A stretch of 64,000 nt of DNA from Bacteroidota bacterium (GTDB lineage: Bacteria > Bacteroidota > Bacteroidia > B-17B0 > Aurantibacillaceae). The position numbers and the translations under genes are program-made. Positions within the stretch are counted from its first letter, which is position 1; every line of letters begins with the position of its first letter. The stretch is from assembly GCA_016185125.1 (NCBI GenBank), contig JACPOC010000022.1, positions 1 to 64,000 on the forward strand, read 5' to 3'. Below the pieces are notes generated by a model that had not been told where the DNA came from, ran no database searches, and worked only from the letters and a program-made list of their open reading frames with translations. Below are positions 1 to 64,000 of the stretch, one piece after another.

Positions 1-126
1 CTCCTTAAAAAAGCCAAAGTCCGCAGTTGGAAATAATTTTACGACTGCTAATAAAAATCAAAAAAATTAACTAATTTTAAAAAAGAAAATGTCCAAAGTT
101 ATTTAGGCTTAAAAGTACAGATTGGT

Positions 127-507
127 TTGACTACATACACGCTTACTAAAAATGCGGGCGATTGGATAAACGATAAAATTGCTTTTAATCCCGAGCATCA
201 GTTAGTTAAATTATCTTATCCGGTGCACACTACCGCGCCGGTAGAAAATCTGGCAGAAAAAAAAGGAGATTATTTTTTATTAATTTATCGCGAAAAAGAA
301 TCCGGTAATGTTCAATTTATTGACCTATCGATGTTTTATACGTATATTCTTGAAAATTTAAAAAATGGTGCTTTACTAAAAGATATTTTAGTGGAAGCAA
401 ATTCTTTGTTTCAGATAAACGACATTAAATTATTAAAAGAACGTTCGCTGGAATTTATTAAAGATTTAAAGCAACGAAATTTTATTCTGGGGTTTATGGC
501 GGAATAA
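127..507 (+). CDS. BufC/HvfC-like MNIO partner protein (C-terminal domain only), putative
   Basis: This 126-residue protein resembles the C-terminal domain of the DUF2063 (BufC/HvfC) proteins that present precursor peptides to MNIO (DUF692) iron oxidases. The matching pattern is YPVH at residues 31-34, then a YFLLIYR strand at 49-55, then an alpha-helical tail with a short G-x-LL-x-DIL stretch near residue 81. The usual N-terminal DUF2063 half is absent. The start is a TTG. The frame is open upstream to about position 55, where two stops precede it, but no ATG or GTG lies in that stretch. The DoxX gene follows 18 bases downstream, as in bufferin-type clusters. The MNIO enzyme itself would lie left of the window and is not seen. 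The assignment rests on motif resemblance and context. Confidence 0.5.
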   Translation: MTTYTLTKNAGDWINDKIAFNPEHQLVKLSYPVHTTAPVENLAEKKGDYFLLIYREKESGNVQFIDLSMFYTYILENLKNGALLKDILVEANSLFQINDIKLLKERSLEFIKDLKQRNFILGFMAE

Positions 508-525
508 TATTTTCACTTACAACAC

Positions 526-963
526 ATGAAAAATTTATTAATTAAATTTACTTATGCAGCCAATAAACTGCAGCATATTGCATTATTATTTTTGCGTTTA
601 ATTTTGGCCTATGGGTTTTGGGGGCCGGCTAAAACTAAATGGGCAGATATTAATTCTGTTGCTGAATGGTTTGGCAGCATGGGCATTCCCGCGCCTGCAT
701 TTAATGCTTATTTAGCGGCTTCTACCGAAATGGCCGGCGTGTTTTTATTGATTCTTGGTTTAGGAACACGCATTATTTCCATTCCTTTAATCATTACCAT
801 GTTGGTTGCAATTAAAACAGTTCATTGGCAAAATGGTTTTTCGGCGGGAGATAACGGCTATGAAATTCCACTTTATTATATGCTGATGCTGTTTGTGCTG
901 TTAAGTTTCGGCGCCGGAAAAATAAGCGTGGATTATTTGATAAAGCGAAAAACTTTAGCTTAG
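526..963 (+). CDS. DoxX family membrane protein
   Basis: Small integral membrane protein of the DoxX family, 145 residues, with four predicted membrane segments at about 17-33, 60-80, 83-100 and 112-132. Typical features are the R-x-x-LAYGFWGPAKxKW start of the first helix and an E-x-x-GVFLLILGLGTR segment around residues 68-82. DoxX proteins are linked to quinone or thiol redox functions. Members in BufD/HvfD position sit next to MNIO-type peptide-modifying genes. It starts 18 bases after the BufC-like gene and is probably co-transcribed with it. A generic DoxX role unrelated to peptide modification is possible. Confidence 0.8.
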   Translation: MKNLLIKFTYAANKLQHIALLFLRLILAYGFWGPAKTKWADINSVAEWFGSMGIPAPAFNAYLAASTEMAGVFLLILGLGTRIISIPLIITMLVAIKTVHWQNGFSAGDNGYEIPLYYMLMLFVLLSFGAGKISVDYLIKRKTLA

Positions 964-1023
964 AAGTTACAATTTACTAAATTTCCCATTGTAAATCATC
1001 AATCATTTAATTGTAAATATTTT

Positions 1024-1878
1024 TCACTTCTTTCCAGTAAAATCTTTAAACGAAATTCCTTTTCTTATCGAATCTGTATAAATATAATCGTGCATAATAT
1101 CCGACCATTGTTGGGGAGTATATTTTGTGTAAAATAAAGAAGGCTCAATAATTTTTCCGAAATGTATTTTTATGGTATTGCCTTTTTGATTAAACATTTC
1201 GTTTGGTAAATACATCATTTCTATGTTTGCTTTAATACCTAAACGTTTTCTCCAGCGCGCAAAACTATAAAAGAAATTAGAATTATTTCCTTCAATAAAA
1301 ACCGGAACAATGGGCTTGTTATATTTAATGGATTTATTTATAAAGCTCTTGTTCCAAGGCAAATCGCGAATGCCTTCCGGAAATTTACGGCTTACTAATC
1401 CGGCGGGAAAAACCAATATGGCCGCTTCGGTAGCGTAAACTTTTTCTACAAATTGCAAACTTTCTCTGTTTTGTCCGCCAACCTTGTTCACACCCACAAA
1501 TACTTCGCCAAAATTTTTTAAATTTTTTAAAATATCATTCACAATAAATCTTACATCCTCCCTTTGTTCTCCTACCGCTTGAATTAAAGCCATGCCATCC
1601 AACCCTCCCAAAGGATGATTAGCGGCAACAATTAAGCCCCCGGTTTTAGGAACGTTTTCCGCCCCATGCACTTCCACCTTTACATTAAAATATTTAAGAA
1701 CCTCTTTATTATATTCCAAACCAAAATATGGCTCCAAATAAATCATCGCTTCATTGATATCATTTTCGCGAAGTGTTTTTTTTACCCAGTTAATAGCAAA
1801 TCCGGGCAAAAATTTATAAACTTTTTTGGCCTTTTCCTTTAAAACTTTATCTACATCAACAAATTTCTTAGAACTCAT
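1024..1878 (-). CDS. Lysophospholipid/ornithine-or-glycine-lipid type acyltransferase
   Basis: Putative 1-acylglycerol-phosphate acyltransferase (PlsC/LPLAT superfamily), 284 residues, acting at the inner face of the inner membrane. Residues 87-95 read NHPLGGLDG, the acyltransferase block I. The His-to-Asp spacing is five residues rather than the four of HX4D, as in the branch containing OlsA/GlsA and haemolysin-like acyltransferases. Block III is FPAG at about 157-160, followed by SRKFPEG. A PIVPVFIEGNNS strand at about 189-200 fits block IV. No transmembrane anchor is evident. The gene is alone on the minus strand and its start faces the mraZ promoter region. The substrate cannot be read from sequence; aminolipid O-acylation is a reasonable guess for Bacteroidota. 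Confidence 0.8.
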   Translation of the reverse strand: MSSKKFVDVDKVLKEKAKKVYKFLPGFAINWVKKTLRENDINEAMIYLEPYFGLEYNKEVLKYFNVKVEVHGAENVPKTGGLIVAANHPLGGLDGMALIQAVGEQREDVRFIVNDILKNLKNFGEVFVGVNKVGGQNRESLQFVEKVYATEAAILVFPAGLVSRKFPEGIRDLPWNKSFINKSIKYNKPIVPVFIEGNNSNFFYSFARWRKRLGIKANIEMMYLPNEMFNQKGNTIKIHFGKIIEPSLFYTKYTPQQWSDIMHDYIYTDSIRKGISFKDFTGKK

Positions 1879-2063
1879 TCCAAAGCCAAAAATACCGCTT
1901 AATTGTTAATATCCTACATGTTAATTTTAACGTTTATTCACCAATTACCTTATTTTTCTTTTGCTCAAATCCGTATCTGTCCTCAATCTTAGGCGGTGTG
2001 TTAATATTTTAATAGTTCAAATGGCTTCATTTTGAGCTTGTTAACAATCCTTATTTTTCAACA

Positions 2064-2100
2064 AAAGTGGCAAAAAGTGGCGTTAAGTGGTAGAATGTGG
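2064..2100 (+). promoter_or_regulatory. MraZ operator, four 10-bp-spaced GTGG boxes
   Basis: Four boxes occur at exact 10-bp spacing: AAAGTGG at 2064 and 2074, TAAGTGG at 2084 and AATGTGG at 2094. MraZ is known to bind direct repeats with a TGGG or GTGG core at 10-bp period ahead of its own operon. The array ends 44 bases before the mraZ ATG and 12 bases before a TAnnTTTG element. Bound protein would therefore cover the -33 region, which suggests autorepression. Confidence 0.85.
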
Positions 2101-2112
2101 TAAAATTATGCT

Positions 2113-2120
2113 TATTTTTG
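2113..2120 (+). promoter_or_regulatory. mraZ -7 promoter element (TAnnTTTG)
   Basis: TATTTTTG matches the Bacteroidota -7 consensus TAnnTTTG. The start point would be about 2127, leaving a leader of about 18 bases before the mraZ ATG at 2145. No clear TTG -33 box is present. The four MraZ boxes occupy that position. Confidence 0.5.
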
Positions 2121-2144
2121 CTTAAATCATTTAAAACACCAGTA

Positions 2145-2615
2145 ATGACAAGCCTTATAGGGGAATATGACTGTAAAGTGGACGCCAAAGGGCGGTTCAT
2201 GTTTCCTGTCGACCTTAAAAGACAATTGAACGCATTGTTTGAAAATGGGTTTGTTATTAACCGAAATCTTCATCAAAAGTGTTTGGTGCTTTATCCCTTA
2301 AATGAGTGGGAAAAATTGAATAAGAAGCTGGCAAAATTGAATCGTTTAATAAAAGCCAACGATGTTTTTGTTAGAAAATTTACCGGTGGCGCAACTAATG
2401 CCGAACCGGATTCTACAGGAAGAATATTATTGCCAAAAGCTTTAACAGATTACGCTGATATAAAAACAGATTTAAAAGTGTTGGGTAGTAATAATGTTAT
2501 TGAATTGTGGGATAAAAAAATGTACGACGATTTCCTCAACCAGGATGTGAATATTGAAAAACTCGCTGAAGATGTTTTGGGTGGATTAAATTTTAGCGAT
2601 GGCATTGATGAGTAA
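2145..2615 (+). CDS. mraZ: Transcriptional regulator MraZ
   Basis: First gene of the division and cell wall cluster, 156 residues. It has the two AbrB-like halves of MraZ, each with a DxxGR core: DAKGR near the N terminus and DSTGR in the second half. The protein binds DNA as a ring-shaped oligomer and controls the dcw operon. The start is placed at the ATG at 2145 because it gives the family-typical GEYDCKVDAKGR opening. An upstream GTG at 2097 in the same frame lies inside the fourth operator box and is unlikely to be used. The end overlaps the start of rsmH, indicating translational coupling. Confidence 0.93.
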   Translation: MTSLIGEYDCKVDAKGRFMFPVDLKRQLNALFENGFVINRNLHQKCLVLYPLNEWEKLNKKLAKLNRLIKANDVFVRKFTGGATNAEPDSTGRILLPKALTDYADIKTDLKVLGSNNVIELWDKKMYDDFLNQDVNIEKLAEDVLGGLNFSDGIDE

Positions 2616-3516
2616 CCCTTATCACACCTCCGTTCTTTTACATGCGTGTATTGATAATTTAAACATTAAACCTAACGGTGTGTATGTTGATCTAACGTTT
2701 GGCGGCGGTGGTCATTCGGTGTTAATTCTTAAGCACCTTAATGAAAAAGGAAAATTGTTTGCCTTTGATCAGGATGCAGATGCACAAAAAAATTCGCTCA
2801 AGGATGAACGCTTTATTTTAATTCCTCAAAATTTTAGATTCCTTAAAAACTATCTGAGGTTATATGGAGTTACAAAGGTTGATGGAATTTTAGGAGATCT
2901 CGGTGTTTCCTCACATCAGTTCGATGAAGCTTCACGCGGGTTTTCCATAAGATTTGAAAGTGATCTGGATATGAGGATGAATCAGCAGAGTCCGATAACA
3001 GCAAAAAAAATTATTAATGAGTATTCTGAAAAACAGTTGGTAAAAATTTTCAGAGAGTACGGTGAAATTCCTGCTGCAAACAAATTGTCGCAACTGATAG
3101 TAGCTGCAAGAGAAAAACAAAGTATTAATACAACAGAACAATTGAAAGAAGTGATTAAGTCTCTTACACCAAAATTTGAAGGACATAAATTTCTTGCAAA
3201 AGTATTTCAGTCGTTACGAATTGAAGTGAATCAGGAGTTGGATGCTTTAAAGGAGTGTTTAACGCAATGTATCGAATTGTTGGATTCAAAAGGAAGATTG
3301 GTAATAATCTCCTACCACAGCTTGGAAGATCGTTTGGTAAAAAATATAATCCGTGCAGGGAATGTAGAAGGGGTTGAAGAGAAGGATATCATCTACGGAT
3401 CAACAAAAAAAGTGTTTAAGAATTTTACTTCAAAACCAATTTTACCCTCTGAAGAGGAAATTAAAAACAACACAAGAGCAAGAAGCGCAAAATTAAGAGT
3501 AGCAGAAAAACTTTAA
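2599..3516 (+). CDS. rsmH: 16S rRNA (cytosine(1402)-N(4))-methyltransferase RsmH
   Basis: S-adenosylmethionine-dependent methyltransferase that modifies C1402 of 16S rRNA in the decoding centre; formerly mraW. It has 305 residues, the family's usual size. The SAM-binding motif DLTFGGGGHS lies around residues 32-41, and DLGVSSHQFD and a YHSLEDR segment are also present. The reading frame starts at 2599 inside mraZ. A second ATG at 2608, giving MSNPYHTSVLL, is about equally likely. Confidence 0.95.
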   Translation: MALMSNPYHTSVLLHACIDNLNIKPNGVYVDLTFGGGGHSVLILKHLNEKGKLFAFDQDADAQKNSLKDERFILIPQNFRFLKNYLRLYGVTKVDGILGDLGVSSHQFDEASRGFSIRFESDLDMRMNQQSPITAKKIINEYSEKQLVKIFREYGEIPAANKLSQLIVAAREKQSINTTEQLKEVIKSLTPKFEGHKFLAKVFQSLRIEVNQELDALKECLTQCIELLDSKGRLVIISYHSLEDRLVKNIIRAGNVEGVEEKDIIYGSTKKVFKNFTSKPILPSEEEIKNNTRARSAKLRVAEKL

Positions 3517-3540
3517 ATAATAGCAACCATAACAAATTAA

Positions 3541-4008
3541 GTGGCAAACAAGTACAGGGAAATAGAGAAAAATGACATTGAAGATGTAATAGTACAAGAG
3601 ACTATTACTGAAAAGCCTGTTAAAATTACTAAGTCCGCAAAGCCCCGCAAAAAGGGAGTTCTGGCAAAGGGAATTTCATCTGTTTTTAGTGGAACTTTTT
3701 TATCAAGTGATAAAACCATTCAACACATTCCTTTTATTTTATTTCTGGCGGTGGTAGCCATTTTCTATATCGCCAACGGATATTATGCTGATGATAAAAT
3801 ACGCGAAGTAAATAAAACATCAAATCAGTTAAAAGAATTACGCTCAGAATATATTTCCACTAAAAGTGATTTAATGTTCGCGAGCAAACAAAGTGAAGTT
3901 GCAAAATCAGTAGAGTCTATTGGTTTAAAAGAGCCGGTTGTTCCTCCCACAAAAATTGAAGTAGATAGCGCAGATCTTTTTAAAGAAAAACAAACTATTG
4001 GAAAATAA
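3541..4008 (+). CDS. ftsL: FtsL-like cell division protein
   Basis: Bitopic protein of 155 residues in the ftsL position between rsmH and ftsI. A basic cytoplasmic tail of about 60 residues is followed by one membrane helix at about 62-80 and then a periplasmic coiled-coil-like stretch rich in Lys, Glu and Ser. This is the layout of Bacteroidota FtsL-like proteins, which link FtsQ and the FtsWI synthase. The start codon is GTG. The end overlaps the ftsI start by 11 bases. Sequence conservation in this family is low, so the call rests on topology and gene order. Confidence 0.8.
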   Translation: MANKYREIEKNDIEDVIVQETITEKPVKITKSAKPRKKGVLAKGISSVFSGTFLSSDKTIQHIPFILFLAVVAIFYIANGYYADDKIREVNKTSNQLKELRSEYISTKSDLMFASKQSEVAKSVESIGLKEPVVPPTKIEVDSADLFKEKQTIGK

Positions 4009-4513
4009 AAAACAAATATTAACCCGCAGTTACATCGTGTACGTGTGCATGTGCATTTTTGCGCTGGGCATACTTTACCGTATCTGCGTCATTCAGTTTA
4101 TTGAAGGAAAAGAATGGAGAAACAAGGCTCAGGCTTTTACTACCAGTCTTGTTTCCATCCAAGCTGTTCGCGGAAATATATTTGACGTCAACGGCGCTTT
4201 ATTAGCTACCAGCCTTCCTTATTACGAAATCGGCGTAGATATTTGCGCGCCAAGCATTGATGATAAATTATTTAAATCAAAGCGTGATTCTTTGGCATTT
4301 TGTTTGAGTAATTTATTTGGCGATAAATCCGAAAAACAATATTCAGCTATTTTAAGCCATGCCCGTAAAGCCAAAGACCGTTATGTTATTTTAAAGAGAA
4401 ATGTTTCTTATAAAGATCTTCAAATATTAAAAACGTTTCCAATTTTTAAAAAAGGAAAACGCGGCGGCTTAGTTACTTTACAAACAAACAGAAGAGAGCG
4501 GCCATTGCTTTAA
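3998..4513 (+). CDS. ftsI: FtsI (PBP3) N-terminal fragment, prematurely ended
   Basis: First part of the class B penicillin-binding protein that crosslinks septal peptidoglycan. Start codon TTG. It holds a short cytoplasmic tail, a membrane helix at about 11-34 and the first part of the pedestal domain, including the RGNIFDVNGALLA motif near residue 58. Reading proceeds normally to RERP at residues 166-169, where the conserved R-x-x-P-x-x-x-A block of class B PBPs begins. It then runs into a stop after two residues. The transpeptidase part continues in another frame downstream. About 80-110 residues expected between the two parts are absent. This is either a real disabling deletion or an assembly fault. 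Confidence 0.85.
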   Translation: MENKKQILTRSYIVYVCMCIFALGILYRICVIQFIEGKEWRNKAQAFTTSLVSIQAVRGNIFDVNGALLATSLPYYEIGVDICAPSIDDKLFKSKRDSLAFCLSNLFGDKSEKQYSAILSHARKAKDRYVILKRNVSYKDLQILKTFPIFKKGKRGGLVTLQTNRRERPLL

Positions 4514-4548
4514 TTAAAAACCAAGCCTCACACGGTTGTGCTGTTTTA

Positions 4549-5901
4549 ATGGAGGTAAAAACCGGCGCTATTAAAGCCATTGCAAATCTTTCTAAATCAA
4601 AGGGCGATTCTACATCCTATAATGAAAATTTAAATTATGCAATTGGATATGCCACAGAGCCTGGGTCTACTTTTAAATTAGCCTCTCTACTTGCGGTAAT
4701 GGATGAATATAATGTAGGTCTTGATGAAAAAGTAAATGTAGGCAACGGCGAAGTTACTTACTATAATAAAACTATTAAAGATGCTCACCCGCCTAAGAAG
4801 CCGGTATTAAATGTTCAGGAAATATTTGAAACATCCTCCAATTGCGGCGTTGCAATGCTTACCACCAAATATTTTTCAAAGAATCCTCAGCAATACGTTG
4901 ATAAAATTAAATCATTTCATTTGAATCAAAAATTAGGTTTGTCTATTCCGGGTGAAGGCCAGCCATTGATTAAAAATGTTAAGGATAAAGATTGGTCAGG
5001 GGTTACGTTACCTCAAATGAGTTATGGTTATGAAACATTAATTACCCCTCTTCAGATATTAGCACTGTACAACGCTGTTGCTAATGATGGAAGGATGGTG
5101 AAGCCGCATTTTGTAAGAGAAATAAAAAGAAATGGAATCACTACCAAAAAATTTGAGACCGAAGTTTTGGTGGAACAAATTGTAAAAAGAGAAACTATTG
5201 TCAAGGCAAAGAAAATGTTAGAAGGCGTGGTGCAAAATGGTAGTGGAAAAGGGTTGAACATTACCGCTTTTAAAGTTGGTGGCAAAACAGGCACTGCGCA
5301 AATCGCCAAAACCGGAACAAAAAAAGGAGCGGGCAAAACAGCGTATGGCGCGGTGGGAGAGCGTACCTATCAGGCTTCGTTTGTAGGATATTTCCCGGCC
5401 GAAAATCCACTTTATACTTGTATTGTCATTATCAGTTCTCCAAGCAATGGTATTTATTATGGTGGCCTAGTTGCTGGGCCGGTATTTAAGGAAATAGCTG
5501 AAAAGGTTTATTCTAGCAGTGTTGATTTTATCAGCCCCGTTAATCTTAAAAAAGATTTAATTACAAAGGCGCCAAACGTTATATCTACTAAAGCTTCTGA
5601 GTTGAATGGACTAGCTACAGCATTGTCTTTACCATTTAATAAAACAGATTCAGATAAATATGTAACACAAAATCATAACGATACTACCCGTATAAGTCTT
5701 TCTGAAAACTCAATTGAGTCTCAGCTTAAAAAAGGCTTGATGCCAAATTTACACGGATTGTCAGCGAAAGACGCCTTATTTATTTTAGAAAATCATGGTT
5801 TGTATGTTCGTATTTTAGGTTTCGGCAGTGTTAAAAAACAAAGTATTGAGGCCGGTCAAAAAATCGGAAAGGGAAATAAGATAACATTAACATTAAGTTA
5901 A
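4549..5901 (+). CDS. ftsI: FtsI (PBP3) transpeptidase and PASTA fragment
   Basis: Second part of the split ftsI. The open frame reaches back to about 4498, where the homology resumes (ALIKNQASHG), but the first ATG is at 4549. All three catalytic motifs are intact: S-T-F-K with the acyl Ser at residue 40, S-S-N at 96-98 and K-T-G at about 246. A C-terminal PASTA domain spans about 395-450, typical of Bacteroidota PBP3. Without the membrane anchor and full pedestal this fragment would not be localised to the septum. Downstream, murE starts five bases after the stop. Compare with the N-terminal fragment at 3998-4513. Confidence 0.88.
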   Translation: MEVKTGAIKAIANLSKSKGDSTSYNENLNYAIGYATEPGSTFKLASLLAVMDEYNVGLDEKVNVGNGEVTYYNKTIKDAHPPKKPVLNVQEIFETSSNCGVAMLTTKYFSKNPQQYVDKIKSFHLNQKLGLSIPGEGQPLIKNVKDKDWSGVTLPQMSYGYETLITPLQILALYNAVANDGRMVKPHFVREIKRNGITTKKFETEVLVEQIVKRETIVKAKKMLEGVVQNGSGKGLNITAFKVGGKTGTAQIAKTGTKKGAGKTAYGAVGERTYQASFVGYFPAENPLYTCIVIISSPSNGIYYGGLVAGPVFKEIAEKVYSSSVDFISPVNLKKDLITKAPNVISTKASELNGLATALSLPFNKTDSDKYVTQNHNDTTRISLSENSIESQLKKGLMPNLHGLSAKDALFILENHGLYVRILGFGSVKKQSIEAGQKIGKGNKITLTLS

Positions 5902-5906
5902 ATAAG

Positions 5907-7370
5907 TTGAAATTACTAAGCGAAATACTATACAAAGTTAAACTGGAAGAAGTGGTGGGTACAACCCATGCCGCAATTTCCGGTGTAACATTCGATTCGC
6001 GCAAAGTAAAAAAAGATGCTTTGTTTGTTGCAACCGTAGGGGAAAATTCTGATGGGCATACGTTTATTGATAAGGCTATTGAAAGTGGAGCTATTGCAGT
6101 TATATGCGAAACCCTTCCTGCAAATAAACATGAAAACATTACCTATGTTAAAGTAGCCGATTCCTCTTTAGCCCTCGGGATAATTGCGTGTAACTATTTT
6201 GATAATCCTTCCGATAAATTAAAACTTGTTGGTATTACAGGCACTAATGGTAAAACAACTACAGCCACTTTATTATTCAATCTTTTTAAATCGTTAGGTT
6301 ATTCTGTTGGTTTATTGTCCACTGTTCAGAATAAAATAAACAATACAGTTATCCCATCTACACACACTACTCCTGATGCTTTGGCATTAAACGAATTGTT
6401 AAGCAATATGGTAGAGGCGGGTTGCGAATACGCTTTCATGGAGGTTAGTTCTCACGCTATTGTTCAAAACCGAATTGCAGGTATCAGTTTCGCAGGCGGA
6501 GTGTTCAGTAACATCACTCACGATCATCTTGATTATCATAAAACATTTTCTGAATATATAAAAGCGAAAAAGAAGTTCTTTGATAATCTTCCCAACACTG
6601 CTTTTGCGGCGGTTAATCGTGACGATAAAAATGGTATGGTTATGCTGCAGAATACAAAAGCAGAGCCTCATACTTATGGATTACGGAACGTTGCAGATTT
6701 CAAATGCAAAATTGTAGAGAGCCATTTAAACGGTTTGCTTCTCAATATTGATGGCCAGGAAGTTTGGGTAAAACTAATCGGTACATTTAATGCTTATAAC
6801 ATTCTGGCCGTTTACCTCACAGCCGTTTTGCTTAAGCAGGATAAAACAAATGTACTTACCGCACTGAGTAATTTAAATTCGGTGGAAGGCAGATTTCAAT
6901 ATTTAAAATCACCGAACGGTGTAATTGGAATTGTTGATTATGCCCATACCCCCGATGCCTTAAAAAATGTTCTCGAAACAATTAAAGACATTCGCTCCGG
7001 AAATGAGCAAGTGATTACGCTCGTAGGATGTGGTGGCGATCGTGATTCTTCAAAGCGACCCGTAATGGCGGCTATAGCATGTGAATACAGCAACAAAGTG
7101 ATTTTAACTTCCGATAATCCAAGAAGCGAAGACCCAGAAGATATTTTAAATCAAATGCAAAAAGGAGTTAGTCCTGCTGACGTTAAAAAGACATTAAGAA
7201 TTTCCGATAGAAAAGAAGCAATAAAAACAGCATTAAGCCTTAGCAAAAGCGGTGATATTATTTTGATTGCCGGAAAGGGTCACGAAAAATATCAGGAAAT
7301 AAAAGGGGTTAAACATCCCTTTGATGATTTTGAAATTTTAAAAGACACAATTAAAACACTTGACATTTAA
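5907..7370 (+). CDS. murE: UDP-N-acetylmuramoyl-tripeptide synthetase MurE (meso-DAP adding)
   Basis: Cytoplasmic ATP-dependent Mur ligase that adds the third amino acid to UDP-MurNAc-dipeptide. It has 487 residues, as usual for the family. The ATP loop [11 protein letters not shown] lies at 109-119. The DNPR motif near residue 404 (SDNPRSEDP) is the signature for meso-diaminopimelate, so the stem peptide should contain mDAP rather than lysine. The start is a TTG, placed five bases after the ftsI stop. The end overlaps the mraY ATG by one base. Confidence 0.95.
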
Positions 7371-8632
7371 TGTTATATTATTTATTTCAATATTTAGATA
7401 AAACGTTTGATTTCCCAGGGGCAGGAGTGTTTCAATACATTTCTTTTCGTGCGGCCATGGCTTTGATTTTTTCTTTATTGATTTCTTTGGTTTTTGGTAA
7501 ACGTATTATAGATTTTATCCGCAAGAAGCAAATCGGAGAAACTGTTCGTGAACTAGGTCTTGACGGTCAAAAACAAAAAAGTGGAACCCCCACAATGGGT
7601 GGATTGATAATTATTGCAGCTATTATTATACCTACGCTACTGTTCGCAAAAATAATTAATGTCTATATCGTTCTTATGCTTATCACTACAATTTGGTTAG
7701 GCGGAATTGGTTTTCTGGATGATTACATAAAAGTATTTAAGAAAAACAAAGAAGGTTTAAAAGGAAAATTCAAAGTCATAGGTCAAATTGGAATCGGATT
7801 AATTGTAGGCTCTGTTTTATATTTTCATCCTGATGTAGTGATCAAAGATCGCATTGAATCCACTTCCCGGGATCTCGGAACAATATCCATCTCCGGCGAA
7901 AAAAAATTAAGCAGTCCAAAATACGCAGAGGTTCCTGTTAAAACTTTGCGCACTACAATTCCATTTTTTAAAGATAATGAATTGGATTACGGAAAATTTG
8001 TTTCGTGGATCTGTGACGATTGTATGAAATACGGTTGGATTATTTTTATTCCAATGGTAATTCTTATTGTAACTGCGGTTTCAAACGGAGCTAACATTAC
8101 AGATGGCATAGATGGATTAGCAGCAGGTACCAGCGCTATCATTGGAGTTGTACTTGGTATTTTGGCATACGTTTCCGGCAACACGGTTTTTGCCGATTAT
8201 TTAAATATCATGTACATTCCTAATTCAGGTGAACTCGTGGTATTTATCGCGGCTTTTGTAGGAGCATGTATCGGATTTTTATGGTACAATGCTTTTCCCG
8301 CTCAGGTATTTATGGGCGATACCGGAAGCCTTGCTATCGGAGGCATTATTGCAGTTTATGCTATCGCCATTCGTAAAGAATTATTGATTCCGATTTTATG
8401 CGGTGTGTTTTTAGTAGAAAATGTTTCTGTTATACTGCAGGTTGTTTATTTCAAATATCAAAAAAAGCGTAAGGGTTTGGAGTTTGCTCAGGCCAACCGA
8501 TTGTTTAAAATGGCGCCGCTTCATCACCACTACCAAAAAGTTGGTTTTCATGAATCAAAAATTGTAATGCGTTTTTTCATTATTGGGATAGCGTTGGGAG
8601 TACTCACGTTTGTAACACTTAAGTTAAGATAA
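7370..8632 (+). CDS. mraY: Phospho-N-acetylmuramoyl-pentapeptide transferase MraY
   Basis: Integral membrane enzyme that transfers phospho-MurNAc-pentapeptide to undecaprenyl phosphate, giving lipid I. It has 420 residues and about ten membrane helices. Visible family motifs are GTPTMGG, the Asp pair in [46 protein letters not shown] and the [11 protein letters not shown] loop. At 420 residues it is longer than the 360 of E. coli MraY. The extra residues lie mainly in a polar stretch between residues about 155 and 215, which is common in Bacteroidota. The start and stop overlap neighbouring genes by one base on each side. Confidence 0.96.
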
Positions 8633-9981
8633 TGAGTAAGCGCTTGGTGATTTTAGGAAGTGGCGAAAGCGGAGTGGGTAGTGCAATACTTGCAAAGCAA
8701 AAAGGCTTTGAAGTTTTTGTAAGTGATAAAAACTTGATTAAGGAAAAATATAAACTGCAGTTAATAGAAGAAGATATTTTGTTTGAAGAAGGATTACATA
8801 CCGAAGAAAAAATACTTAATGCCTCTGAGGTGATTAAGAGCCCAGGTATTCCTGACAAAGCTGAAATGGTTGTTAAGCTTCGGGCGAAAAACATTCCGGT
8901 TGTTTCTGAAATTGAGTTCGCCGGAAGATATACTTCTGCAAAAACTATTTGTATTACAGGTTCAAACGGAAAGACAACAACAACGCTTCTTACTTATCAT
9001 ATTCTTAAAAAAGCCGGATATAATGTGGGCCTTGGCGGGAACGTGGGAAAGAGTTTTGCTTTACAAGTAGCGCGTGAAAATTTTGATTATTACGTTTTAG
9101 AGTTAAGTAGTTTTCAACTAGACGGTATGTTTGACTTCACAGCTGACATTGCTGTATTATTAAATATTACACCTGATCATCTAGATAGATACGATTACAA
9201 ATTTGAAAATTATGTGGCCTCAAAATTCAGAATAACCAATAACCAAAGCAGCCGGAATTATTTTGTGTACTGCGCCGACGATGAAGTACTAACCACCTTC
9301 ATGCAATCGCATAAAATTAATTCAACCCTCATCCCATTTAGCATTAAAAAACTAATTGAGGGAGATGGCGCATTTTTAACCAATAACCAAATAACCCTTA
9401 ATTATAAATCAACCCTAAACCCACCCTTAATTATGACAATTGAACAATTAGCACTCCAAGGTAAACATAACGTTTACAACAGCATGGCAGCCTCATTAGC
9501 TTCCCGAATAGTGGATGTACGTAAAGAAATAATCCGTGAAAGTCTTCAGGATTTTCAGAATATTGAACATCGTCTTGAGTTCGTAGCTTCCATTAACGGC
9601 ATTGAATTTATTAATGATTCAAAAGCTACGAATGTTAACTCTACATGGTATGCATTAGAAAGCATGCAAAAACCTATTGTTTGGATTTGCGGTGGACAGG
9701 ATAAAGGAAACGATTATAATGAGTTAACTGAACTTGTGAAATCAAAAGTAAAAGCTATTGTTTGCATGGGCAAAGACAATAAAAAAATTGTGGAAGCATT
9801 TAAAGGTGTTGTTGATGTAATCGTGGAGACGGATAACGCATCTGATGCCGTGGCCGCTTCTTATAAAATTGGGAAAAAAGGCGATGTGGTTTTATTATCT
9901 CCTTGTTGCGCAAGTTTCGATCTTTTTCAAAATTATGAAGATCGTGGTATGCAATTTAAAGGTGCAGTAAGATCATTGTAA
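8632..9981 (+). CDS. murD: UDP-N-acetylmuramoylalanine--D-glutamate ligase MurD
   Basis: Cytoplasmic Mur ligase that adds D-glutamate to UDP-MurNAc-L-Ala. It has 449 residues. The N-terminal Rossmann start LVILGSGESGVGSA is followed by the ATP loop ITGSNGKTTTT near residue 109, the HLDRYDYKFENY block, and NDSKATN in the C-terminal half that contacts substrate. It shares a TAATG stop-start junction with mraY. A 31-base gap separates it from ftsW. Confidence 0.95.
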   Translation: MSKRLVILGSGESGVGSAILAKQKGFEVFVSDKNLIKEKYKLQLIEEDILFEEGLHTEEKILNASEVIKSPGIPDKAEMVVKLRAKNIPVVSEIEFAGRYTSAKTICITGSNGKTTTTLLTYHILKKAGYNVGLGGNVGKSFALQVARENFDYYVLELSSFQLDGMFDFTADIAVLLNITPDHLDRYDYKFENYVASKFRITNNQSSRNYFVYCADDEVLTTFMQSHKINSTLIPFSIKKLIEGDGAFLTNNQITLNYKSTLNPPLIMTIEQLALQGKHNVYNSMAASLASRIVDVRKEIIRESLQDFQNIEHRLEFVASINGIEFINDSKATNVNSTWYALESMQKPIVWICGGQDKGNDYNELTELVKSKVKAIVCMGKDNKKIVEAFKGVVDVIVETDNASDAVAASYKIGKKGDVVLLSPCCASFDLFQNYEDRGMQFKGAVRSL

Positions 9982-10012
9982 CGGAAAAGTGCACCATTAG
10001 AATTATTGTATT

Positions 10013-11167
10013 ATGAGAGTATTTAGCTATTTAAAAGGTGATAAGGTAATATGGGCAATCATGTTCTTATTATCGATACTTTCAATTTTGGTTGTTTATA
10101 GCGCTGTGGTTACACTCGCTCATAAATTTAAGCAGGGGAATACAGAGTTTTATTTAATGAAGCATTTCGGAATTATTGCTTTAGGGTTTGGCATCGCATA
10201 TATGTTTCATAAAATAAAATACACCGTATTCAGCAAAGTGGCGCAAATTGGATTTTTCCTTTCAATACCACTTTTACTTTATACATTGCTTAAAGGTGTA
10301 AGCGCGGGTGAAGCATCTCGTTGGTTGGAAATTCCGGGTTTGGGTTTAACTTTTCAATCCTCTGATATTGCAAAACTAATGCTTCTAATTTATGTTGCGC
10401 GTGTATTAACCGTAAAGGCAAAAAAACTGGTGGATTTTAAATCAGTATTAAAATATCTCATGCTGCCTATCGGACTTATTTGCGCTTTGATTTTACCTGC
10501 TAATTTTTCAACGGCAGCACTATTATTTGTGAATTGTTTGTTGTTGATGTTTTTAGGAGGGATTGATAGTAAGATCATTCTTAAAATATTTTCTATTTGT
10601 GTGTTAGCAGGTGCTCTGTTTTTTACCTGGATCTGGTTTGCACCAAATACAATACCCGGTGGGCGTGGTTCTACCTGGAAGGGTAGAATTGAGGGTTTTT
10701 CAAATGGCGATAAAAACAGTAACTACCAGAGTGAACAGGCAAAAATAGCAATTGCAACTGGCGGAGTAATTGGTAAAGGTCCAGGGAACAGCACGCAGCG
10801 CGCTTTTTTACCGCAAGCTTCTTCTGATTTTATTTATGCTATCATTATTGAGGAGTATGGTCTGTTAAGCGGATTTGTAATGTTATTTCTTTACATGATT
10901 TTATTGTATCGCGGGGTAAAAATTTTAAGAGATAATGAAAAACCCTTTGGCAGTTTCGTTGCAATCGGACTAACATTTAGTTTGGTATTTCAGGCGTTAG
11001 TTAACATGGCGGTAGCAGTTAATTTATTTCCTGTAACTGGCCAGCCTTTACCAATGGTTAGTATGGGTGGAACTTCCATTTGGTTCACCATGATTTCTAT
11101 GGGTATCATTTTGAGTGTGAGCAGAAGTATTGAAGATAAATCTGAAGAAAAACTTGAAACAGCTTAA
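10013..11167 (+). CDS. ftsW: SEDS septal peptidoglycan polymerase FtsW
   Basis: Polytopic SEDS-family glycosyltransferase that polymerises lipid II at the septum in complex with FtsI. It has 384 residues and about ten membrane segments. The long periplasmic loop contains GKGPGNSTQRAFLPQASSD near residue 255, and EEYG follows, both diagnostic for SEDS proteins. The tail contains PLPMVSMGGTS. Its partner FtsI is disrupted in this sequence although FtsW looks complete. The end overlaps murG. Confidence 0.95.
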   Translation: MRVFSYLKGDKVIWAIMFLLSILSILVVYSAVVTLAHKFKQGNTEFYLMKHFGIIALGFGIAYMFHKIKYTVFSKVAQIGFFLSIPLLLYTLLKGVSAGEASRWLEIPGLGLTFQSSDIAKLMLLIYVARVLTVKAKKLVDFKSVLKYLMLPIGLICALILPANFSTAALLFVNCLLLMFLGGIDSKIILKIFSICVLAGALFFTWIWFAPNTIPGGRGSTWKGRIEGFSNGDKNSNYQSEQAKIAIATGGVIGKGPGNSTQRAFLPQASSDFIYAIIIEEYGLLSGFVMLFLYMILLYRGVKILRDNEKPFGSFVAIGLTFSLVFQALVNMAVAVNLFPVTGQPLPMVSMGGTSIWFTMISMGIILSVSRSIEDKSEEKLETA

Positions 11168-12263
11168 AGTCATATTAAGTGGAGGGGGAACCGGCGGACA
11201 TATCTTCCCGGCTGTTGCTATAGCAAATGAAATAAAAAATTTGGTTCCTGATGCCGACATTCTTTTTGTTGGCGCTTCTGGAAAAATGGAGATGGAAAGG
11301 GTTCCGGCTGCCGGATATAAAATTATTGGAATACCTATTGCCGGCCTCCAAAGAAAATTTACGCTTTCAAACTTTAAACTTCCTTTTCTGATTATTGCAA
11401 GCCTTTTCAAAACAAAAAAAATAGTTAAAAATTTTCAACCTGATGTTGTAGTAGGTACAGGTGGATACGCCAGCGGCCCTTTATTAAGGGCGGCCGCTAA
11501 TAAAAACATTCCTTCATTAATTCAAGAGCAAAATTCTTATGCCGGCATAACAAATAAAATTTTATCTAAACGAGCAAATGCAATATGCGTAGCCTACGAA
11601 GGCATGGAAAAATTTTTCCCCGCTCACAAAATAATAATAACCGGAAATCCTGTAAGGCAACAGGTGATACATATAAATGGAAAACGTGAAGAAGCATTTT
11701 CTTTTTTTAATTTGGATGAAACAAAAAAAACTATTCTTGTTATAGGTGGAAGTCTTGGTGCTAAAACAATAAACGAAGCTGTAGGTGAAGGACTGGAAGA
11801 AATTTTCAGGAATAATATCCAGCTAATATGGCAAACCGGTAAAGGTTATATTTCTACGGCCAATGAACAAGTAAAAAAATACAACGATAAGAACATTATA
11901 GCGAGGGATTTTATAAGTCGCATGGACTTAGCTTATGCCGCTGCAGATATTGTTATTTCAAGAGCGGGTGCCAGTTCGGTTTCTGAACTTTGTAATATTG
12001 GAATGCCTTGTATTTTAGTGCCTTCGCCCAATGTAGCGGAAGATCATCAAACAAAAAATGCAATGGCACTTGTAAAAAAAGATGCTGCTGTTATAGTTAA
12101 GGATGAGGAGGCGAGTATATATTTAATTAAAACCTCAATCGAGTTATTGAACGATTCAGCCAAACAAAAAGCATTAAGAGAAAATATTTTAAAAATGGCT
12201 TTTCATGATTCTGCAAATGTTATTGCAAAAGAAGTATTAAAACTTGCCAATTATAAATTATAA
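11154..12263 (+). CDS. murG: Undecaprenyldiphospho-muramoylpentapeptide GlcNAc transferase MurG
   Basis: Membrane-associated glycosyltransferase (GT28) that turns lipid I into lipid II. It carries the Gly-rich loop SGGGTGGHIFPA right at the N terminus, the second loop GGSLGAKTIN, and the UDP-GlcNAc-binding SRAGASSVSEL segment. The TTG at 11154 is preferred because it puts the loop about 8 residues from the start, as in relatives. Another TTG at 11130 would add eight residues. Either way the start lies within ftsW, so the two are translationally coupled. Confidence 0.93.
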   Translation: MKQLKVILSGGGTGGHIFPAVAIANEIKNLVPDADILFVGASGKMEMERVPAAGYKIIGIPIAGLQRKFTLSNFKLPFLIIASLFKTKKIVKNFQPDVVVGTGGYASGPLLRAAANKNIPSLIQEQNSYAGITNKILSKRANAICVAYEGMEKFFPAHKIIITGNPVRQQVIHINGKREEAFSFFNLDETKKTILVIGGSLGAKTINEAVGEGLEEIFRNNIQLIWQTGKGYISTANEQVKKYNDKNIIARDFISRMDLAYAAADIVISRAGASSVSELCNIGMPCILVPSPNVAEDHQTKNAMALVKKDAAVIVKDEEASIYLIKTSIELLNDSAKQKALRENILKMAFHDSANVIAKEVLKLANYKL

Positions 12264-13651
12264 TGAAAATATTAGATTATAAATTGTATTATTTTTTAGG
12301 TGTCGGCGGTATCGGCATGAGTGCTCTTGCCAGATATTTCAATCATTATAATAAAAAAGTGATTGGTTATGATAAAACTTCTACTCCTTTAACTTTGCAG
12401 TTAGAAGAGGAAGGAGTTATTTGTCATTATAAAGATGATGTGAACTATCTTAATGAAATTCTTGGGATCTTTAAAAAGGATGAGGTTTTAATTATTTATA
12501 CACCGGCCATACCTCAGGAAAATCAGGAATATCAATATCTTATACAAAAGAATTATACTATTTTAAAGCGATCGCAGGTTTTGGGTGAAATTACACGCCA
12601 GTTTAAAACGATAGCAATAGCGGGCACCCATGGTAAAACAACAACCACAACTTTAGTAACGCATCTTTTAAAAAGCGCAGGAATTAATTGTTTTTCCTTT
12701 ATGGGAGGTATTTCAAAGAATTATAATACCAATTTATTGCTCGGGGAAGTAGATAAGAGCGATACTTATATTGTTGTGGAGGCCGATGAGTACGATCGTT
12801 CATTTCTTACCTTGGAGCCGGATATTGCTGTAATAACAAGCGTTGACGCGGATCATTTAGATATTTACGGCGATGCCGAACACGTAAAAGAAAGTTATGC
12901 CTTGTTCGCAGGCAAGTTAAAATCGGGGGGAACACTCATTGTTAAAAAAAATGTTGATAACGATTTGAGACTCACCAATAAGCATCTTATCTACTCACTA
13001 AATTTAGATACGGAATATTGCGCAAAATCAATAACGATTGAAAATGCGCAGTTTTATTTTGATATACAAAGTCCGATTGAGAGTATTGATAGTGTTACAT
13101 TAGGGTTGCCGGGTACGCATAATGTTGAGAATTCCATTGCGGCAGTTGCAGTGGCCCAGCAGTTAGGAATAAAAGGTGAGATTATAAAGGAGGCTTTACG
13201 TTCTTTTAGCGGTGTAAAACGCAGGTTTGATTATAGGGTGAAAAGTGATAAGGTCATTTACATAGATGATTATGCTCACCACCCCGAAGAATTAACAGCT
13301 ACTATTGGCTCAGTGAAGAGTCTTTATCCGGAAAAAAGAATAATGGGAATTTTTCAACCCCATCTATTTACACGGACAAGAGATTTTGCTGATGCGTTTG
13401 CTGCCAGTTTGGATATGCTTGATGAATGTATTTTACTTGATATTTATCCGGCTCGCGAAAAACCCATTGAGGGAGTAAGCTCAAAAATGCTGATTGATAA
13501 AATGAAAAGTAAGAATAGTAAAGTGTTAAGTAAAGAGGAAGCAATAGAGCATATTAGGAATGAAAGTCCTGAAGTTTTGCTTACAATGGGTGCAGGTGAC
13601 ATTGATGGAATGATAAGTCAAATTGAAAAAATATTATTCCAAGTTAAATAG
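12263..13651 (+). CDS. murC: UDP-N-acetylmuramate--L-alanine ligase MurC
   Basis: First of the Mur ligases in the pathway; it adds L-alanine to UDP-MurNAc. It has 462 residues. The N terminus has the nucleotide-fold motif FLGVGGIGMSALA, then IAGTHGKTTTTT as the ATP loop near residue 116, EADEYDRSF, DADHLDIYGD and the DDYAHHPEE block in the C-terminal domain. The ATG overlaps the murG stop by one base. Confidence 0.96.
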   Translation: MKILDYKLYYFLGVGGIGMSALARYFNHYNKKVIGYDKTSTPLTLQLEEEGVICHYKDDVNYLNEILGIFKKDEVLIIYTPAIPQENQEYQYLIQKNYTILKRSQVLGEITRQFKTIAIAGTHGKTTTTTLVTHLLKSAGINCFSFMGGISKNYNTNLLLGEVDKSDTYIVVEADEYDRSFLTLEPDIAVITSVDADHLDIYGDAEHVKESYALFAGKLKSGGTLIVKKNVDNDLRLTNKHLIYSLNLDTEYCAKSITIENAQFYFDIQSPIESIDSVTLGLPGTHNVENSIAAVAVAQQLGIKGEIIKEALRSFSGVKRRFDYRVKSDKVIYIDDYAHHPEELTATIGSVKSLYPEKRIMGIFQPHLFTRTRDFADAFAASLDMLDECILLDIYPAREKPIEGVSSKMLIDKMKSKNSKVLSKEEAIEHIRNESPEVLLTMGAGDIDGMISQIEKILFQVK

Positions 13652-13654
13652 AGA

Positions 13655-14467
13655 TTGAAAAAAATAAATTATAAACGAATTATTGTTACGCTTCTCTGGA
13701 TCATTGCCATTGGAGGGATATCGGCTTCGCTGGCTTTTGTTTCAGCCAGTGAAAGAAATATTGCCGTGAAGAATATCAGCGTTTCAATTTTTAATAATGA
13801 CGAAAATTTATTTTTATCAGAAAAAGATGTGAAAGATTTTTTAATAGCCAGAAACGATACGTTGATAGAAAGCCGGTATAAAAACATAAGTATTCCCCAA
13901 ATTGAAAAAGCACTCAACTCCCACCCTGCTATTGAGGTTGCCGAAGTATCAGCTGATTTAAACGGTGAAGTTAAAATTGATGTTAAACAACGCACTCCTG
14001 TTTGCAGAATAATAAATATGGATGGAGAAAGCTATTACATTGATTCGCAAAATAAATTAATGCCCTTGAACCAAAATTATTCGGCACGGGTAATTGTAGC
14101 AAGTGGCAATATTACTGAGCCATATTCCAGGAGATATCAATTTACAGTTGATCAGATAAAAGGAAATAAAATATTTAAAGAAATATCGGTGTTGGATGAC
14201 GTTTTAGATGTGGTTCAACACATTAATGGCGACACTGTTTTAAGTGCCCTGCTGCATCAGATATACGTAAATAATGATAAGGAAATAGAACTTTTCCCTG
14301 CCGTAGGCGACAATAAAATAATATTTGGCAGCACAGAAAGCTTAGCGGAGAAATTTAATAAATTAAAATTATTTTATACTCAGGGCTTAAATAAGTCCGA
14401 TAGCTGGACAAAGTATTCTACCATCAATTTAAAATATAAGAACCTGGTGGTTTGCACTAAAAAATAA
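13655..14467 (+). CDS. ftsQ: Cell division protein FtsQ
   Basis: Bitopic division protein of 270 residues in ftsQ position between murC and ftsA. It has one N-terminal membrane helix (about 9-28) and then a periplasmic POTRA-like domain with a strand-helix layout; the VKDFLIARND stretch leads into it. An FtsQ/DivIB beta domain follows, containing KVDVKQRTPVCRI-like substitutions (here KIDVKQRTPVCRI) and YYIDSQNKLMPL. Start codon TTG, three bases after the murC stop. Primary sequence is weakly conserved but the EVKIDVxQRxP pattern is typical. Confidence 0.88.
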   Translation: MKKINYKRIIVTLLWIIAIGGISASLAFVSASERNIAVKNISVSIFNNDENLFLSEKDVKDFLIARNDTLIESRYKNISIPQIEKALNSHPAIEVAEVSADLNGEVKIDVKQRTPVCRIINMDGESYYIDSQNKLMPLNQNYSARVIVASGNITEPYSRRYQFTVDQIKGNKIFKEISVLDDVLDVVQHINGDTVLSALLHQIYVNNDKEIELFPAVGDNKIIFGSTESLAEKFNKLKLFYTQGLNKSDSWTKYSTINLKYKNLVVCTKK

Positions 14468-14472
14468 TAATT

Positions 14473-15831
14473 ATGGAAAAACAACTTAATCAAAGCAAAC
14501 AAAAGTTATCCGAACTAGTAGTTGGGTTAGACATTGGTACGACAAAAATTGCTGCCATTTTAGGAGGCCGGAATGAGTTTGGTAAAGTTGTTATTATTGG
14601 TATTGGTAAAACGGAATCTCTTGGCGTAAGCCGCGGAGTAGTGGTTAACATTGAACAAACTGTTGCTTCTATCAGAACTGCTGTTGAAATTGCAGCTAAT
14701 CAGGCAGGCGTTGATATTTTTGAAGTTATTGTCGGCATTGCCGGTCAACATATAAAAAGTATGCAGCATCGCGGAATGATTACCCGTCAAAGCTTAGAGG
14801 ATGAAGTTTCACAAAAAGATGTTGATCATTTAATTGACAATATGCATAGACTTGTAATGAGTCCGGGAGAAGAAATTATTCATGTTATTCCTCAGGAATA
14901 TATTATTGACAGCGAATCCGGAATAAGAAATCCTATTGGACATGCCGGTATTCGTTTAGAAGGAAATTTTCATATTATCACCGGCCAAGTTAGTGCTGTT
15001 AAAAATATATTCAAATGTGTTAACCGTGCAGGATTAGAAACCGGTGATCTTCATCTCGAACCTTTAGCAAGCGCTGATGCGGTGTTAAGCGATGAGGAAA
15101 AAGAAGCAGGCGTGGTGTTGGTAGATATTGGCGGAGGAACCACCGACGTGGCGATTTTTTATGATGGCATTATCCGTCATACTGCTGTTATTCCTTTCGG
15201 AGGAAATATTATAACGGATGATATAAAAGAAGGATGCGGTATTATTAAAACTCAGGCTGAACAATTAAAAGTTCGTTTTGGCTCTGCTTTGGCTCAAGAA
15301 AATCAGGAGAATGAAATTATTTCAATTCCGGGTTTACGTGGGCGACCTCACAAAGAGATCTCAATTAAATTTCTAGCACAGATCATTCAGGCGCGCATGG
15401 AAGAAATTCTTGAGTTTGTTTTGTTTGAAATTAAAAGCAGCGGCTACGAACGAAAACTTTCTGCAGGAATTGTAGTAACAGGTGGAGGTTCTTTATTAAA
15501 ACATTTGCCTCAATTAGTTATGCTCACCACCGGAATGGATTGCCGCATTGGAACTCCAAATGAACATTTGGCAGGAGATGACGATGAATTAAAAAATCCT
15601 TTGTACGCTACCGGTGTTGGCTTGGTGATGAAAGGAATTGAAAAGTATGAGCGTGAAGCAAAACGAGGATTAAACATAGCGAAGCCGGAAGTTCAAACCG
15701 AACCAAAAACAAAAGTGGAACAAATAAAAGAAACAAATAAAGTAGTGGGACACTCCAAAAAGAAAATCGGAAACTTTTTTGAGAACATCATTAAAAGTGC
15801 TCAGGATTGGATCAGTGACGACATCGAATAA
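14473..15831 (+). CDS. ftsA: Cell division protein FtsA
   Basis: Actin-like ATPase that tethers FtsZ filaments to the membrane. It has 452 residues. Phosphate 1 motif VVGLDIGTTKIAAILGG lies near residue 18, the SHS2/1C domain follows, then DIGGGTTDVAIF (phosphate 2) near residue 216 and the adenosine motif VVTGGGSLLKH near residue 336. The C-terminal 25 residues (KKKIGNFFENIIKSAQDWI) can form the amphipathic membrane-binding helix. It lies five bases after ftsQ and 43 before ftsZ. Confidence 0.96.
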   Translation: MEKQLNQSKQKLSELVVGLDIGTTKIAAILGGRNEFGKVVIIGIGKTESLGVSRGVVVNIEQTVASIRTAVEIAANQAGVDIFEVIVGIAGQHIKSMQHRGMITRQSLEDEVSQKDVDHLIDNMHRLVMSPGEEIIHVIPQEYIIDSESGIRNPIGHAGIRLEGNFHIITGQVSAVKNIFKCVNRAGLETGDLHLEPLASADAVLSDEEKEAGVVLVDIGGGTTDVAIFYDGIIRHTAVIPFGGNIITDDIKEGCGIIKTQAEQLKVRFGSALAQENQENEIISIPGLRGRPHKEISIKFLAQIIQARMEEILEFVLFEIKSSGYERKLSAGIVVTGGGSLLKHLPQLVMLTTGMDCRIGTPNEHLAGDDDELKNPLYATGVGLVMKGIEKYEREAKRGLNIAKPEVQTEPKTKVEQIKETNKVVGHSKKKIGNFFENIIKSAQDWISDDIE

Positions 15832-15874
15832 GAATAAATAAGCATAAAATAAACCTTAATTAAAAACAAATATC

Positions 15875-17461
15875 ATGATGCAATTCGAATTACCACAGGA
15901 TGAAAAATCCATCATTAAAGTGATAGGAGTAGGCGGCGGCGGAAGCAACGCCGTGAATCACATGTATCGCCTGGGTATTAAAGGCGTTGATTTTATAATT
16001 TGTAATACCGACAGGCAGGCGCTAGAAAAAAGCCCTGTGCCTAATAAAATCCAGTTAGGAAATAAATTAACCAAAGGCCTGGGTGCGGGTTCTATTCCTG
16101 ATGTTGGACGCAATGCCGCATTGGAGTCTATAGATGAAATTAAAAATTATCTGGATGAAAATACCCAAATGGTGTTTATTACTGCAGGACTTGGTGGTGG
16201 AACAGGAACTGGTGCAGCCCCCGTGATTGCAAGTATAGCCAAAGAAATGGGTATACTAACGGTTGGCATTGTTACTATTCCTTTTACATTTGAAGGAAGA
16301 AAACGCCGTCAACAAGCCGAACTTGGTTTGGAGGAAATGAAAAAGTACGTAGATACTTTACTTGTAATTGGTAATGATAAATTGCGTGAGATATATGGCA
16401 ATTTAAAAATGAGTGAAGCCTTTGAACACGCTGATGATGTATTAACCGGTGCTGCAAAAAGTATTGCAGAGATCATCAGTTTGCACATGCATATTAATGT
16501 TGATTTTAATGATGTGAAAACAGTTATGCAGGATAGCGGTGTTGCCATCATGGGTTCTGCGGTAGCCAGCGGTGAAAAGCGCGCAATTAAAGCGGTGGAG
16601 CAAGCGCTGAATTCTCCTTTATTAAATGATAACGATATTAGTGGTGCACGCCATGTGTTATTAAATATCATGAGCGGAAGCGATGATATTGATATGGATG
16701 AATTCGGAGAAATTACCGATTTTATTCAAGAAGCTGCTGGCGGAACTGCTGAGCTAATTACAGGTTATGGTACTGACCCGTCTTTAGGAGATAATGTTAG
16801 CGTTACCATTATTGCCACCGGATTTAAAACAAAGCAAAGCACAGGCTTTGAAGCTCCGGTATTTAAAGAGCGTAAAATTGTTAATCTGGATGAGAAAGCG
16901 CAAGTGAAACCTGTGGATGAAGTGAAGCAAATTAACATCATGGACGAGATTCAGAATACAGAACCTTTTGTTTTTATTAAAGATGATAACAAAGAGACCG
17001 AATCTCCTATTTCATCAATAGAAATATCGGAAGAAAATAAGGACGATGAATCTGTGGTTGCTTTTGGCAAAGAAGAGACAAGAAATGAAATTCCTGAAAT
17101 AACTAAAAATGTAACTGAGTTTACTTTTAACGAAGTAGTAGAAGTGTCCAATACGCCGGTTAATGAATCTAAAAATGAAAATCAGAAGGATATAGACCAA
17201 GAAGCTGTTTCACGTGAAGAGCAAATTAAGTTGGCTCAGGAGCGAATTCGTAAATTAAAGGATATTACCATTAAAATGAAAAGCCCTGAAGGGTTAGCTG
17301 CTCTTGAAAAACAAACTGCTTTTGAAAGAAAGAATATTTCTCTGGAAAACAAAAATCCTAGTACCCAATCAAATGTTTCACGTTATACCTTAAGCGAAGG
17401 AGATGACAAGAAAATTGAGATCCGTCCGAATAATTCTTTTCTTCACGATAATGTAGACTAA
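15875..17461 (+). CDS. ftsZ: Cell division protein FtsZ
   Basis: Tubulin-like GTPase that forms the Z ring. The GTP-binding core is complete: [13 protein letters not shown] near residue 18, the tubulin signature [10 protein letters not shown] near residue 109, and [11 protein letters not shown] for T7-loop catalysis near residue 209. At 528 residues it is about 140 longer than E. coli FtsZ. The excess is an acidic, low-complexity linker from about 325 to 510, typical of Bacteroidota. The C-terminal peptide [13 protein letters not shown] replaces the proteobacterial one and is the expected Bacteroidota form for FtsA contact. Last gene of the cluster. Confidence 0.97.
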
Positions 17462-17479
17462 AACATTAAATAATTTATT

Positions 17480-17516
17480 AAAAAAAATGCAGTTCTTTTT
17501 AGAGCTGCATTTTTTT
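17480..17516. terminator. Bidirectional terminator between ftsZ and leuS
   Basis: A nine-base-pair stem (ATGCAGTTC at 17487-17495 with GAGCTGCAT at 17502-17510, one G-U pair) is flanked by an A-tract on the left and a T-tract on the right. It lies between the converging stops of ftsZ and leuS and can serve both strands. Confidence 0.85.
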
Positions 17517-17535
17517 ATTATAGAAATTTTAAAAT

Positions 17536-20298
17536 CTAAATTACAATATTGACTATCTTTTTTGGGACTACGATTATTTTTTTCGGTGTTTTGCCTTCCA
17601 GATATTTAGAAATTTGCTCGTTTTCCATAACAATTTTTTCCACTTCCTGCGCGGTTAAAGTTGCAGAAAGATCCAATTGAAACCGTGTTTTACCATTAAA
17701 TGAAACAGGATAAATAAAGCTATCTTCGGTTAAATAGGCTTCGTTAAATTCCGGAAAAGGAGCCGTTGATATACTTTCTGTATGTCCCAGGCTCTCCCAA
17801 AGCTCTTCGGCAATGTGCGGGGCATAAGGTGAAACTAATAGAATTAATTTTTCAAGTATTGCCCGTTTATTACATTTTTGTTCACCTAGTTCGTTAACGC
17901 AGATCATGAAATTACTCACGGACGTGTTGAATGAAAAACGTTCAATGTCTTCCGTAATTTTTTTAATGGTTTTATGTAACGTTTTTAATTCCGCTTTTGT
18001 AGGCTCTTCTTCAGAAACAGTAAATGTATTATTCTGATAAAACAGACGCCAAAGTTTTTTTAAAAACCCCGAAACTCCTGTTATTCCATTGGTGTTCCAT
18101 GGCTTACTTTGTTCAAGCGGACCTAAAAACATTTCATATAATCGTAAAGTGTCGGCACCGAATTTTTGGCAAATCAAATCAGGCGTTACAACGTTGTACC
18201 ATCGTTTGCTCATTTTTTCAACTGCGGAACCGGCTAATAACTTACCATCTTCTAATTCAAATTCTGCGTTTGCAAAATCGTCACGCCATTTTTTTAAGGC
18301 TTCAACATTCACTACATTGTTTTCTACAATATTTACATCTATGTGAATTGAAGTAGTATCATAATTATTTTTTAATCCAGCTGAAACAATTTTGTTAGAA
18401 TTGTTTACTCTGTAAACCATTGCTGATGTACCTTGAATCATTCCCTGATTGATCAGTTTTTTTGCCGGCTCATCAACAGAAATATGATTTAGATCAAACA
18501 AAAATTTTGTCCAGAAGCGCACATACAATAAATGTCCGGTAGCATGTTCGCTACCACCAATATACAAATCCACATTTTGCCAGTAGTCACTAAGCGTTCT
18601 ATCTGCAAAAGTTTTATCGTTCAGCGCATCCATGTAACGCAAAAAATACCAACTGCTTCCGGCCCAGCCCGGCATGGTAGTTAATTCGTATTCAAACTCT
18701 CCTTTGTATTTCCAATTTTTTGCGCGGGCTAATGGAGGTTCGCCATCTTCGGTTGGTAAAAATTTATCTACTTCGGGTAAAACCAAAGGCAATTCATTTT
18801 CCGCTAATACATACGGAATATCGTTTTTATAATAAACAGGAATGGGTTCTCCCCAGTAACGTTGTCTCCCAAACACAGCATCTCTTAAACGAAAATTTAT
18901 TTTACTTTTTCCGAGGCCTCGTTTCTCAATTTCTTCAATTGAATTTTTTAATGCAGCTTTAACTTCTAATCCGTTTAAGAAATCGGAATTAATTAATTTT
19001 CCTTCTTTTGCATCATACGATTCTTTAGTAATATCACCACCCTGAACAACTTCGGGAATTGGTAGATTGAAATTTTTAGCAAATGCATAATCTCTTGAAT
19101 CATGTCCCGGCACAGCCATTACAGCACCGGTTCCATAGCCCGCTAAAACATAATCGCCAATCCATACCGGAATTTTATTTCCTGTGAAGGGATGCTCCGC
19201 ATAAGCTCCGGTAAAAACGCCGCTAACTTTTGTAACCTCTGCCTGTCGCTCGCGTTCACTGCGATTTTTTGATTTGGTTATATAATCAGTTACCTGATTT
19301 TTTTGTTCTGCAGTTGTTATTTTTTCTACCAGTTCATGTTCAGGAGCAAGCGTTAAAAAAGACACTCCAAAAATTGTATCGGGGCGTGTAGTAAATACTT
19401 CAATTTTATCTTCTGAATTTTTAAGTTGAAAGCGTAAACTTGTGCCTACTGATTTTCCAAGCCAATATCTCTGCGATTCTTTTAAACTTTCGGGCCAGTC
19501 TATTTTATTCAAATCTTCCAGTAAACGATTTGCATAAGCCGTTATCCGCATACTCCATTGCTTCATGAGTTTGCGTTCTACTGGGTGGCCGCCACGTTCA
19601 CTTACGCCATCTTTCACTTCATCGTTAGCTAAAACAGTACCTAATGCGGGACACCAGTTTACATACGCTTCGCCCAGATAAGCAATGCGGTAATGCATTA
19701 ACACATCTGATTTTTTCTTTTCTGAAAACGCTTTCCATTCTAAAGCTGTAAATTTTTTTGTTCCTTCATCGCAAGAAGCATTTACTGCACTATTGCCTTT
19801 TTTTTCAAATTCTGCAATCAGTGTTTTAATATCCTCTGCTTTATCACTTTCTTTATTGTACCAGCTGTTAAACAACTGAATAAAGATCCATTGTGTCCAT
19901 TTATAATATTCCGGATCAGAGGTTCTTACTTCTCTGTCCCAATCAAAACTAAATCCAATCTTATCTAATTGTTCACGGTAGCGTTGAATGTTTTCTTGGG
20001 TAGTAAGTGCGGGATGCTGTCCTGTTTGAATGGCATATTGCTCTGCGGGTAACCCAAATGAATCATACCCCATTGGATGCAGCACATTAAAGCCTTTATG
20101 ACGTCTATAACGAGCCATAATGTCCGAAGCAATGTAGCCTAAAGGATGCCCCACATGCAGGCCTGCGCCCGAAGGATACGGAAACATATCGAGCACATAA
20201 TATTTAGGTTTAGTAGAATTGTTTTCGGCTTTAAAAGGTTTTTCTTTTGCCCAACGAGCCTGCCATTTTTTTTCTATTTCACTAAAATTATAGTCCAT
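17536..20298 (-). CDS. leuS: Leucyl-tRNA synthetase
   Basis: Class Ia aminoacyl-tRNA synthetase charging tRNA-Leu. It has 920 residues, within the bacterial range. The HIGH-type motif appears as LHVGHPLGY near residue 50 and KMSKR near residue 693. A CP1 editing domain with TTRPDTIFGVSFLTLAPEH and a GYGTGAVMAVPGHD segment lies between residues about 230 and 430. An extra polar insertion around 640-690, between the catalytic core and KMSKR, is Bacteroidota-like. Its stop faces ftsZ across a shared terminator. Upstream, 126 bases separate it from the nitrilase-family gene. Confidence 0.97.
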   Translation of the reverse strand: MDYNFSEIEKKWQARWAKEKPFKAENNSTKPKYYVLDMFPYPSGAGLHVGHPLGYIASDIMARYRRHKGFNVLHPMGYDSFGLPAEQYAIQTGQHPALTTQENIQRYREQLDKIGFSFDWDREVRTSDPEYYKWTQWIFIQLFNSWYNKESDKAEDIKTLIAEFEKKGNSAVNASCDEGTKKFTALEWKAFSEKKKSDVLMHYRIAYLGEAYVNWCPALGTVLANDEVKDGVSERGGHPVERKLMKQWSMRITAYANRLLEDLNKIDWPESLKESQRYWLGKSVGTSLRFQLKNSEDKIEVFTTRPDTIFGVSFLTLAPEHELVEKITTAEQKNQVTDYITKSKNRSERERQAEVTKVSGVFTGAYAEHPFTGNKIPVWIGDYVLAGYGTGAVMAVPGHDSRDYAFAKNFNLPIPEVVQGGDITKESYDAKEGKLINSDFLNGLEVKAALKNSIEEIEKRGLGKSKINFRLRDAVFGRQRYWGEPIPVYYKNDIPYVLAENELPLVLPEVDKFLPTEDGEPPLARAKNWKYKGEFEYELTTMPGWAGSSWYFLRYMDALNDKTFADRTLSDYWQNVDLYIGGSEHATGHLLYVRFWTKFLFDLNHISVDEPAKKLINQGMIQGTSAMVYRVNNSNKIVSAGLKNNYDTTSIHIDVNIVENNVVNVEALKKWRDDFANAEFELEDGKLLAGSAVEKMSKRWYNVVTPDLICQKFGADTLRLYEMFLGPLEQSKPWNTNGITGVSGFLKKLWRLFYQNNTFTVSEEEPTKAELKTLHKTIKKITEDIERFSFNTSVSNFMICVNELGEQKCNKRAILEKLILLVSPYAPHIAEELWESLGHTESISTAPFPEFNEAYLTEDSFIYPVSFNGKTRFQLDLSATLTAQEVEKIVMENEQISKYLEGKTPKKIIVVPKKIVNIVI

Positions 20299-20424
20299 AT
20301 TTAAAATTGATTATCCGAATTGAGATTGTAAATATAGGATTTTGGAAGGTTTAACCAATAAAGGAAACTATTGATTACACTAGTATAATTGTCAAAAATT
20401 TATGATTAAAATTCCTGCGATAAA

Positions 20425-21225
20425 TTATTTCCTCACTTCAAAGTGATCTGCATCCAAACCAACCGGAAAATTTTTACGATAGTCTTCGAGATACTCTTTG
20501 TCTAAATTTATAGTTTCAACGCTTTCTTCAAACGCTTTTGTTTTGCTTATTATTTCGCCCCGAGGATTTATAACCATGCTGTCGCCCGAGTGTTCAAGGC
20601 CATTGCCATCTTTTCCTATTCTGTTTACACCTATAACATAACATTGGTTTTCAATGGCTCGAGCAATTAATAATTGTTTCCAGGGATAATTTCTCACTTC
20701 TGGCCAATTAGCCACATAAAGCAATACATCGTATTCTGCTTCACAAGATATAGGAGATATTTGTTTAAAAGTGTTTCTGCTCCACACCGGAAAACGAAGA
20801 TCATAGCAAACCATCGGGCAAATCTTCCAGTCTTTAATATGTGTAATAATTCGTTTATGACCGGCAAAATAATGTTGATCTTCCTTGGCCATCCGAAACA
20901 AATGCCGTTTGTTATAAACGCTTACGTTTCCGTGCAGATCTACCCAAAATAAACGGTTAAAATAATTTTGACCTTCTTTCACGGCAACGCTGCCCGTTAA
21001 AACAGCGTTTTTTTCTAAAGCTTTTTTCTTCAACCAATGTAAAGTAGGCCCATCGGTTGGTTCTGCTAACATTTCAGGGTTCATGGTAAAGCCAGTGGTA
21101 AACATTTCCGGTAAAACAATCAGATCGGTTTCTTCCTCAATCCGATCAATCAAATTATCGAAATGTTCAATATTTTTTTTTCGATTTTCCCAGTATAAAT
21201 GTGTTTGTATAATCGTAACTTTCAT
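20425..21225 (-). CDS. Nitrilase superfamily hydrolase, omega-amidase (YafV/Nit2) type
   Basis: Carbon-nitrogen hydrolase of 266 residues. The catalytic triad can be read as Glu40 (VLPEMFTTGF), Lys106 (VYNKRHLF) and Cys140 (MVCYDLRFPVWSRN). The CYDLRFP form and the MFTTGF context fit the YafV/omega-amidase branch, which hydrolyses alpha-ketoglutaramate and alpha-ketosuccinamate or repairs deaminated metabolites. No signal peptide, so cytoplasmic. It lies between leuS and the large T9SS protein gene on the same strand, with a 46-base gap to the latter. Other nitrilase substrates cannot be excluded. Confidence 0.88.
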   Translation of the reverse strand: MKVTIIQTHLYWENRKKNIEHFDNLIDRIEEETDLIVLPEMFTTGFTMNPEMLAEPTDGPTLHWLKKKALEKNAVLTGSVAVKEGQNYFNRLFWVDLHGNVSVYNKRHLFRMAKEDQHYFAGHKRIITHIKDWKICPMVCYDLRFPVWSRNTFKQISPISCEAEYDVLLYVANWPEVRNYPWKQLLIARAIENQCYVIGVNRIGKDGNGLEHSGDSMVINPRGEIISKTKAFEESVETINLDKEYLEDYRKNFPVGLDADHFEVRK

Positions 21226-21271
21226 AGGTAAAATATTGAGCCGAGGTTGTGAGAATTAAATCAAAGAATAC

Positions 21272-24200
21272 TTATCTTACTAAAGTTACATTCCCCTTTC
21301 TGAATGTTTCTTCACCGTTAAAACATTTTACTTTCAAGTACCAGCCAAATACGCCCACGTCGGCAGGACGGCCTTTGTATATTCCGTCCCAACCTGTTGT
21401 TTTATCTGTAGTTTCAAAAACTAGTTCGCCCCATCGGTTGTAAATTGCAAAATAAATTTCCTGTACTTTTAATCCTCTAACAATAAAAATATCATTTTGC
21501 CCATCTGCATTCGGCGTAAATGTGTTGGGTACAAATACATCTTTATCAATGCATCCTTCTGAATAAGCTTCTACAAACACTGTTGTTTTTTGAGTGCAGG
21601 CACCTGTATTGGCTACTGCTGTATAGGTAGTAGGTTTTATAGGAGATACGGAAACCGTATAGCCCGTTGCAGGACTTGTGCTTCCTAATGGATACCAAGT
21701 AATAACTGAACCCGGTGCGCCCAAATAAGTCAGAGTAGTGGAATTTCCTGTGATAATATATGGAGGAGAAGCAATGGCAGAAACAACTCCTGTGGGTATC
21801 TGACTAACGTTTACCGTTGTGTTTAGAAGAAAACTACAGTTACCGGAAGTTGTTATAATAACAGAATATGTTGTGCTAATTGTGGGCGAAGCAACAGGTG
21901 TGGCAATAGATGAAATATCAAGGGAAAGAGTAGGAGTCCATTGGTAACTAACTCCGCCGCTTGCGTTTAACTGAGCCTTATTCCCTGTGCAAATTAAACT
22001 GTTTCCGTTTATGCTAAGAGGGGGCGGAACGATTACCGTAATTATCTGTTGTGATGTATCCTTACAGCCATCATTGTTTGTAACAATTAAATTTATGGTG
22101 TGCGTTCCTCCGGTGCTATAAAAGTTATAGGGATTTTGAATAGTACTTGTAATGGAGGATGAAAGATTCCATTGCCAAGCAACTATATTTGAAGCTGATT
22201 GATCGGTAAAATTTACTCCACCTCCGCATGGATTCATATTTGTACTGAAGGAGGCGGAAGGTTGTGGAAATACTGTTATTTGAGTAGTGAGTGTGGAAGT
22301 GCAATTATCACCCGTACTGTTATTGTTGATTGTAACGGTATATATAGTGGTTGTAGTTGGGTTAGCAACCGTAGATGCCGAAGAAGGATTGAATAAACTG
22401 CTTGTTGGAGTCCAAGTATAGCTTGTGCCACCATTTGCTGTAAGTGTTGTTGAATAACCTGAACACATGGATGAACTGTTGACGACAACCGGATTAAAAA
22501 TTAATGCCGTGACGGGCTTTTTTATGGAATCTTTACAACCAAAGGAATTCGTTTCTACCAGCGTAATCGTATAATTCCCTGATGCGGCATAAGTGTGGGT
22601 GGGATTTGATAAAGTTGTTGTTGGAGAGGCGTCGCCAAAATTCCAGGTATAGGTGCTGCCTGATCCCGTAGATGTATTTGTGGCTGTCAACGAATTTGAA
22701 CAAGGAGTTATGGTGGATGTAAATGCAGGCGTTGATTTTTGATAAACGTTTATTATTTTAATTGCACTGTCTTTTTTTACACATTTTGTGGTATCGTGAA
22801 CCACCAAAGAAATTGTATAGGTTCCCGGATTAGTGAAAGTAACAGCAGGATTGGGAACTGTTGAAGTTGTGTTTCCGGGGCCAAGATACCAGGTATAGCT
22901 GGTGCCGGGCATACTGTTTGTAAGATTAACAGTTAAGGGAGCGCATCCGGCAACTGTATTGGTGTTGATGCTTGCAATGGTAGTTTGTAATTGAAAATCA
23001 ATCTTAAAGACCCCATTATTGCAATTGCCTGAAGGATTTGGATTGGGACAATTAGTTGTAGTGGGACAAGGCCACGCTCCGGCTGTATGCGGAAAATCCT
23101 GGTTGCCTCCGCATCCCGCGCAAACTGACTGGTAAATTACACCTTTCCTATCAAAACGTGAGGTGCCTCCGTCTACATGTTCTTGACTGTTCGACCCCCC
23201 AAAATAGGATCCGTATAATAAACTGCTTGCATTGGGTTTTAACGCCATTAAATAAAAATCATAACCCGTGGTTGTAGCTTGTGTGGGATTTAAAAGTGGC
23301 ATTCCGGAAATTGGCGGACCTGTTAATATATTGCCGCCCCATCCGGATAGATAAATATTGCCGTTACATTCATCGACAGCAAAAGCTGAAGGTGAAATAT
23401 CAAAGTTTGAAGTGCTGCTTCCAAAAACGGTTGACATCAATTTAGTAGTGAGCGTATTATTATATTTTGTGATAAATTGATGCGTGTTGGTTACACTAAA
23501 TATGCTTGAGGCCCCCGCGGGTATTATTACAGGCATGTTACCTTTTGATTGCCCGAACACATGGGGTTCTCCGGCAACATTGCACTGTACACAAAAAGAA
23601 TTATCGTACAAATTAGTGCCAATATAAGTTGACTGCAACAAGGAGTTACCTGATGCGTTTATTTTGCATAAAAAGCCGTCACATTTTCCTCCATTATAAG
23701 TGGGGGATTGTCCGCCAGCCATACTTGGAAATAAGGTGTTTGATGTTGTGCCGCCGGTAACAAAAACTTCAAAGTTGGGAGTTACAAAAAGCCCGTTGCC
23801 ACATTCCATTTTAGAACCCCCGATAAAGCTACTGTATATAAGAGAAGAAAGATTAGTGTTGAATTTCGCGATAACAGCATCCTGTTTTCCCCCTAAGGTA
23901 TTATCAAATCCACCTACCATGGGGAGGTCAGAAGATCGGGTAGAACTGGCAATGTAAACATTATTTAGGGTATCTAATTGAATTTCTCCGCGGTAAGTAT
24001 CGCCATAATTTGTTTGAAGGGAATCATAGTTGGTAATATTGGTAGTAGCAGTACCCGGGGCAGGGTATAAGCTGAATGTCGTAGTGTTTACTCCTTCAAG
24101 ATAATTAACCCCATCATTACCCGATCCCCCGTAATAGGTACTTCCCAAAAGTGTTGTTCCGGAAGAATTAAATTTAGCGATATACATATCGGTGCCGTTA

Positions 24201-25363
24201 AAGAATACTGAGCCGTTACTGATAAATCCGATGTTGGAACCGCCGGCGAACGTGGTATATGCACCGGTTGCCAAAACAGGAAAATTGGCCGAACCGGTTG
24301 CGCCATATAAATATAAATTGTTGGTTTTATCTACAATTAAACTGGTCACTACTTCGGTGCCGTTGCCTCCCATATAAGTCGAAAATAGCAGAGCATTGCC
24401 TGTTGAATTATATTTGGTTAAAAAAATGTCAGTATTACCATAAGCCGGGGGGCCGTTAAAAAAATTACTGTATGAGCCGGTTACAAAAGGATAACCGATG
24501 TCAAAAACCGTACCGCCGCTATAGAAATTTCCCTGTTGATCAAAAGTGGCTGTCATCCCGAAATTATCAGCGGTAGAACCCGCCTGCGCGGCAAATACAA
24601 GAACCGGATCAATAACAAGGGAATAGTTTTTGTCGTATCCTTCAGGAAAATCAAAGCTTAAAACATTATCGTTTAATTTATAATTGCAGGGTATTTGCTT
24701 AATAAAACCGTTTATTAATTGGTAAGCGAAAGGCTTTTGTTCAATGATTGTATTTATCTGAAGTTTAACAATCAAAGCACCGTCTTTAATTTTTAACTTG
24801 TCGGCTCCATCATATTGCAGTTTTATATCGTTTACATTTGAGTTTGGCTGTAAATGAAAATTATATTTTAAGCCGTTCACAGAAGTAATCACCTCATAGT
24901 CTATTCCGTTATACAAATTCTTCAACCACACCTGATGATAATTATTAACATTGCTTTTCCACTTTCGAGGATTGTTTCCTAAATAGAAGTTTTCGTAATC
25001 AGATCCCTTTTGGTATTTTTCTATTTGAGAATTCAAATTACAACCTAAAAAATTAACTTTATAGGCATGGCATTTAATAGAATAATCTTTATAAATTCCT
25101 TTCTCAAAACCTCCATGGTGAATAGCTCTTATTTTTTGTTTATCGTAAAAATTGAAGGTTAGGCAGTTTCTTTCAAGAAATAAATTTCCGCCATCTAATT
25201 GCGCTTTAAATAATATTTTATTATCCCATTGGCCTATGTTCTCAGTTAATTTTAACGCCGGATTAACAACAGGTTTTACAACACGGGCATCCTCGTAGCT
25301 TTGCGGGAATACTTTAGTTAAGCTTACTATAAAAAAAATAAATAAGGTTATCCTTAAACGCAT
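21272..25363 (-). CDS. Large PKD/SBBP-repeat surface protein with type B T9SS sorting tail
   Basis: Secreted protein of 1363 residues. A signal peptide (about 1-20) is followed by an N-terminal beta domain opening with LTENIGQWDNKILFKAQL, the type usually found before SBBP repeats. A beta-propeller-like region (about 260-770) has repeated AKFN-x-x-G-x-x-LL/ST-YxGG units. Several PKD domains (about 785-1260) show the TYTWNFGD and NPTHTYAASGNYTITLV patterns. The last 90 residues (VFVPNTFTPNADGQND to the end) are the gliding-motility-associated, type B T9SS C-terminal domain. The protein is therefore expected on the cell surface or secreted by the type IX system. It is transcribed away from der from a shared 73-bp promoter region. 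The ligand is unknown. Confidence 0.88.
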   Translation of the reverse strand: MRLRITLFIFFIVSLTKVFPQSYEDARVVKPVVNPALKLTENIGQWDNKILFKAQLDGGNLFLERNCLTFNFYDKQKIRAIHHGGFEKGIYKDYSIKCHAYKVNFLGCNLNSQIEKYQKGSDYENFYLGNNPRKWKSNVNNYHQVWLKNLYNGIDYEVITSVNGLKYNFHLQPNSNVNDIKLQYDGADKLKIKDGALIVKLQINTIIEQKPFAYQLINGFIKQIPCNYKLNDNVLSFDFPEGYDKNYSLVIDPVLVFAAQAGSTADNFGMTATFDQQGNFYSGGTVFDIGYPFVTGSYSNFFNGPPAYGNTDIFLTKYNSTGNALLFSTYMGGNGTEVVTSLIVDKTNNLYLYGATGSANFPVLATGAYTTFAGGSNIGFISNGSVFFNGTDMYIAKFNSSGTTLLGSTYYGGSGNDGVNYLEGVNTTTFSLYPAPGTATTNITNYDSLQTNYGDTYRGEIQLDTLNNVYIASSTRSSDLPMVGGFDNTLGGKQDAVIAKFNTNLSSLIYSSFIGGSKMECGNGLFVTPNFEVFVTGGTTSNTLFPSMAGGQSPTYNGGKCDGFLCKINASGNSLLQSTYIGTNLYDNSFCVQCNVAGEPHVFGQSKGNMPVIIPAGASSIFSVTNTHQFITKYNNTLTTKLMSTVFGSSTSNFDISPSAFAVDECNGNIYLSGWGGNILTGPPISGMPLLNPTQATTTGYDFYLMALKPNASSLLYGSYFGGSNSQEHVDGGTSRFDRKGVIYQSVCAGCGGNQDFPHTAGAWPCPTTTNCPNPNPSGNCNNGVFKIDFQLQTTIASINTNTVAGCAPLTVNLTNSMPGTSYTWYLGPGNTTSTVPNPAVTFTNPGTYTISLVVHDTTKCVKKDSAIKIINVYQKSTPAFTSTITPCSNSLTATNTSTGSGSTYTWNFGDASPTTTLSNPTHTYAASGNYTITLVETNSFGCKDSIKKPVTALIFNPVVVNSSSMCSGYSTTLTANGGTSYTWTPTSSLFNPSSASTVANPTTTTIYTVTINNNSTGDNCTSTLTTQITVFPQPSASFSTNMNPCGGGVNFTDQSASNIVAWQWNLSSSITSTIQNPYNFYSTGGTHTINLIVTNNDGCKDTSQQIITVIVPPPLSINGNSLICTGNKAQLNASGGVSYQWTPTLSLDISSIATPVASPTISTTYSVIITTSGNCSFLLNTTVNVSQIPTGVVSAIASPPYIITGNSTTLTYLGAPGSVITWYPLGSTSPATGYTVSVSPIKPTTYTAVANTGACTQKTTVFVEAYSEGCIDKDVFVPNTFTPNADGQNDIFIVRGLKVQEIYFAIYNRWGELVFETTDKTTGWDGIYKGRPADVGVFGWYLKVKCFNGEETFRKGNVTLVR

Positions 25364-25367
25364 AACT

Positions 25368-25398
25368 CAAATATACATTAAAGTCCTGTTTTTTACAA
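25368..25398 (-). promoter_or_regulatory. Promoter of the T9SS type B protein gene
   Basis: On the minus strand, TTG (bases 25398-25396) is followed after exactly 20 bases by TATATTTG (25375-25368). This matches the Bacteroidota -33/-7 consensus. Only four bases separate the -7 element from the ATG, so the transcript would be nearly leaderless. Confidence 0.65.
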
Positions 25399-25413
25399 GA
25401 GCATAATTGCTCT
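25398..25413. promoter_or_regulatory. Inverted repeat AGAGCA-TAAT-TGCTCT in divergent promoter
   Basis: A 16-bp inverted repeat with perfect six-base arms sits where the -33 boxes of both divergent promoters are expected. It could be an operator acting on both the large T9SS protein gene and der. As RNA it could form only a short hairpin. No binding protein is known to me. Confidence 0.45.
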
Positions 25414-25421
25414 AATTTTAG

Positions 25422-25429
25422 TACTTTTG
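25422..25429 (+). promoter_or_regulatory. der -7 promoter element (TAnnTTTG)
   Basis: TACTTTTG lies seven bases before the der ATG at 25437, so transcription would start at or just before the start codon. A TTG at 25407-25409 is closer than the usual 19-21 bases, so the -33 box is unclear. Confidence 0.5.
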
Positions 25430-25436
25430 CACCCTC

Positions 25437-26744
25437 ATGCCAAATATTGTAGCCATAGTAGGACGACCTAATGTAGGAAAATCCACCCTTTTTAACCGCT
25501 TAACCGAAACCCGCAAAGCTATTGTGGATGAAATTTCGGGAGTAACACGCGACAGGCATTACGGTAAAGTGGAGTGGCAGGGCGTTGAATTTAGTTTGAT
25601 TGACACCGGTGGTTATATTAAGGGAAGCGATGATGTTTTTGAAGGTGAAATACGCAAGCAAGTTCAAATAGCCATTGAAGAATGCACTTCTCTGATGTTT
25701 GTTGTAGATGTAAATGACGGAGTTACGGAATACGACACGGAGGTTGCCAAGATTATCCGTAAAAGTAAAAAGAAAGCAATTGTAGTTTCCAATAAAGTGG
25801 ATAACCATGAAAGAGCGGCTTATTCGGCAGCCTTTTACTCCTTGGGCTTAGGCGAAGTTTTTTCTATTTCGGCAGCAACAGGAAGCGGAACAGGCGATCT
25901 TTTAGACGCTGTGGTGGCAACTTTTCCTTCGGATGACGGAGCCATTGAACAAGCCGATATTCCAAGGATAGCCATTGTTGGCAGGCCTAATGTCGGAAAA
26001 TCATCCTTAACCAATGCGCTTTTGGGGGAAGAACGGAATATAGTAACACCGGTAGCCGGCACTACGCGTGATACCATCAACACGCGGTATACAAAATTCG
26101 GACATGATTTTTGGCTGATTGATACTGCCGGAATGCGTAAAAAAGCAAAAGTTCAGGAAGATCTTGAATTTTACAGTGTATTACGTACCATTAACGCTAT
26201 TGAAAGTTGTGACGTTTGTTTATTGATGATTGATGCTGAACAAGGTGTGGAAGCACAGGATTTAAGTATATTGAGTCTGGTTGAAAAAAACAGAAAAGGC
26301 CTGGCCATTATTGTAAATAAATGGGATCTGATTGAAAAAGACACCAAAACCGCTAAGGAATACGAAGACAAAATCCGTGAACGAATAGCGCCTTTTAAGG
26401 ATGTGCCTATTATTTTTACCTCTGTTATTGAAAAGCAAAGGATAATGAAGGCAGTAGAAATTGCCATGTACGTTTATGAAAATAAAACCCGTCACATTAA
26501 AACCAGAGAACTAAATGATTATTTACTTCCCGTAATCGATAATCAGCCGCCGCCTTCTATTAAAGGAAAAGAGGTTAAAATAAAATACATTACGCAATTA
26601 AAGGCCGAACCTTTATTTATGTTCTACTGCAATTTACCGCAATATGTAAACGACAGTTACAAGCGTTTTCTTGAAAATAAGATCCGCGAAAAATACGATT
26701 TTACAGGAGTTCCGATTGTAATAAGCATCCGCAAAAAAGTGTAA
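25437..26744 (+). CDS. der: Ribosome biogenesis GTPase Der (EngA)
   Basis: Double-G-domain GTPase required for 50S subunit assembly. It has 435 residues. The first G1 loop is [10 protein letters not shown] at residues 8-17 with G3 DTGG, the second G1 is [10 protein letters not shown] near residue 182 with G3 DTAG. Both G4 motifs (NKVD and NKWD) are visible. A KH-like domain follows from about 350. Complete and ordinary. It is transcribed divergently from the large T9SS protein gene. Confidence 0.96.
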
Positions 26745-27002
26745 GTTTATTCTTTTAAGCCATTGTTAAGCCAGCACTGTATCAGATCAATCTACGCTTG
26801 AGGAAGTTACAAAAAAAAGCCCTATAGTAAAAAACGAAGTAACTATTTTTTTATTCAGCATATAATGTTTTTTCAAGGCTTAATATAGCATGATATTAGC
26901 GGATTGTTTTTTTTGGTTTCACCAAAGATATAAATTTATAAAAAATTTATAAAAAATCAAATATAAAACTGTAAATTAGAATCGACAATTAAAACAAAGT
27001 TT

Positions 27003-28640
27003 ATGACCAAATTCTTATTTATTTTCTTATTTATTTCAATTTCAATTTTCGCGCAAGAACCTCCTTCCAGCAAAGAAAAAAAAGGAAATGTGTTTAAAGA
27101 TGCCGGCGATGCGGCAAAAATGGGTTTAGCAAAACAAAAATTATATGCGGGTCAATATGTAAGTGCAATTAATCTTTACAGAGAAGTGGAAAAAAATGAG
27201 CCAAATAATGGCACCGTTCTATATTATCTTGGGTATTGTTATTACGGTTTAAAGGACACAGACAAGGCTAAAGAGTATTTTTTAAAAGCCAAGGAAGCCA
27301 AAGAGAATTTTAAAGTGGAAACTCATTTAATGCTTGGTAAAATACTTCAGGCTGAAGAAAACAATGATAAGGCCATTGAAGAATTTACGGCCTATAAAGC
27401 GAGTAATAGCAAAGATAAAGAAAACGAAGAGGAAGCAGATGTACTTTTAAGTCAGTGCCAGAATGCCAAACGTATGATTAGCTCACCAATGGCTGTTGAA
27501 GTCACTAACTTAGGGGCGGATATTAACAGTAAATATGACGATAAAAATCCGTGTATTACAGCAGACGGCAGTCGTTTGGTATTTACTACGCGTCGTCCTG
27601 AAAGCACAAATGCGGAAGTAGACGTGGAGGGTGATGGAAAGTATTTTGAAGACATTTTTATTTCGCTTTATGATTCAACAGCAAAAAAATTTGGTAAAGC
27701 AAATGAAGTTCCGGGTTCCATTAATACAAAAGCACACGATGCTTGCACGAGTATTTCTCCCGATGGAAAGCAGATTTTTATTTATAAAAATGATATTAAA
27801 GATAAAGAGTCGCGTGGCGGCGATGTTTTTGTTAGCAAAATAAATAGCGGCAAATGGAAAACGCCTGAACCCCTAGGTAAGCCTATAGCATCAAGTTATT
27901 GGGAGGGTGGCGCATGTATTTCTCCCGATGGAAAACGGTATTTTTTTACAAGCGAAAGACCCGGCGGTTTTGGCGGAAGCGATATTTGGATGGTCGAGCG
28001 AATTAATAAAAAAGAATGGGCAAAGCCTGTTAATCTTGGTGCGGAAGTAAATTCAAAATATGATGAAGCCGGGATGTTTTTAGCACCCGATGGCAAAACT
28101 TTATTTTTCTGTAGTAACGGCCCAAACAGCATGGGCAGTTACGATGTATTTAAAACCGTTAATAACGGCGGCAAATGGAGTGCTCCGGTTAATCTTGGTT
28201 ATCCGATTAACAGCAGTGCTAAAGAAGGGCAGCTCACTATTAGTGCCGATGCAAAATACGCCTACATTTCTAGCGAGCGTAAGGGCGGTTTAGGTGAAAA
28301 TGATATTTATAAAATTGATCTTAAAGAGTATGCAATTTTAGAAGCCGACGGTAAGAAAAAAATAAGCAACGGATTAAGTATTTTAAAAGGAACTATTCGT
28401 GATGGTTACGAAGGTTTTGGGTTATCAGAAGTTGAAGTTGTTTTAACGGATGATGCAGGTGCTCAAATTGCATCCACAAATACCAATGAAAACGGCGAAT
28501 ACTTTATTACGTTAAAAGGAGGAAATTACAATCTTATCATCAAGAAAAAGGGTTTTAAGGAAATTTCAGAAAAGATCACTTTAAAAAATAGCGATAAAGA
28601 AACCGTGACCCTTGAAAAAGGGTATTTAATGAAAAAATAA
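27003..28640 (+). CDS. TPR/PD40 beta-propeller envelope protein with CarboxypepD-like domain
   Basis: Exported protein of 545 residues. A signal peptide (1-16, ending IFAQE) is followed by tetratricopeptide repeats (about 30-160). PD40/WD40-like propeller units (about 170-440) show SPDGK-x-x-FT and ERPGGFGGSDIWM, and a carboxypeptidase-regulatory-like domain occupies about 455-545. This is the PorE-type architecture without the final OmpA domain. In Bacteroidota such proteins associate with the type IX secretion and gliding machinery or act as periplasmic scaffolds. The protein at 57772-59796 shares the same parts and adds OmpA. The gene is preceded by a 258-bp AT-rich gap with no clear promoter. 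Confidence 0.8.
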   Translation: MTKFLFIFLFISISIFAQEPPSSKEKKGNVFKDAGDAAKMGLAKQKLYAGQYVSAINLYREVEKNEPNNGTVLYYLGYCYYGLKDTDKAKEYFLKAKEAKENFKVETHLMLGKILQAEENNDKAIEEFTAYKASNSKDKENEEEADVLLSQCQNAKRMISSPMAVEVTNLGADINSKYDDKNPCITADGSRLVFTTRRPESTNAEVDVEGDGKYFEDIFISLYDSTAKKFGKANEVPGSINTKAHDACTSISPDGKQIFIYKNDIKDKESRGGDVFVSKINSGKWKTPEPLGKPIASSYWEGGACISPDGKRYFFTSERPGGFGGSDIWMVERINKKEWAKPVNLGAEVNSKYDEAGMFLAPDGKTLFFCSNGPNSMGSYDVFKTVNNGGKWSAPVNLGYPINSSAKEGQLTISADAKYAYISSERKGGLGENDIYKIDLKEYAILEADGKKKISNGLSILKGTIRDGYEGFGLSEVEVVLTDDAGAQIASTNTNENGEYFITLKGGNYNLIIKKKGFKEISEKITLKNSDKETVTLEKGYLMKK

Positions 28641-28742
28641 TTTGTTGTGATTGTTTTTCCAGAATCCATTGCTTTCAGATAAAAAATCAGAATATTATTA
28701 ACATAATTTACACTTTGTACACATACTTTATAAACTTATTTT

Positions 28743-28757
28743 CGGTTCTAAAAACCG
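28743..28757. promoter_or_regulatory. Inverted repeat CGGTT-N5-AACCG upstream of dxs
   Basis: Perfect five-base arms with a five-base centre, ending 11 bases before the dxs -7 element, in the -33 region. It is a possible operator, short enough to occur by chance. Confidence 0.25.
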
Positions 28758-28768
28758 TATAATTAAGC

Positions 28769-28776
28769 TATATTTG
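28769..28776 (+). promoter_or_regulatory. dxs -7 promoter element (TAnnTTTG)
   Basis: TATATTTG lies four bases before the dxs ATG at 28781, which predicts a leaderless or nearly leaderless mRNA. There is no good TTG at -33. Confidence 0.5.
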
Positions 28777-28780
28777 TATA

Positions 28781-30736
28781 ATGAAAATTGTTAAAGGTTC
28801 CGGCTTTATTCCTGGTGATTTATTAGCTAAGATTAATTCGCCTAATGACCTCAAAAAATTGCGTGAGGATCAGCTTGAACAACTCAGTGCCGAACTACGT
28901 CAATTTATCATCGATCTTGTTTCGGTTAAAGGCGGCCATTTTGGCGCTTCATTGGGCGTAGTAGAACTTACTGTTGCGCTTCATTACATTTTTAATACCC
29001 CTTACGATCAGTTAATATGGGATGTTGGTCATCAGGCATACGGACATAAAATACTTACCGGTCGCCGCGACATTTTTCACACCAATCGTATTTACAAAGG
29101 CTTAAGCGGTTTTCCTAAACGCAGCGAAAGTGAATACGATACATTCGGCGTAGGGCATTCATCTACTTCCATCAGCGCGGCATTAGGTATGGCCGTAGCA
29201 AGCAAGTACCAGGGAAATAATGATAAACAACATATTGCTGTTATTGGTGATGGCGCTATGACAGCCGGTTTGGCATTCGAAGGATTAAATCATGCCGGTG
29301 TCGAAAACGCAAATCTTCTGGTGATACTCAATGATAATTGTATGAGTATTGATCCGAATGTAGGAGCTTTAAAAGAATATTTAACGGATATAACAACCTC
29401 TCATACTTACAACAAAGCCAAGGATAAAATTTGGGAGCTTCTTGGAAAAATAAGCAAGTTTGGACCCAATGCACAAGAAATAGCAAGCAAGGTTGAAAAT
29501 TCAATAAAAACAGGATTATTAAAACAATCTAATTTATTTGAATCTTTAAAATTCAGATACTTTGGTCCAATTGACGGGCACGATGTGGTGCGCTTAACAA
29601 AAGTATTAGCAGATTTAAAAGATATTCCCGGCCCTAAACTTTTGCACGTTCTCACCAAAAAAGGAAAAGGATATAAATTTAGTGAAGAAGGCAACGAAAC
29701 AGTTTGGCACTCTCCGGGCTTGTTTAATAAAGATACCGGCGAAATTATTAAAGTGATCCCAAAAAATCCACAGCCTCCTAAATATCAGGATGTATTTGGT
29801 CACACCATGGTAGAACTCGCTGAAAAAAATCCGGCAATCATGGGCATAACTCCGGCAATGCCTTCAGGATGTTCACTCAATATCATGATGAAAGCTATGC
29901 CTGACAGAGCTTTTGATGTGGGCATTGCAGAACAGCACGCCGTTACATTTAGCGCCGGTTTAGCTACCCAAGGATTAATTCCGTATTGCAATATTTATTC
30001 ATCCTTTATGCAACGCGCCTACGATCAGGTGGTGCATGATGTGGCCTTACAAAATTTAAAAGTTATTTTTTGTTTGGATAGAGGGGGCTTGGCAGGAGCA
30101 GATGGCCCCACACATCATGGCGCATTTGATATTGCGTATTTTCGTTGTATACCAAACATGGTGGTAAGCGCCCCGATGAACGAAGAAGAACTTCGCAACT
30201 TAATGTTCACCGCTCAGTTAGATGAAAATAAAGGGCCATTCAGTATTCGTTACCCGCGCGGCAATGGAGTTATGATTAATTGGAAAACTCCTTTTCAAAA
30301 AATTGTAATTGGTAAGGGCAGAAAAATAAATGATGGTAAACAAGTTGCTATTCTTTCTTTGGGCCATCCCGGAAACCTTGTTACAGAAGCTCTGGAAGAA
30401 TTGAAAGCTCAAGGCATTAATGCTGCACATTATGATATGCGTTTTGCTAAACCTATTGATGAGGAATTGCTGCATGAAGTGTTCGCTAATTATAAAAAAG
30501 TTATTACCGTTGAAGATGGCTGCATCATTGGCGGAATGGGCTCAGCCGTGCTTGAGTTTATGGCCGAAAATAATTATTCGGCTCAAGTGAAAAGATTGGG
30601 TATTCCCGATAAATGGATTGAGCATGGCGAGCAGCCTCAACTTTATGAAGAGTGTGGTTTTTCCCCTTCAAAAATTGCAGAAGCAGTTAATGAAATGAGT
30701 AAAGAAAAAAAAGAAATTAAAATTAAGAACGGATAA
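28781..30736 (+). CDS. dxs: 1-deoxy-D-xylulose-5-phosphate synthase
   Basis: Thiamine-diphosphate enzyme condensing pyruvate and glyceraldehyde 3-phosphate, the first step of the MEP isoprenoid pathway. It has 651 residues. Markers are DVGHQAYGHKILTGR, GDGAMTAGLAFEGLNHAG with the ThDP/Mg binding Asp and the LNDN block, and FDVGIAEQHAVTFSAGLATQ around the catalytic Glu. YSSFMQRAYDQVVHDVALQ follows. The first 15 residues are an extension compared with common Dxs proteins. It supplies undecaprenyl phosphate used by MraY and MurG. The AHSA1-like gene follows six bases downstream. Confidence 0.95.
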   Translation: MKIVKGSGFIPGDLLAKINSPNDLKKLREDQLEQLSAELRQFIIDLVSVKGGHFGASLGVVELTVALHYIFNTPYDQLIWDVGHQAYGHKILTGRRDIFHTNRIYKGLSGFPKRSESEYDTFGVGHSSTSISAALGMAVASKYQGNNDKQHIAVIGDGAMTAGLAFEGLNHAGVENANLLVILNDNCMSIDPNVGALKEYLTDITTSHTYNKAKDKIWELLGKISKFGPNAQEIASKVENSIKTGLLKQSNLFESLKFRYFGPIDGHDVVRLTKVLADLKDIPGPKLLHVLTKKGKGYKFSEEGNETVWHSPGLFNKDTGEIIKVIPKNPQPPKYQDVFGHTMVELAEKNPAIMGITPAMPSGCSLNIMMKAMPDRAFDVGIAEQHAVTFSAGLATQGLIPYCNIYSSFMQRAYDQVVHDVALQNLKVIFCLDRGGLAGADGPTHHGAFDIAYFRCIPNMVVSAPMNEEELRNLMFTAQLDENKGPFSIRYPRGNGVMINWKTPFQKIVIGKGRKINDGKQVAILSLGHPGNLVTEALEELKAQGINAAHYDMRFAKPIDEELLHEVFANYKKVITVEDGCIIGGMGSAVLEFMAENNYSAQVKRLGIPDKWIEHGEQPQLYEECGFSPSKIAEAVNEMSKEKKEIKIKNG

Positions 30737-30742
30737 AACGCA

Positions 30743-31135
30743 ATGGAAAAGTTTAAAATTACGGTTAAGTTAAACTGTAAAGCTAAGGATGTGTTTACCG
30801 GTTGGTTAAACGATAAAACGCATTCTGAATTCACAGGAGGTGCTGAAGCTAAAACCAGTACAAATGAAGGAGGAAGCTTTAAGGTGTATAACGGATATAT
30901 CTCCGGGACTAACGTTGAGATATTTCCGCATAAAAGAATTATTCAAAAGTGGCGTACAAATGATTTTGCACCCTCTGATGAAGATTCAATATTGGAATTA
31001 ATGTTTACTCAAAAAGAGGAGTACACGCTGGTAGCATTGTCACACACACATCTGCCTGATGGAGAAGGGGAGAAGTACAAAAAAGGATGGAAGGATACTT
31101 ATTTCACTTACATGAAAAAGTATTTTGAACAATAA
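30743..31135 (+). CDS. SRPBCC/AHSA1-like domain protein
   Basis: Single-domain protein of 130 residues. The pattern matches the START/AHSA1-like fold: KITVKLNCKAKDVFTGWLND, GGSFKVYNGYISGTNVE, RIIQKWRTNDF, then a final WKDTYFTYMKKYF helix. Such proteins bind small hydrophobic ligands or stimulate Hsp90-like ATPases; no ligand can be named. It lies six bases after dxs and 19 before clpX, so it is probably part of one transcript. Confidence 0.78.
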   Translation: MEKFKITVKLNCKAKDVFTGWLNDKTHSEFTGGAEAKTSTNEGGSFKVYNGYISGTNVEIFPHKRIIQKWRTNDFAPSDEDSILELMFTQKEEYTLVALSHTHLPDGEGEKYKKGWKDTYFTYMKKYFEQ

Positions 31136-31154
31136 TAATTAAGATAATTTAGAG

Positions 31155-32396
31155 ATGGCAAAAGATACTGTTTTAAAATGTTCCTTATGTAACCGCGATA
31201 AAAAGGAAGCCAAGATTCTTATAGCGGGTATTAACGGACACGTTTGTGATAATTGCATAACGCAGGCTTATAATTTAATTAAAGAAGAAACTTCTGGCGA
31301 TCAAAAGCAGCAGATACAGCATTCGTTAAATTTATTAAAGCCCCAGGCAATAAAAGCTAAGTTGGATGAGTATGTAATAGGCCAGGATGAAGCAAAGAAG
31401 ATATTAAGCGTTGCGGTTTATAATCACTTCAAAAGAATTTCACACGTTTCTAAAGATAATAAAGAAGATATTGAAATTGATAAGAGTAATTTAATTTTAG
31501 TAGGCGAAACCGGAACCGGAAAAACACTCATGGCTCGCACCATAGCTAAATTACTCAACGTTCCTTTTTGCATTGCGGATGCAACCGTATTTACGGAAGC
31601 GGGTTATGTTGGCGAAGATGTTGAAAGTATCATTACGCGCTTGTTACAGGCCGCAGATTATGATGTGGCTGCGGCAGAACGAGGAATTGTTTTTATTGAT
31701 GAGATAGATAAAATTTCCCGCAAGGGCGATAATCCTTCTTTAACACGCGATATTAAAGAGGGTACTCAACAGGCTTTATTAAAATTACTTGAAGATTCCA
31801 TTGCCAATGTCCCGCCTCAGGGAGGACGAAAGCATCCCGACGCAAAAATGATTCAAGTAAACACTAAAAATATTTTATTTATTTGCGGTGGTGCTTTTGA
31901 TGGTATCGAAAAAAAGATAGCGAGCAGAATGAATACGCAGGCAGTAGGTTATGCTTCGAGTATGAATGATGAAAAAATTGACAAAGGAAATTTGCTGCAA
32001 TATGTTTCACCGCAGGATCTTAAATCTTTCGGACTGATTCCTGAGCTTATCGGCCGCTTGCCGGTTCTTACTTATTTGAAACCTTTGGATAAAGAAACAT
32101 TGCGTCAAATTTTAACTGAACCTAAAAATGCAATCATTAAGCAATACAAGCAATTGTTTAAAATGGAAGGAACTAAACTTGAGTTTGAAGATGCTGTTTT
32201 AGACCTTATAGTTGAAAAAGCCATCGATTTTAAATTAGGCGCACGTGGTTTACGCGGAATTTGCGAAGCCATTATGACGGATATTATGTACACAATGCCA
32301 AGCGATGAAAAGCAAACAAAGCAATTTACTATTACCATAGAGTATGCCCTGGATAAGTTGAAAGCAGCAAGGCTTAGTCATTTGCACGTAGCTTAA
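31155..32396 (+). CDS. clpX: ATP-dependent Clp protease ATP-binding subunit ClpX
   Basis: AAA+ unfoldase feeding substrates to ClpP. It has 413 residues. A four-cysteine zinc-binding domain (C9, C12, C31, C34) starts the protein. Walker A GETGTGKT is near residue 117, the GYVGED pore loop follows, and Walker B is VFIDEID. The GAFDGIEKKIASR and RLPVLTYLKPL blocks, including sensor and IGF-like elements, come later. clpP is not adjacent in this window. It is complete. Confidence 0.95.
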   Translation: MAKDTVLKCSLCNRDKKEAKILIAGINGHVCDNCITQAYNLIKEETSGDQKQQIQHSLNLLKPQAIKAKLDEYVIGQDEAKKILSVAVYNHFKRISHVSKDNKEDIEIDKSNLILVGETGTGKTLMARTIAKLLNVPFCIADATVFTEAGYVGEDVESIITRLLQAADYDVAAAERGIVFIDEIDKISRKGDNPSLTRDIKEGTQQALLKLLEDSIANVPPQGGRKHPDAKMIQVNTKNILFICGGAFDGIEKKIASRMNTQAVGYASSMNDEKIDKGNLLQYVSPQDLKSFGLIPELIGRLPVLTYLKPLDKETLRQILTEPKNAIIKQYKQLFKMEGTKLEFEDAVLDLIVEKAIDFKLGARGLRGICEAIMTDIMYTMPSDEKQTKQFTITIEYALDKLKAARLSHLHVA

Positions 32397-32410
32397 AAAA
32401 AAATCAGATT

Positions 32411-32426
32411 TTGGCACGACTCTTGT
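32411..32426 (+). promoter_or_regulatory. Sigma54-like promoter
   Basis: TTGGCACGACTCTTGT resembles the RpoN consensus (TGGCACG, four bases, TTGC): the -24 element is perfect and the -12 element reads TTGT instead of TTGC. The predicted start is about 32437, leaving about ten bases before the ATG at 32447. It lies directly after the clpX stop. No other site of this quality was noticed in the window. Confidence 0.45.
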
Positions 32427-32446
32427 TGCCTTTTGTGAAAACGCAT

Positions 32447-33841
32447 ATGAAATATCACTTAATAGGTTTTTTCGTTATAGTAATTTTCTTCAATGTTGTA
32501 TCGCAGAATAACTTGTGTCTTTCGCCTGCTGGAAACCCAGTTATGGTAGGCGTGATCCCTTATAACGCAAAATTTTCGGATTTAAATAATGACGGGGCTA
32601 AAGATTTTATCTGCTCATTTATGCCTTATAGTTTTGCTGTCACATTATCAAATGGTTCTGGCGGATATCTTTCTCCAGTTTACTACCAAACCTCTTCGAT
32701 ATATTCTTGTAGTTTAGATTTTCAAGTAGCAGATTATAATAACGACGGTAATCAGGACATTGCGTTAACGGATACCAACTCAATAGGGATAAAAATTCTC
32801 TTGGGTAACGGTAGTGGAGCCTATACTACTACCCTTAATTTTCCGTGTGGGCAGAAGCCATTTTTTTTCAATGCCAATGACTTTAATATGGATGGGGTAG
32901 CTGACTTAGCAATTGTAAATAGTGTTTCAAACGGTTTTTCTGTATTAGTTAACAACGGTTTAGGATCCTTTAGTTCACCATCATTTGTGAGTTGCAATAA
33001 CGCAGAAAAAATACAATGTGTTGATTTTAATAATGATGGGAAGAAGGATTTAGTGATAATCAGGGACAGCAGCCGCGCATTAACCTTATTTAAAGGGTTT
33101 GGTAATGGTGCGTTCAGCCCAGTAAGCACCTATTCCTTCGGATTTTCAGCCCGGGAAATTATTTCGGGCGACTTCAATAACGATGGTAAAATGGATTTGG
33201 CTTGTATTTCCACCGGTAGCGCTATAACTGTAATTACGGGAAACGGATTAGGAGCCTTTGTTTCGGCTGTTAATTACAATGTTAGTCCTACTATAGAAAG
33301 AATTTGTAGCGGAGATTTAAATAGCGATGGAAGAAAAGATATTTTGGCATTAAGCGGCTTTTCGGCAGATTTTAGTGTTTTGCTCGGTTCCAATAGTGGC
33401 AGTTTATTGCCACCGATAGACTTCTTCGGCGTATTTGACAGCACAACTTGTAATTTTTCCGTTTCTCATTTTTACGCAGCGGTTACAGATGTGAACAATG
33501 ACGGAAAGGATGATGTTTTATTAGGGCCTGACAATTGTCAAAAAATATTTACAATGTTAAACTGTAATACTCAAGATGTTGGTATTGTAAAAAAAGAAAA
33601 CCCTAACAGAATAACAATATTTCCAAACCCAGCCAGGGATGCAATTAAAGTTTGCCATAATCTAAATGTCAATGAAAGCATAAATTTAAAAATATTAAAT
33701 AATTTAGGTATGCCTGTCATTGAGGTGATTTTAGCGGATAATTTAGTTTTAGATGTATCAAACTTAACCCCCGGTTTTTATACAATCTTTTTTTCCACCA
33801 AAACAAATATTATTAAAGAGAAGTTTGTTATTTTAAGATAG
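32447..33841 (+). CDS. FG-GAP/VCBS-repeat secreted protein with type A T9SS sorting tail
   Basis: Secreted protein of 464 residues. A signal peptide (1-19) starts at the ATG at 32447. Seven D-x-N-x-DG-x-x-D calcium-binding loops (for example DLNNDGAKD, DFNMDGVAD, DFNNDGKKD, DLNSDGRKD) are spaced about 50-60 residues apart. They build an integrin-alpha-like beta-propeller. The last 75 residues (ITIFPNPARDAIKV to KFVILR) form a type A T9SS sorting domain. The TTG at 32411 in the same frame lies in a sigma54-like promoter and is rejected as a start. Likely surface-exposed; partner unknown. Confidence 0.85.
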   Translation: MKYHLIGFFVIVIFFNVVSQNNLCLSPAGNPVMVGVIPYNAKFSDLNNDGAKDFICSFMPYSFAVTLSNGSGGYLSPVYYQTSSIYSCSLDFQVADYNNDGNQDIALTDTNSIGIKILLGNGSGAYTTTLNFPCGQKPFFFNANDFNMDGVADLAIVNSVSNGFSVLVNNGLGSFSSPSFVSCNNAEKIQCVDFNNDGKKDLVIIRDSSRALTLFKGFGNGAFSPVSTYSFGFSAREIISGDFNNDGKMDLACISTGSAITVITGNGLGAFVSAVNYNVSPTIERICSGDLNSDGRKDILALSGFSADFSVLLGSNSGSLLPPIDFFGVFDSTTCNFSVSHFYAAVTDVNNDGKDDVLLGPDNCQKIFTMLNCNTQDVGIVKKENPNRITIFPNPARDAIKVCHNLNVNESINLKILNNLGMPVIEVILADNLVLDVSNLTPGFYTIFFSTKTNIIKEKFVILR

Positions 33842-33883
33842 CAATCGCTTAAATTTTTATTACTTTTATTCAAAGATAAATTG

Positions 33884-35131
33884 ATGAATTTTAATGATTA
33901 CAAGTTTACGGTAACCGATCGCTTTATTAAATACGCGAAAATAGATACCCAGTCTGACCCCGAATCATCTTCTTGTCCAAGTACTGCAAAACAAAAAAAT
34001 CTTGGCAAGGTATTGGTAGAAGAATTAAAAGCGATGGGCATTAATGATGCGGAGCTTGACGAACACGGTTATGTTTACGCTACCATTGAAAGTAATTCCT
34101 CTAAAAAAGTGCCGGTTATTTGTTTCTGCTCACACATGGATACCTCTCCTGATTGCAGTGGCACTAATGTAAATCCTGTAATTCATCAAAAATTTGCTGG
34201 TAAAGATATTATTCTTCCAAAAGATTCAACGCAAATTATAAAGTTCAGCGAGCACGCTGCATTGGCTGAGCAGATAGGAAATGATATTATTACTGCGGAT
34301 GGAACCACTTTATTAGGCGCTGATAATAAAGCAGGCCTTGCTGAAATTATGGATGCGACCCATTATTTAGTAACTCATCCAGAGGTAAAACACGGACAGA
34401 TCCGTTTGTTATTTACTCCTGATGAAGAAATTGGGCGAGGTGCTGACAAAGTAAATATTAAAAAGCTTGGTGCTGATTTCGGTTATACTATGGACGGTGA
34501 AACACTAGGGCATATTGAAAACGAAACGTTCAGTGCAGACGCCGTTAGTATTCTCATTAAAGGGTTTGCAACCCACCCGGGGTTTGCTAAAGATAAAATG
34601 CAGCATGCAATAAAAATTGCGGCTGATATTATCTCTAAAATCCCAAAAAATAAAACTCCGGAAACTACTGAAAATAAGCAGCCCTTTATTCATCCTACAG
34701 CAATTAGCGGCGGATTAGAACAAGTAGAACTCAAATTTATTATTCGCGCTTTTGATACACCGACTTTGCTTGCGCTTGAAGAAGAATTACGAAGTATAAC
34801 GGTTTCCGTATTGACGAACTATAATAAATGCAGCTACGAGTTTAAAGTAACGGAACAATATCGTAACATGAAAGATGTTCTTGAAACTTGCAAACATATA
34901 GTTGATTACGCTGTGGAAGCAGTTAAACGCACAGGTGTAAAGCCTGTTTTATCAAGTATCCGGGGAGGAACCGATGGATCCCGTTTATCTTTTATGGGAT
35001 TGCCTTGTCCTAATATTTACGCGGGCGAGCATGCTTTTCACAGCAAACAAGAGTGGGTAAGCGTGCAGGATATGCAAAAAGCTACTGAAACCATTGTTCA
35101 ACTTGCGGCCATTTGGGAAGAAAATAGTTAA
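33884..35131 (+). CDS. pepT: Peptidase T (tripeptide aminopeptidase)
   Basis: Zinc aminopeptidase of family M20 that removes the N-terminal residue of tripeptides. It has 415 residues. Metal ligands are visible in CSHMDTSPD (His and Asp), LLGADNKAGLAE (Asp), FTPDEEIGRG (Glu-Glu), and in the final AFHSKQEWVSVQDM (His). The RGGTDGS block is also present. The ATG at 33884 is preferred over a TTG three bases earlier. Cytoplasmic, complete. Confidence 0.94.
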   Translation: MNFNDYKFTVTDRFIKYAKIDTQSDPESSSCPSTAKQKNLGKVLVEELKAMGINDAELDEHGYVYATIESNSSKKVPVICFCSHMDTSPDCSGTNVNPVIHQKFAGKDIILPKDSTQIIKFSEHAALAEQIGNDIITADGTTLLGADNKAGLAEIMDATHYLVTHPEVKHGQIRLLFTPDEEIGRGADKVNIKKLGADFGYTMDGETLGHIENETFSADAVSILIKGFATHPGFAKDKMQHAIKIAADIISKIPKNKTPETTENKQPFIHPTAISGGLEQVELKFIIRAFDTPTLLALEEELRSITVSVLTNYNKCSYEFKVTEQYRNMKDVLETCKHIVDYAVEAVKRTGVKPVLSSIRGGTDGSRLSFMGLPCPNIYAGEHAFHSKQEWVSVQDMQKATETIVQLAAIWEENS

Positions 35132-35147
35132 TTTTGAATGTGATAAG

Positions 35148-36071
35148 ATGTTAGATTACATTCCCATAATAACTGTAATAAATTACCTGAACACTTCGGT
35201 TGGTATATTACGCCTTGATTTGATCCACCCTTTATATGGGGGCAATAAATATTTTAAGCTTAAATACAATATAGAAAAGGCTCAAGAGCTTGGTTTGCCT
35301 ATTCTTACTTTTGGCGGTGCCCATTCTAATCATATTTATTCTACCGCCGCCATGTGTGCCGAATATGCTATCCCTTGTATTGGTGTAATTGGTGGCGATG
35401 AAGAAACAGCCTCTGCTTCGCCCACATTGGAATTTGCAAAAGCGAAAGGAATGCAATTGCATTTTATTTCACGGGAAGTTTATCGTAATAAAACCCAGGA
35501 CAAATTTATAGATGAGTTAAAGCATAAGTTTGGAAAGTTTTATCTTATTCCTGAAGGAGGAAGTAACAAGGAGGCTGTTAAAGGTTGTACCGAAATACTA
35601 ACTAAAGATCAGCATAAATACGATTATGTATTTTGTGCCTGCGGAACTGCGACTACTTACGCAGGAATAAAAATATCCGCATCGCCCGAACAAATAGTTG
35701 TGGGCATTTCTGTTTTAAAAGGGGAAAATACTTTAATACAGGAGGCAAATAAATGGCTCAAACTATTTGAAACAAACACTATTTCGGAAAACACTTCAGA
35801 AATAATTGTAGAATCCACCATCCTAAACGATTACCATTTGGGAGGATATGCAAAATACAATCAAGAACTTATTGATTTTAAGTTTGAAGTAGAAAACTGG
35901 TTTGGAATTCCACTTGATTATATTTACACTTCAAAATTATTTTACGCGGTGTTCGACCTTATTAAAAATAACCGCTTAAGGGAAGATGCTAAAATTCTTA
36001 TTATTCATAGCGGTGGCCAGCAGGGTAACCAAGCTTTTGAAGCCCGTTACCAGTTAACGCCGATTCTGTAA
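35148..36071 (+). CDS. PLP-dependent ACC deaminase/D-cysteine desulfhydrase family protein
   Basis: Fold-type II pyridoxal-phosphate enzyme of 307 residues. The Schiff-base Lys lies in GGNKYFKLKYN near residue 36, and TFGGAHSNHIYSTAAMCA near residue 61 is the substrate/PLP loop of the 1-aminocyclopropane-1-carboxylate deaminase and D-cysteine desulfhydrase family. Near the C terminus, HSGGQQGNQAF binds the ring nitrogen or phosphate. The ATG at 35148 gives the family-like start; the frame opens earlier inside pepT but that stretch has no family similarity. The substrate is not determinable; D-amino acid beta-elimination is likely. Its 3' end overlaps the opposing gene by 25 bases. Confidence 0.85.
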   Translation: MLDYIPIITVINYLNTSVGILRLDLIHPLYGGNKYFKLKYNIEKAQELGLPILTFGGAHSNHIYSTAAMCAEYAIPCIGVIGGDEETASASPTLEFAKAKGMQLHFISREVYRNKTQDKFIDELKHKFGKFYLIPEGGSNKEAVKGCTEILTKDQHKYDYVFCACGTATTYAGIKISASPEQIVVGISVLKGENTLIQEANKWLKLFETNTISENTSEIIVESTILNDYHLGGYAKYNQELIDFKFEVENWFGIPLDYIYTSKLFYAVFDLIKNNRLREDAKILIIHSGGQQGNQAFEARYQLTPIL

Positions 36072-36799
36072 TTTATACTTCCCCAGCCATAGGATTGTTT
36101 TGGATTAATTCTATTTCCGGCTTGCGATGATAATATACGTGCAATACCTAATCCCACTGAAATATGTTGAGTGAATAGTTTGTTAGGTTTTCCAATTCTC
36201 CAGCCAAATTGGGTTTGAATAGAGTAAGCTTCTAAGTTTATAAGGAACATATTTACTCCATATCGTATACGTGGACCCACAAAAAACTTCCATGTTTCCC
36301 TTTTGCCAATGTAAAAATTGACATCTATTCCCCCAATAAAATTATAGCCAGCTTTGTGCGTTATAGTTCCAAACCGATTTGCCCTGGGCGGGTAAATAAC
36401 TCCAACGGGATCAAAAGTAAGTGCAACAGGAAAACAATAGCCGATGGCTCCCTCCTTATTTAAGCGTTCATAAGAGACTGCGAGCCGGCCGGTAAAAAAA
36501 CCAAAAGGCTGCAAGCCAAACGAATTTTTTTTAAATACTTTTTTTAAGAAAGAGCTGTCGGTTTTTGAAATTTTAGTACCGTAGGTAAAAACTTTACCAT
36601 CGTATTTTTCTATCATCATCACATTGCTTTTCGGAATTTTATATATTGTGGCAGCGGTATCTGAGGTTTTAAAAAGAATAAAATCTATTCCTTGCGATAT
36701 AACAACTCCCTTTTTTACTTTTCCCTCTTTAAGGAAAATCTTGTCTTGCGCTGATAAAGTTATCGAGAAAAATAAAAATATTATAAAATATACCTTCAT
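36047..36799 (-). CDS. Exported outer-membrane-type protein, function unknown (paralog pair, second gene)
   Basis: 250-residue protein not recognised as a named family. A signal peptide (1-17) is followed by a small beta domain (DKIFLKEGKVKKGVVISQGIDF to about residue 75). The rest is rich in alternating aromatic strands (AGYNFIGGIDVNFYI, FFVGPRIRYGVNMF, ISVGLGIARIL), consistent with a small beta-barrel. Upstream and overlapping by one base is a 280-residue gene with the same design, so they form an operon and are probably related by duplication. The 3' end overlaps the ACC-deaminase-like gene on the other strand. Confidence 0.7.
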   Translation of the reverse strand: MKVYFIIFLFFSITLSAQDKIFLKEGKVKKGVVISQGIDFILFKTSDTAATIYKIPKSNVMMIEKYDGKVFTYGTKISKTDSSFLKKVFKKNSFGLQPFGFFTGRLAVSYERLNKEGAIGYCFPVALTFDPVGVIYPPRANRFGTITHKAGYNFIGGIDVNFYIGKRETWKFFVGPRIRYGVNMFLINLEAYSIQTQFGWRIGKPNKLFTQHISVGLGIARILSSQAGNRINPKQSYGWGSINYRIGVNW

Positions 36800-37641
36800 T
36801 ATAAATTGAATCCAAGATTTACTCCAAAATATATTTTAGGCAGGTAATTGATCCTTTTATAGCCTGAAGAATTACGTTCATTATTAATCTGTTCTTTATA
36901 TTCACCTTTAAGTTTAAACGCACCTAAACCAAGCATCGTTTTAATAAAAAAACCTTGTCCGAAAGAAGTATGTGTTCCGTTTGTAAAAAGTGTGGCCAGT
37001 TGGCTTCCTGTAGCTGGAAAATATACCAAGGCGTTCGCTCCGTTTATCGGGTCTGGTTTTATGCCGTCAAAACTAAAGTTTGTATATTTCAGCATCATGC
37101 CAAAATAAAAGGTGGTACGTTTTTTAAATGCCCAAGGGTAAATATTTATCGTAGCCCCAACGTCATAATTTTTTTTTGCATTTATTAATCGCGCGATATA
37201 TGGATTTTGATAGGTGGCTCTTAAATTAAAATTATATGCACCCATAACCCCAAATCCTATTATTTTAGAGCGTGTAATATATTCATAGAAAGCCGCAACA
37301 TCGGCATTGCACAAAGCAAGGGTATTTACCGAAAAATGATTAGGTTTAAAAATGCCATCTGGATGAGTACCCGAAAATTTAACCGGAGCATTTGGATTAT
37401 AAATCACATCTTGAGAAGGTGAATTAATTAATTCAACCGTGCCATTTTTAAAAAGAATCAGTAAAAGATTTTCTCTTTTTAAAGTTACAGGCTCTTCTTC
37501 TCCTTCAATTAAAATGGATTCCGGTGAAATTTCAAGCACTTTGGCTTCTCGGCTCGATCCGTTTAAAAAATAGATTTTATCTTGCGCTGCAATATTCATT
37601 TGCACGCCAAAATAAACGAGAATTAATGCAAAATATCTCAC
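36799..37641 (-). CDS. Exported outer-membrane-type protein, function unknown (paralog pair, first gene)
   Basis: 280-residue exported protein with a signal peptide (about 1-18) and an N-terminal beta domain beginning QDKIYFLNGSSREAKVLEI. This is similar in shape to the following gene's QDKIFLKEGKVKKGVVI. Barrel-like strands follow (SVNTLALCNADVAAFYEYI, GFGVMGAYNFNLRATY, TFYFGMMLKYTNFSF, FFIKTMLGLGAFKLKGEY). The start codon is GTG at 37641, four bases after a TATATTTG element on the minus strand. It may encode an envelope protein sensing or transporting something; nothing specific can be said. Confidence 0.7.
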   Translation of the reverse strand: MRYFALILVYFGVQMNIAAQDKIYFLNGSSREAKVLEISPESILIEGEEEPVTLKRENLLLILFKNGTVELINSPSQDVIYNPNAPVKFSGTHPDGIFKPNHFSVNTLALCNADVAAFYEYITRSKIIGFGVMGAYNFNLRATYQNPYIARLINAKKNYDVGATINIYPWAFKKRTTFYFGMMLKYTNFSFDGIKPDPINGANALVYFPATGSQLATLFTNGTHTSFGQGFFIKTMLGLGAFKLKGEYKEQINNERNSSGYKRINYLPKIYFGVNLGFNL

Positions 37642-37645
37642 TATT

Positions 37646-37653
37646 CAAATATA
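37646..37653 (-). promoter_or_regulatory. Minus-strand -7 promoter element for the outer-membrane pair
   Basis: TATATTTG on the minus strand ends four bases before the GTG start of the 280-residue protein. No TTG is present at the expected -33 distance. Confidence 0.45.
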
Positions 37654-37742
37654 CAAAAAAGGTTTGTTAAGAATTATTCTTCACCCTAACTTACCTCTTG
37701 TTAAAGCATGGTTAATTTAGTATCTTTAAAAAAAAATTATAT

Positions 37743-39299
37743 ATGAGTTGTAGTGGATGCAGTAGCGGAAGGGGCAACAGTAACGAAGATAAAGGGGTGC
37801 CGGCCGGCTGTAATAATAATGGATCATGTGGTACTTCCAGCGGTTGTAATAAATTAAATGTATTTGACTGGCTTGGCAATATGAATATGCCGGATGGCCA
37901 AATGCCTTTTAATATAATTGAAATTCGGTTTAAAAATTCGCGGAAAGAATTTTTTAAAAATCTGAATAATTTATCTTTAAATGTTGGCGACGTGGTGGCT
38001 GTTGAAGCTTCGCCCGGACATGATATAGGTATTGTTTCCTTAACCGGCGAATTAGTGAAGCTTCAGTTAAAAAAGAAGAAAATAAATTTTGACAGCGAAG
38101 AGATTCGTAAAGTTTACCGCAAGGCTAAACAGGGCGATCTTGATAAATGGAAGGAAGCACAGGCGTTGGAAGTTAACACCATGTATAGGGCAAGAACTAT
38201 TGCGCTTAAACTTGGGTTGCAAATGAAGTTAAGCGATGTGGAATTTCAGGGCGATAAATCAAAAGCAATATTTTATTATACCGCCGAAGCACGTGTAGAT
38301 TTTAGGGAGCTTATTAAAGTTTTGGCGGATGAATTTAAAGTGCGAATAGAAATGCGACAGATTGGTGCGCGGCAGGAGGCTTCACGCTTAGGCGGAATTG
38401 GAGCTTGCGGACGAGAACTTTGCTGTAGTACTTGGTTAACTGATTTTAGAACAGTGAGTACAAGTGCAGCCCGTTATCAGCAGTTATCTTTAAATCCTTT
38501 AAAACTTGCCGGCCAGTGCGGTAAATTAAAGTGTTGTTTAAATTATGAATTGGATAGTTATTTGGATGCCTTAAAAGAATTTCCTGATATGGAAAACAAA
38601 AGGCTGGTAACAAAAAAAGGAGAAGCGTTTTTACAGAAAACAGATATTTTTAAACGCATGATGTGGTTCAGCTACAGGCATGAAACCAGTGTATTTATTC
38701 CTATGAAAGTGGATAAAGTAAAAGAAGTACTGGAATTAAACGCTAAGAACGAACAGCCCGACGATCTTGTATCCGCACATGTAAAAGAAACAAAAATAAA
38801 AATAATTGAACATAGTTTTGAGAATGTAGTTGGCCAAGATAGTTTGACAAGATTTGACCGAAGTAAATCTAAAAATAAACCGCAGCACAAACATTCAAGG
38901 CCACAACATTCAACCAACAGAAACAGAAACTTACCGGGTTCCTTGTCTTCAACAGCTAATGAAACCGTGAAGGCGGGAGATGCTGATGTTAATATTAGTC
39001 CGGATAAACTTACAACAGGAGATTCTGAAAAATCAATAAATCCCCATCAAAAAAGAGGGCCGCATCCCAATAAAAATAAAGGATCAAATCCTAATCAAAA
39101 CAAGGCAGTTAATACCAATAAACATAAGGGACCAAACCCTAATCAGAATAAAAACCCTAATACAAGTCCTAATCAAAATAAGGGAAAGAATTTTCAGAAT
39201 AAACCAAGAAATAATAATCCTGATAAGAAGCCTACAAACAATCCGGACACAGAGAATTTAAACAACAAACCAAACGATGATAAAAACGAAGATAAATAG
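37743..39299 (+). CDS. ricT: RicT-like PSP1 domain protein
   Basis: 518-residue cytoplasmic protein with a PSP1 C-terminal domain (about 75-290), which carries RQEASRLGGIGACGRELCCSTWL and GQCGKLKCCLNYE. In Bacillus, RicT (YaaT) belongs to a Ric complex with iron-sulfur clusters that acts in RNA maturation and phosphorelay. The N terminus is unusual: nine cysteines in the first 36 residues interrupted by Gly, Ser and Asn. The tail from about 390 is a low-complexity Asn/Lys/Pro region with repeated NPNQNK units. The first base pairs of gldH lie within its 3' end, so the two are coupled. Confidence 0.85.
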   Translation: MSCSGCSSGRGNSNEDKGVPAGCNNNGSCGTSSGCNKLNVFDWLGNMNMPDGQMPFNIIEIRFKNSRKEFFKNLNNLSLNVGDVVAVEASPGHDIGIVSLTGELVKLQLKKKKINFDSEEIRKVYRKAKQGDLDKWKEAQALEVNTMYRARTIALKLGLQMKLSDVEFQGDKSKAIFYYTAEARVDFRELIKVLADEFKVRIEMRQIGARQEASRLGGIGACGRELCCSTWLTDFRTVSTSAARYQQLSLNPLKLAGQCGKLKCCLNYELDSYLDALKEFPDMENKRLVTKKGEAFLQKTDIFKRMMWFSYRHETSVFIPMKVDKVKEVLELNAKNEQPDDLVSAHVKETKIKIIEHSFENVVGQDSLTRFDRSKSKNKPQHKHSRPQHSTNRNRNLPGSLSSTANETVKAGDADVNISPDKLTTGDSEKSINPHQKRGPHPNKNKGSNPNQNKAVNTNKHKGPNPNQNKNPNTSPNQNKGKNFQNKPRNNNPDKKPTNNPDTENLNNKPNDDKNEDK

Positions 39300-39768
39300 A
39301 TCGCTTATTGCTCTTATGGCCTTAGTTTTATCAGGATTGATATTTGTATCCTGCAATAAAAATGTGGTTTATACTAAATATCAAACATTTAAAAATAACG
39401 AATGGTACGCTAAAGATAAAGCTGTGTTTGATGTGGAGATAAAAGATACAGAAACCTTAAACAATATTAATTTAATGGTAAGGCACGCCGACGGCTATCC
39501 TTACAGTAATTTGTTTGTGTTCGTAACAACTAAATATCCTGACGGAAAGGTGTTGACAGACACCATGGAAATAGTGCTTGCCAATCAAAAAGGCGAATGG
39601 CAGGGAAGTGGCGCAGGCGATATTTTTGATTTTAAAATTCCGGTTAAAAAAAACGTAAAGTTTCCTTTAGCGGGAAAATATCAGTTTATATTTGAACAAA
39701 GCATGAGGGTTGATCCTTTACCTTTAATAATGGATTTTGGTTTTGAAATTGAGAAAAGTAAAGAGTAA
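39277..39768 (+). CDS. gldH: Gliding motility lipoprotein GldH
   Basis: 163-residue lipoprotein with a lipobox ending at Cys26 (LIFVSCNKN). The following domain, with KNNEWYAKDKAVFDVEI, NNINLMVRHADGYPYSNLFVFV and a MRVDPLPLIMDFGFEIEK end, fits GldH. GldH is one of the lipoproteins needed for T9SS-driven gliding in Flavobacterium. Its ATG lies 23 bases inside ricT. This ricT-gldH pairing is common in Bacteroidota. It suggests the organism glides or at least keeps the T9SS/gliding apparatus. Confidence 0.9.
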   Translation: MIKTKINRSLIALMALVLSGLIFVSCNKNVVYTKYQTFKNNEWYAKDKAVFDVEIKDTETLNNINLMVRHADGYPYSNLFVFVTTKYPDGKVLTDTMEIVLANQKGEWQGSGAGDIFDFKIPVKKNVKFPLAGKYQFIFEQSMRVDPLPLIMDFGFEIEKSKE

Positions 39769-39796
39769 GTAAAAATGTATTGAAATTAACTGATCT

Positions 39797-40843
39797 TTAT
39801 TTCTTCAGCAACGCATTCCAGCCCTGCGCTTTTAATTCATGTACGCTTCCTGATTTTGCAACCATATTTAAACCTTTATCGATATTGGTTATGTGTCCAA
39901 TTACCGTAAAGTCAGGCAAATTCTTTATTTTATTGTAATCGCCAATATCAACCGTAAAAAGTAATTCATAATCTTCGCCTCCGCTTAAGGTGCATAAGGT
40001 AGGGTCCAAATTAAATTCGCGCGCCGTGTCGTATGTTAATGGATCAATGGGAATTTTTTCTTCATAGAGTTCAACGCCCACATTTGATTGTGTGCATAAG
40101 TGAAGAATTTCAGAAGAGAGCCCATCGCTAATATCGATCATGGATGTTGGTTTAATTTCAATATTTTTTAAAAGTTCAATGATGTCTTTTCTGGCTTCAG
40201 GCTTTAGTTGCCGCTCAATGATATAGTCTTTTCCTTCTAAATCAGGCTGTAAATTCGGATTTTCTTTAAAAACAGCTTTTTCTCTTTCCAAAATTTGCAA
40301 CCCCATATAAGCAGCTCCAAGGTCTCCGCTCACGCACAATAAATTACTTTCTTTAGCACCATCTCTATAAACAATATCTTCTTTTGCGGCAGTGCCAATT
40401 GCGGTAATACTAATTACCAATCCGCTTAAGCTTGATGTTGTATCGCCGCCCACAAGATCTACTTTATATTTATTACAAGCCAGCAGCATTCCTGAATATA
40501 ATTCTTCTACTGCTTCCAAACTAAATCGACTTGATATTGCAAATGAAACTACAATCTGATTGGGTTGCGCGTTCATTGCATAAATATCACTAAGGTTTAC
40601 AACTACACTTTTGTACCCTAGGTGTCTTAAAGGAACATAGGTCAAATCAAAATGAACGCCTTCAACCAGCATATCGGTTGTAACAATTGTTTGCAAAGAG
40701 GAATTGTCAATTACGGCTGCATCGTCACCCACACCTTTTATGGTTGATTCACGCGTTAATTGTATGTGCTGAGTAAGATGTTTTATTAAGCCAAATTCTC
40801 CGAGAGTAGATAATTCGGTACGTTCTGTATTATCAAAATCCAT
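39797..40843 (-). CDS. thiL: Thiamine-monophosphate kinase
   Basis: ATP-dependent kinase giving thiamine diphosphate, the cofactor of Dxs encoded in this window. It has 348 residues. GVGDDAAVID, TTDMLVEGVHFDL, NLSDIYAMNAQPNQIV and GGDTTSS match ThiL (PurM-like fold) and provide the Mg and substrate contacts; DISDGLSSEI follows. No riboswitch is visible upstream. A TAACTTTG element on the minus strand at 40868-40861 could be its -7 box. The gene faces gldH with a 28-base gap. Confidence 0.94.
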   Translation of the reverse strand: MDFDNTERTELSTLGEFGLIKHLTQHIQLTRESTIKGVGDDAAVIDNSSLQTIVTTDMLVEGVHFDLTYVPLRHLGYKSVVVNLSDIYAMNAQPNQIVVSFAISSRFSLEAVEELYSGMLLACNKYKVDLVGGDTTSSLSGLVISITAIGTAAKEDIVYRDGAKESNLLCVSGDLGAAYMGLQILEREKAVFKENPNLQPDLEGKDYIIERQLKPEARKDIIELLKNIEIKPTSMIDISDGLSSEILHLCTQSNVGVELYEEKIPIDPLTYDTAREFNLDPTLCTLSGGEDYELLFTVDIGDYNKIKNLPDFTVIGHITNIDKGLNMVAKSGSVHELKAQGWNALLKK

Positions 40844-40860
40844 GTAAATAAATTATGGCA

Positions 40861-40868
40861 CAAAGTTA
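40861..40868 (-). promoter_or_regulatory. thiL -7 promoter element (TAnnTTTG)
   Basis: TAACTTTG on the minus strand, 17 bases before the thiL ATG, giving a leader of about ten bases. No good -33 TTG. Confidence 0.4.
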
Positions 40869-40924
40869 CCACATTATTTTTTAAAGCAGGAATAACCTTT
40901 ATAAACTAAAATTTTAATAAAGAT

Positions 40925-41281
40925 CTATCCCTTTACTTCAACACTAACTTTTTCCACATCACCGTTCATAGGCGGAAGTAATTTGGTTAACTTAACATGA
41001 AGATGAATTAAATTTGGAAATGCTTGGAGAATGGATTTGTAAATGCGCGTGCAAACCTGTTCAATAAGTTTACTTCTTAGTGCCATTTCTTTTTTACTTA
41101 TTTCATAAATTGAACAGTAATCAATTGTTTGAGAAAGATCATCCGTTTTGGCGGCCTCTGAAAAATCAGTTGTCATGTAAACATCTACAATGTAAGTGCC
41201 GCCTATTTTAGCTTCTTCCTCCAAACAGCCGTGATAGCCGTATAACTTAATTCCTTCAATGTTTATTGTGTGAGTCAGCAT
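40925..41281 (-). CDS. folB: Dihydroneopterin aldolase
   Basis: Folate pathway enzyme converting dihydroneopterin to hydroxymethyl-dihydropterin. It has 118 residues, the normal length. YGYHGCLEEEAKIGGTYIVDV has the conserved GxHG and EE, TIDYCSIYEI follows, and the final LHVKLTKLLPPM contains the catalytic Lys. The ATG follows the stop of the TonB-receptor-like gene without a gap (TAAATG), so it is probably co-transcribed from there despite unrelated function. Confidence 0.92.
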   Translation of the reverse strand: MLTHTINIEGIKLYGYHGCLEEEAKIGGTYIVDVYMTTDFSEAAKTDDLSQTIDYCSIYEISKKEMALRSKLIEQVCTRIYKSILQAFPNLIHLHVKLTKLLPPMNGDVEKVSVEVKG

Positions 41282-43804
41282 TTATTTTCCAAAGTCTAAT
41301 CCGTCCTGATTTCCCTGCTGTTCTGTTCCTTTCATTTGTTTCCCTTTTTTAAAGATAGAAGCGTCCATCTTTCCGAAAATATACGTTACCGTAAAGCGCA
41401 GAAAGCGGCTTTCTCTTCTTCTAGAAAGATCCTGTATGTAATATGGTGTTTGATAATGCGTACCCATTCTTCTGGTGTTAAATACATCGCTTAGCGTAGC
41501 GTTAAATATCCACTTAAAACCAATCATTTTGTTTAATGAAATATCCATTGAATAAATTGGATTGCTTACTCCCAATAATAAAATACGTGGTGCCTCGTAA
41601 TTTCCATTTATTTGTAAAGTGATTTGCTTAGGTAGCTTATAGGATAAAACTGTTTTTGCATTGTAGGTATATCCTTCTCTTTTCACTTCGGGTTCTGTAG
41701 GCGTAACTTGGCCTTTAATGTAGATATAAAAAATGTTGGCATTTAAAGTAAAATCGAAATTCTTGAAAAAATTATATTTAAATGTGTTTTCCATTCCATA
41801 ACGAATGCTGTTTTTTCCGTTGATGGAAGTATTAACCAAAACTGCAGGATCTTCCACTGAGGGATAAGCTACATCTGTTATGGGTTGCTCTTCATATCTG
41901 AAATAACCCGAACCCAGATAACTTCCTTTATCTAATATTTTATTGTAATTAAGCTCTGCAATATTTTTAAATTCCGGTTTTAGTTGCGGGTTGCCTATAC
42001 GGTAATTTTGTTTATCGGCAAACATTACCACCGGCATTAGTTGAAAGAAATTAGGACGATTGATCTTTCGGCTGAAATTTAACTGCAATTCCTGATTAGC
42101 TTTTAATTTTTTGGAAAAGTAAATTCCGGGAAATATCGATTTTAATAAATCTTCACTTGAGGCGGGATAATTATAAGAAAAGGTTTTCTTTTTATCCGTA
42201 ATATTCCCTTTATAAAAGGATTGTTCAAACCGAAGGCCGGCTTGGTATGAGATTCCCCATATAGTTTTATCGTTATAATTAACGTAGACGGCGTTAATCA
42301 TATCATCAATTAAATAATTATTACTCCTTATACTATCATACACATACGCATCTGATCCCGAAGCGTTAGAGGTGGTGTTTTTACTAACCGAACTTTTGTA
42401 AAAAGCTTTAATACCTGTTTCAAATTTGCGAGTTTCACTTAAAGGATCTACGTAATCCATTTGAAAGATATACTGATTGGCATTTCCGATACCCGAGTTT
42501 TTCTGGTAAGTAGTAGGTAAGTAAACAGTGTCAGGATCCAAATGATTAAATGTAGAAAAGAGATAACCGTTATGCGAGTTGGTATAGTTATAATTTGCAT
42601 CGGCGGTTAATTCCTTTCCGGCTTTTGGAAAAGTTTTTTTGTAAAGTATTTGTGTATTATAATTTTGAAAAGCCGCATTTTGGTCATTGATACGATCGCC
42701 ATAAATTCGTTGAACGCCGTCTTTATCCAACACCTGAAAATTTTGTTTGTCGTTTGTTTTAAAAGCACCACCCATAATCATTCCGTTTAACGAAATGGAG
42801 TTGCGGTTATTAATGGAATAATCTATGCCTAATTTGCCAAAATTAAAGGCGTTAGCCATTTGCGCCTTGTTATCCTGATTAAAATAACCTGAGGGATTTT
42901 GCAGATTGTCTAATTGTGTACGTTTTGTAAAGCCTTTTGTTTGATTGATGGCCTGATTATAAGAATACATTAATGAAAAATTCCATTTGCCTTCTTTTAA
43001 ATTAATATTAGCCATTCCGCCGTAACGATCTCCGGTTCCTACATAAGCCATTATCATTCCGTTGTAACCCGGTTTTAAATTCTTTTTTAAAATAATGTTA
43101 AGAACTCCGCCGGTGGTGTTTGCGTCAAATTTAACCGATGGGTTAGTAATTATTTCAACACGGTCAATTTGATCGGCCGGAATTTGTTGCAAGGTTAAAT
43201 TAGTTGGTCTCCCGTCGATATAAATTATAGGGCTTTGATTTCTGAGTTGTGCGTTGCCATCGGCATCTACTGTAACTCCCGGAACATTTTTCATAACGTC
43301 AACGGCCGTGCCTCCTTTAACCGAAAGATCTTTGTCAACGTTGTATGATCGTTTGTCTATTGACATAACTAAGGCGCTTTTTTCAGCACTCACTTCCACT
43401 TCGTTCAATAATTTTTCATCTACCGAAAAAGCAATGTCTCCCAGATCCTGCTCTAATTTGTTTGGTGCCTGAATGTAAATTTTTGTTTCGTAAGGTTTGT
43501 AACCAATTTGTGTAACTTTTAACCTGAATCCGCCCATGGCAGGTAAGTCATCTATGCTAAAATCCCCGTTTTCTTTAGTTAGTGCGCCGCTTATTAAACT
43601 ATCTTTATTGTACCATAAAACTACAACAGAAGCAAATTCAACAGGCTTTTTTGATTTGGAATCCACTATTTTACCGTACACGCGTCCTTTTAAATCCTTC
43701 ATGGCCTTCATCATGTCGGCATTTCCGCCTTTTCCGCCTCCTGGGTATTGTGCTTTATAGCTAATTGAATAAACTAATATAAAAACAATTAAAAATTTTT
43801 TCAT
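41282..43804 (-). CDS. TonB-dependent receptor-like outer membrane protein
   Basis: 840-residue outer-membrane protein. Signal peptide 1-19, then a CarboxypepD-regulatory-like domain (about 35-120, KGRVYGKIVDSKSKKPVEFASV). A plug-like domain (about 130-235) has DADGNAQLRNQSPIIYIDGRP and QIDRVEIITNPSVKFDANTTGGVLNIILKK. The large C-terminal part is an OMP_b-brl_3-type barrel without strong SusC signatures. The ligand is unknown. No SusD partner is adjacent. folB follows directly. Confidence 0.87.
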   Translation of the reverse strand: MKKFLIVFILVYSISYKAQYPGGGKGGNADMMKAMKDLKGRVYGKIVDSKSKKPVEFASVVVLWYNKDSLISGALTKENGDFSIDDLPAMGGFRLKVTQIGYKPYETKIYIQAPNKLEQDLGDIAFSVDEKLLNEVEVSAEKSALVMSIDKRSYNVDKDLSVKGGTAVDVMKNVPGVTVDADGNAQLRNQSPIIYIDGRPTNLTLQQIPADQIDRVEIITNPSVKFDANTTGGVLNIILKKNLKPGYNGMIMAYVGTGDRYGGMANINLKEGKWNFSLMYSYNQAINQTKGFTKRTQLDNLQNPSGYFNQDNKAQMANAFNFGKLGIDYSINNRNSISLNGMIMGGAFKTNDKQNFQVLDKDGVQRIYGDRINDQNAAFQNYNTQILYKKTFPKAGKELTADANYNYTNSHNGYLFSTFNHLDPDTVYLPTTYQKNSGIGNANQYIFQMDYVDPLSETRKFETGIKAFYKSSVSKNTTSNASGSDAYVYDSIRSNNYLIDDMINAVYVNYNDKTIWGISYQAGLRFEQSFYKGNITDKKKTFSYNYPASSEDLLKSIFPGIYFSKKLKANQELQLNFSRKINRPNFFQLMPVVMFADKQNYRIGNPQLKPEFKNIAELNYNKILDKGSYLGSGYFRYEEQPITDVAYPSVEDPAVLVNTSINGKNSIRYGMENTFKYNFFKNFDFTLNANIFYIYIKGQVTPTEPEVKREGYTYNAKTVLSYKLPKQITLQINGNYEAPRILLLGVSNPIYSMDISLNKMIGFKWIFNATLSDVFNTRRMGTHYQTPYYIQDLSRRRESRFLRFTVTYIFGKMDASIFKKGKQMKGTEQQGNQDGLDFGK

Positions 43805-43852
43805 GATTTTTTTTTACGAGACGCAGCGTTAAACTTTATGTCTTCCAAAGCA

Positions 43853-43860
43853 CAAAATTA
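43853..43860 (-). promoter_or_regulatory. Minus-strand -7 promoter element for the receptor-folB unit
   Basis: TAATTTTG on the minus strand, about 48 bases before the receptor ATG, giving a leader of about 40 bases. The -33 box is not clear. Confidence 0.35.
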
Positions 43861-43968
43861 CAAGAAAGATCAAGATATGAATAATAATATTTTTAATGGT
43901 AAATGGCAATGATAACAGGATGTTTTAAAGGATTGTAATATTAATTTTACGGCTGGAAGATATTATTA

Positions 43969-43976
43969 TATCTTTG
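43969..43976 (+). promoter_or_regulatory. gmk -7 promoter element (TAnnTTTG)
   Basis: TATCTTTG ends three bases before the gmk ATG at 43980. The mRNA would be leaderless. No TTG lies at the usual -33 distance. Confidence 0.5.
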
Positions 43977-43979
43977 CGC

Positions 43980-44558
43980 ATGCAAACAGGGAAGTTGATC
44001 ATATTTTCTGCCCCTTCGGGTTCCGGAAAAACAACTATTGTCAGGCATTTATTAAAAACTTTCCCTGATCAGATAGCGTTTTCTATTTCCGCTACAAGCA
44101 GGCCTAAAAGAGGGGTTGAAGAGCATGGCAAGGATTATCATTACCTGGAAATTGAAGAGTTTAAGAAAAAAATAGAGGATAAGGAGTTTTTAGAGTGGGA
44201 GGAAGTGTATTCCGGAGTGTATTATGGCACCTTGCGATCGGAAGTAGAGCAGATATGGGCCAAAGGAAAGGCTGTTATTTTTGATATTGATGTGGAAGGT
44301 GGCCTAAATCTAAAAAGCCAGTTTAAGGAAAATGCTCTTTCGGTGTTTGTAATGCCACCAAGCATAAAAATACTTGAAGAGAGGCTACACAGCAGGCAAA
44401 CCGATAATCCGGAAAGTATTGCCCGAAGAATTGCAAAAGCAGAAAAAGAAATTAAAACGGCTGAATTATTTGATGTGTTTATTTTGAACGAGAAACTGGA
44501 GGAAGCCTGTGCAAAAGCAGAGCGCTTGGCTCTGGAATTTTTGAACAAACCAAGTTGA
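43980..44558 (+). CDS. gmk: Guanylate kinase
   Basis: Phosphorylates GMP to GDP. It has 192 residues from the ATG at 43980; an upstream TTG lies in the -7 promoter element. The P-loop is SAPSGSGKTTI, and GMP contacts are SATSRPKRGVEEHGKDYHYL and FLEWEEVYSGVYYGT. The DIDVEGGLNLK and VMPPSIKILEERL blocks are normal, with RRIAKAEKE for the lid. Complete and ordinary. Confidence 0.95.
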   Translation: MQTGKLIIFSAPSGSGKTTIVRHLLKTFPDQIAFSISATSRPKRGVEEHGKDYHYLEIEEFKKKIEDKEFLEWEEVYSGVYYGTLRSEVEQIWAKGKAVIFDIDVEGGLNLKSQFKENALSVFVMPPSIKILEERLHSRQTDNPESIARRIAKAEKEIKTAELFDVFILNEKLEEACAKAERLALEFLNKPS

Positions 44559-44634
44559 ATTTCTTAAATATTTAAAAAAACGTTATTAAATCTTTAATTC
44601 TTTAAACGTTTGTTGTACTTTTAAATTTTACCCT

Positions 44635-45480
44635 ATGCAAAAAATATTTTTTTATATCCTTGGTTTAGTTTTTGCTTTTTTTGTGAGCTTTTCGCAGCAA
44701 AAAGATATAACCTGCAAAGAGATAATGACAAAATCAATTAAATCAATTAAAGAGGTAAAAGGATTAAAGTACCATCTTAAAATTACCGAAAGAGGAAAAA
44801 AAGGATTTAATTTTTATGAGAGTGCGGTAAAATTCAACCGAAATCCACGCCTCATCTATTTATATATAAAAGGCATTGAAGTGCTTTGGCTGCAAGGAAA
44901 AAACAAAGGCAGGGCATTGGTTAAACCTAACTCTTTTCCTTATATCAATTTAAATCTTGATCCTATGGGAGATTTAATGAGACAAGATCAGCATCATACG
45001 CTAAATGAAATGGGTTACGACTATTTTGGTAGTATTATAGAGTACAGTATGTCCAAATTAGGAGATAAATTTGACGACTATTTTTCTTTAGTAGGCGAAG
45101 AAAGAATTAATAATCGTCCCTGCTATAAAATTACCATAAACAATCGTGATTTTGGTTATAGGGATTATGTAGTTTTAGAGAATGAAAGTATTACCAGCAT
45201 AGCCCGGAAATTTTATGTAAGCGAATACATGATCCTGGAAAAGAATACAAAGTTTAAAGATTATTTTGATATACTCAAAGTAGGCCAAGTTATTAAAATA
45301 CCTACATGGTATTGTAAAACGGTTACTTTGTGCATTGATCAACTTTATTTTTTACCCATTAGTGTAAAGGTAGAGGATGATAAGGGACTATTTGAGGAAT
45401 ATAACTATCATTTTCTTCAGGTAAATCCTAAGTTTGAAGAAGGGGAATTCACCAGAGATTTTAAAGGATATAAATTTTAA
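44635..45480 (+). CDS. DUF1571 family exported protein with an inserted LysM domain
   Basis: 281-residue exported protein (signal peptide 1-20, ending SFSQQ). Residues about 30-175 and 224-281 fit the DUF1571 family (EVKGLKYHLKITERGKKGFNFYESAVKF, NLDPMGDLMRQDQHHTLNEMGYDYF, then VTLCIDQLYFLPISVKV and LFEEYNYHFLQVNPKFEEGEF). Between them, about 178-223, lies a LysM-like peptidoglycan-binding domain (ENESITSIARKFYVSEYMILEKN and LKVGQVIKIP). The family function is unknown. The inserted LysM would tie it to the cell wall. Its stop overlaps the stop of the opposing lipoprotein gene. Confidence 0.8.
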   Translation: MQKIFFYILGLVFAFFVSFSQQKDITCKEIMTKSIKSIKEVKGLKYHLKITERGKKGFNFYESAVKFNRNPRLIYLYIKGIEVLWLQGKNKGRALVKPNSFPYINLNLDPMGDLMRQDQHHTLNEMGYDYFGSIIEYSMSKLGDKFDDYFSLVGEERINNRPCYKITINNRDFGYRDYVVLENESITSIARKFYVSEYMILEKNTKFKDYFDILKVGQVIKIPTWYCKTVTLCIDQLYFLPISVKVEDDKGLFEEYNYHFLQVNPKFEEGEFTRDFKGYKF

Positions 45481-45896
45481 TCCTCCCCGTAGTTTTCTCC
45501 CTTGCTTGTGGAAATAATGAACGTATTTGATTTGCCGGGTTTAATTTTCAAAAAATAGATTTCATTTTCTTTTTTTACTTTAATAATATTATTTTTAAAA
45601 TGGAAGCTATAAAGTGTATCGATAAAGCGTTCTCCTTTTGGATGCAATACTCCATTTGAATCGCGAAAATTTATGGGGTAAGTGCTTGCATAAAACATTT
45701 TTCCCGATGAATAAAATTCAACTTCCCAGTCAAAGCCTCCCGTACTATCCGTGGTTAAAATTGCGGTTTTCTCTTCTTGCCAATTTTCCGCTTTCACAAA
45801 CCAATGGTGGTTAATAAGCTGCTTTTGCTCTACATTAAAATTTGAACAACTTAACAATAAAACGAAGAGTAAGATAACCTTCAAAAGAAGACGCAT
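45477..45896 (-). CDS. Small lipoprotein, function unknown
   Basis: 139-residue protein with a hydrophobic start and a lipobox at Cys17 (LLLSCSN), so a predicted lipoprotein. The mature part is short and beta-rich (FDWEVEFYSSGKMFYASTYPINF). It resembles the general shape of small lipocalin-like or lipoprotein YxeF-type domains, but I recognise no family. It converges with the DUF1571 gene and the two stops share four bases. Confidence 0.6.
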   Translation of the reverse strand: MRLLLKVILLFVLLLSCSNFNVEQKQLINHHWFVKAENWQEEKTAILTTDSTGGFDWEVEFYSSGKMFYASTYPINFRDSNGVLHPKGERFIDTLYSFHFKNNIIKVKKENEIYFLKIKPGKSNTFIISTSKGENYGED

Positions 45897-46114
45897 TTTA
45901 TGGGTTTTTATAGTTAAAATGTAAGTTACCCAAAATTAGGAATATATGTTATAAAAAAAACGAATAGCCTGCTATTTTGTAATTTAATTTTTTTTGTTAT
46001 ATTTATATTAAACTTTTTAGGGTAAGGTCTTTTAGTGTATCCAAAAATTTTTTAATTGCATTAGTTTTTTGCCTTGAGTGTATATCTTAAGATTTAATTT
46101 TTTAAATTTAGAAT

Positions 46115-47143
46115 GTGAATTCACGACGCAATTTTATTAAAGCTTCCGGTTTGCTTACAGCTTCTTCTATATTATTGCCCTACATGGGTTTGGCCGAAGT
46201 TAATCAACAAATTGTAACAAAAATAAAACCTCCCATGCTAAAGCCGGGCGATACTGTGGCTATTACTTCGCCCGCGGGGGCTGTTTGGGATGAAAAACAA
46301 ATAACTGTTTTTGGCGATATATTAATTGGTTACGGCTTTAAAGTTATTTACGGACAAACATTAAAGGAGAAGTTCGGATATTTTGCGGGAACGGATGAAC
46401 TTCGCGCTCAGGAATTAAATGATCTTTTTGCGAATAAACAGGTAAAAGGTATTTTTTGCATGAAAGGCGGTTGGGGCAGCGCGCGTATTCTTGAAAAAAT
46501 TGGTTATAATATTATTCAAAAAAATCCAAAAGTATTTGTTGGCTTTAGCGATATTTCCGCTTTGCTGCTTGCTATTGCCGCCAAAACCGGCTTAATTACT
46601 TTTCACGGTCCCGTGGGTACCACCGGGTGGAATGATTTTACCAAAACATCTTTTATGAATGTGGCCATGACTTCAAAAGTGTGCGAAGTATTGCCTACTC
46701 CGGCAACGGAAGAAAAATTTATTACCATTACAAAAGGTAAAGCAAGCGGCGAACTTGTAGGTGGAAATTTGACTATTATGGCCGGATTGATGGGATCTAA
46801 TTACGTGCCTGAATGGAAGAATAAAATTTTATTTCTGGAAGAATCAAAGGAAGAGCCATACAGTGTGGATAGAATGCTAACGCAATTAAAATTGTCGGGC
46901 GTGCTGGATACCATTGCGGGATTTGTTTTTGGAAAATGCGTGAAGTGCGAGGCCGAAGAACCTTTAAAAGCTTTTACGCTTCACGAAGTATTACTTCAAC
47001 GCATACAGCCCTTGGGAATACCCGCTTTTTACGGCGCCATGATAGGACATATTGAAAATAAACTCACTATCCCAATTGGAATAAAAGCCTCCATGGATGC
47101 GGACAAAGGAACTTTATCCTTTTTAGAAAGCGCTGTGATTTAA
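46115..47143 (+). CDS. S66 family LD-carboxypeptidase, Tat-type signal
   Basis: 342-residue peptidase S66 (LdcA-like) that removes D-alanine from L,D-linked tetrapeptides in peptidoglycan recycling. PAGAVWDEKQ begins the domain. The nucleophile lies in VGFSDISALLLA (near residue 146), the Glu in FLEESKEEPYSVDRML (near residue 250) and the His in the C-terminal FTLHEVL. The start is GTG at 46115. The N terminus is SRRNFIKASG with a following hydrophobic stretch, which looks like a twin-arginine signal. It is therefore exported folded, unlike cytoplasmic LdcA. Confidence 0.88.
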   Translation: MNSRRNFIKASGLLTASSILLPYMGLAEVNQQIVTKIKPPMLKPGDTVAITSPAGAVWDEKQITVFGDILIGYGFKVIYGQTLKEKFGYFAGTDELRAQELNDLFANKQVKGIFCMKGGWGSARILEKIGYNIIQKNPKVFVGFSDISALLLAIAAKTGLITFHGPVGTTGWNDFTKTSFMNVAMTSKVCEVLPTPATEEKFITITKGKASGELVGGNLTIMAGLMGSNYVPEWKNKILFLEESKEEPYSVDRMLTQLKLSGVLDTIAGFVFGKCVKCEAEEPLKAFTLHEVLLQRIQPLGIPAFYGAMIGHIENKLTIPIGIKASMDADKGTLSFLESAVI

Positions 47144-47260
47144 AAAATTTTATTGTTTTATTAGTTTTTTTTACAAAGAAACTTCGGCCAACAGGCTTGT
47201 AAGAAAGATAAGTTTTTTCATACCTTTATTTTATTATAAATTTATACAAAATTATTTAAG

Positions 47261-48313
47261 ATGAAAATTTTAATAACGGGTGGGGCGGGTTTTATTGGTT
47301 CGCATGTTGTAAGGCTATTTGTTACTAAATACCCGGATTATACTATTCACAATTTGGACGCGCTTACCTACGCAGGTAACTTGGCCAACTTATCCGATAT
47401 TGAAAAAAACTCTAACTATAAATTTATTAAAGGAGATATAACGGATGGCGCTTTTATAAATTCTCTTTTCGAAAAAGAAAAATACGAAGCTGTCATTCAT
47501 CTGGCGGCTGAAAGTCATGTGGATAGAAGCATCACCAATCCCTTGGATTTTGTAATGACAAATGTTATTGGTACCGTTAACTTATTAAACGCGGCAAAAA
47601 CACTTTATAAAAAAGAAAACAGCACTTTTAAAAAATTCTATCATGTAAGTACCGACGAGGTTTACGGAGCCTTGGGAGATACAGGTATGTTTACCGAAGA
47701 AACTTCTTACGACCCTCACAGCCCTTATTCAGCTTCAAAAGCAAGCAGCGATCATTTTGTGCGCGCTTATTATGATACTTACGGTTTGCCCTGTGTTATT
47801 TCTAATTGCAGTAATAATTACGGGCCTAATCATTTTCCTGAAAAATTAATTCCGCTTTGCATTAACAATATTAAAAACAATAAGCCTTTGCCTATTTACG
47901 GGAAAGGTGAGAATGTGCGCGATTGGTTGTATGTAGTTGATCATGCACGAGCTATTGATGTTATTTTTCATAATGCTAAATTAGGAAGCACCTATAATAT
48001 TGGCGGACATAATGAATGGACCAACATAAACGTCATTCGTTTGCTTTGCAGGCTGATGGATAAAAAACTTAATCGTGCGCAAGGCTCCAATGAAAAACTC
48101 ATTACGTTTGTAAAAGATCGTGCGGGTCATGATTTGCGCTATGCCATTGATGCTACGAAATTAAAGGAAGATCTTGGCTGGGTTCCCTCTGTTACATTTG
48201 AGCAGGGATTAGAAAAAACGGTGGATTGGTATATGGAGAATGAGGAGTGGCTTAACAATGTAACTTCGGGAAATTATTCTAAGTATTACGAAGCACAATA
48301 TGTAAAAAGATAA
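47261..48313 (+). CDS. rfbB: dTDP-glucose 4,6-dehydratase
   Basis: NAD-dependent short-chain dehydrogenase in the dTDP-rhamnose pathway and other dTDP-sugars. It has 350 residues. Rossmann motif GGAGFIGSHV is at residues 7-16. The catalytic STDEVYG (Thr, Asp, Glu) is near residue 132, and the YSASKASSD Tyr/Lys pair near residue 159. The RENVRDWLYVxDH type C-terminal block (here GENVRDWLYVVDH) is present. No rfbA, rfbC or rfbD adjoins it, so partner genes lie elsewhere; the flippase at the window end may relate to the same polysaccharide. Confidence 0.95.
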   Translation: MKILITGGAGFIGSHVVRLFVTKYPDYTIHNLDALTYAGNLANLSDIEKNSNYKFIKGDITDGAFINSLFEKEKYEAVIHLAAESHVDRSITNPLDFVMTNVIGTVNLLNAAKTLYKKENSTFKKFYHVSTDEVYGALGDTGMFTEETSYDPHSPYSASKASSDHFVRAYYDTYGLPCVISNCSNNYGPNHFPEKLIPLCINNIKNNKPLPIYGKGENVRDWLYVVDHARAIDVIFHNAKLGSTYNIGGHNEWTNINVIRLLCRLMDKKLNRAQGSNEKLITFVKDRAGHDLRYAIDATKLKEDLGWVPSVTFEQGLEKTVDWYMENEEWLNNVTSGNYSKYYEAQYVKR

Positions 48314-48329
48314 TTATCCGTAATTATTC

Positions 48330-48941
48330 TTACGCGGCCACTCTTTGCAGAATTACTTTGCATGGAATAAGAGAAGTTACCTTAACAAAGTGCGAAGAGT
48401 GCAGCGGAATACTCATGTAATCTCCGGCTGATAAATGAAAAGGTGTACCATCAACAACAATATCGCAAGTGCCTTCAAGAATAAGAAATTTTTCATATTC
48501 GTTATCATGAACTTCGGGGGGTGAGCCTGTTTTTAACCAAACAATAGCGGTGGTAGCCTGTTGGGTTACACCAATTAACTTTGCATAAATATCTTCTAAG
48601 CGCGCGGGTAAGGTCATATCCGGCCGGCTTAACCATTCCTGATAATCAGAAGGTTTTGAATTTTCGTTTAAAAGAGGTACTTCTTGCTGCACTTCGCCAT
48701 TTTGCATTCTTGTTTGAAAATCCATGATGGCAAAAACAAAGGGTTTAACAGTTTCGTTCGGTTTATCATCATCCTTGGCGGCATACAACCTTATTGCCTT
48801 AGTTATTTCATCAATTTCATTTTTAATTTCAGGATGTAGTTTTGCAAGCTGTTCAATAAGCCTTGCTTCTTCATCATCGGCCATTCCAAGAACGTACAAT
48901 TCCAAAATACCTGATTCAATATATTTATTTAAGTCTTTCAT
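48330..48941 (-). CDS. Anti-sigma (RskA/ChrR-like) and cupin two-domain protein
   Basis: 203-residue cytoplasmic protein. Residues 1-80 fit the N-terminal region of the RskA/anti-sigma family (YIESGILELYVLGMADDEEARLIEQL, HPEIKNEIDEI, AIRLYA). From about 110 to the end there is a cupin barrel (SPPEVHDNEYEKFLILEGTCDIVVDGTPFHLSAGDYMSIPLHSSHFVKV) with possible metal-binding His. The ChrR-type zinc Cys/His set is missing. No ECF sigma factor gene is adjacent, which is unusual for this class. It may sense a small ligand with the cupin domain. Possible roles range from anti-sigma factor to a ligand-binding enzyme. Confidence 0.75.
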   Translation of the reverse strand: MKDLNKYIESGILELYVLGMADDEEARLIEQLAKLHPEIKNEIDEITKAIRLYAAKDDDKPNETVKPFVFAIMDFQTRMQNGEVQQEVPLLNENSKPSDYQEWLSRPDMTLPARLEDIYAKLIGVTQQATTAIVWLKTGSPPEVHDNEYEKFLILEGTCDIVVDGTPFHLSAGDYMSIPLHSSHFVKVTSLIPCKVILQRVAA

Positions 48942-49219
48942 TTAGCTTATTTTTTTAAGCAAGTATTTAACTCAATATTTAAATATTCTTTTTCAGGCAT
49001 TTAAATATTTAAGAATAAATTGATTTCTCATGTAAATATACGCCATTGGGCACAGCTTGGTTTTTTGGTTTATAACAAATATAACGTTGTTTTTTAAATT
49101 AGTGCTAAGCTTAATTGTTTTAAGTTTTTAAATCTTGTAAAAAAAACCAATAGCACAGCAAGCGGCTTTTAAACAGGTGAATTTATAAATCAAACAGAAA
49201 ATATTGTTATGAATACCTT
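48942..49219. other. AT-rich intergenic DNA left of the repeat array
   Basis: Very AT-rich DNA holding the promoter side of the anti-sigma/cupin gene. It contains several TTTAAATATTTAA-like stretches. I see no ORF, RNA or site I can defend. Confidence 0.5.
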
Positions 49220-49510
49220 TTAAAAGGGAGGCACGCGAGGGTTTTAACTCCATTTGCGAGGCTTTTAACTCCGCATTCGTAGTTAAAAGGGAGGCACGCA
49301 AGGCTTTTAACTCCGCACTCGCAGTTAAAAGAGAGGCGCGCGAGGCTTTTAACTCCGTTCGCGAGGCTTTTAACTCCGCACTCGCAGTTAAAAGGGAGGC
49401 GCGCAAGGGTTTTAACTCCATTCGCGAGGCTTTTAACTCCGGCTGTCAGGTTTTTTGGGAGGCGTGTCAGGTTATTAAGCCCGCGTGTCAGGTTATTAAC
49501 CTCGCCATCG
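49220..49510. repeat. Mixed-orientation 21-bp repeat array
   Basis: GC-rich array in an AT-rich gap. The core TTTTAACTCC starts at 49242, 49263, 49305, 49347, 49368, 49410 and 49431. Inverted cores (TTAAAAG-x-GAGGC) start at 49220, 49283, 49325 and 49388. Every distance between same-orientation cores is 21, 42 or 63, so all units lie on one 21-bp grid. The orientation order is R F F R F R F F R F F. Three more diverged units, each with TGTCAGG at 49444, 49465 and 49486, keep the same period. Adjacent F-R pairs form hairpins with CTTTTAACT/AGTTAAAAG arms. The function is unknown. Confidence 0.9.
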
Positions 49511-49520
49511 GGGTTTTGAA

Positions 49521-49573
49521 GTACCCCCCCCCACCTATATAGGTACCCCCCCCCACCTCGGAAGTACCCCCCC
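49521..49573. repeat. Three GTAC-poly(C) tracts with a palindrome
   Basis: GTAC followed by runs of 9, 9 and 7 C starts at 49521, 49543 and 49564, a 21-22-bp period matching the neighbouring array. Between the first two runs lies the perfect palindrome ACCTATATAGGT (49533-49544). Homopolymer runs like these are prone to slippage and to assembly error. Confidence 0.85.
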
Positions 49574-49754
49574 GAGCCTCAAAATGTTAAATTTGTTAAA
49601 TAGTTGTAAAACCGGCTCCCCTTAAGAGCAAATAAAAATCCTTTAAAATACGCAGTTATAAATAACCTCCCACTTGTTTTTTTAATCTCATAATAATTGG
49701 TTTGTATGTTTAAATAACGTTATATTTTAAACTATATTCGTTTACTTTTTAATA
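49574..49754. other. AT-rich intergenic DNA right of the poly(C) tracts
   Basis: Leads up to the outer-membrane protein gene at 49755. A TATATTCG at about 49731-49738 is near the -7 consensus but not exact. Nothing else is supported. Confidence 0.4.
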
Positions 49755-50495
49755 ATGCGGAAACTTTTTATATATATAGCGTATTCTTTAATGCTTAGTA
49801 TTTGTCCGGCTATTTTTTTTGGCCAAAGTGATACCTTAAGGCAGATAGATTCGTTAAAATTGAAGCTCAAAAACGATTCTGCGGCCATTTATCGTTTTAA
49901 AAAAGTGCGGCCATTTCTCTCCCTCGATAATCGGCACTCATTCATAAAAAATATGCCAATTAACGTGCAAGGTTTGCAAGTAGGAATGATTTTACATGAA
50001 AAACACACGCTTGGTATTGGCTTCTATACAATTAGAAAAGAATCAAAAACTCCGGTGAAAGTAAAAGACCAAAACAGAGTTGTTACACAAGCTTTAACAA
50101 TGAATTACTTTACCGCTTTTTATAAATATGCCTTAATTGACCGGAGATATATTGAACTTGACGTTCCTCTTGAATTAGGTTTGGGACGATTTGATATTAT
50201 TATCCGCGATTCGCTTAATGTAAAAGAATTGAAACGTGTCGGGGGCGGTGTTATTATGGGCGGTGCCGGCCTTAATCTTATACTAAAGCCTTTTAAGTGG
50301 ATTGGCCTTGGCCTCATGGCCGGATACCGTACAATGCCTAATAAAAATCTTAGAAATAATTTCAGCGGTTTGTATTATTCTTACGGTGTGTGGATTGATA
50401 TCCGCCAAATTTACCGCGATGTTAAGTTTTATGGCTTTAAAAAAAGAGGCTATAAGCGGGCTCTTCGAGATATTCGTCATGCAAAATCAGATTAA
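49755..50495 (+). CDS. Exported protein, probable outer-membrane beta-barrel, function unknown
   Basis: 246-residue protein with a signal peptide (1-23, ending FFGQS). A short alpha region (SDTLRQIDSLKLKLKNDSAA) is followed by beta-strand-rich sequence: MPINVQGLQVGMILHEKHTLGIGFYTI, LTMNYFTAFYKYALI, IELDVPLELGLGRFDI, IGLGLMAGYRTM, LYYSYGVWIDI. The layout fits a small outer-membrane barrel. The tail is basic (KKRGYKRALRDIRHAKSD). The 21-bp repeat array ends about 240 bases upstream of its start. No known family recognised. Confidence 0.65.
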   Translation: MRKLFIYIAYSLMLSICPAIFFGQSDTLRQIDSLKLKLKNDSAAIYRFKKVRPFLSLDNRHSFIKNMPINVQGLQVGMILHEKHTLGIGFYTIRKESKTPVKVKDQNRVVTQALTMNYFTAFYKYALIDRRYIELDVPLELGLGRFDIIIRDSLNVKELKRVGGGVIMGGAGLNLILKPFKWIGLGLMAGYRTMPNKNLRNNFSGLYYSYGVWIDIRQIYRDVKFYGFKKRGYKRALRDIRHAKSD

Positions 50496-50508
50496 TGATT
50501 AAACACTT

Positions 50509-51408
50509 TTACTTTAAGTTTGCCAGCTCTTTAAAAAGTTCTTTTTCTTTTTCGCTTAAATTTTTTGGAATTTTTATTTGATAGGTAATAAAAAGATCGC
50601 CATAACGGTTGGCTTGTTTGTATACAGGAAAACCTTTGCCTTTTAATTTTACTTTGGTGCCGTTTTGGGTTCCGGCGGGCACTTTTAATTTAACTTTTCC
50701 GTTAAAGGTTTCAATAGTTACTTCGCCCCCTAAAACCGCCGTGTAAAGATCTACTTCCTGTGTTTTGCTCAGGTTATTGCCATCACGTTCAAAATCGGTA
50801 GAATTATTAATGTAAAAAGTAATGTACAAATCTCCGTTAGGGCCGCCGTTAATGCCCGCGCCGCCGTGTCCGCTTATTTTAATGGTTTGTCCGTTATCCA
50901 CACCTGCGGGAATGGTGAGCCTTAATTTTTTATCATTTAAAGTTAAAGTTTGCTGATGCGATTCATAAACATCCTTTAAATCCAACTCAAGATTGGCTTT
51001 CAGATCCTGTCCGCGAAATCTGCTTTGCCCGCCCTGCCTGTTAAAACCCGAACTTTGCCCGCCGAACATGGATTCAAAAAAATCAGAAAAATCATCATTT
51101 CCGCCAAAGCCGGTGTGTTGTTGCGATGAGCCGCCGCGGTAATTTTGCCTGTACTGCTCATGGGCTTTTTCCTGCTCGGCCCCATGCTGCCAATCTTTAC
51201 CGTACTTATCAAATTTTTTTCGTTTTTCCGAATCACTTAAAACTTCGTTGGCTTCATTAATCTGCTGAAATTTTTTTTTCGCGGAAGCATCATTTTGATT
51301 AAGATCGGGATGGTATTTACGCGCCAATTTGCGGTAAGCTTTTTTTATTTCGGCCTCGCTCGCCGATTTATCCAAACCAAGTATTTTATAATAATCAATA
51401 TAGTCCAT
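50509..51408 (-). CDS. cbpA: DnaJ-type co-chaperone, CbpA-like
   Basis: 299-residue class II (zinc-finger-less) J-protein. The J domain occupies residues 4-68 with HPD at about 33-35 ([10 protein letters not shown]). A Gly/Phe-rich linker of about 60 residues ([26 protein letters not shown]) follows, then the C-terminal substrate-binding domains (about 135-299, [19 protein letters not shown] and [22 protein letters not shown]). The arrangement is that of CbpA, which works with DnaK. No DnaK gene is adjacent. It converges with the gene at 49755-50495. Confidence 0.92.
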
Positions 51409-51695
51409 AAATTTTTAAAAAACCAAGTCTAATATCATTTATATAAAAATAACCTTCCCCTTTTTTTAACCACATAAAGTTGCAGGTTTGTATGTATTTG
51501 AATCAGCTAAATTAAACATTTCAAGCCCTAAATTACATCTTATAAAAGGCCATGTCAAGCTAAAAAAGCTAAAGAAAAGCTAAGAGTGAAACCTTTCATT
51601 TGTTAAATATTTTGTATAATCATAACTTTTTAATAATTTAGAGAAACAATTTTTGTTCATAAACTTCAAATTATCAATTAACATCAGTAAACCAA

Positions 51696-54600
51696 ATGAA
51701 GAAATCGTTATTAATGCTTGGCTTAATTTTTGCCTCAAAAAGTTATTTTGCTCAGGATTGGGTAGAAAAAGCCGCTAAACCGGATGCCAATTTGTATGAA
51801 ATTCAAAAAGATTTTTATGCGAGTTTTGAGGGAAAAGATCTTTCCATAAAAAGCACGGGTTATAAAGCTTTTAAAAGATGGGAATATTTTGTTCGTCCGC
51901 GCGTGTATCCAACAGGCGATCTTTCGGTAATGACTCAAGCTTCAAAAAATTACTCAGATTTTCTATTAAAATACAATAACTCACCCTCGGCTGAAAAAAA
52001 CAGCAGTGTAAGCTCGGTACTTGCCGCCACATGGACGGCAGTTGGCCCAATGGGAGCACCTTCCGGTCTTGTTGGCGGCTTACCCCGCAAAGCCGGACGT
52101 GATAATTTTTTAACTTTTCACCCAAGCAATCCCTCTAAATTTTATGCGGGGGCGGCGGGTGGAGGTTTATGGGAAACATCTGATGGAGGCACTACCTGGA
52201 TTACCAATACCGATAATTTACCCGTAACAGCCTGTTCCGATTTGGCCATTGATCCAACCAATCCAAACATTATGTATTTGGCAACCGGTGGAGGCGATGA
52301 TTTATTGTCGAATAATCCATCCAGTTCGGATGGTGTTTATAAAAGTACAAATGGCGGTTTAACCTGGGCCCCGGCCGGTTTGATATTTACACTTAACCAA
52401 GGCAGGGTTATTCATAAATTAGTTTTAGATCCAACCAATCCTCAAATAATATTTGCCGCTACCAATGTGGGAATTTACCGAAGCTTAAACGCCGGAGCCA
52501 CTTGGGCAAGCGTTAGTAGCTTTAACTGCTGGGATTTAAAATTTAATACAGCCGATCCTACCATAGTTTACGCTGCAGGAACCGTTTTTTACCGTTCTAC
52601 CAATAGTGGGGTAAATTTTACACCTGTATCAAGCGGCATTCCAACTTCCGGAAGTAACCGCATGGCTATAGCAGTAACGCCAACCAACCCTACTAACGTG
52701 TACGTAGTTGCCAGCAAAAGTTCTGATAGTCAGTTGTTGGGAGTTTATAGTTCCACCAATAACGGCGCAAGCTTTACATTAGCATCTAATTCGCCAAACA
52801 TTATAGGTAATGCCTGCGCAGGAAATTCTACCGGGCAAGGCCAAGGCTGGTACGATTTGGCAATAGCCGCTTCTCCAACAAACCCTAACGAAATTGTGGT
52901 GGGTGGAGTTAATGTTTGGAAATCTACCAATGGTGGTGTTAACTGGACGAATATTGGATGCTGGGTAGGAACAGGAAGTCCTCCATACATTCATGCCGAT
53001 ATTCATGAACTGGAGTATAGATCAAACGGAACTTTATTTTCAACCAACGATGGCGGAATTTATTCTTATACCGGAACTAACTGGACTGATTTAACGGCAC
53101 AAAGAAACATTGCGCAGATTTATAAAATAGGATTATCGGGCCTAACGCCTAATAAATGGATTACCGGACATCAGGACAATGGAACCAATATTAAAAACGG
53201 CGCTAATTATGTGGCCAGTTTAGCAGGTGATGGAATGGATTGTTTTATTGACAGAACAAATGATAACACCATGTTCGCGGAGCAATACAACGGAAATATT
53301 TATCGTTCAACCAATGGGGGTGCCAGCTGGACAAGTATTTCAGCAGGTATAACAGGTACAGGTGAGTGGGTTACTCCCTGGAAACAAGATCCCATAGTTG
53401 CGAATACAATTTATTGCGGGCGCAATCAGTTATTTAAATCAACTAATTACGGTACAGGATGGACGCAAATGGGCACTTCCGGTGGCGGAGGCTCTATTAT
53501 TGAGTTTGCTGTTGCACCTTCCGATAATCAGGTTATTTATGTTTTATATCCGGGCTCTATCCGTAAAACGGTTAACGGCGGAACCTCATGGACTAACGTT
53601 ACCCAGAATGTTCCGGCGGGTGCGCCTACTTTTATTACCATTGATCCGAATGATCCTAACATAGCATGGGTTACTGTGAGCGGTTATTCAGCAGGTTCAA
53701 AAATTTATCAAACAAACGATGGCGGAGCAAGCTGGATGAATGTTTCTTATAACCTTCCAAATTTACCGGCAAACTGTTCGGTTTACGAAACAGGATCAAA
53801 CGACCGTATTTATGTGGGAATGGATGTGGGGGTTTACTACAAGGATAATTCTTCAACAACCTGGACATTATATAACACGGGCTTGCCTAATACAGCAATT
53901 ATGGATATGGAAATGAGTCCTGCTGCACCTGGCAGAATTTTTGCCGCTACATACGGGCGCGGTGTTTATGAAGCGGATGTAATACCTGTTACAGCAGCAC
54001 CGGTTGCTAATTTTTCTTATAATGGAGTTTTATGCGCCGGAGTAAATAAAACTTTGATAGACAATTCAAGTAACACACCAAGCAGCTGGAGCTGGAGTAT
54101 AACGCCGCAAGCAGGGGTTACTTTTAATTCGTTCAGTGTGCAAAATCCCACCGTGTCATTTACAAACGGAGGAACCTATACTTTAGCCCTGCAATCAGGA
54201 AATAGTATTGGGCAGAGTTCAGTTACCACCAAAGTGTTTACTGTTTCTACTATACCAAATCTTACTTTAACAAGTGATTCAGTAACTATTTGTGATACAG
54301 ATACTGTAAAGGTTACTGCTTCGGGGGCTCTTACATATACTTGGAGTAATGGGGGGGGTAATAACCCTAGTGTTTCTTATTTTCCGTTTACAAATTATTA
54401 CACTTACACGGTTACCGGTTCTAATAACGGTTGCATTGCTAAAAAAACACTTACGGTATCGCAAATTAGTTGTGTAGGAGTTATTGAATTGGCGGGAAGC
54501 GATGCGAGTTTTAATGTGTATCCAAACCCTGCCAGTGATAAGGTAACTTTAAAATTAAACAGCAATGCAAGTATTAATGTAACTATTTCCATGTATGATA

Positions 54601-54755
54601 TTACCGGAAAAGAAGTACTGAAACAAGTTGCTTCTTTTACAAAAGATAAACCGGAATACAAATTAAATGTTGCGCCCTTCGCCAATGGAATTTACACTTT
54701 AAAAGTGTTATCTAAAAACGGAAGTTCGCAAAGTTTAAAAATTGTAAAAGAGTAA
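51696..54755 (+). CDS. BNR-repeat (sialidase/VPS10-like) secreted protein with PKD and type A T9SS tail
   Basis: 1019-residue secreted protein. Signal peptide 1-19. From about 140 to 760 there are BNR/Asp-box repeats such as STNGGLTWAP, SLNAGATWAS, STNGGVNWTN, STNGGASWTS and TNDGGASWMN, typical of a sialidase-like or VPS10-like beta-propeller. A PKD-like domain occupies about 765-860. The last 75 residues (SFNVYPNPASDKVTLKL to LKIVKE) form a type A T9SS sorting domain. No catalytic sialidase Arg or Asp set can be assigned, so enzymatic activity is uncertain. It ends at a shared terminator. Confidence 0.85.
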   Translation: MKKSLLMLGLIFASKSYFAQDWVEKAAKPDANLYEIQKDFYASFEGKDLSIKSTGYKAFKRWEYFVRPRVYPTGDLSVMTQASKNYSDFLLKYNNSPSAEKNSSVSSVLAATWTAVGPMGAPSGLVGGLPRKAGRDNFLTFHPSNPSKFYAGAAGGGLWETSDGGTTWITNTDNLPVTACSDLAIDPTNPNIMYLATGGGDDLLSNNPSSSDGVYKSTNGGLTWAPAGLIFTLNQGRVIHKLVLDPTNPQIIFAATNVGIYRSLNAGATWASVSSFNCWDLKFNTADPTIVYAAGTVFYRSTNSGVNFTPVSSGIPTSGSNRMAIAVTPTNPTNVYVVASKSSDSQLLGVYSSTNNGASFTLASNSPNIIGNACAGNSTGQGQGWYDLAIAASPTNPNEIVVGGVNVWKSTNGGVNWTNIGCWVGTGSPPYIHADIHELEYRSNGTLFSTNDGGIYSYTGTNWTDLTAQRNIAQIYKIGLSGLTPNKWITGHQDNGTNIKNGANYVASLAGDGMDCFIDRTNDNTMFAEQYNGNIYRSTNGGASWTSISAGITGTGEWVTPWKQDPIVANTIYCGRNQLFKSTNYGTGWTQMGTSGGGGSIIEFAVAPSDNQVIYVLYPGSIRKTVNGGTSWTNVTQNVPAGAPTFITIDPNDPNIAWVTVSGYSAGSKIYQTNDGGASWMNVSYNLPNLPANCSVYETGSNDRIYVGMDVGVYYKDNSSTTWTLYNTGLPNTAIMDMEMSPAAPGRIFAATYGRGVYEADVIPVTAAPVANFSYNGVLCAGVNKTLIDNSSNTPSSWSWSITPQAGVTFNSFSVQNPTVSFTNGGTYTLALQSGNSIGQSSVTTKVFTVSTIPNLTLTSDSVTICDTDTVKVTASGALTYTWSNGGGNNPSVSYFPFTNYYTYTVTGSNNGCIAKKTLTVSQISCVGVIELAGSDASFNVYPNPASDKVTLKLNSNASINVTISMYDITGKEVLKQVASFTKDKPEYKLNVAPFANGIYTLKVLSKNGSSQSLKIVKE

Positions 54756-54778
54756 TTTTATTATTTTGATAAATTTAT

Positions 54779-54810
54779 AAAAGCACTTCGTAAAAAAACG
54801 GAGTGCTTTT
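54779..54810. terminator. Bidirectional terminator after the BNR-repeat gene
   Basis: A 12-base-pair stem (AAAAGCACTTCG at 54779-54790 with CGGAGTGCTTTT at 54799-54810, one G-U pair) has an A-rich loop and a following T-tract. It lies between the converging BNR-repeat gene and the 173-residue gene. Confidence 0.88.
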
Positions 54811-54811
54811 T

Positions 54812-55333
54812 TTATGGCTTGCGTTTAGTGGATGGCTCTGTTTTTTTCGGATCTATAATTTTCTTCTTCCAGTAATTGATTATTTCATCTCTGTCGTTGG
54901 GAGTAATAAAAAGTTTGTAACCATCGTTAGCAGTTGTTTCTGTTAGTACCAGTCCCTCAGCTTTTTCCTCTCCTAAAAAATATTTATTCATATCGCCGTT
55001 GTTGGTTACCAATGTTTTTGGGCCTGCAAAAGAAACCTTTTTAAAGTAGATGTGGGAGAGTACTAAATGAGTCATTATTATTCTGGATGAATCACTGAGA
55101 ATTTTTAGTAATTTTTCTGAAGCGGATTTGCCAATTTTTATAAGTTTAAAAGCGGCCGGGCTGTTTATTTTAAACGTGGCTTTTTGGGAGTGATCGATTA
55201 TAAACTGATTATTGTTTAATTGCTCAATGTAAAGGTCTGTTTTTCGCTTTTGGGAAAATGCGAGAACTGAATAACAAATGCAAAAAATGATAAGGAAAAA
55301 TTTCTGTGGTAGATATTTATTAATTTTTAGCAT
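54812..55333 (-). CDS. Exported protein of unknown function
   Basis: 173-residue protein with a signal peptide (about 1-27, ending AFSQKR). The mature part is Lys-rich and about half alpha-helical (AAFKLIKIGKSASEKLLKILSD, ending in a basic SKRK-like tail). I recognise no family. It lies 14 bases downstream of the TPR-SpoIIE gene on the same strand, so probably one transcript. It could be an effector or ligand-side partner of that sensor, but this is only inferred from position. Confidence 0.55.
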   Translation of the reverse strand: MLKINKYLPQKFFLIIFCICYSVLAFSQKRKTDLYIEQLNNNQFIIDHSQKATFKINSPAAFKLIKIGKSASEKLLKILSDSSRIIMTHLVLSHIYFKKVSFAGPKTLVTNNGDMNKYFLGEEKAEGLVLTETTANDGYKLFITPNDRDEIINYWKKKIIDPKKTEPSTKRKP

Positions 55334-55347
55334 AAATGGGACAGCTT

Positions 55348-57441
55348 TTATATGCGTATTCCAACTAATGTAATATCATCAACCTGTTCTAAGTTACCGC
55401 GCCAGTTAATTAATGTGGCTTTAAGTGTTTGTTTTTGTTCTTCCATAGGTATGTGTGCAATACTTATTAGTAATTCTTTTAAACTTTTATACATAAATTT
55501 TTTACCTCTAGGTCCGCCAAATTGATCCGGCATTCCATCTGTAAGAGCATACACCATATCTTTCTCTTTCAATTGAATAGTATGTTGTGTAAAAGAAACT
55601 GTATCTTTTTCATGTTTGCCAATGGGCATACGATCGGGTACAAATTCTAAAATCATATTATCTCTAACAATCCATATTGGGTTATTAGCCGATGCATAGG
55701 TTAGTTTTTTATTGGGAAAATCAAACACTAATAAACTGGCATCCATCCCGTCTTTACCACCTAAAGGGCTGCCATCTTTTTGTAATCGTTCAATTATTTT
55801 TGCGCGGGTATAATTTAAAATTTCAGCGGGTTCAACCAAAAGTGCTTCTTCAACCGCTTTTTCAAGCGAGGAAATATTTAAAATACTCATAATCGATCCC
55901 GGAACCCCATGTCCGGTGCTGTCAGCAATTACCAAAGCGAATTTGGAATTACGTAGTTTAACAGCCCAATAGAAATCTCCGCTAACAATATCTTTAGGTT
56001 GAAAAAAAACAAAGTATTCTTTTAAATTTTCATCTAACAGATTTTTTGGTGACAGAAAGCTTCTTTGAATTCTCTCGGCATAATTAATACTGTCTGTAAT
56101 TTCTTTATGTTTGGTTTCTACCAGATTTTTTTGCATCACGATAATTTTCTTTTGTCGATTAGTTATCCGTACCCTGTTAACCATAAAGACTGCAAACAAA
56201 AAAGTTATAAGCAGTCCTAAAATTGTTATCCAGGTAATTATTATTTGTTTTTTTTGAGTAGCTTCTGATATAGCCATTTCTTTGGCATGTTCTGCTTTTG
56301 CTAAAGTTTCTTTTTTATCAAATTCAAAATTGAGTTCCTTTCTGGTAAGTTCTTTATTTTTTTCCTCATTAAATAAAGAGTCCTTTAACCGCATTGCATT
56401 TCTGTAGTGTTCAAGAGCCGGTTCATATCGTTTTGTTTTTGAATAAAGTTCTGATATTGATTCTTCAAACTGACTTTCTTCATTTCGCGATCCGATACTT
56501 TTGCATAATTGTATGGCGCTCAGTAAATATTTTTCAGCTTGTATATAATCGTGTGTATCCGTATAAAGGGAGCCGATATTGCCAAGCGTAATTGCTTCTA
56601 GTTCTTTAGCGCCTAATTGTTTGGCAAGTTCTAATGCTTTTAACGACACCTCCAATGCCTGAGTAAAATTTAATTGATTTTGATAAACATTTCCAATGTT
56701 GGAAAGTGTTATGGCAATACCTGTTTTATTACCAAGTTCTTCCGCTAATTTTAATGCTTTAAAATAATGAATTAGTGAATTTGGATAGGATTTCTGCGAA
56801 AAATATACCATCCCTATGTTGCTGTTAACAGCAGCGATGCCCGTTTTATCATTTAGCTTCTCCATCATTTTTAGCGATTTAAAATAATAGTGAAGCGCTT
56901 TGGCATAATCTTCAGACATATAATATACCATTCCGATATTGCCTATTACAACTGCAATGCGGTCATCATCCTTGATATTTTCTGCGATTTTTAATGCCTT
57001 AAAATAATAATGTAGAGATTGAGGGTAATTGCCCTGGGCTTTATAAACGATGCCTATATTTCCTAAATTGGAAGCGATAGCCTGATTATCTTTTAATATT
57101 TCATTTATTTGGAGGGCTTCCATATAAAAAGTAAGCGCCGTACTATAATTCCCTTTATTTAAATGGTATCCGCCAATATGCTGCAAGGCACTTGCCTTTC
57201 CGGACTTCCATTTAATTTTTTCAGCAAGCTGTAATGCCTCATTAAAATAAATTAACGAAGTATCGGGTTTCGAATACTTGTACTCTAACCCAATACCATT
57301 GAAATGCTTTACTTTGGTAGAGTCTAATTTATCGTTTTTAAGTAAATTAAGAAGAGAATCTCTTTCTTTATTTTGCGAATAAACTAAAAGAAAACAGCAA
57401 CTGAATACGGTACACAATAAAATTTTAGTTGTTTTCCCCAT
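55348..57441 (-). CDS. TPR sensor with SpoIIE-type PP2C phosphatase domain
   Basis: 697-residue membrane protein. A signal peptide (1-22) leads into about eight TPR units (about 40-370) of the type NIGMVYYMSEDYAKALHYYFKSLKMMEKL. A coiled linker with KKETLAKAEHAKEMAISEATQKK and a membrane helix near 400-425 follow. The cytoplasmic part then carries a signalling helix (TDSINYAERIQRSFLSP) and a SpoIIE/PP2C domain (about 475-697) with the metal motifs in DIVSGDFYWAV, IADSTGHGVPGS and LTDGMPDQFGG. It would transmit periplasmic information to Ser/Thr dephosphorylation. The target, perhaps an anti-sigma-type pathway, is not encoded beside it. Start at ATG 57441, stop 14 bases before the unknown 173-residue gene. 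Confidence 0.86.
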   Translation of the reverse strand: MGKTTKILLCTVFSCCFLLVYSQNKERDSLLNLLKNDKLDSTKVKHFNGIGLEYKYSKPDTSLIYFNEALQLAEKIKWKSGKASALQHIGGYHLNKGNYSTALTFYMEALQINEILKDNQAIASNLGNIGIVYKAQGNYPQSLHYYFKALKIAENIKDDDRIAVVIGNIGMVYYMSEDYAKALHYYFKSLKMMEKLNDKTGIAAVNSNIGMVYFSQKSYPNSLIHYFKALKLAEELGNKTGIAITLSNIGNVYQNQLNFTQALEVSLKALELAKQLGAKELEAITLGNIGSLYTDTHDYIQAEKYLLSAIQLCKSIGSRNEESQFEESISELYSKTKRYEPALEHYRNAMRLKDSLFNEEKNKELTRKELNFEFDKKETLAKAEHAKEMAISEATQKKQIIITWITILGLLITFLFAVFMVNRVRITNRQKKIIVMQKNLVETKHKEITDSINYAERIQRSFLSPKNLLDENLKEYFVFFQPKDIVSGDFYWAVKLRNSKFALVIADSTGHGVPGSIMSILNISSLEKAVEEALLVEPAEILNYTRAKIIERLQKDGSPLGGKDGMDASLLVFDFPNKKLTYASANNPIWIVRDNMILEFVPDRMPIGKHEKDTVSFTQHTIQLKEKDMVYALTDGMPDQFGGPRGKKFMYKSLKELLISIAHIPMEEQKQTLKATLINWRGNLEQVDDITLVGIRI

Positions 57442-57771
57442 TTTAAAAATTTTTAATAAAAGTCAAATATTTTTCTTTTTAAAAATTGAAAGTTAAGTAA
57501 CATATAGTTATGTTTACCCTCAAGCCTGTATTCATTTAATATTACTTCCTCAAATAAAACATAAATTCAAAATGCCGGATAATTTCTAATGATTAGTTAA
57601 GATGAAGAAAAAAAAGTAAACCAAAATATTGACGGGCACATTTTTTCCTTTCCCGAATTTAAGAAAGATTTTTTAACATTCTGCAACTGTAAATAACAAA
57701 CTTTATTAAACTAATGTAACGTTTTGTGCTAAATTTGTTATAGTTTAAATTAGCTTGGTTTCATACGTAAT
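57442..57771. other. Divergent intergenic region between SpoIIE-type and OmpA-type genes
   Basis: 330 bases, AT-rich, holding the start regions of two divergent genes. A TAAATTTG at 57730-57737 on the plus strand is a candidate -7 element for the OmpA-type gene, giving a leader of about 28 bases. No ORF or other structure is supported. Confidence 0.5.
57730..57737 (+). promoter_or_regulatory. -7 promoter element for the PorE-like gene
   Basis: TAAATTTG matches TAnnTTTG, 34 bases before the ATG. No clear -33 TTG at the usual distance. Confidence 0.35.
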
Positions 57772-59796
57772 ATGAAGAACTTTTTATTTTTATTGTCTTT
57801 TATTTGTTTTTCTTTTCTTCTTGCGGCGCAGGAGGAAGATGAAAAATCAGGCAAACTTTGCAATGAAGATCTTGATAAAAAAGCTTTGCAGTTTTATGAA
57901 AAGGGTTGCGATAAAAAGAAATATAAAAAACCCGAGCGCCTTGATTTTTTAAGTAAAGCCATTGCCATAGAGCCCGATTTCGCGGAAGCAAATTTAAAAA
58001 TGGGTTTAGAAATTGTAGTAAGGCAAAAACTTGGTAATCAGCCATTTACACCAGCGATACCATATTTTTTAAAGGCCATCCGGTCGTGTCCTCAGGTTCA
58101 TAGCGAGCCATATTATTACATTGGGTTTGATTATTATGAATTACAAAATAACGACTCGGCGATAAAGTACCTTGAAAAATTTATTGCCTTTAAAAATGAG
58201 GATGGAAGCAAATTTGCGAAAGATTACAACGAAGAGCTTTATCAGGCAAAGATGATGGTTAAAAGTGCAAAAAAAGAAAGCAGTTTAAAAAAAGATATGC
58301 CTTTTGATCCCAAAGTTGTAAAAGGAGTTTCAACGGAGCGTGACGAGTATCTGGCTTATATATCTCCCGACGATAAAAAATGTTTTTATACACGTAAATT
58401 GCCTTTAAAAAAATTAGATCAGGTATATGCCAGCGATAAAGAAAAAGAAGTATTTATGATCTCTACACGAGATAAAACGGGTGTATTTAATAATGGTGAG
58501 CCCATGCCTTATCCATTTAATGAAACAGAGGATAACCAGGGAGGCTGCAGTATTTCTATTGATAACAAGCATTTGTATTTTGCCATGCAGCGCCAGGAAG
58601 GTGGCGCGCAGCCAAACGTGGATATTTATATTACTGATTTTTCGGATGATTCTTGGACCGAGATCAGAAAATTAAGCCCCGTAGTAAATCATCCCGTTTA
58701 TTGGGATAGCCAGCCGAGTATTGCGGCCGATGGTTTAAATCTTTATTTTGCGAGCGATCGCCCGGGTGGTTATGGAGGGATTGATCTGTACGTCACTCGA
58801 AAAGATCCAAAAACAGGAATATGGGGCGCTCCACAAAACCTGGGCCCTAAAATAAACACAAGAGGCGATGAAAAAACTCCTTTTATACACAGCGACAGTG
58901 AAACGCTTTACTTTAGCAGTACCGGACACTTTGGCTTTGGAGGCTATGATATATTTTATGTTCGTAAAAATGAAAAAGGCGAGTGGGATGAACCGGAAAA
59001 CATTGGTTCGCCTATTAATGGGATAAGCGATGACGCGGGCTTTTTTGTTAGCAGTGACACTAAAAGCGGTTATTTTTTCAGCTATGATGAAGGCAAGGTA
59101 AGGGGCAAAGGCGTAGGACGTTATGATCTTTACAGTTTCGATTTATACCCGGAGGCGCGCCCTCAGCAAATGGCCTTTATTGGCGGCGATATTAAAGACA
59201 AGGAAGGCAATCCGGTAACAGGGGCTAACGTTGAAATTAAAAACACGCTCACCAAAGAAAAAATTAACGCGGTAGTTGACAGTACCACAGGCAAATGGAT
59301 GGCGGCTGTTAGTTTAAAAAAGAAAGATAATATAATTGTTACCGTTAAAAAAGATAGCGTGGCATTTAATTCTATTGTAATAGATATGAAAAAAGCAACT
59401 TTTACTTCTCCTCCTCCTGAAATAAAATTAAATGTAAACAAGGCTGAAAAAGGAAAAAGTTTTGTAATTGATAATATTTATTACAATACAAACAGCGCGC
59501 AAATAAAAGAGGAGAGTAAGTTGATCTTGCAATCCTTTGCAGAATATATGGCTGAAAATCCAAACATGAAAGTTGAGATTCAGGGACATACGGATAATGT
59601 TGGCAATCCTAAAGATAACGAGGCCTTAAGTACTAACCGTGCTTTTTCGATTAAGGAATTATTAGAAGCAAATAAAATTGATGGCAGTAGAATTACAGCA
59701 AAAGGTTACGGTCAATCAAAGCCGGTGGCAGATAATAAAACGGAGGAAGGCCGTGCTAAAAACAGGAGAACGGAATTTTTAATTTTGGAGAACTAG
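57772..59796 (+). CDS. PorE-like OmpA-family protein (TPR, PD40 propeller, CRD, OmpA)
   Basis: 674-residue envelope protein. Signal peptide 1-19 (FLLAAQEE). TPR-like helices occupy about 30-165 and PD40 propeller units about 175-460 (SPDDKK-x-FYT and GGYGGIDLYVTRKDP). A CarboxypepD-like beta domain covers about 470-560. A peptidoglycan-binding OmpA domain fills about 565-674 (NTNSAQIKEESKLILQ, EIQGHTDNVGN, EEGRAKNRRTEFLIL). The order is the same as in PorE of the type IX system. It is likely anchored in the outer membrane or periplasm and bound to peptidoglycan. Its stop overlaps the convergent hydrolase stop in CTAG. It shares its first three modules with the gene at 27003-28640. Confidence 0.85.
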   Translation: MKNFLFLLSFICFSFLLAAQEEDEKSGKLCNEDLDKKALQFYEKGCDKKKYKKPERLDFLSKAIAIEPDFAEANLKMGLEIVVRQKLGNQPFTPAIPYFLKAIRSCPQVHSEPYYYIGFDYYELQNNDSAIKYLEKFIAFKNEDGSKFAKDYNEELYQAKMMVKSAKKESSLKKDMPFDPKVVKGVSTERDEYLAYISPDDKKCFYTRKLPLKKLDQVYASDKEKEVFMISTRDKTGVFNNGEPMPYPFNETEDNQGGCSISIDNKHLYFAMQRQEGGAQPNVDIYITDFSDDSWTEIRKLSPVVNHPVYWDSQPSIAADGLNLYFASDRPGGYGGIDLYVTRKDPKTGIWGAPQNLGPKINTRGDEKTPFIHSDSETLYFSSTGHFGFGGYDIFYVRKNEKGEWDEPENIGSPINGISDDAGFFVSSDTKSGYFFSYDEGKVRGKGVGRYDLYSFDLYPEARPQQMAFIGGDIKDKEGNPVTGANVEIKNTLTKEKINAVVDSTTGKWMAAVSLKKKDNIIVTVKKDSVAFNSIVIDMKKATFTSPPPEIKLNVNKAEKGKSFVIDNIYYNTNSAQIKEESKLILQSFAEYMAENPNMKVEIQGHTDNVGNPKDNEALSTNRAFSIKELLEANKIDGSRITAKGYGQSKPVADNKTEEGRAKNRRTEFLILEN

Positions 59797-60686
59797 GGCT
59801 TCCTTATAAAATCTCCAATTACTTTAAGATATTTTTCGTAGCCCATTTTGCGGGGGACTTCTCCATGGTCGGCTCCCTCTACTAAAAAATTTTCTTTATA
59901 AATTCCATTATAATTTTTATAAACCACTTCTCCGTGTGTTTTATAATTTAAAAAATTATCCGCTTTACCATGCATCCATAAAAGTGGTTGTTGACACTTT
60001 TTTATTTCTTCGGCATTATCAATTTTAAGATCTGTAAAATACTCCGCAGGCATATTTAATTGCGACGCATCATGAACCATAACTGCCACGCTTGCAAAAG
60101 GTGCCTCAAGTATTATTTTCGACGGAATCATGGGAGCTGCATTGGCACTAAGTTCGCAGGCGGAAGCGGTTCCCAAACTAAAACCATAAATTATTAAACG
60201 ATTATTACTTAAACCATTATTTTTTAGCCACAACATACTGGCGGATACATCAGCGTACATGCCTTTTTCGGTGGGCTTACCTTTGCTTAAACCATATCCC
60301 CGATAATCCATCATTAAAACGCCGTGTTTATTTTTTCCATTTACATGAGCAAGCAACTTTGCGCGTTGCCAATAAAAATCTATGTGGCCTTTGTTGCCAT
60401 GACAATATAAAATCACAGTATCTGTATTTATTTTTGAAATATCGCCAATGTAAATTGCTTTAATATCAGTAGGGTTTGTTTCGCCTTCTATGGGCTGCGA
60501 AGAAAGTGTAAATAATGTAATTAATCCTGACGAGATGGTGTAAGTGCCATCTAAAACAAAGTCTTGCTCTCCGGTATAATCATCAAATTTATATTCTTTT
60601 ATTTTATTATCGTTATTATAAAGATTGTTATCCAGTTTTGCGCAGGAGGCAAGAAGAATAATGAAAAGGAAGTATATATTTTTCAT
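59793..60686 (-). CDS. Alpha/beta hydrolase lipoprotein
   Basis: 297-residue predicted lipoprotein: LLASCAK gives Cys15. The remainder is an alpha/beta hydrolase of the BEM46/FrsA-like type: IDTVILYCHGNKGHIDFYWQRA, DYRGYGLSKGKPTEKG, nucleophile elbow YGFSLGTAS (Ser near 170), and a C-terminal catalytic His in GADHGEVPRK. An acidic residue in the PLLWMHGKADNF stretch fits the third triad member. Probably an esterase or thioesterase at the inner face of the outer membrane. Last gene of the run that also contains lipA. Confidence 0.82.
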   Translation of the reverse strand: MKNIYFLFIILLASCAKLDNNLYNNDNKIKEYKFDDYTGEQDFVLDGTYTISSGLITLFTLSSQPIEGETNPTDIKAIYIGDISKINTDTVILYCHGNKGHIDFYWQRAKLLAHVNGKNKHGVLMMDYRGYGLSKGKPTEKGMYADVSASMLWLKNNGLSNNRLIIYGFSLGTASACELSANAAPMIPSKIILEAPFASVAVMVHDASQLNMPAEYFTDLKIDNAEEIKKCQQPLLWMHGKADNFLNYKTHGEVVYKNYNGIYKENFLVEGADHGEVPRKMGYEKYLKVIGDFIRKP

Positions 60687-60687
60687 T

Positions 60688-61356
60688 TTAAAATTTTCTT
60701 ATTAAAGAATAATAAATACCAAAGGTTCCTTGGTGTGAAATGCCGATATAATCTACCACTCCCGGTAAGTTAGGGATGCCAATCCCTAAATACTTTACTT
60801 CAAATTGATGCTGCCATTTTGGTTTAACGATCATATAACCCGTATGAATGTTTGGGAGAATATGTTTTGTTTGAGGCTCGTTATGCGCACTATATTTAGA
60901 AAGCTCGAACCAATTGTTTGCACCGAGATAAATGAATGAAGGTTTTTGTTGAATGTGATAATAGGCGTTAAGATCTAATGTAGGCCAAAGCCTGAATCCT
61001 GTTTTATTACGGATGCTGTACGCAGTTTGTATGGCAGGCGACATTGTAAAGCCAAATTTATTTACTTTTTCATATAAAGAAAAGAGTCCGCCTAAAGTTG
61101 TTTGAAGGTTCCCAAATATTAAACTGGTGGTATGTAAACTTATAAAAGCGGTAAATTTATGGGCAACACCGTAGTTATATCCAAGAGTTGTAAAAGGAAT
61201 GGGAATTGGTGCCCCAGCGAATTTAATTAATGGTCCGCCAAAAGTAAAGTTAACAGATTGCTCACTTTTTTTTAAAGGCTTCACTAAATTAGAAGGACTG
61301 CAAAGGCTTAAAAAAAATGTAACAAAGAGTAGTAATATAAAAGGATAGAAACGCAT
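60688..61356 (-). CDS. Outer-membrane-type protein, putative lipoprotein, function unknown
   Basis: 222-residue protein. A hydrophobic start (FILLLFVTFFLSLCSPSN) ends in a possible lipobox at Cys19. The remainder alternates aromatic beta-strands (SVNFTFGGPLIKFAGAPI, LGYNYGVAHKFTAFIS, LDLNAYYHIQQKPSFIY), consistent with a small barrel. It sits between lipA and the hydrolase, one base from the latter and with its ATG inside the lipA stop. No named family recognised. Confidence 0.62.
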   Translation of the reverse strand: MRFYPFILLLFVTFFLSLCSPSNLVKPLKKSEQSVNFTFGGPLIKFAGAPIPIPFTTLGYNYGVAHKFTAFISLHTTSLIFGNLQTTLGGLFSLYEKVNKFGFTMSPAIQTAYSIRNKTGFRLWPTLDLNAYYHIQQKPSFIYLGANNWFELSKYSAHNEPQTKHILPNIHTGYMIVKPKWQHQFEVKYLGIGIPNLPGVVDYIGISHQGTFGIYYSLIRKF

Positions 61357-62219
61357 TAAAAAATATGCTTCTCCGCATGATAAGACGAGCGCACGAGCGG
61401 CCCGCTCTCCACATACCGGAAACCTTTAGTTAAACCATATTCTTTATACTTTTTAAATTCATCAGGATGCACAAAACGGGCAACCGGTAAATGTTTTGGT
61501 GTGGGCTGTAAATATTGGCCAAGCGTTAACACATCGCACTTTACGTTGCTAAGATCATCTATGGTTTCATAAACTTCCTGTTCAGTTTCACCAAGGCCAA
61601 GCATGATGCCGCACTTGGTTTTTACACCTGCTTCATCTAAACGCTTCAATACTTCCATACTACGATCGTATTTTGCTTGTATGCGCACTTGGGCAGTTAA
61701 ACGCCTAACGGTTTCAATGTTATGAGAAACAATATCCGGTTTTACATCAATAATACGCTGAAGATTTTCCCACTTACCCGCAAAATCAGGAATCAAACAT
61801 TCGAATTTTGTTTCAGGACTAATTTCTCTTATGGCTTTAATAGTTTCGGCCCAAATAATGGAACCGCCGTCTTTTAAGTCATCACGATCAACACTTGTAA
61901 TAACGCAATGTTTAACGCCCATTAATTTTACAGAGTTTGCAACACGTTTTGGTTCATCCCAATCTGCCGGTTTTGGTTTACCTGTAGCCACCGCGCAGAA
62001 TCCGCAACTGCGTGTGCAGATATTTCCAAGGATCATAAAAGTAGCGGTTCCCGCGCCCCAGCATTCGCCCATGTTAGGGCAATTGCCACTTTCGCAGATG
62101 GTGTGCAGTTTATGCTGGGCAACAATTTTACGAACTTTTGTATATTCTTCGCCAATAGGCAGTTTTACACGAAGCCAGTCTGGTTTTTTTATTCTTTCAA
62201 TTTGTGGGATAAGTTCCAT
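61356..62219 (-). CDS. lipA: Lipoyl synthase
   Basis: Radical SAM enzyme inserting sulfur into octanoylated lipoyl domains. It has 287 residues from the ATG at 62219. The auxiliary [4Fe-4S] cysteines lie in [12 protein letters not shown] (near residue 42), the radical SAM CxxxCxxC as CTRSCGFC (near residue 63). The final RSSYHAE has the conserved Ser ligand region. The longer frame starting at 62252 would overlap the upstream gene's stop and is less likely. Its start lies one base after the stop of the upstream outer-membrane gene. lipB is not adjacent. Confidence 0.95.
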
Positions 62220-62220
62220 G

Positions 62221-62988
62221 TTAAAACCATTTTCTTCCAAACACAAAACCAACGTGAAAGGTGATGATAATATTTTCTTTTGGGTTGCGTGCCATTATTG
62301 GTAATGCACTAGGGAAATAATCTACGGAAATACCTGTTTCAATAGCTCTGATATAATCTGTATAAGGCGCGTATTCAAAACTTAAATTAAACTTCCCGCT
62401 TATTCCGGGGTATATAACGGTTTCGGCCAGGCCCTTGCTAAATGCTCCTTTGCCCACTACACTGTCTTGTGTAAAATTATCAACATTAAAACGTACATCT
62501 TCGTATTTACCTTGTCCTTGCCAAAAGGTGGGGCTTCTGTACACCTGAACATAATAAGGTTTTGCAAACCCAAGAATACCGCCTAAGGAATATGAGCCTC
62601 TAACTTCAATGGCTTTGTTATCCGCTTTTTTAAAAATAACCTGTTGCATTCCTATGGAACCTCTTAATAAAAAAACAGAATTAATTTTGCCATACACAAA
62701 ACGCTTTCGGTTGTCGGCGGTACCGGCTACTTTTACTTCTTTAGGATGTTTGAGGGTTTGAATATCGAATTCATAGTAGGAGCGTGTTTTTGCGGTAATG
62801 TGTTTGCCCCGGCGATAAAGTATGCCTATGCCTCTTGTATTGGCGTATATTTTTCCGGTGGCTTCGTTCCTGTATAAAACATTTAATTCACTTCCGGGCT
62901 GGTTGCTGAAAATGTTTTTCTGATCTTGCGCAAAAAAAACACAAGTGGATAAACCTGCAAAAAGGGATAAATAAATTCTTTTAAACAT
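62221..62988 (-). CDS. Exported outer-membrane-type protein, function unknown
   Basis: 255-residue protein with a signal peptide (1-20, ending CVFFAQD). Features include [39 protein letters not shown]-type amphipathic strands, [17 protein letters not shown] and [15 protein letters not shown] at the C terminus, which ends in the Phe typical of outer-membrane barrels. The family is not recognised. It is the first gene of the lipA unit: one base lies between its stop and the lipA ATG. Confidence 0.65.
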
Positions 62989-63022
62989 TATAACAAAGTT
63001 AACGATTTTCGGTGTATAATCC

Positions 63023-63030
63023 TACATTTG
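63023..63030 (+). promoter_or_regulatory. -7 promoter element for the OsmC gene
   Basis: TACATTTG matches TAnnTTTG, 13 bases before the OsmC ATG. No TTG is found at the usual -33 distance. Confidence 0.4.
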
Positions 63031-63043
63031 TAAAAACAATAAT

Positions 63044-63451
63044 ATGCCAACAAGTATCGTAAAATACACCGGAGAACTAAGAACCCAAGCTCTGCATACG
63101 GCCAGTAATACTCAAATTATTACCGATGCACCTGTGGATAATCATGGAAAAGGTGAAGCGTTTTCGCCTACCGATTTATTGGCTACTTCGCTGGCAAGCT
63201 GCTTTTTAACGGTTATGGGAATAAAAGCACAAAGCGATAAAATGACGTCTATCGATGGGGCTGTGGCGGAGGTAACTAAAGTGATGTACCCAGAACCTCG
63301 CAGGGTGGGCGAAATTCAGGTAAAAGTGATATTTCCTAAAAATAATTTTTCTGAAAAAGAAAAAAAGATTTATGAAACCATAGCTTCAACTTGTCCGGTG
63401 GCAAAAAGCCTGCATCCGGATATTAAACAAGTGCTTACCTTTGTTTGGTAG
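63044..63451 (+). CDS. OsmC family protein
   Basis: 135-residue OsmC/Ohr-type peroxidase-like protein. The two active-site cysteines are Cys53 (TSLASCFLTVMG) and Cys117 (STCPVAKSLHPDI). This spacing fits the OsmC (YhfA-like) branch that reduces organic hydroperoxides. Cytoplasmic. Complete. The flippase gene starts 30 bases downstream on the same strand. Confidence 0.88.
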   Translation: MPTSIVKYTGELRTQALHTASNTQIITDAPVDNHGKGEAFSPTDLLATSLASCFLTVMGIKAQSDKMTSIDGAVAEVTKVMYPEPRRVGEIQVKVIFPKNNFSEKEKKIYETIASTCPVAKSLHPDIKQVLTFVW

Positions 63452-63480
63452 CCAATAGTTAAAATATCATAATCAAATTA

Positions 63481-64000
63481 ATGTTTAGGAACATCCTACA
63501 GAGTTTATTTGCTAAAGGATTGGTTGCTGTGTTGAATTTTGCCATCCTAATTGTTTCATCGCATTATCTGGGGGTAAGTTCGCGCGGAGAAATTGCCATT
63601 CTTATTCTTAATATTTCTATCATTCAAATAGTAAATGAAATTTTTACCGGCTATACGTTGGTATATTTTATTCCCAAATTCAATCTTAAAAAAATAGTAG
63701 CGACAGGCATTATTTATACACTTATCGCTTGTTCTTTGAGTAATTCTATTTTTTATTTTTTGAATAAACATATTGCCAATTACGAGGGTTTAAGTGTTTT
63801 AATTTCGTTTATGGTAATACTCAATACGTTTAACTGTGTTATTATTCTTGGTAAAGAAAGGTTTACGCTTTATAATTTTTTAAATGTTTTGCAACCCTTG
63901 CTATTAATTTTGGGATTAGTTTTTACCACTTGCTTTAGAAAAATATACACCCTCGACGCATATATTTGGCCATTGTTGCTTTCATTTATCGCGGCTTTTA
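63481..64000 (+). CDS. Polysaccharide flippase-like membrane protein, partial (runs off the window)
   Basis: The frame opens with ATG at 63481 and continues to the right edge without a stop, giving at least 173 residues. It has several hydrophobic helices (LVAVLNFAILIVSS, AIDILILNIS-like stretches, PLLLILGLVFTT). The beginning GLVAVLNFAILIVSSHYLGVSSRGEIAIL resembles the first helices and SSRGEIA loop of Wzx/MOP-superfamily O-antigen or capsule flippases. A polysaccharide gene cluster may start here. The call is limited by truncation. Confidence 0.65.
   Translation, partial: MFRNILQSLFAKGLVAVLNFAILIVSSHYLGVSSRGEIAILILNISIIQIVNEIFTGYTLVYFIPKFNLKKIVATGIIYTLIACSLSNSIFYFLNKHIANYEGLSVLISFMVILNTFNCVIILGKERFTLYNFLNVLQPLLLILGLVFTTCFRKIYTLDAYIWPLLLSFIAAF

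Follow-up and report, generated by a model that had tools for sequence, protein, structure and literature searches.

The window analysed here, the whole stretch of 64,000 nucleotides from contig JACPOC010000022.1 of a Bacteroidota bacterium, holds a tandem array of 21-bp units between two genes that are both directed away from it (Table 1). A preliminary description of this DNA had claimed a strict 21-bp grid, and this is borne out by 14 units that can be read in register, in the order B A A B A B A A B A A B' A A. Besides the examples given in Table 1, A units start at 49259, 49301, 49343, 49364, 49406, 49427, 49469 and 49490, and B units at 49217, 49322 and 49385, with a variant (B') at 49448. 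The cores counted earlier are all present: the seven TTTTAACTCC cores (49242, 49263, 49305, 49347, 49368, 49410 and 49431) fall on 0 mod 21, the four cores then named R, TTAAAAG(G/A)GAGGC (49220, 49283, 49325 and 49388), share a single phase, and three TGTCAGG units (49444, 49465 and 49486) keep a step of 21. The self-identity of the array at shift 21 is 0.50, against a maximum of 0.36 in 2000 base shuffles at shifts 15-30. As described before, the array is GC-rich in AT-rich surroundings, with a GC content of 0.51-0.53 inside (150-base windows) and 0.23-0.26 just outside on both sides.

Table 1. Features of the array region, in window coordinates.
Feature	Position	Strand	Basis
21-bp array, 14 units	49217..49510	+	register reading, TRF, phase check
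A unit, example (AGGGTTTTAACTCCATTTGCG)	49238..49258	+	register reading
B unit, example (TAGTTAAAAGGGAGGCACGCA; R in the preliminary description)	49280..49300	+	register reading
Tail array, 22-bp GTACCCCCCCCCACC units, poly-C	49518..49573	+	TRF; common to the C5 copy (alignment)
AT-rich end of homology with the C5 copy (TGTTAAATTTGTTAAA...)	49586..49611	+	alignment; end point by eye
Open frame of 97 codons crossing the array, not considered a gene	49128..49421	-	ORF list; substitutions without coding pattern

The mixed orientation attributed to these units appears doubtful. The + strand has no occurrence of GGAGTTAAAA, which is the forward core in reverse complement, and the R cores have GTTAAAA alone in common with it, so that the array is better described as consisting of two kinds of unit, A and B, on the same strand. 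When read in register, the R and D units of the preliminary description are additional same-strand units. Complementarity between inverted segments is present all the same, the + strand folding with a z of -4.0 as DNA and of -1.9 as RNA.

A second copy and arrays of the same spacing elsewhere

The 3.34-Mb genome contains a single further match to the window array, at C5:184373-184688, with 88% identity, and 90% identity across 208 ungapped bases. By alignment, the homology extends through the poly-C tail and stops in an AT-rich stretch common to both copies, and the tail pattern was found in only these two places when this genome was searched. At another locus, L203, the 3' flank carries an array of GGGGGGTACCC-type units that by eye is like the poly-C tail of the window array, the remainder being different. 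The neighbours of the C5 copy are different genes from those of the window array, which agrees in part with the earlier idea of a mobile element. The C5 array lies 3' of a gene from a family of ~165-residue proteins and starts 311 bp past the stop. A profile search found no family gene in the window, and for this reason the window array is called an orphan copy. By the criterion that we propose for the locus, a 20-22-bp array 3' of a family gene, the C5 relative belongs to it and the window copy does not. On the best reading, the array at C5 has an orphan copy in the window, and the direction of copying, from C5 to the window, is suggested by the presence of the gene at C5 only.

The conserved position in relatives that had been proposed as a check was not found. 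No match to the window array was obtained in the 59 other genomes searched, and in 18 relatives no array lies 5' of the orthologous neighbour gene, nor were orthologues of the remaining window neighbours found beside that gene. Of 395 genomes of the class, this one alone has the exact A-A pattern.

A further, third array of this genome, on C34, was weakly indicated by a profile of A-A pairs (E 0.06, two hits at a distance of 63 bases); on reading, it consists of 21-bp units with a 63-bp superperiod. A 100-bp repeat with 3.3 copies lies near it (L078 17219-17551), and two neighbouring 21-bp arrays of differing sequence (L076, C34, 15929-16219) lie between aspS-like and secA-like genes. When a collection of 84,980 genomes was scanned with the A-A pattern, 13 stretches were retrieved, four of which are 21-bp arrays by self-identity (0.49-0.71), the remaining nine having values of at most 0.39. 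The four come from Nostoc (L023), Sphingobacteriales (L024), Leptolyngbyaceae (L026) and Spirochaetaceae (L031). A viral match (L015) and a class-wide match to the A-A pattern with a spacer one base longer (L016) were without array on inspection. The Spirochaetaceae genome and a Fischerella plasmid record have arrays and no family match. The Spirochaetaceae array (L031 2258-2467) is located between two half genes on opposite strands, which by eye are transposase-like, as if it had been inserted or were part of an inversion.

Several 21-bp arrays of this genome are likewise without an adjoining family gene. One of them has some 20 units of another 21-bp repeat and lies between two convergent genes (L113, C9, 7322-7762). 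Two further arrays (L080, C16, 13898-14334; L237, C32, 2676-3572) are built of large blocks, 189 bp (9 x 21) and 210 bp (10 x 21) in size, and their printed consensus letters have unit sequences in common, so that they are apparently another same-genome array pair. No trans effect of the gene on array density was seen in general: near-21 intergenic arrays away from the gene have a density of 5.7 per 100 kb of non-coding sequence where the genome carries the gene (4 arrays) and of 6.2 in members of the genus that lack it (5 arrays). The density in this genome is higher (11.8, 4 arrays, over sampled stretches that include the one on C32); these counts are small, and some of the sampled stretches had been picked around known arrays and are thus biased for density.

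Arrays behind genes of one protein family

The C5, C34 and L024 arrays all adjoin genes of the ~165-residue family. The C5 and C34 proteins are 35% identical, and the L024 member is truncated at the end of its contig and also contains an internal stop. Searches of Pfam, NCBIfam, PADLOC and PHROGs with 43 members gave no shared model, only stray weak hits to single members, and no clear solved relative was found, the best PDB match having an E of 0.02. With a median pI of 5.1 (n=64), the core of the family is acidic. There are three copies in this genome (C5, C34 and C32), and a search with the C5 protein gave none in the 39 further genomes of the genus; within Bacteroidia the distribution is patchy, with 36 of 395 genomes, this one included. 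Two cyanobacterial genomes that were matched through the array pattern alone have 4 and 9 family matches. Relatives were not found in viral contigs or phages, and the one plasmid relative, from Candidatus Thiodictyon syntrophicum, is without array. Other proteins that cluster with one another, often with sorting-domain-like ends, are encoded within 4 kb of family genes at 30 loci; of their 41 ORFs, 31 lie upstream. In the open-access literature that was searched we found no published description of the family or of gene-linked 21-bp arrays.

For the analysis of linkage, 60 regions around family matches were taken and the family genes were located by profile, giving 64 genes. An array was scored where self-identity reached at least 0.55 at a shift of 20-22 within 700 bp of the gene, and two genes with less than 300 bases of flank were left out of the linkage count. 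The best self-shift 3' of the stop is 20-22 in 58 of the 64 genes, and 21 in 48. Arrays so defined lie 3' of 47/64 family genes and 5' of 1/64. Excluding the loci found through arrays (this genome and L024), the values are 44/60 for the 3' side and 1/61 for the 5' side; with TRF arrays near multiples of 21 added, they become 49/60 and 5/61. At least one such array is present in 26 of 30 genomes. For the other ORFs of these loci, that measure gave 7 of 368 (five arrays in fact, since two pairs share one gap), and the comparison with 47/64 gives a Fisher p of 8e-41, a value that overstates the case because genes within one genome are not independent; the genome count is free of that. By either measure 12 of the 64 family genes are without array, including the C32 copy of this genome. 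Among the 13 cyanobacterial matches, five attain a self-identity of 0.55 or more on the 3' side at shift 21; of the other eight, L250 falls just short at 0.54, L253 carries its array 5' of the gene, the flank of L245 is limited to 188 bases, and five have values of 0.44 or less. This directly observed linkage of gene and array points to an unstudied two-part genetic locus.

The period of the 49 arrays that could be delimited is 21 in 42 cases, 22 in six and 20 in one. They have a median start 79 bp after the stop and a median length of 197 bp, with 5 to 22 units. Periods of 20 and 22 would leave a single helix face. These periods also weigh against the idea of a protein-coding heptad repeat, in which 21 bp would correspond to 7 codons and to which the 97-codon frame across the window array could be ascribed. 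In the period-21 arrays (n=42) the fraction with a fully open frame is 0.64, compared with 0.70 after permutation, and the 21 differences between the window and C5 copies are distributed over every codon position in all frames. A coding origin is thus disfavoured and very improbable.

Array sequence turns over in most pairs of related loci, and the turnover is not complete. Array similarity in either orientation was compared with background, two gene fragments being excluded. Where the proteins are at least 60% identical, the arrays are within the background 95% in 24 of 33 pairs, including those at 85% and 83% protein identity, and exceed it in 9/33, including those at 99% and 96%; in 6/33 they exceed the background 99%. 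Units in common were also seen in the arrays of L024 and L236, whose proteins are ~50% identical. The idea of a helix-phased array, in the preliminary description a putative protein-binding one, survives and is strengthened, given that the same period stands behind many genes with mostly differing array sequences.

Turnover of this kind is ill-suited to a row of sequence-specific operator sites, which could otherwise serve a small downstream gene. Two such genes recur on the same strand and mostly start within ~65 bp of the array end: one for an ~82-residue protein (11 loci by clustering and three more by eye), without Pfam match in three members, and one for a Cro-like helix-turn-helix protein (6 loci by clustering), with weak HTH_26/HTH_3 matches, below the Pfam cut-off, in two members. 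Set against this, no small gene of this kind stands beside some 30 of the 49 delimited arrays, those of C5 and C34 among them, or beside the window array. An operator or promoter region is a live rival, though an improbable one.

Many of the arrays are self-complementary. In 30 of the 49, no more than 3 of 60 permutations that keep the phase fold equally well, which is the excess of self-complementarity observed; the other 19 failed this test, and two of these fold worse than nearly all permutations. Compared with dinucleotide shuffles, the mean z of the 49 arrays is -3.3 on one strand and -3.6 on the other, and -1.0 upstream. Between the stop and the array, counting the first 25 bases of the latter, 20 of 49 loci have a perfect-stem hairpin with a T run, as against 9 of 980 shuffles, and additional loci have imperfect terminator-like hairpins by eye. 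In those loci, the hairpin before the array would leave the array outside the main transcript of the gene. The folding of both strands in many arrays could be that of a structured RNA, either as the 3' UTR of the gene or as an independent transcript; a structured RNA had also been suggested for the window. Against such an RNA stand the terminator-like hairpins that separate gene and array, the about equal folding of the two strands, as expected of palindromic DNA, and the lack of an Rfam match to 48900-49900. For the window array, with an RNA z of only -1.9, this earlier suggestion is weak, and for the loci as a whole we regard it as quite improbable.

The main rival is a neutral minisatellite, in which slippage or template switching at hairpins beyond the terminator would produce ~21-bp repeats; the link to the gene would then reflect the siting or spread of the gene, and the array would be functionless. 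The loss of most array sequence while the protein is kept, and the orphan arrays of this genome, fit such an origin, as does the frequent self-complementarity of units, which template switching would leave. At L249, the stem of the hairpin that precedes the array recurs, by eye, in the array units. A match between the pre-array segment and the array of its locus (score of at least 24) is present in 17% of 47 loci, compared with 2% for the arrays of other loci. It is hard, however, to obtain from slippage alone a fixed period with differing sequences that is found 3' of one family in 26/30 genomes and behind only 7/368 other genes. We consider a neutral origin unlikely, yet it is a rival to be taken seriously.

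In our preferred reading, to which we assign a probability of about one half, the window array is the orphan array half of a two-part locus, and the array would be a phased scaffold at the level of DNA. The full locus would comprise a gene for an acidic ~165-residue protein, a terminator-like hairpin (in at least 20 of 49 loci) and an array of ~5-22 units of 20-22 bp, usually 21. Such arrays, often self-complementary, may act as DNA in the form of a phased row of dyad or hairpin sites. Recognition would be by shape and spacing rather than by sequence, either by the family protein or by a partner; as the family protein is acidic, a partner DNA-binding protein is as likely as direct binding. The outcome may be a nucleoprotein structure built in cis to the gene. 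Judging from the sequences compared here, a phased DNA scaffold is the likeliest mechanism.

Relation to known systems and significance

Iterons are tandem units of ~20-22 bp (the criterion being direct repeats of ~17-22 bp), two helical turns apart, at plasmid replication origins. The arrays described here resemble them as direct repeats in helical phase that adjoin one gene. In contrast to iterons, they occur as several differing arrays per chromosome, the 43 family members searched against Pfam, NCBIfam and PHROGs match no replication-initiator model, and the units are mostly not conserved with the protein (24/33 pairs at background, 9/33 above). They are probably not iterons, since the adjoining gene has no initiator match and the units are mostly not conserved with their cognate protein.

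REP and BIME elements with RAYT consist of many dispersed copies of one palindromic sequence and a linked Y1-type transposase. The likeness lies in short palindromic intergenic DNA that sometimes stands beside a gene (cf. PMC3733652). The differences are that unit sequence varies here by locus, that the tandem phase of 21 bp is strict, and that Pfam gives no transposase domain, Y1-type included, in the 43 family members. Membership was rejected, given that the window sequence occurs at only two places in this genome and that a Y1-type transposase is lacking. CRISPR was also rejected, judged from the repeats alone, as the units of 21 bp are contiguous and diverged, and not identical repeats with unique spacers.

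Palindromic amphipathic repeat coding elements (PARCEL) share with these arrays tandem units with dyad symmetry and a patchy distribution (PMC2996958). Their unit is coding and has 25 residues, unlike the 21-bp unit, which is without coding signal, and the arrays were not assigned to them. Beggiatoaceae have many intergenic TAACTGA direct repeats, for which transfer between distant lineages is considered possible (PMC4679880); these are 7-base units of fixed sequence, whereas the arrays here have a fixed period and a mostly free sequence. A tandem repeat coding for heptads was rejected as well, there being no sign of an open frame kept by selection.

We know of no named system with these features. 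What is new is the linkage of gene and array with a fixed period and a largely free sequence, the window array by itself being one orphan copy. More tentatively, and at somewhat less than even odds, this may be a new kind of locus in Bacteroidia and cyanobacteria, in which a protein family is coupled in cis to an array that inherits period and dyad symmetry and not sequence, with recognition of shape and helical phase, and from which arrays could be copied away from the gene.

If the linkage is functional, a family that has no model in the libraries searched gains a recognisable DNA partner, whose spacing is fixed and whose sequence is largely free, and this would imply an unusual rule for the recognition or upkeep of DNA. 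Dozens of gene-array pairs, some of them in Nostoc, offer a test bed. Should the arrays prove neutral, phased 21-bp repeats arising from a gene-linked source would still be new as a mutational phenomenon.
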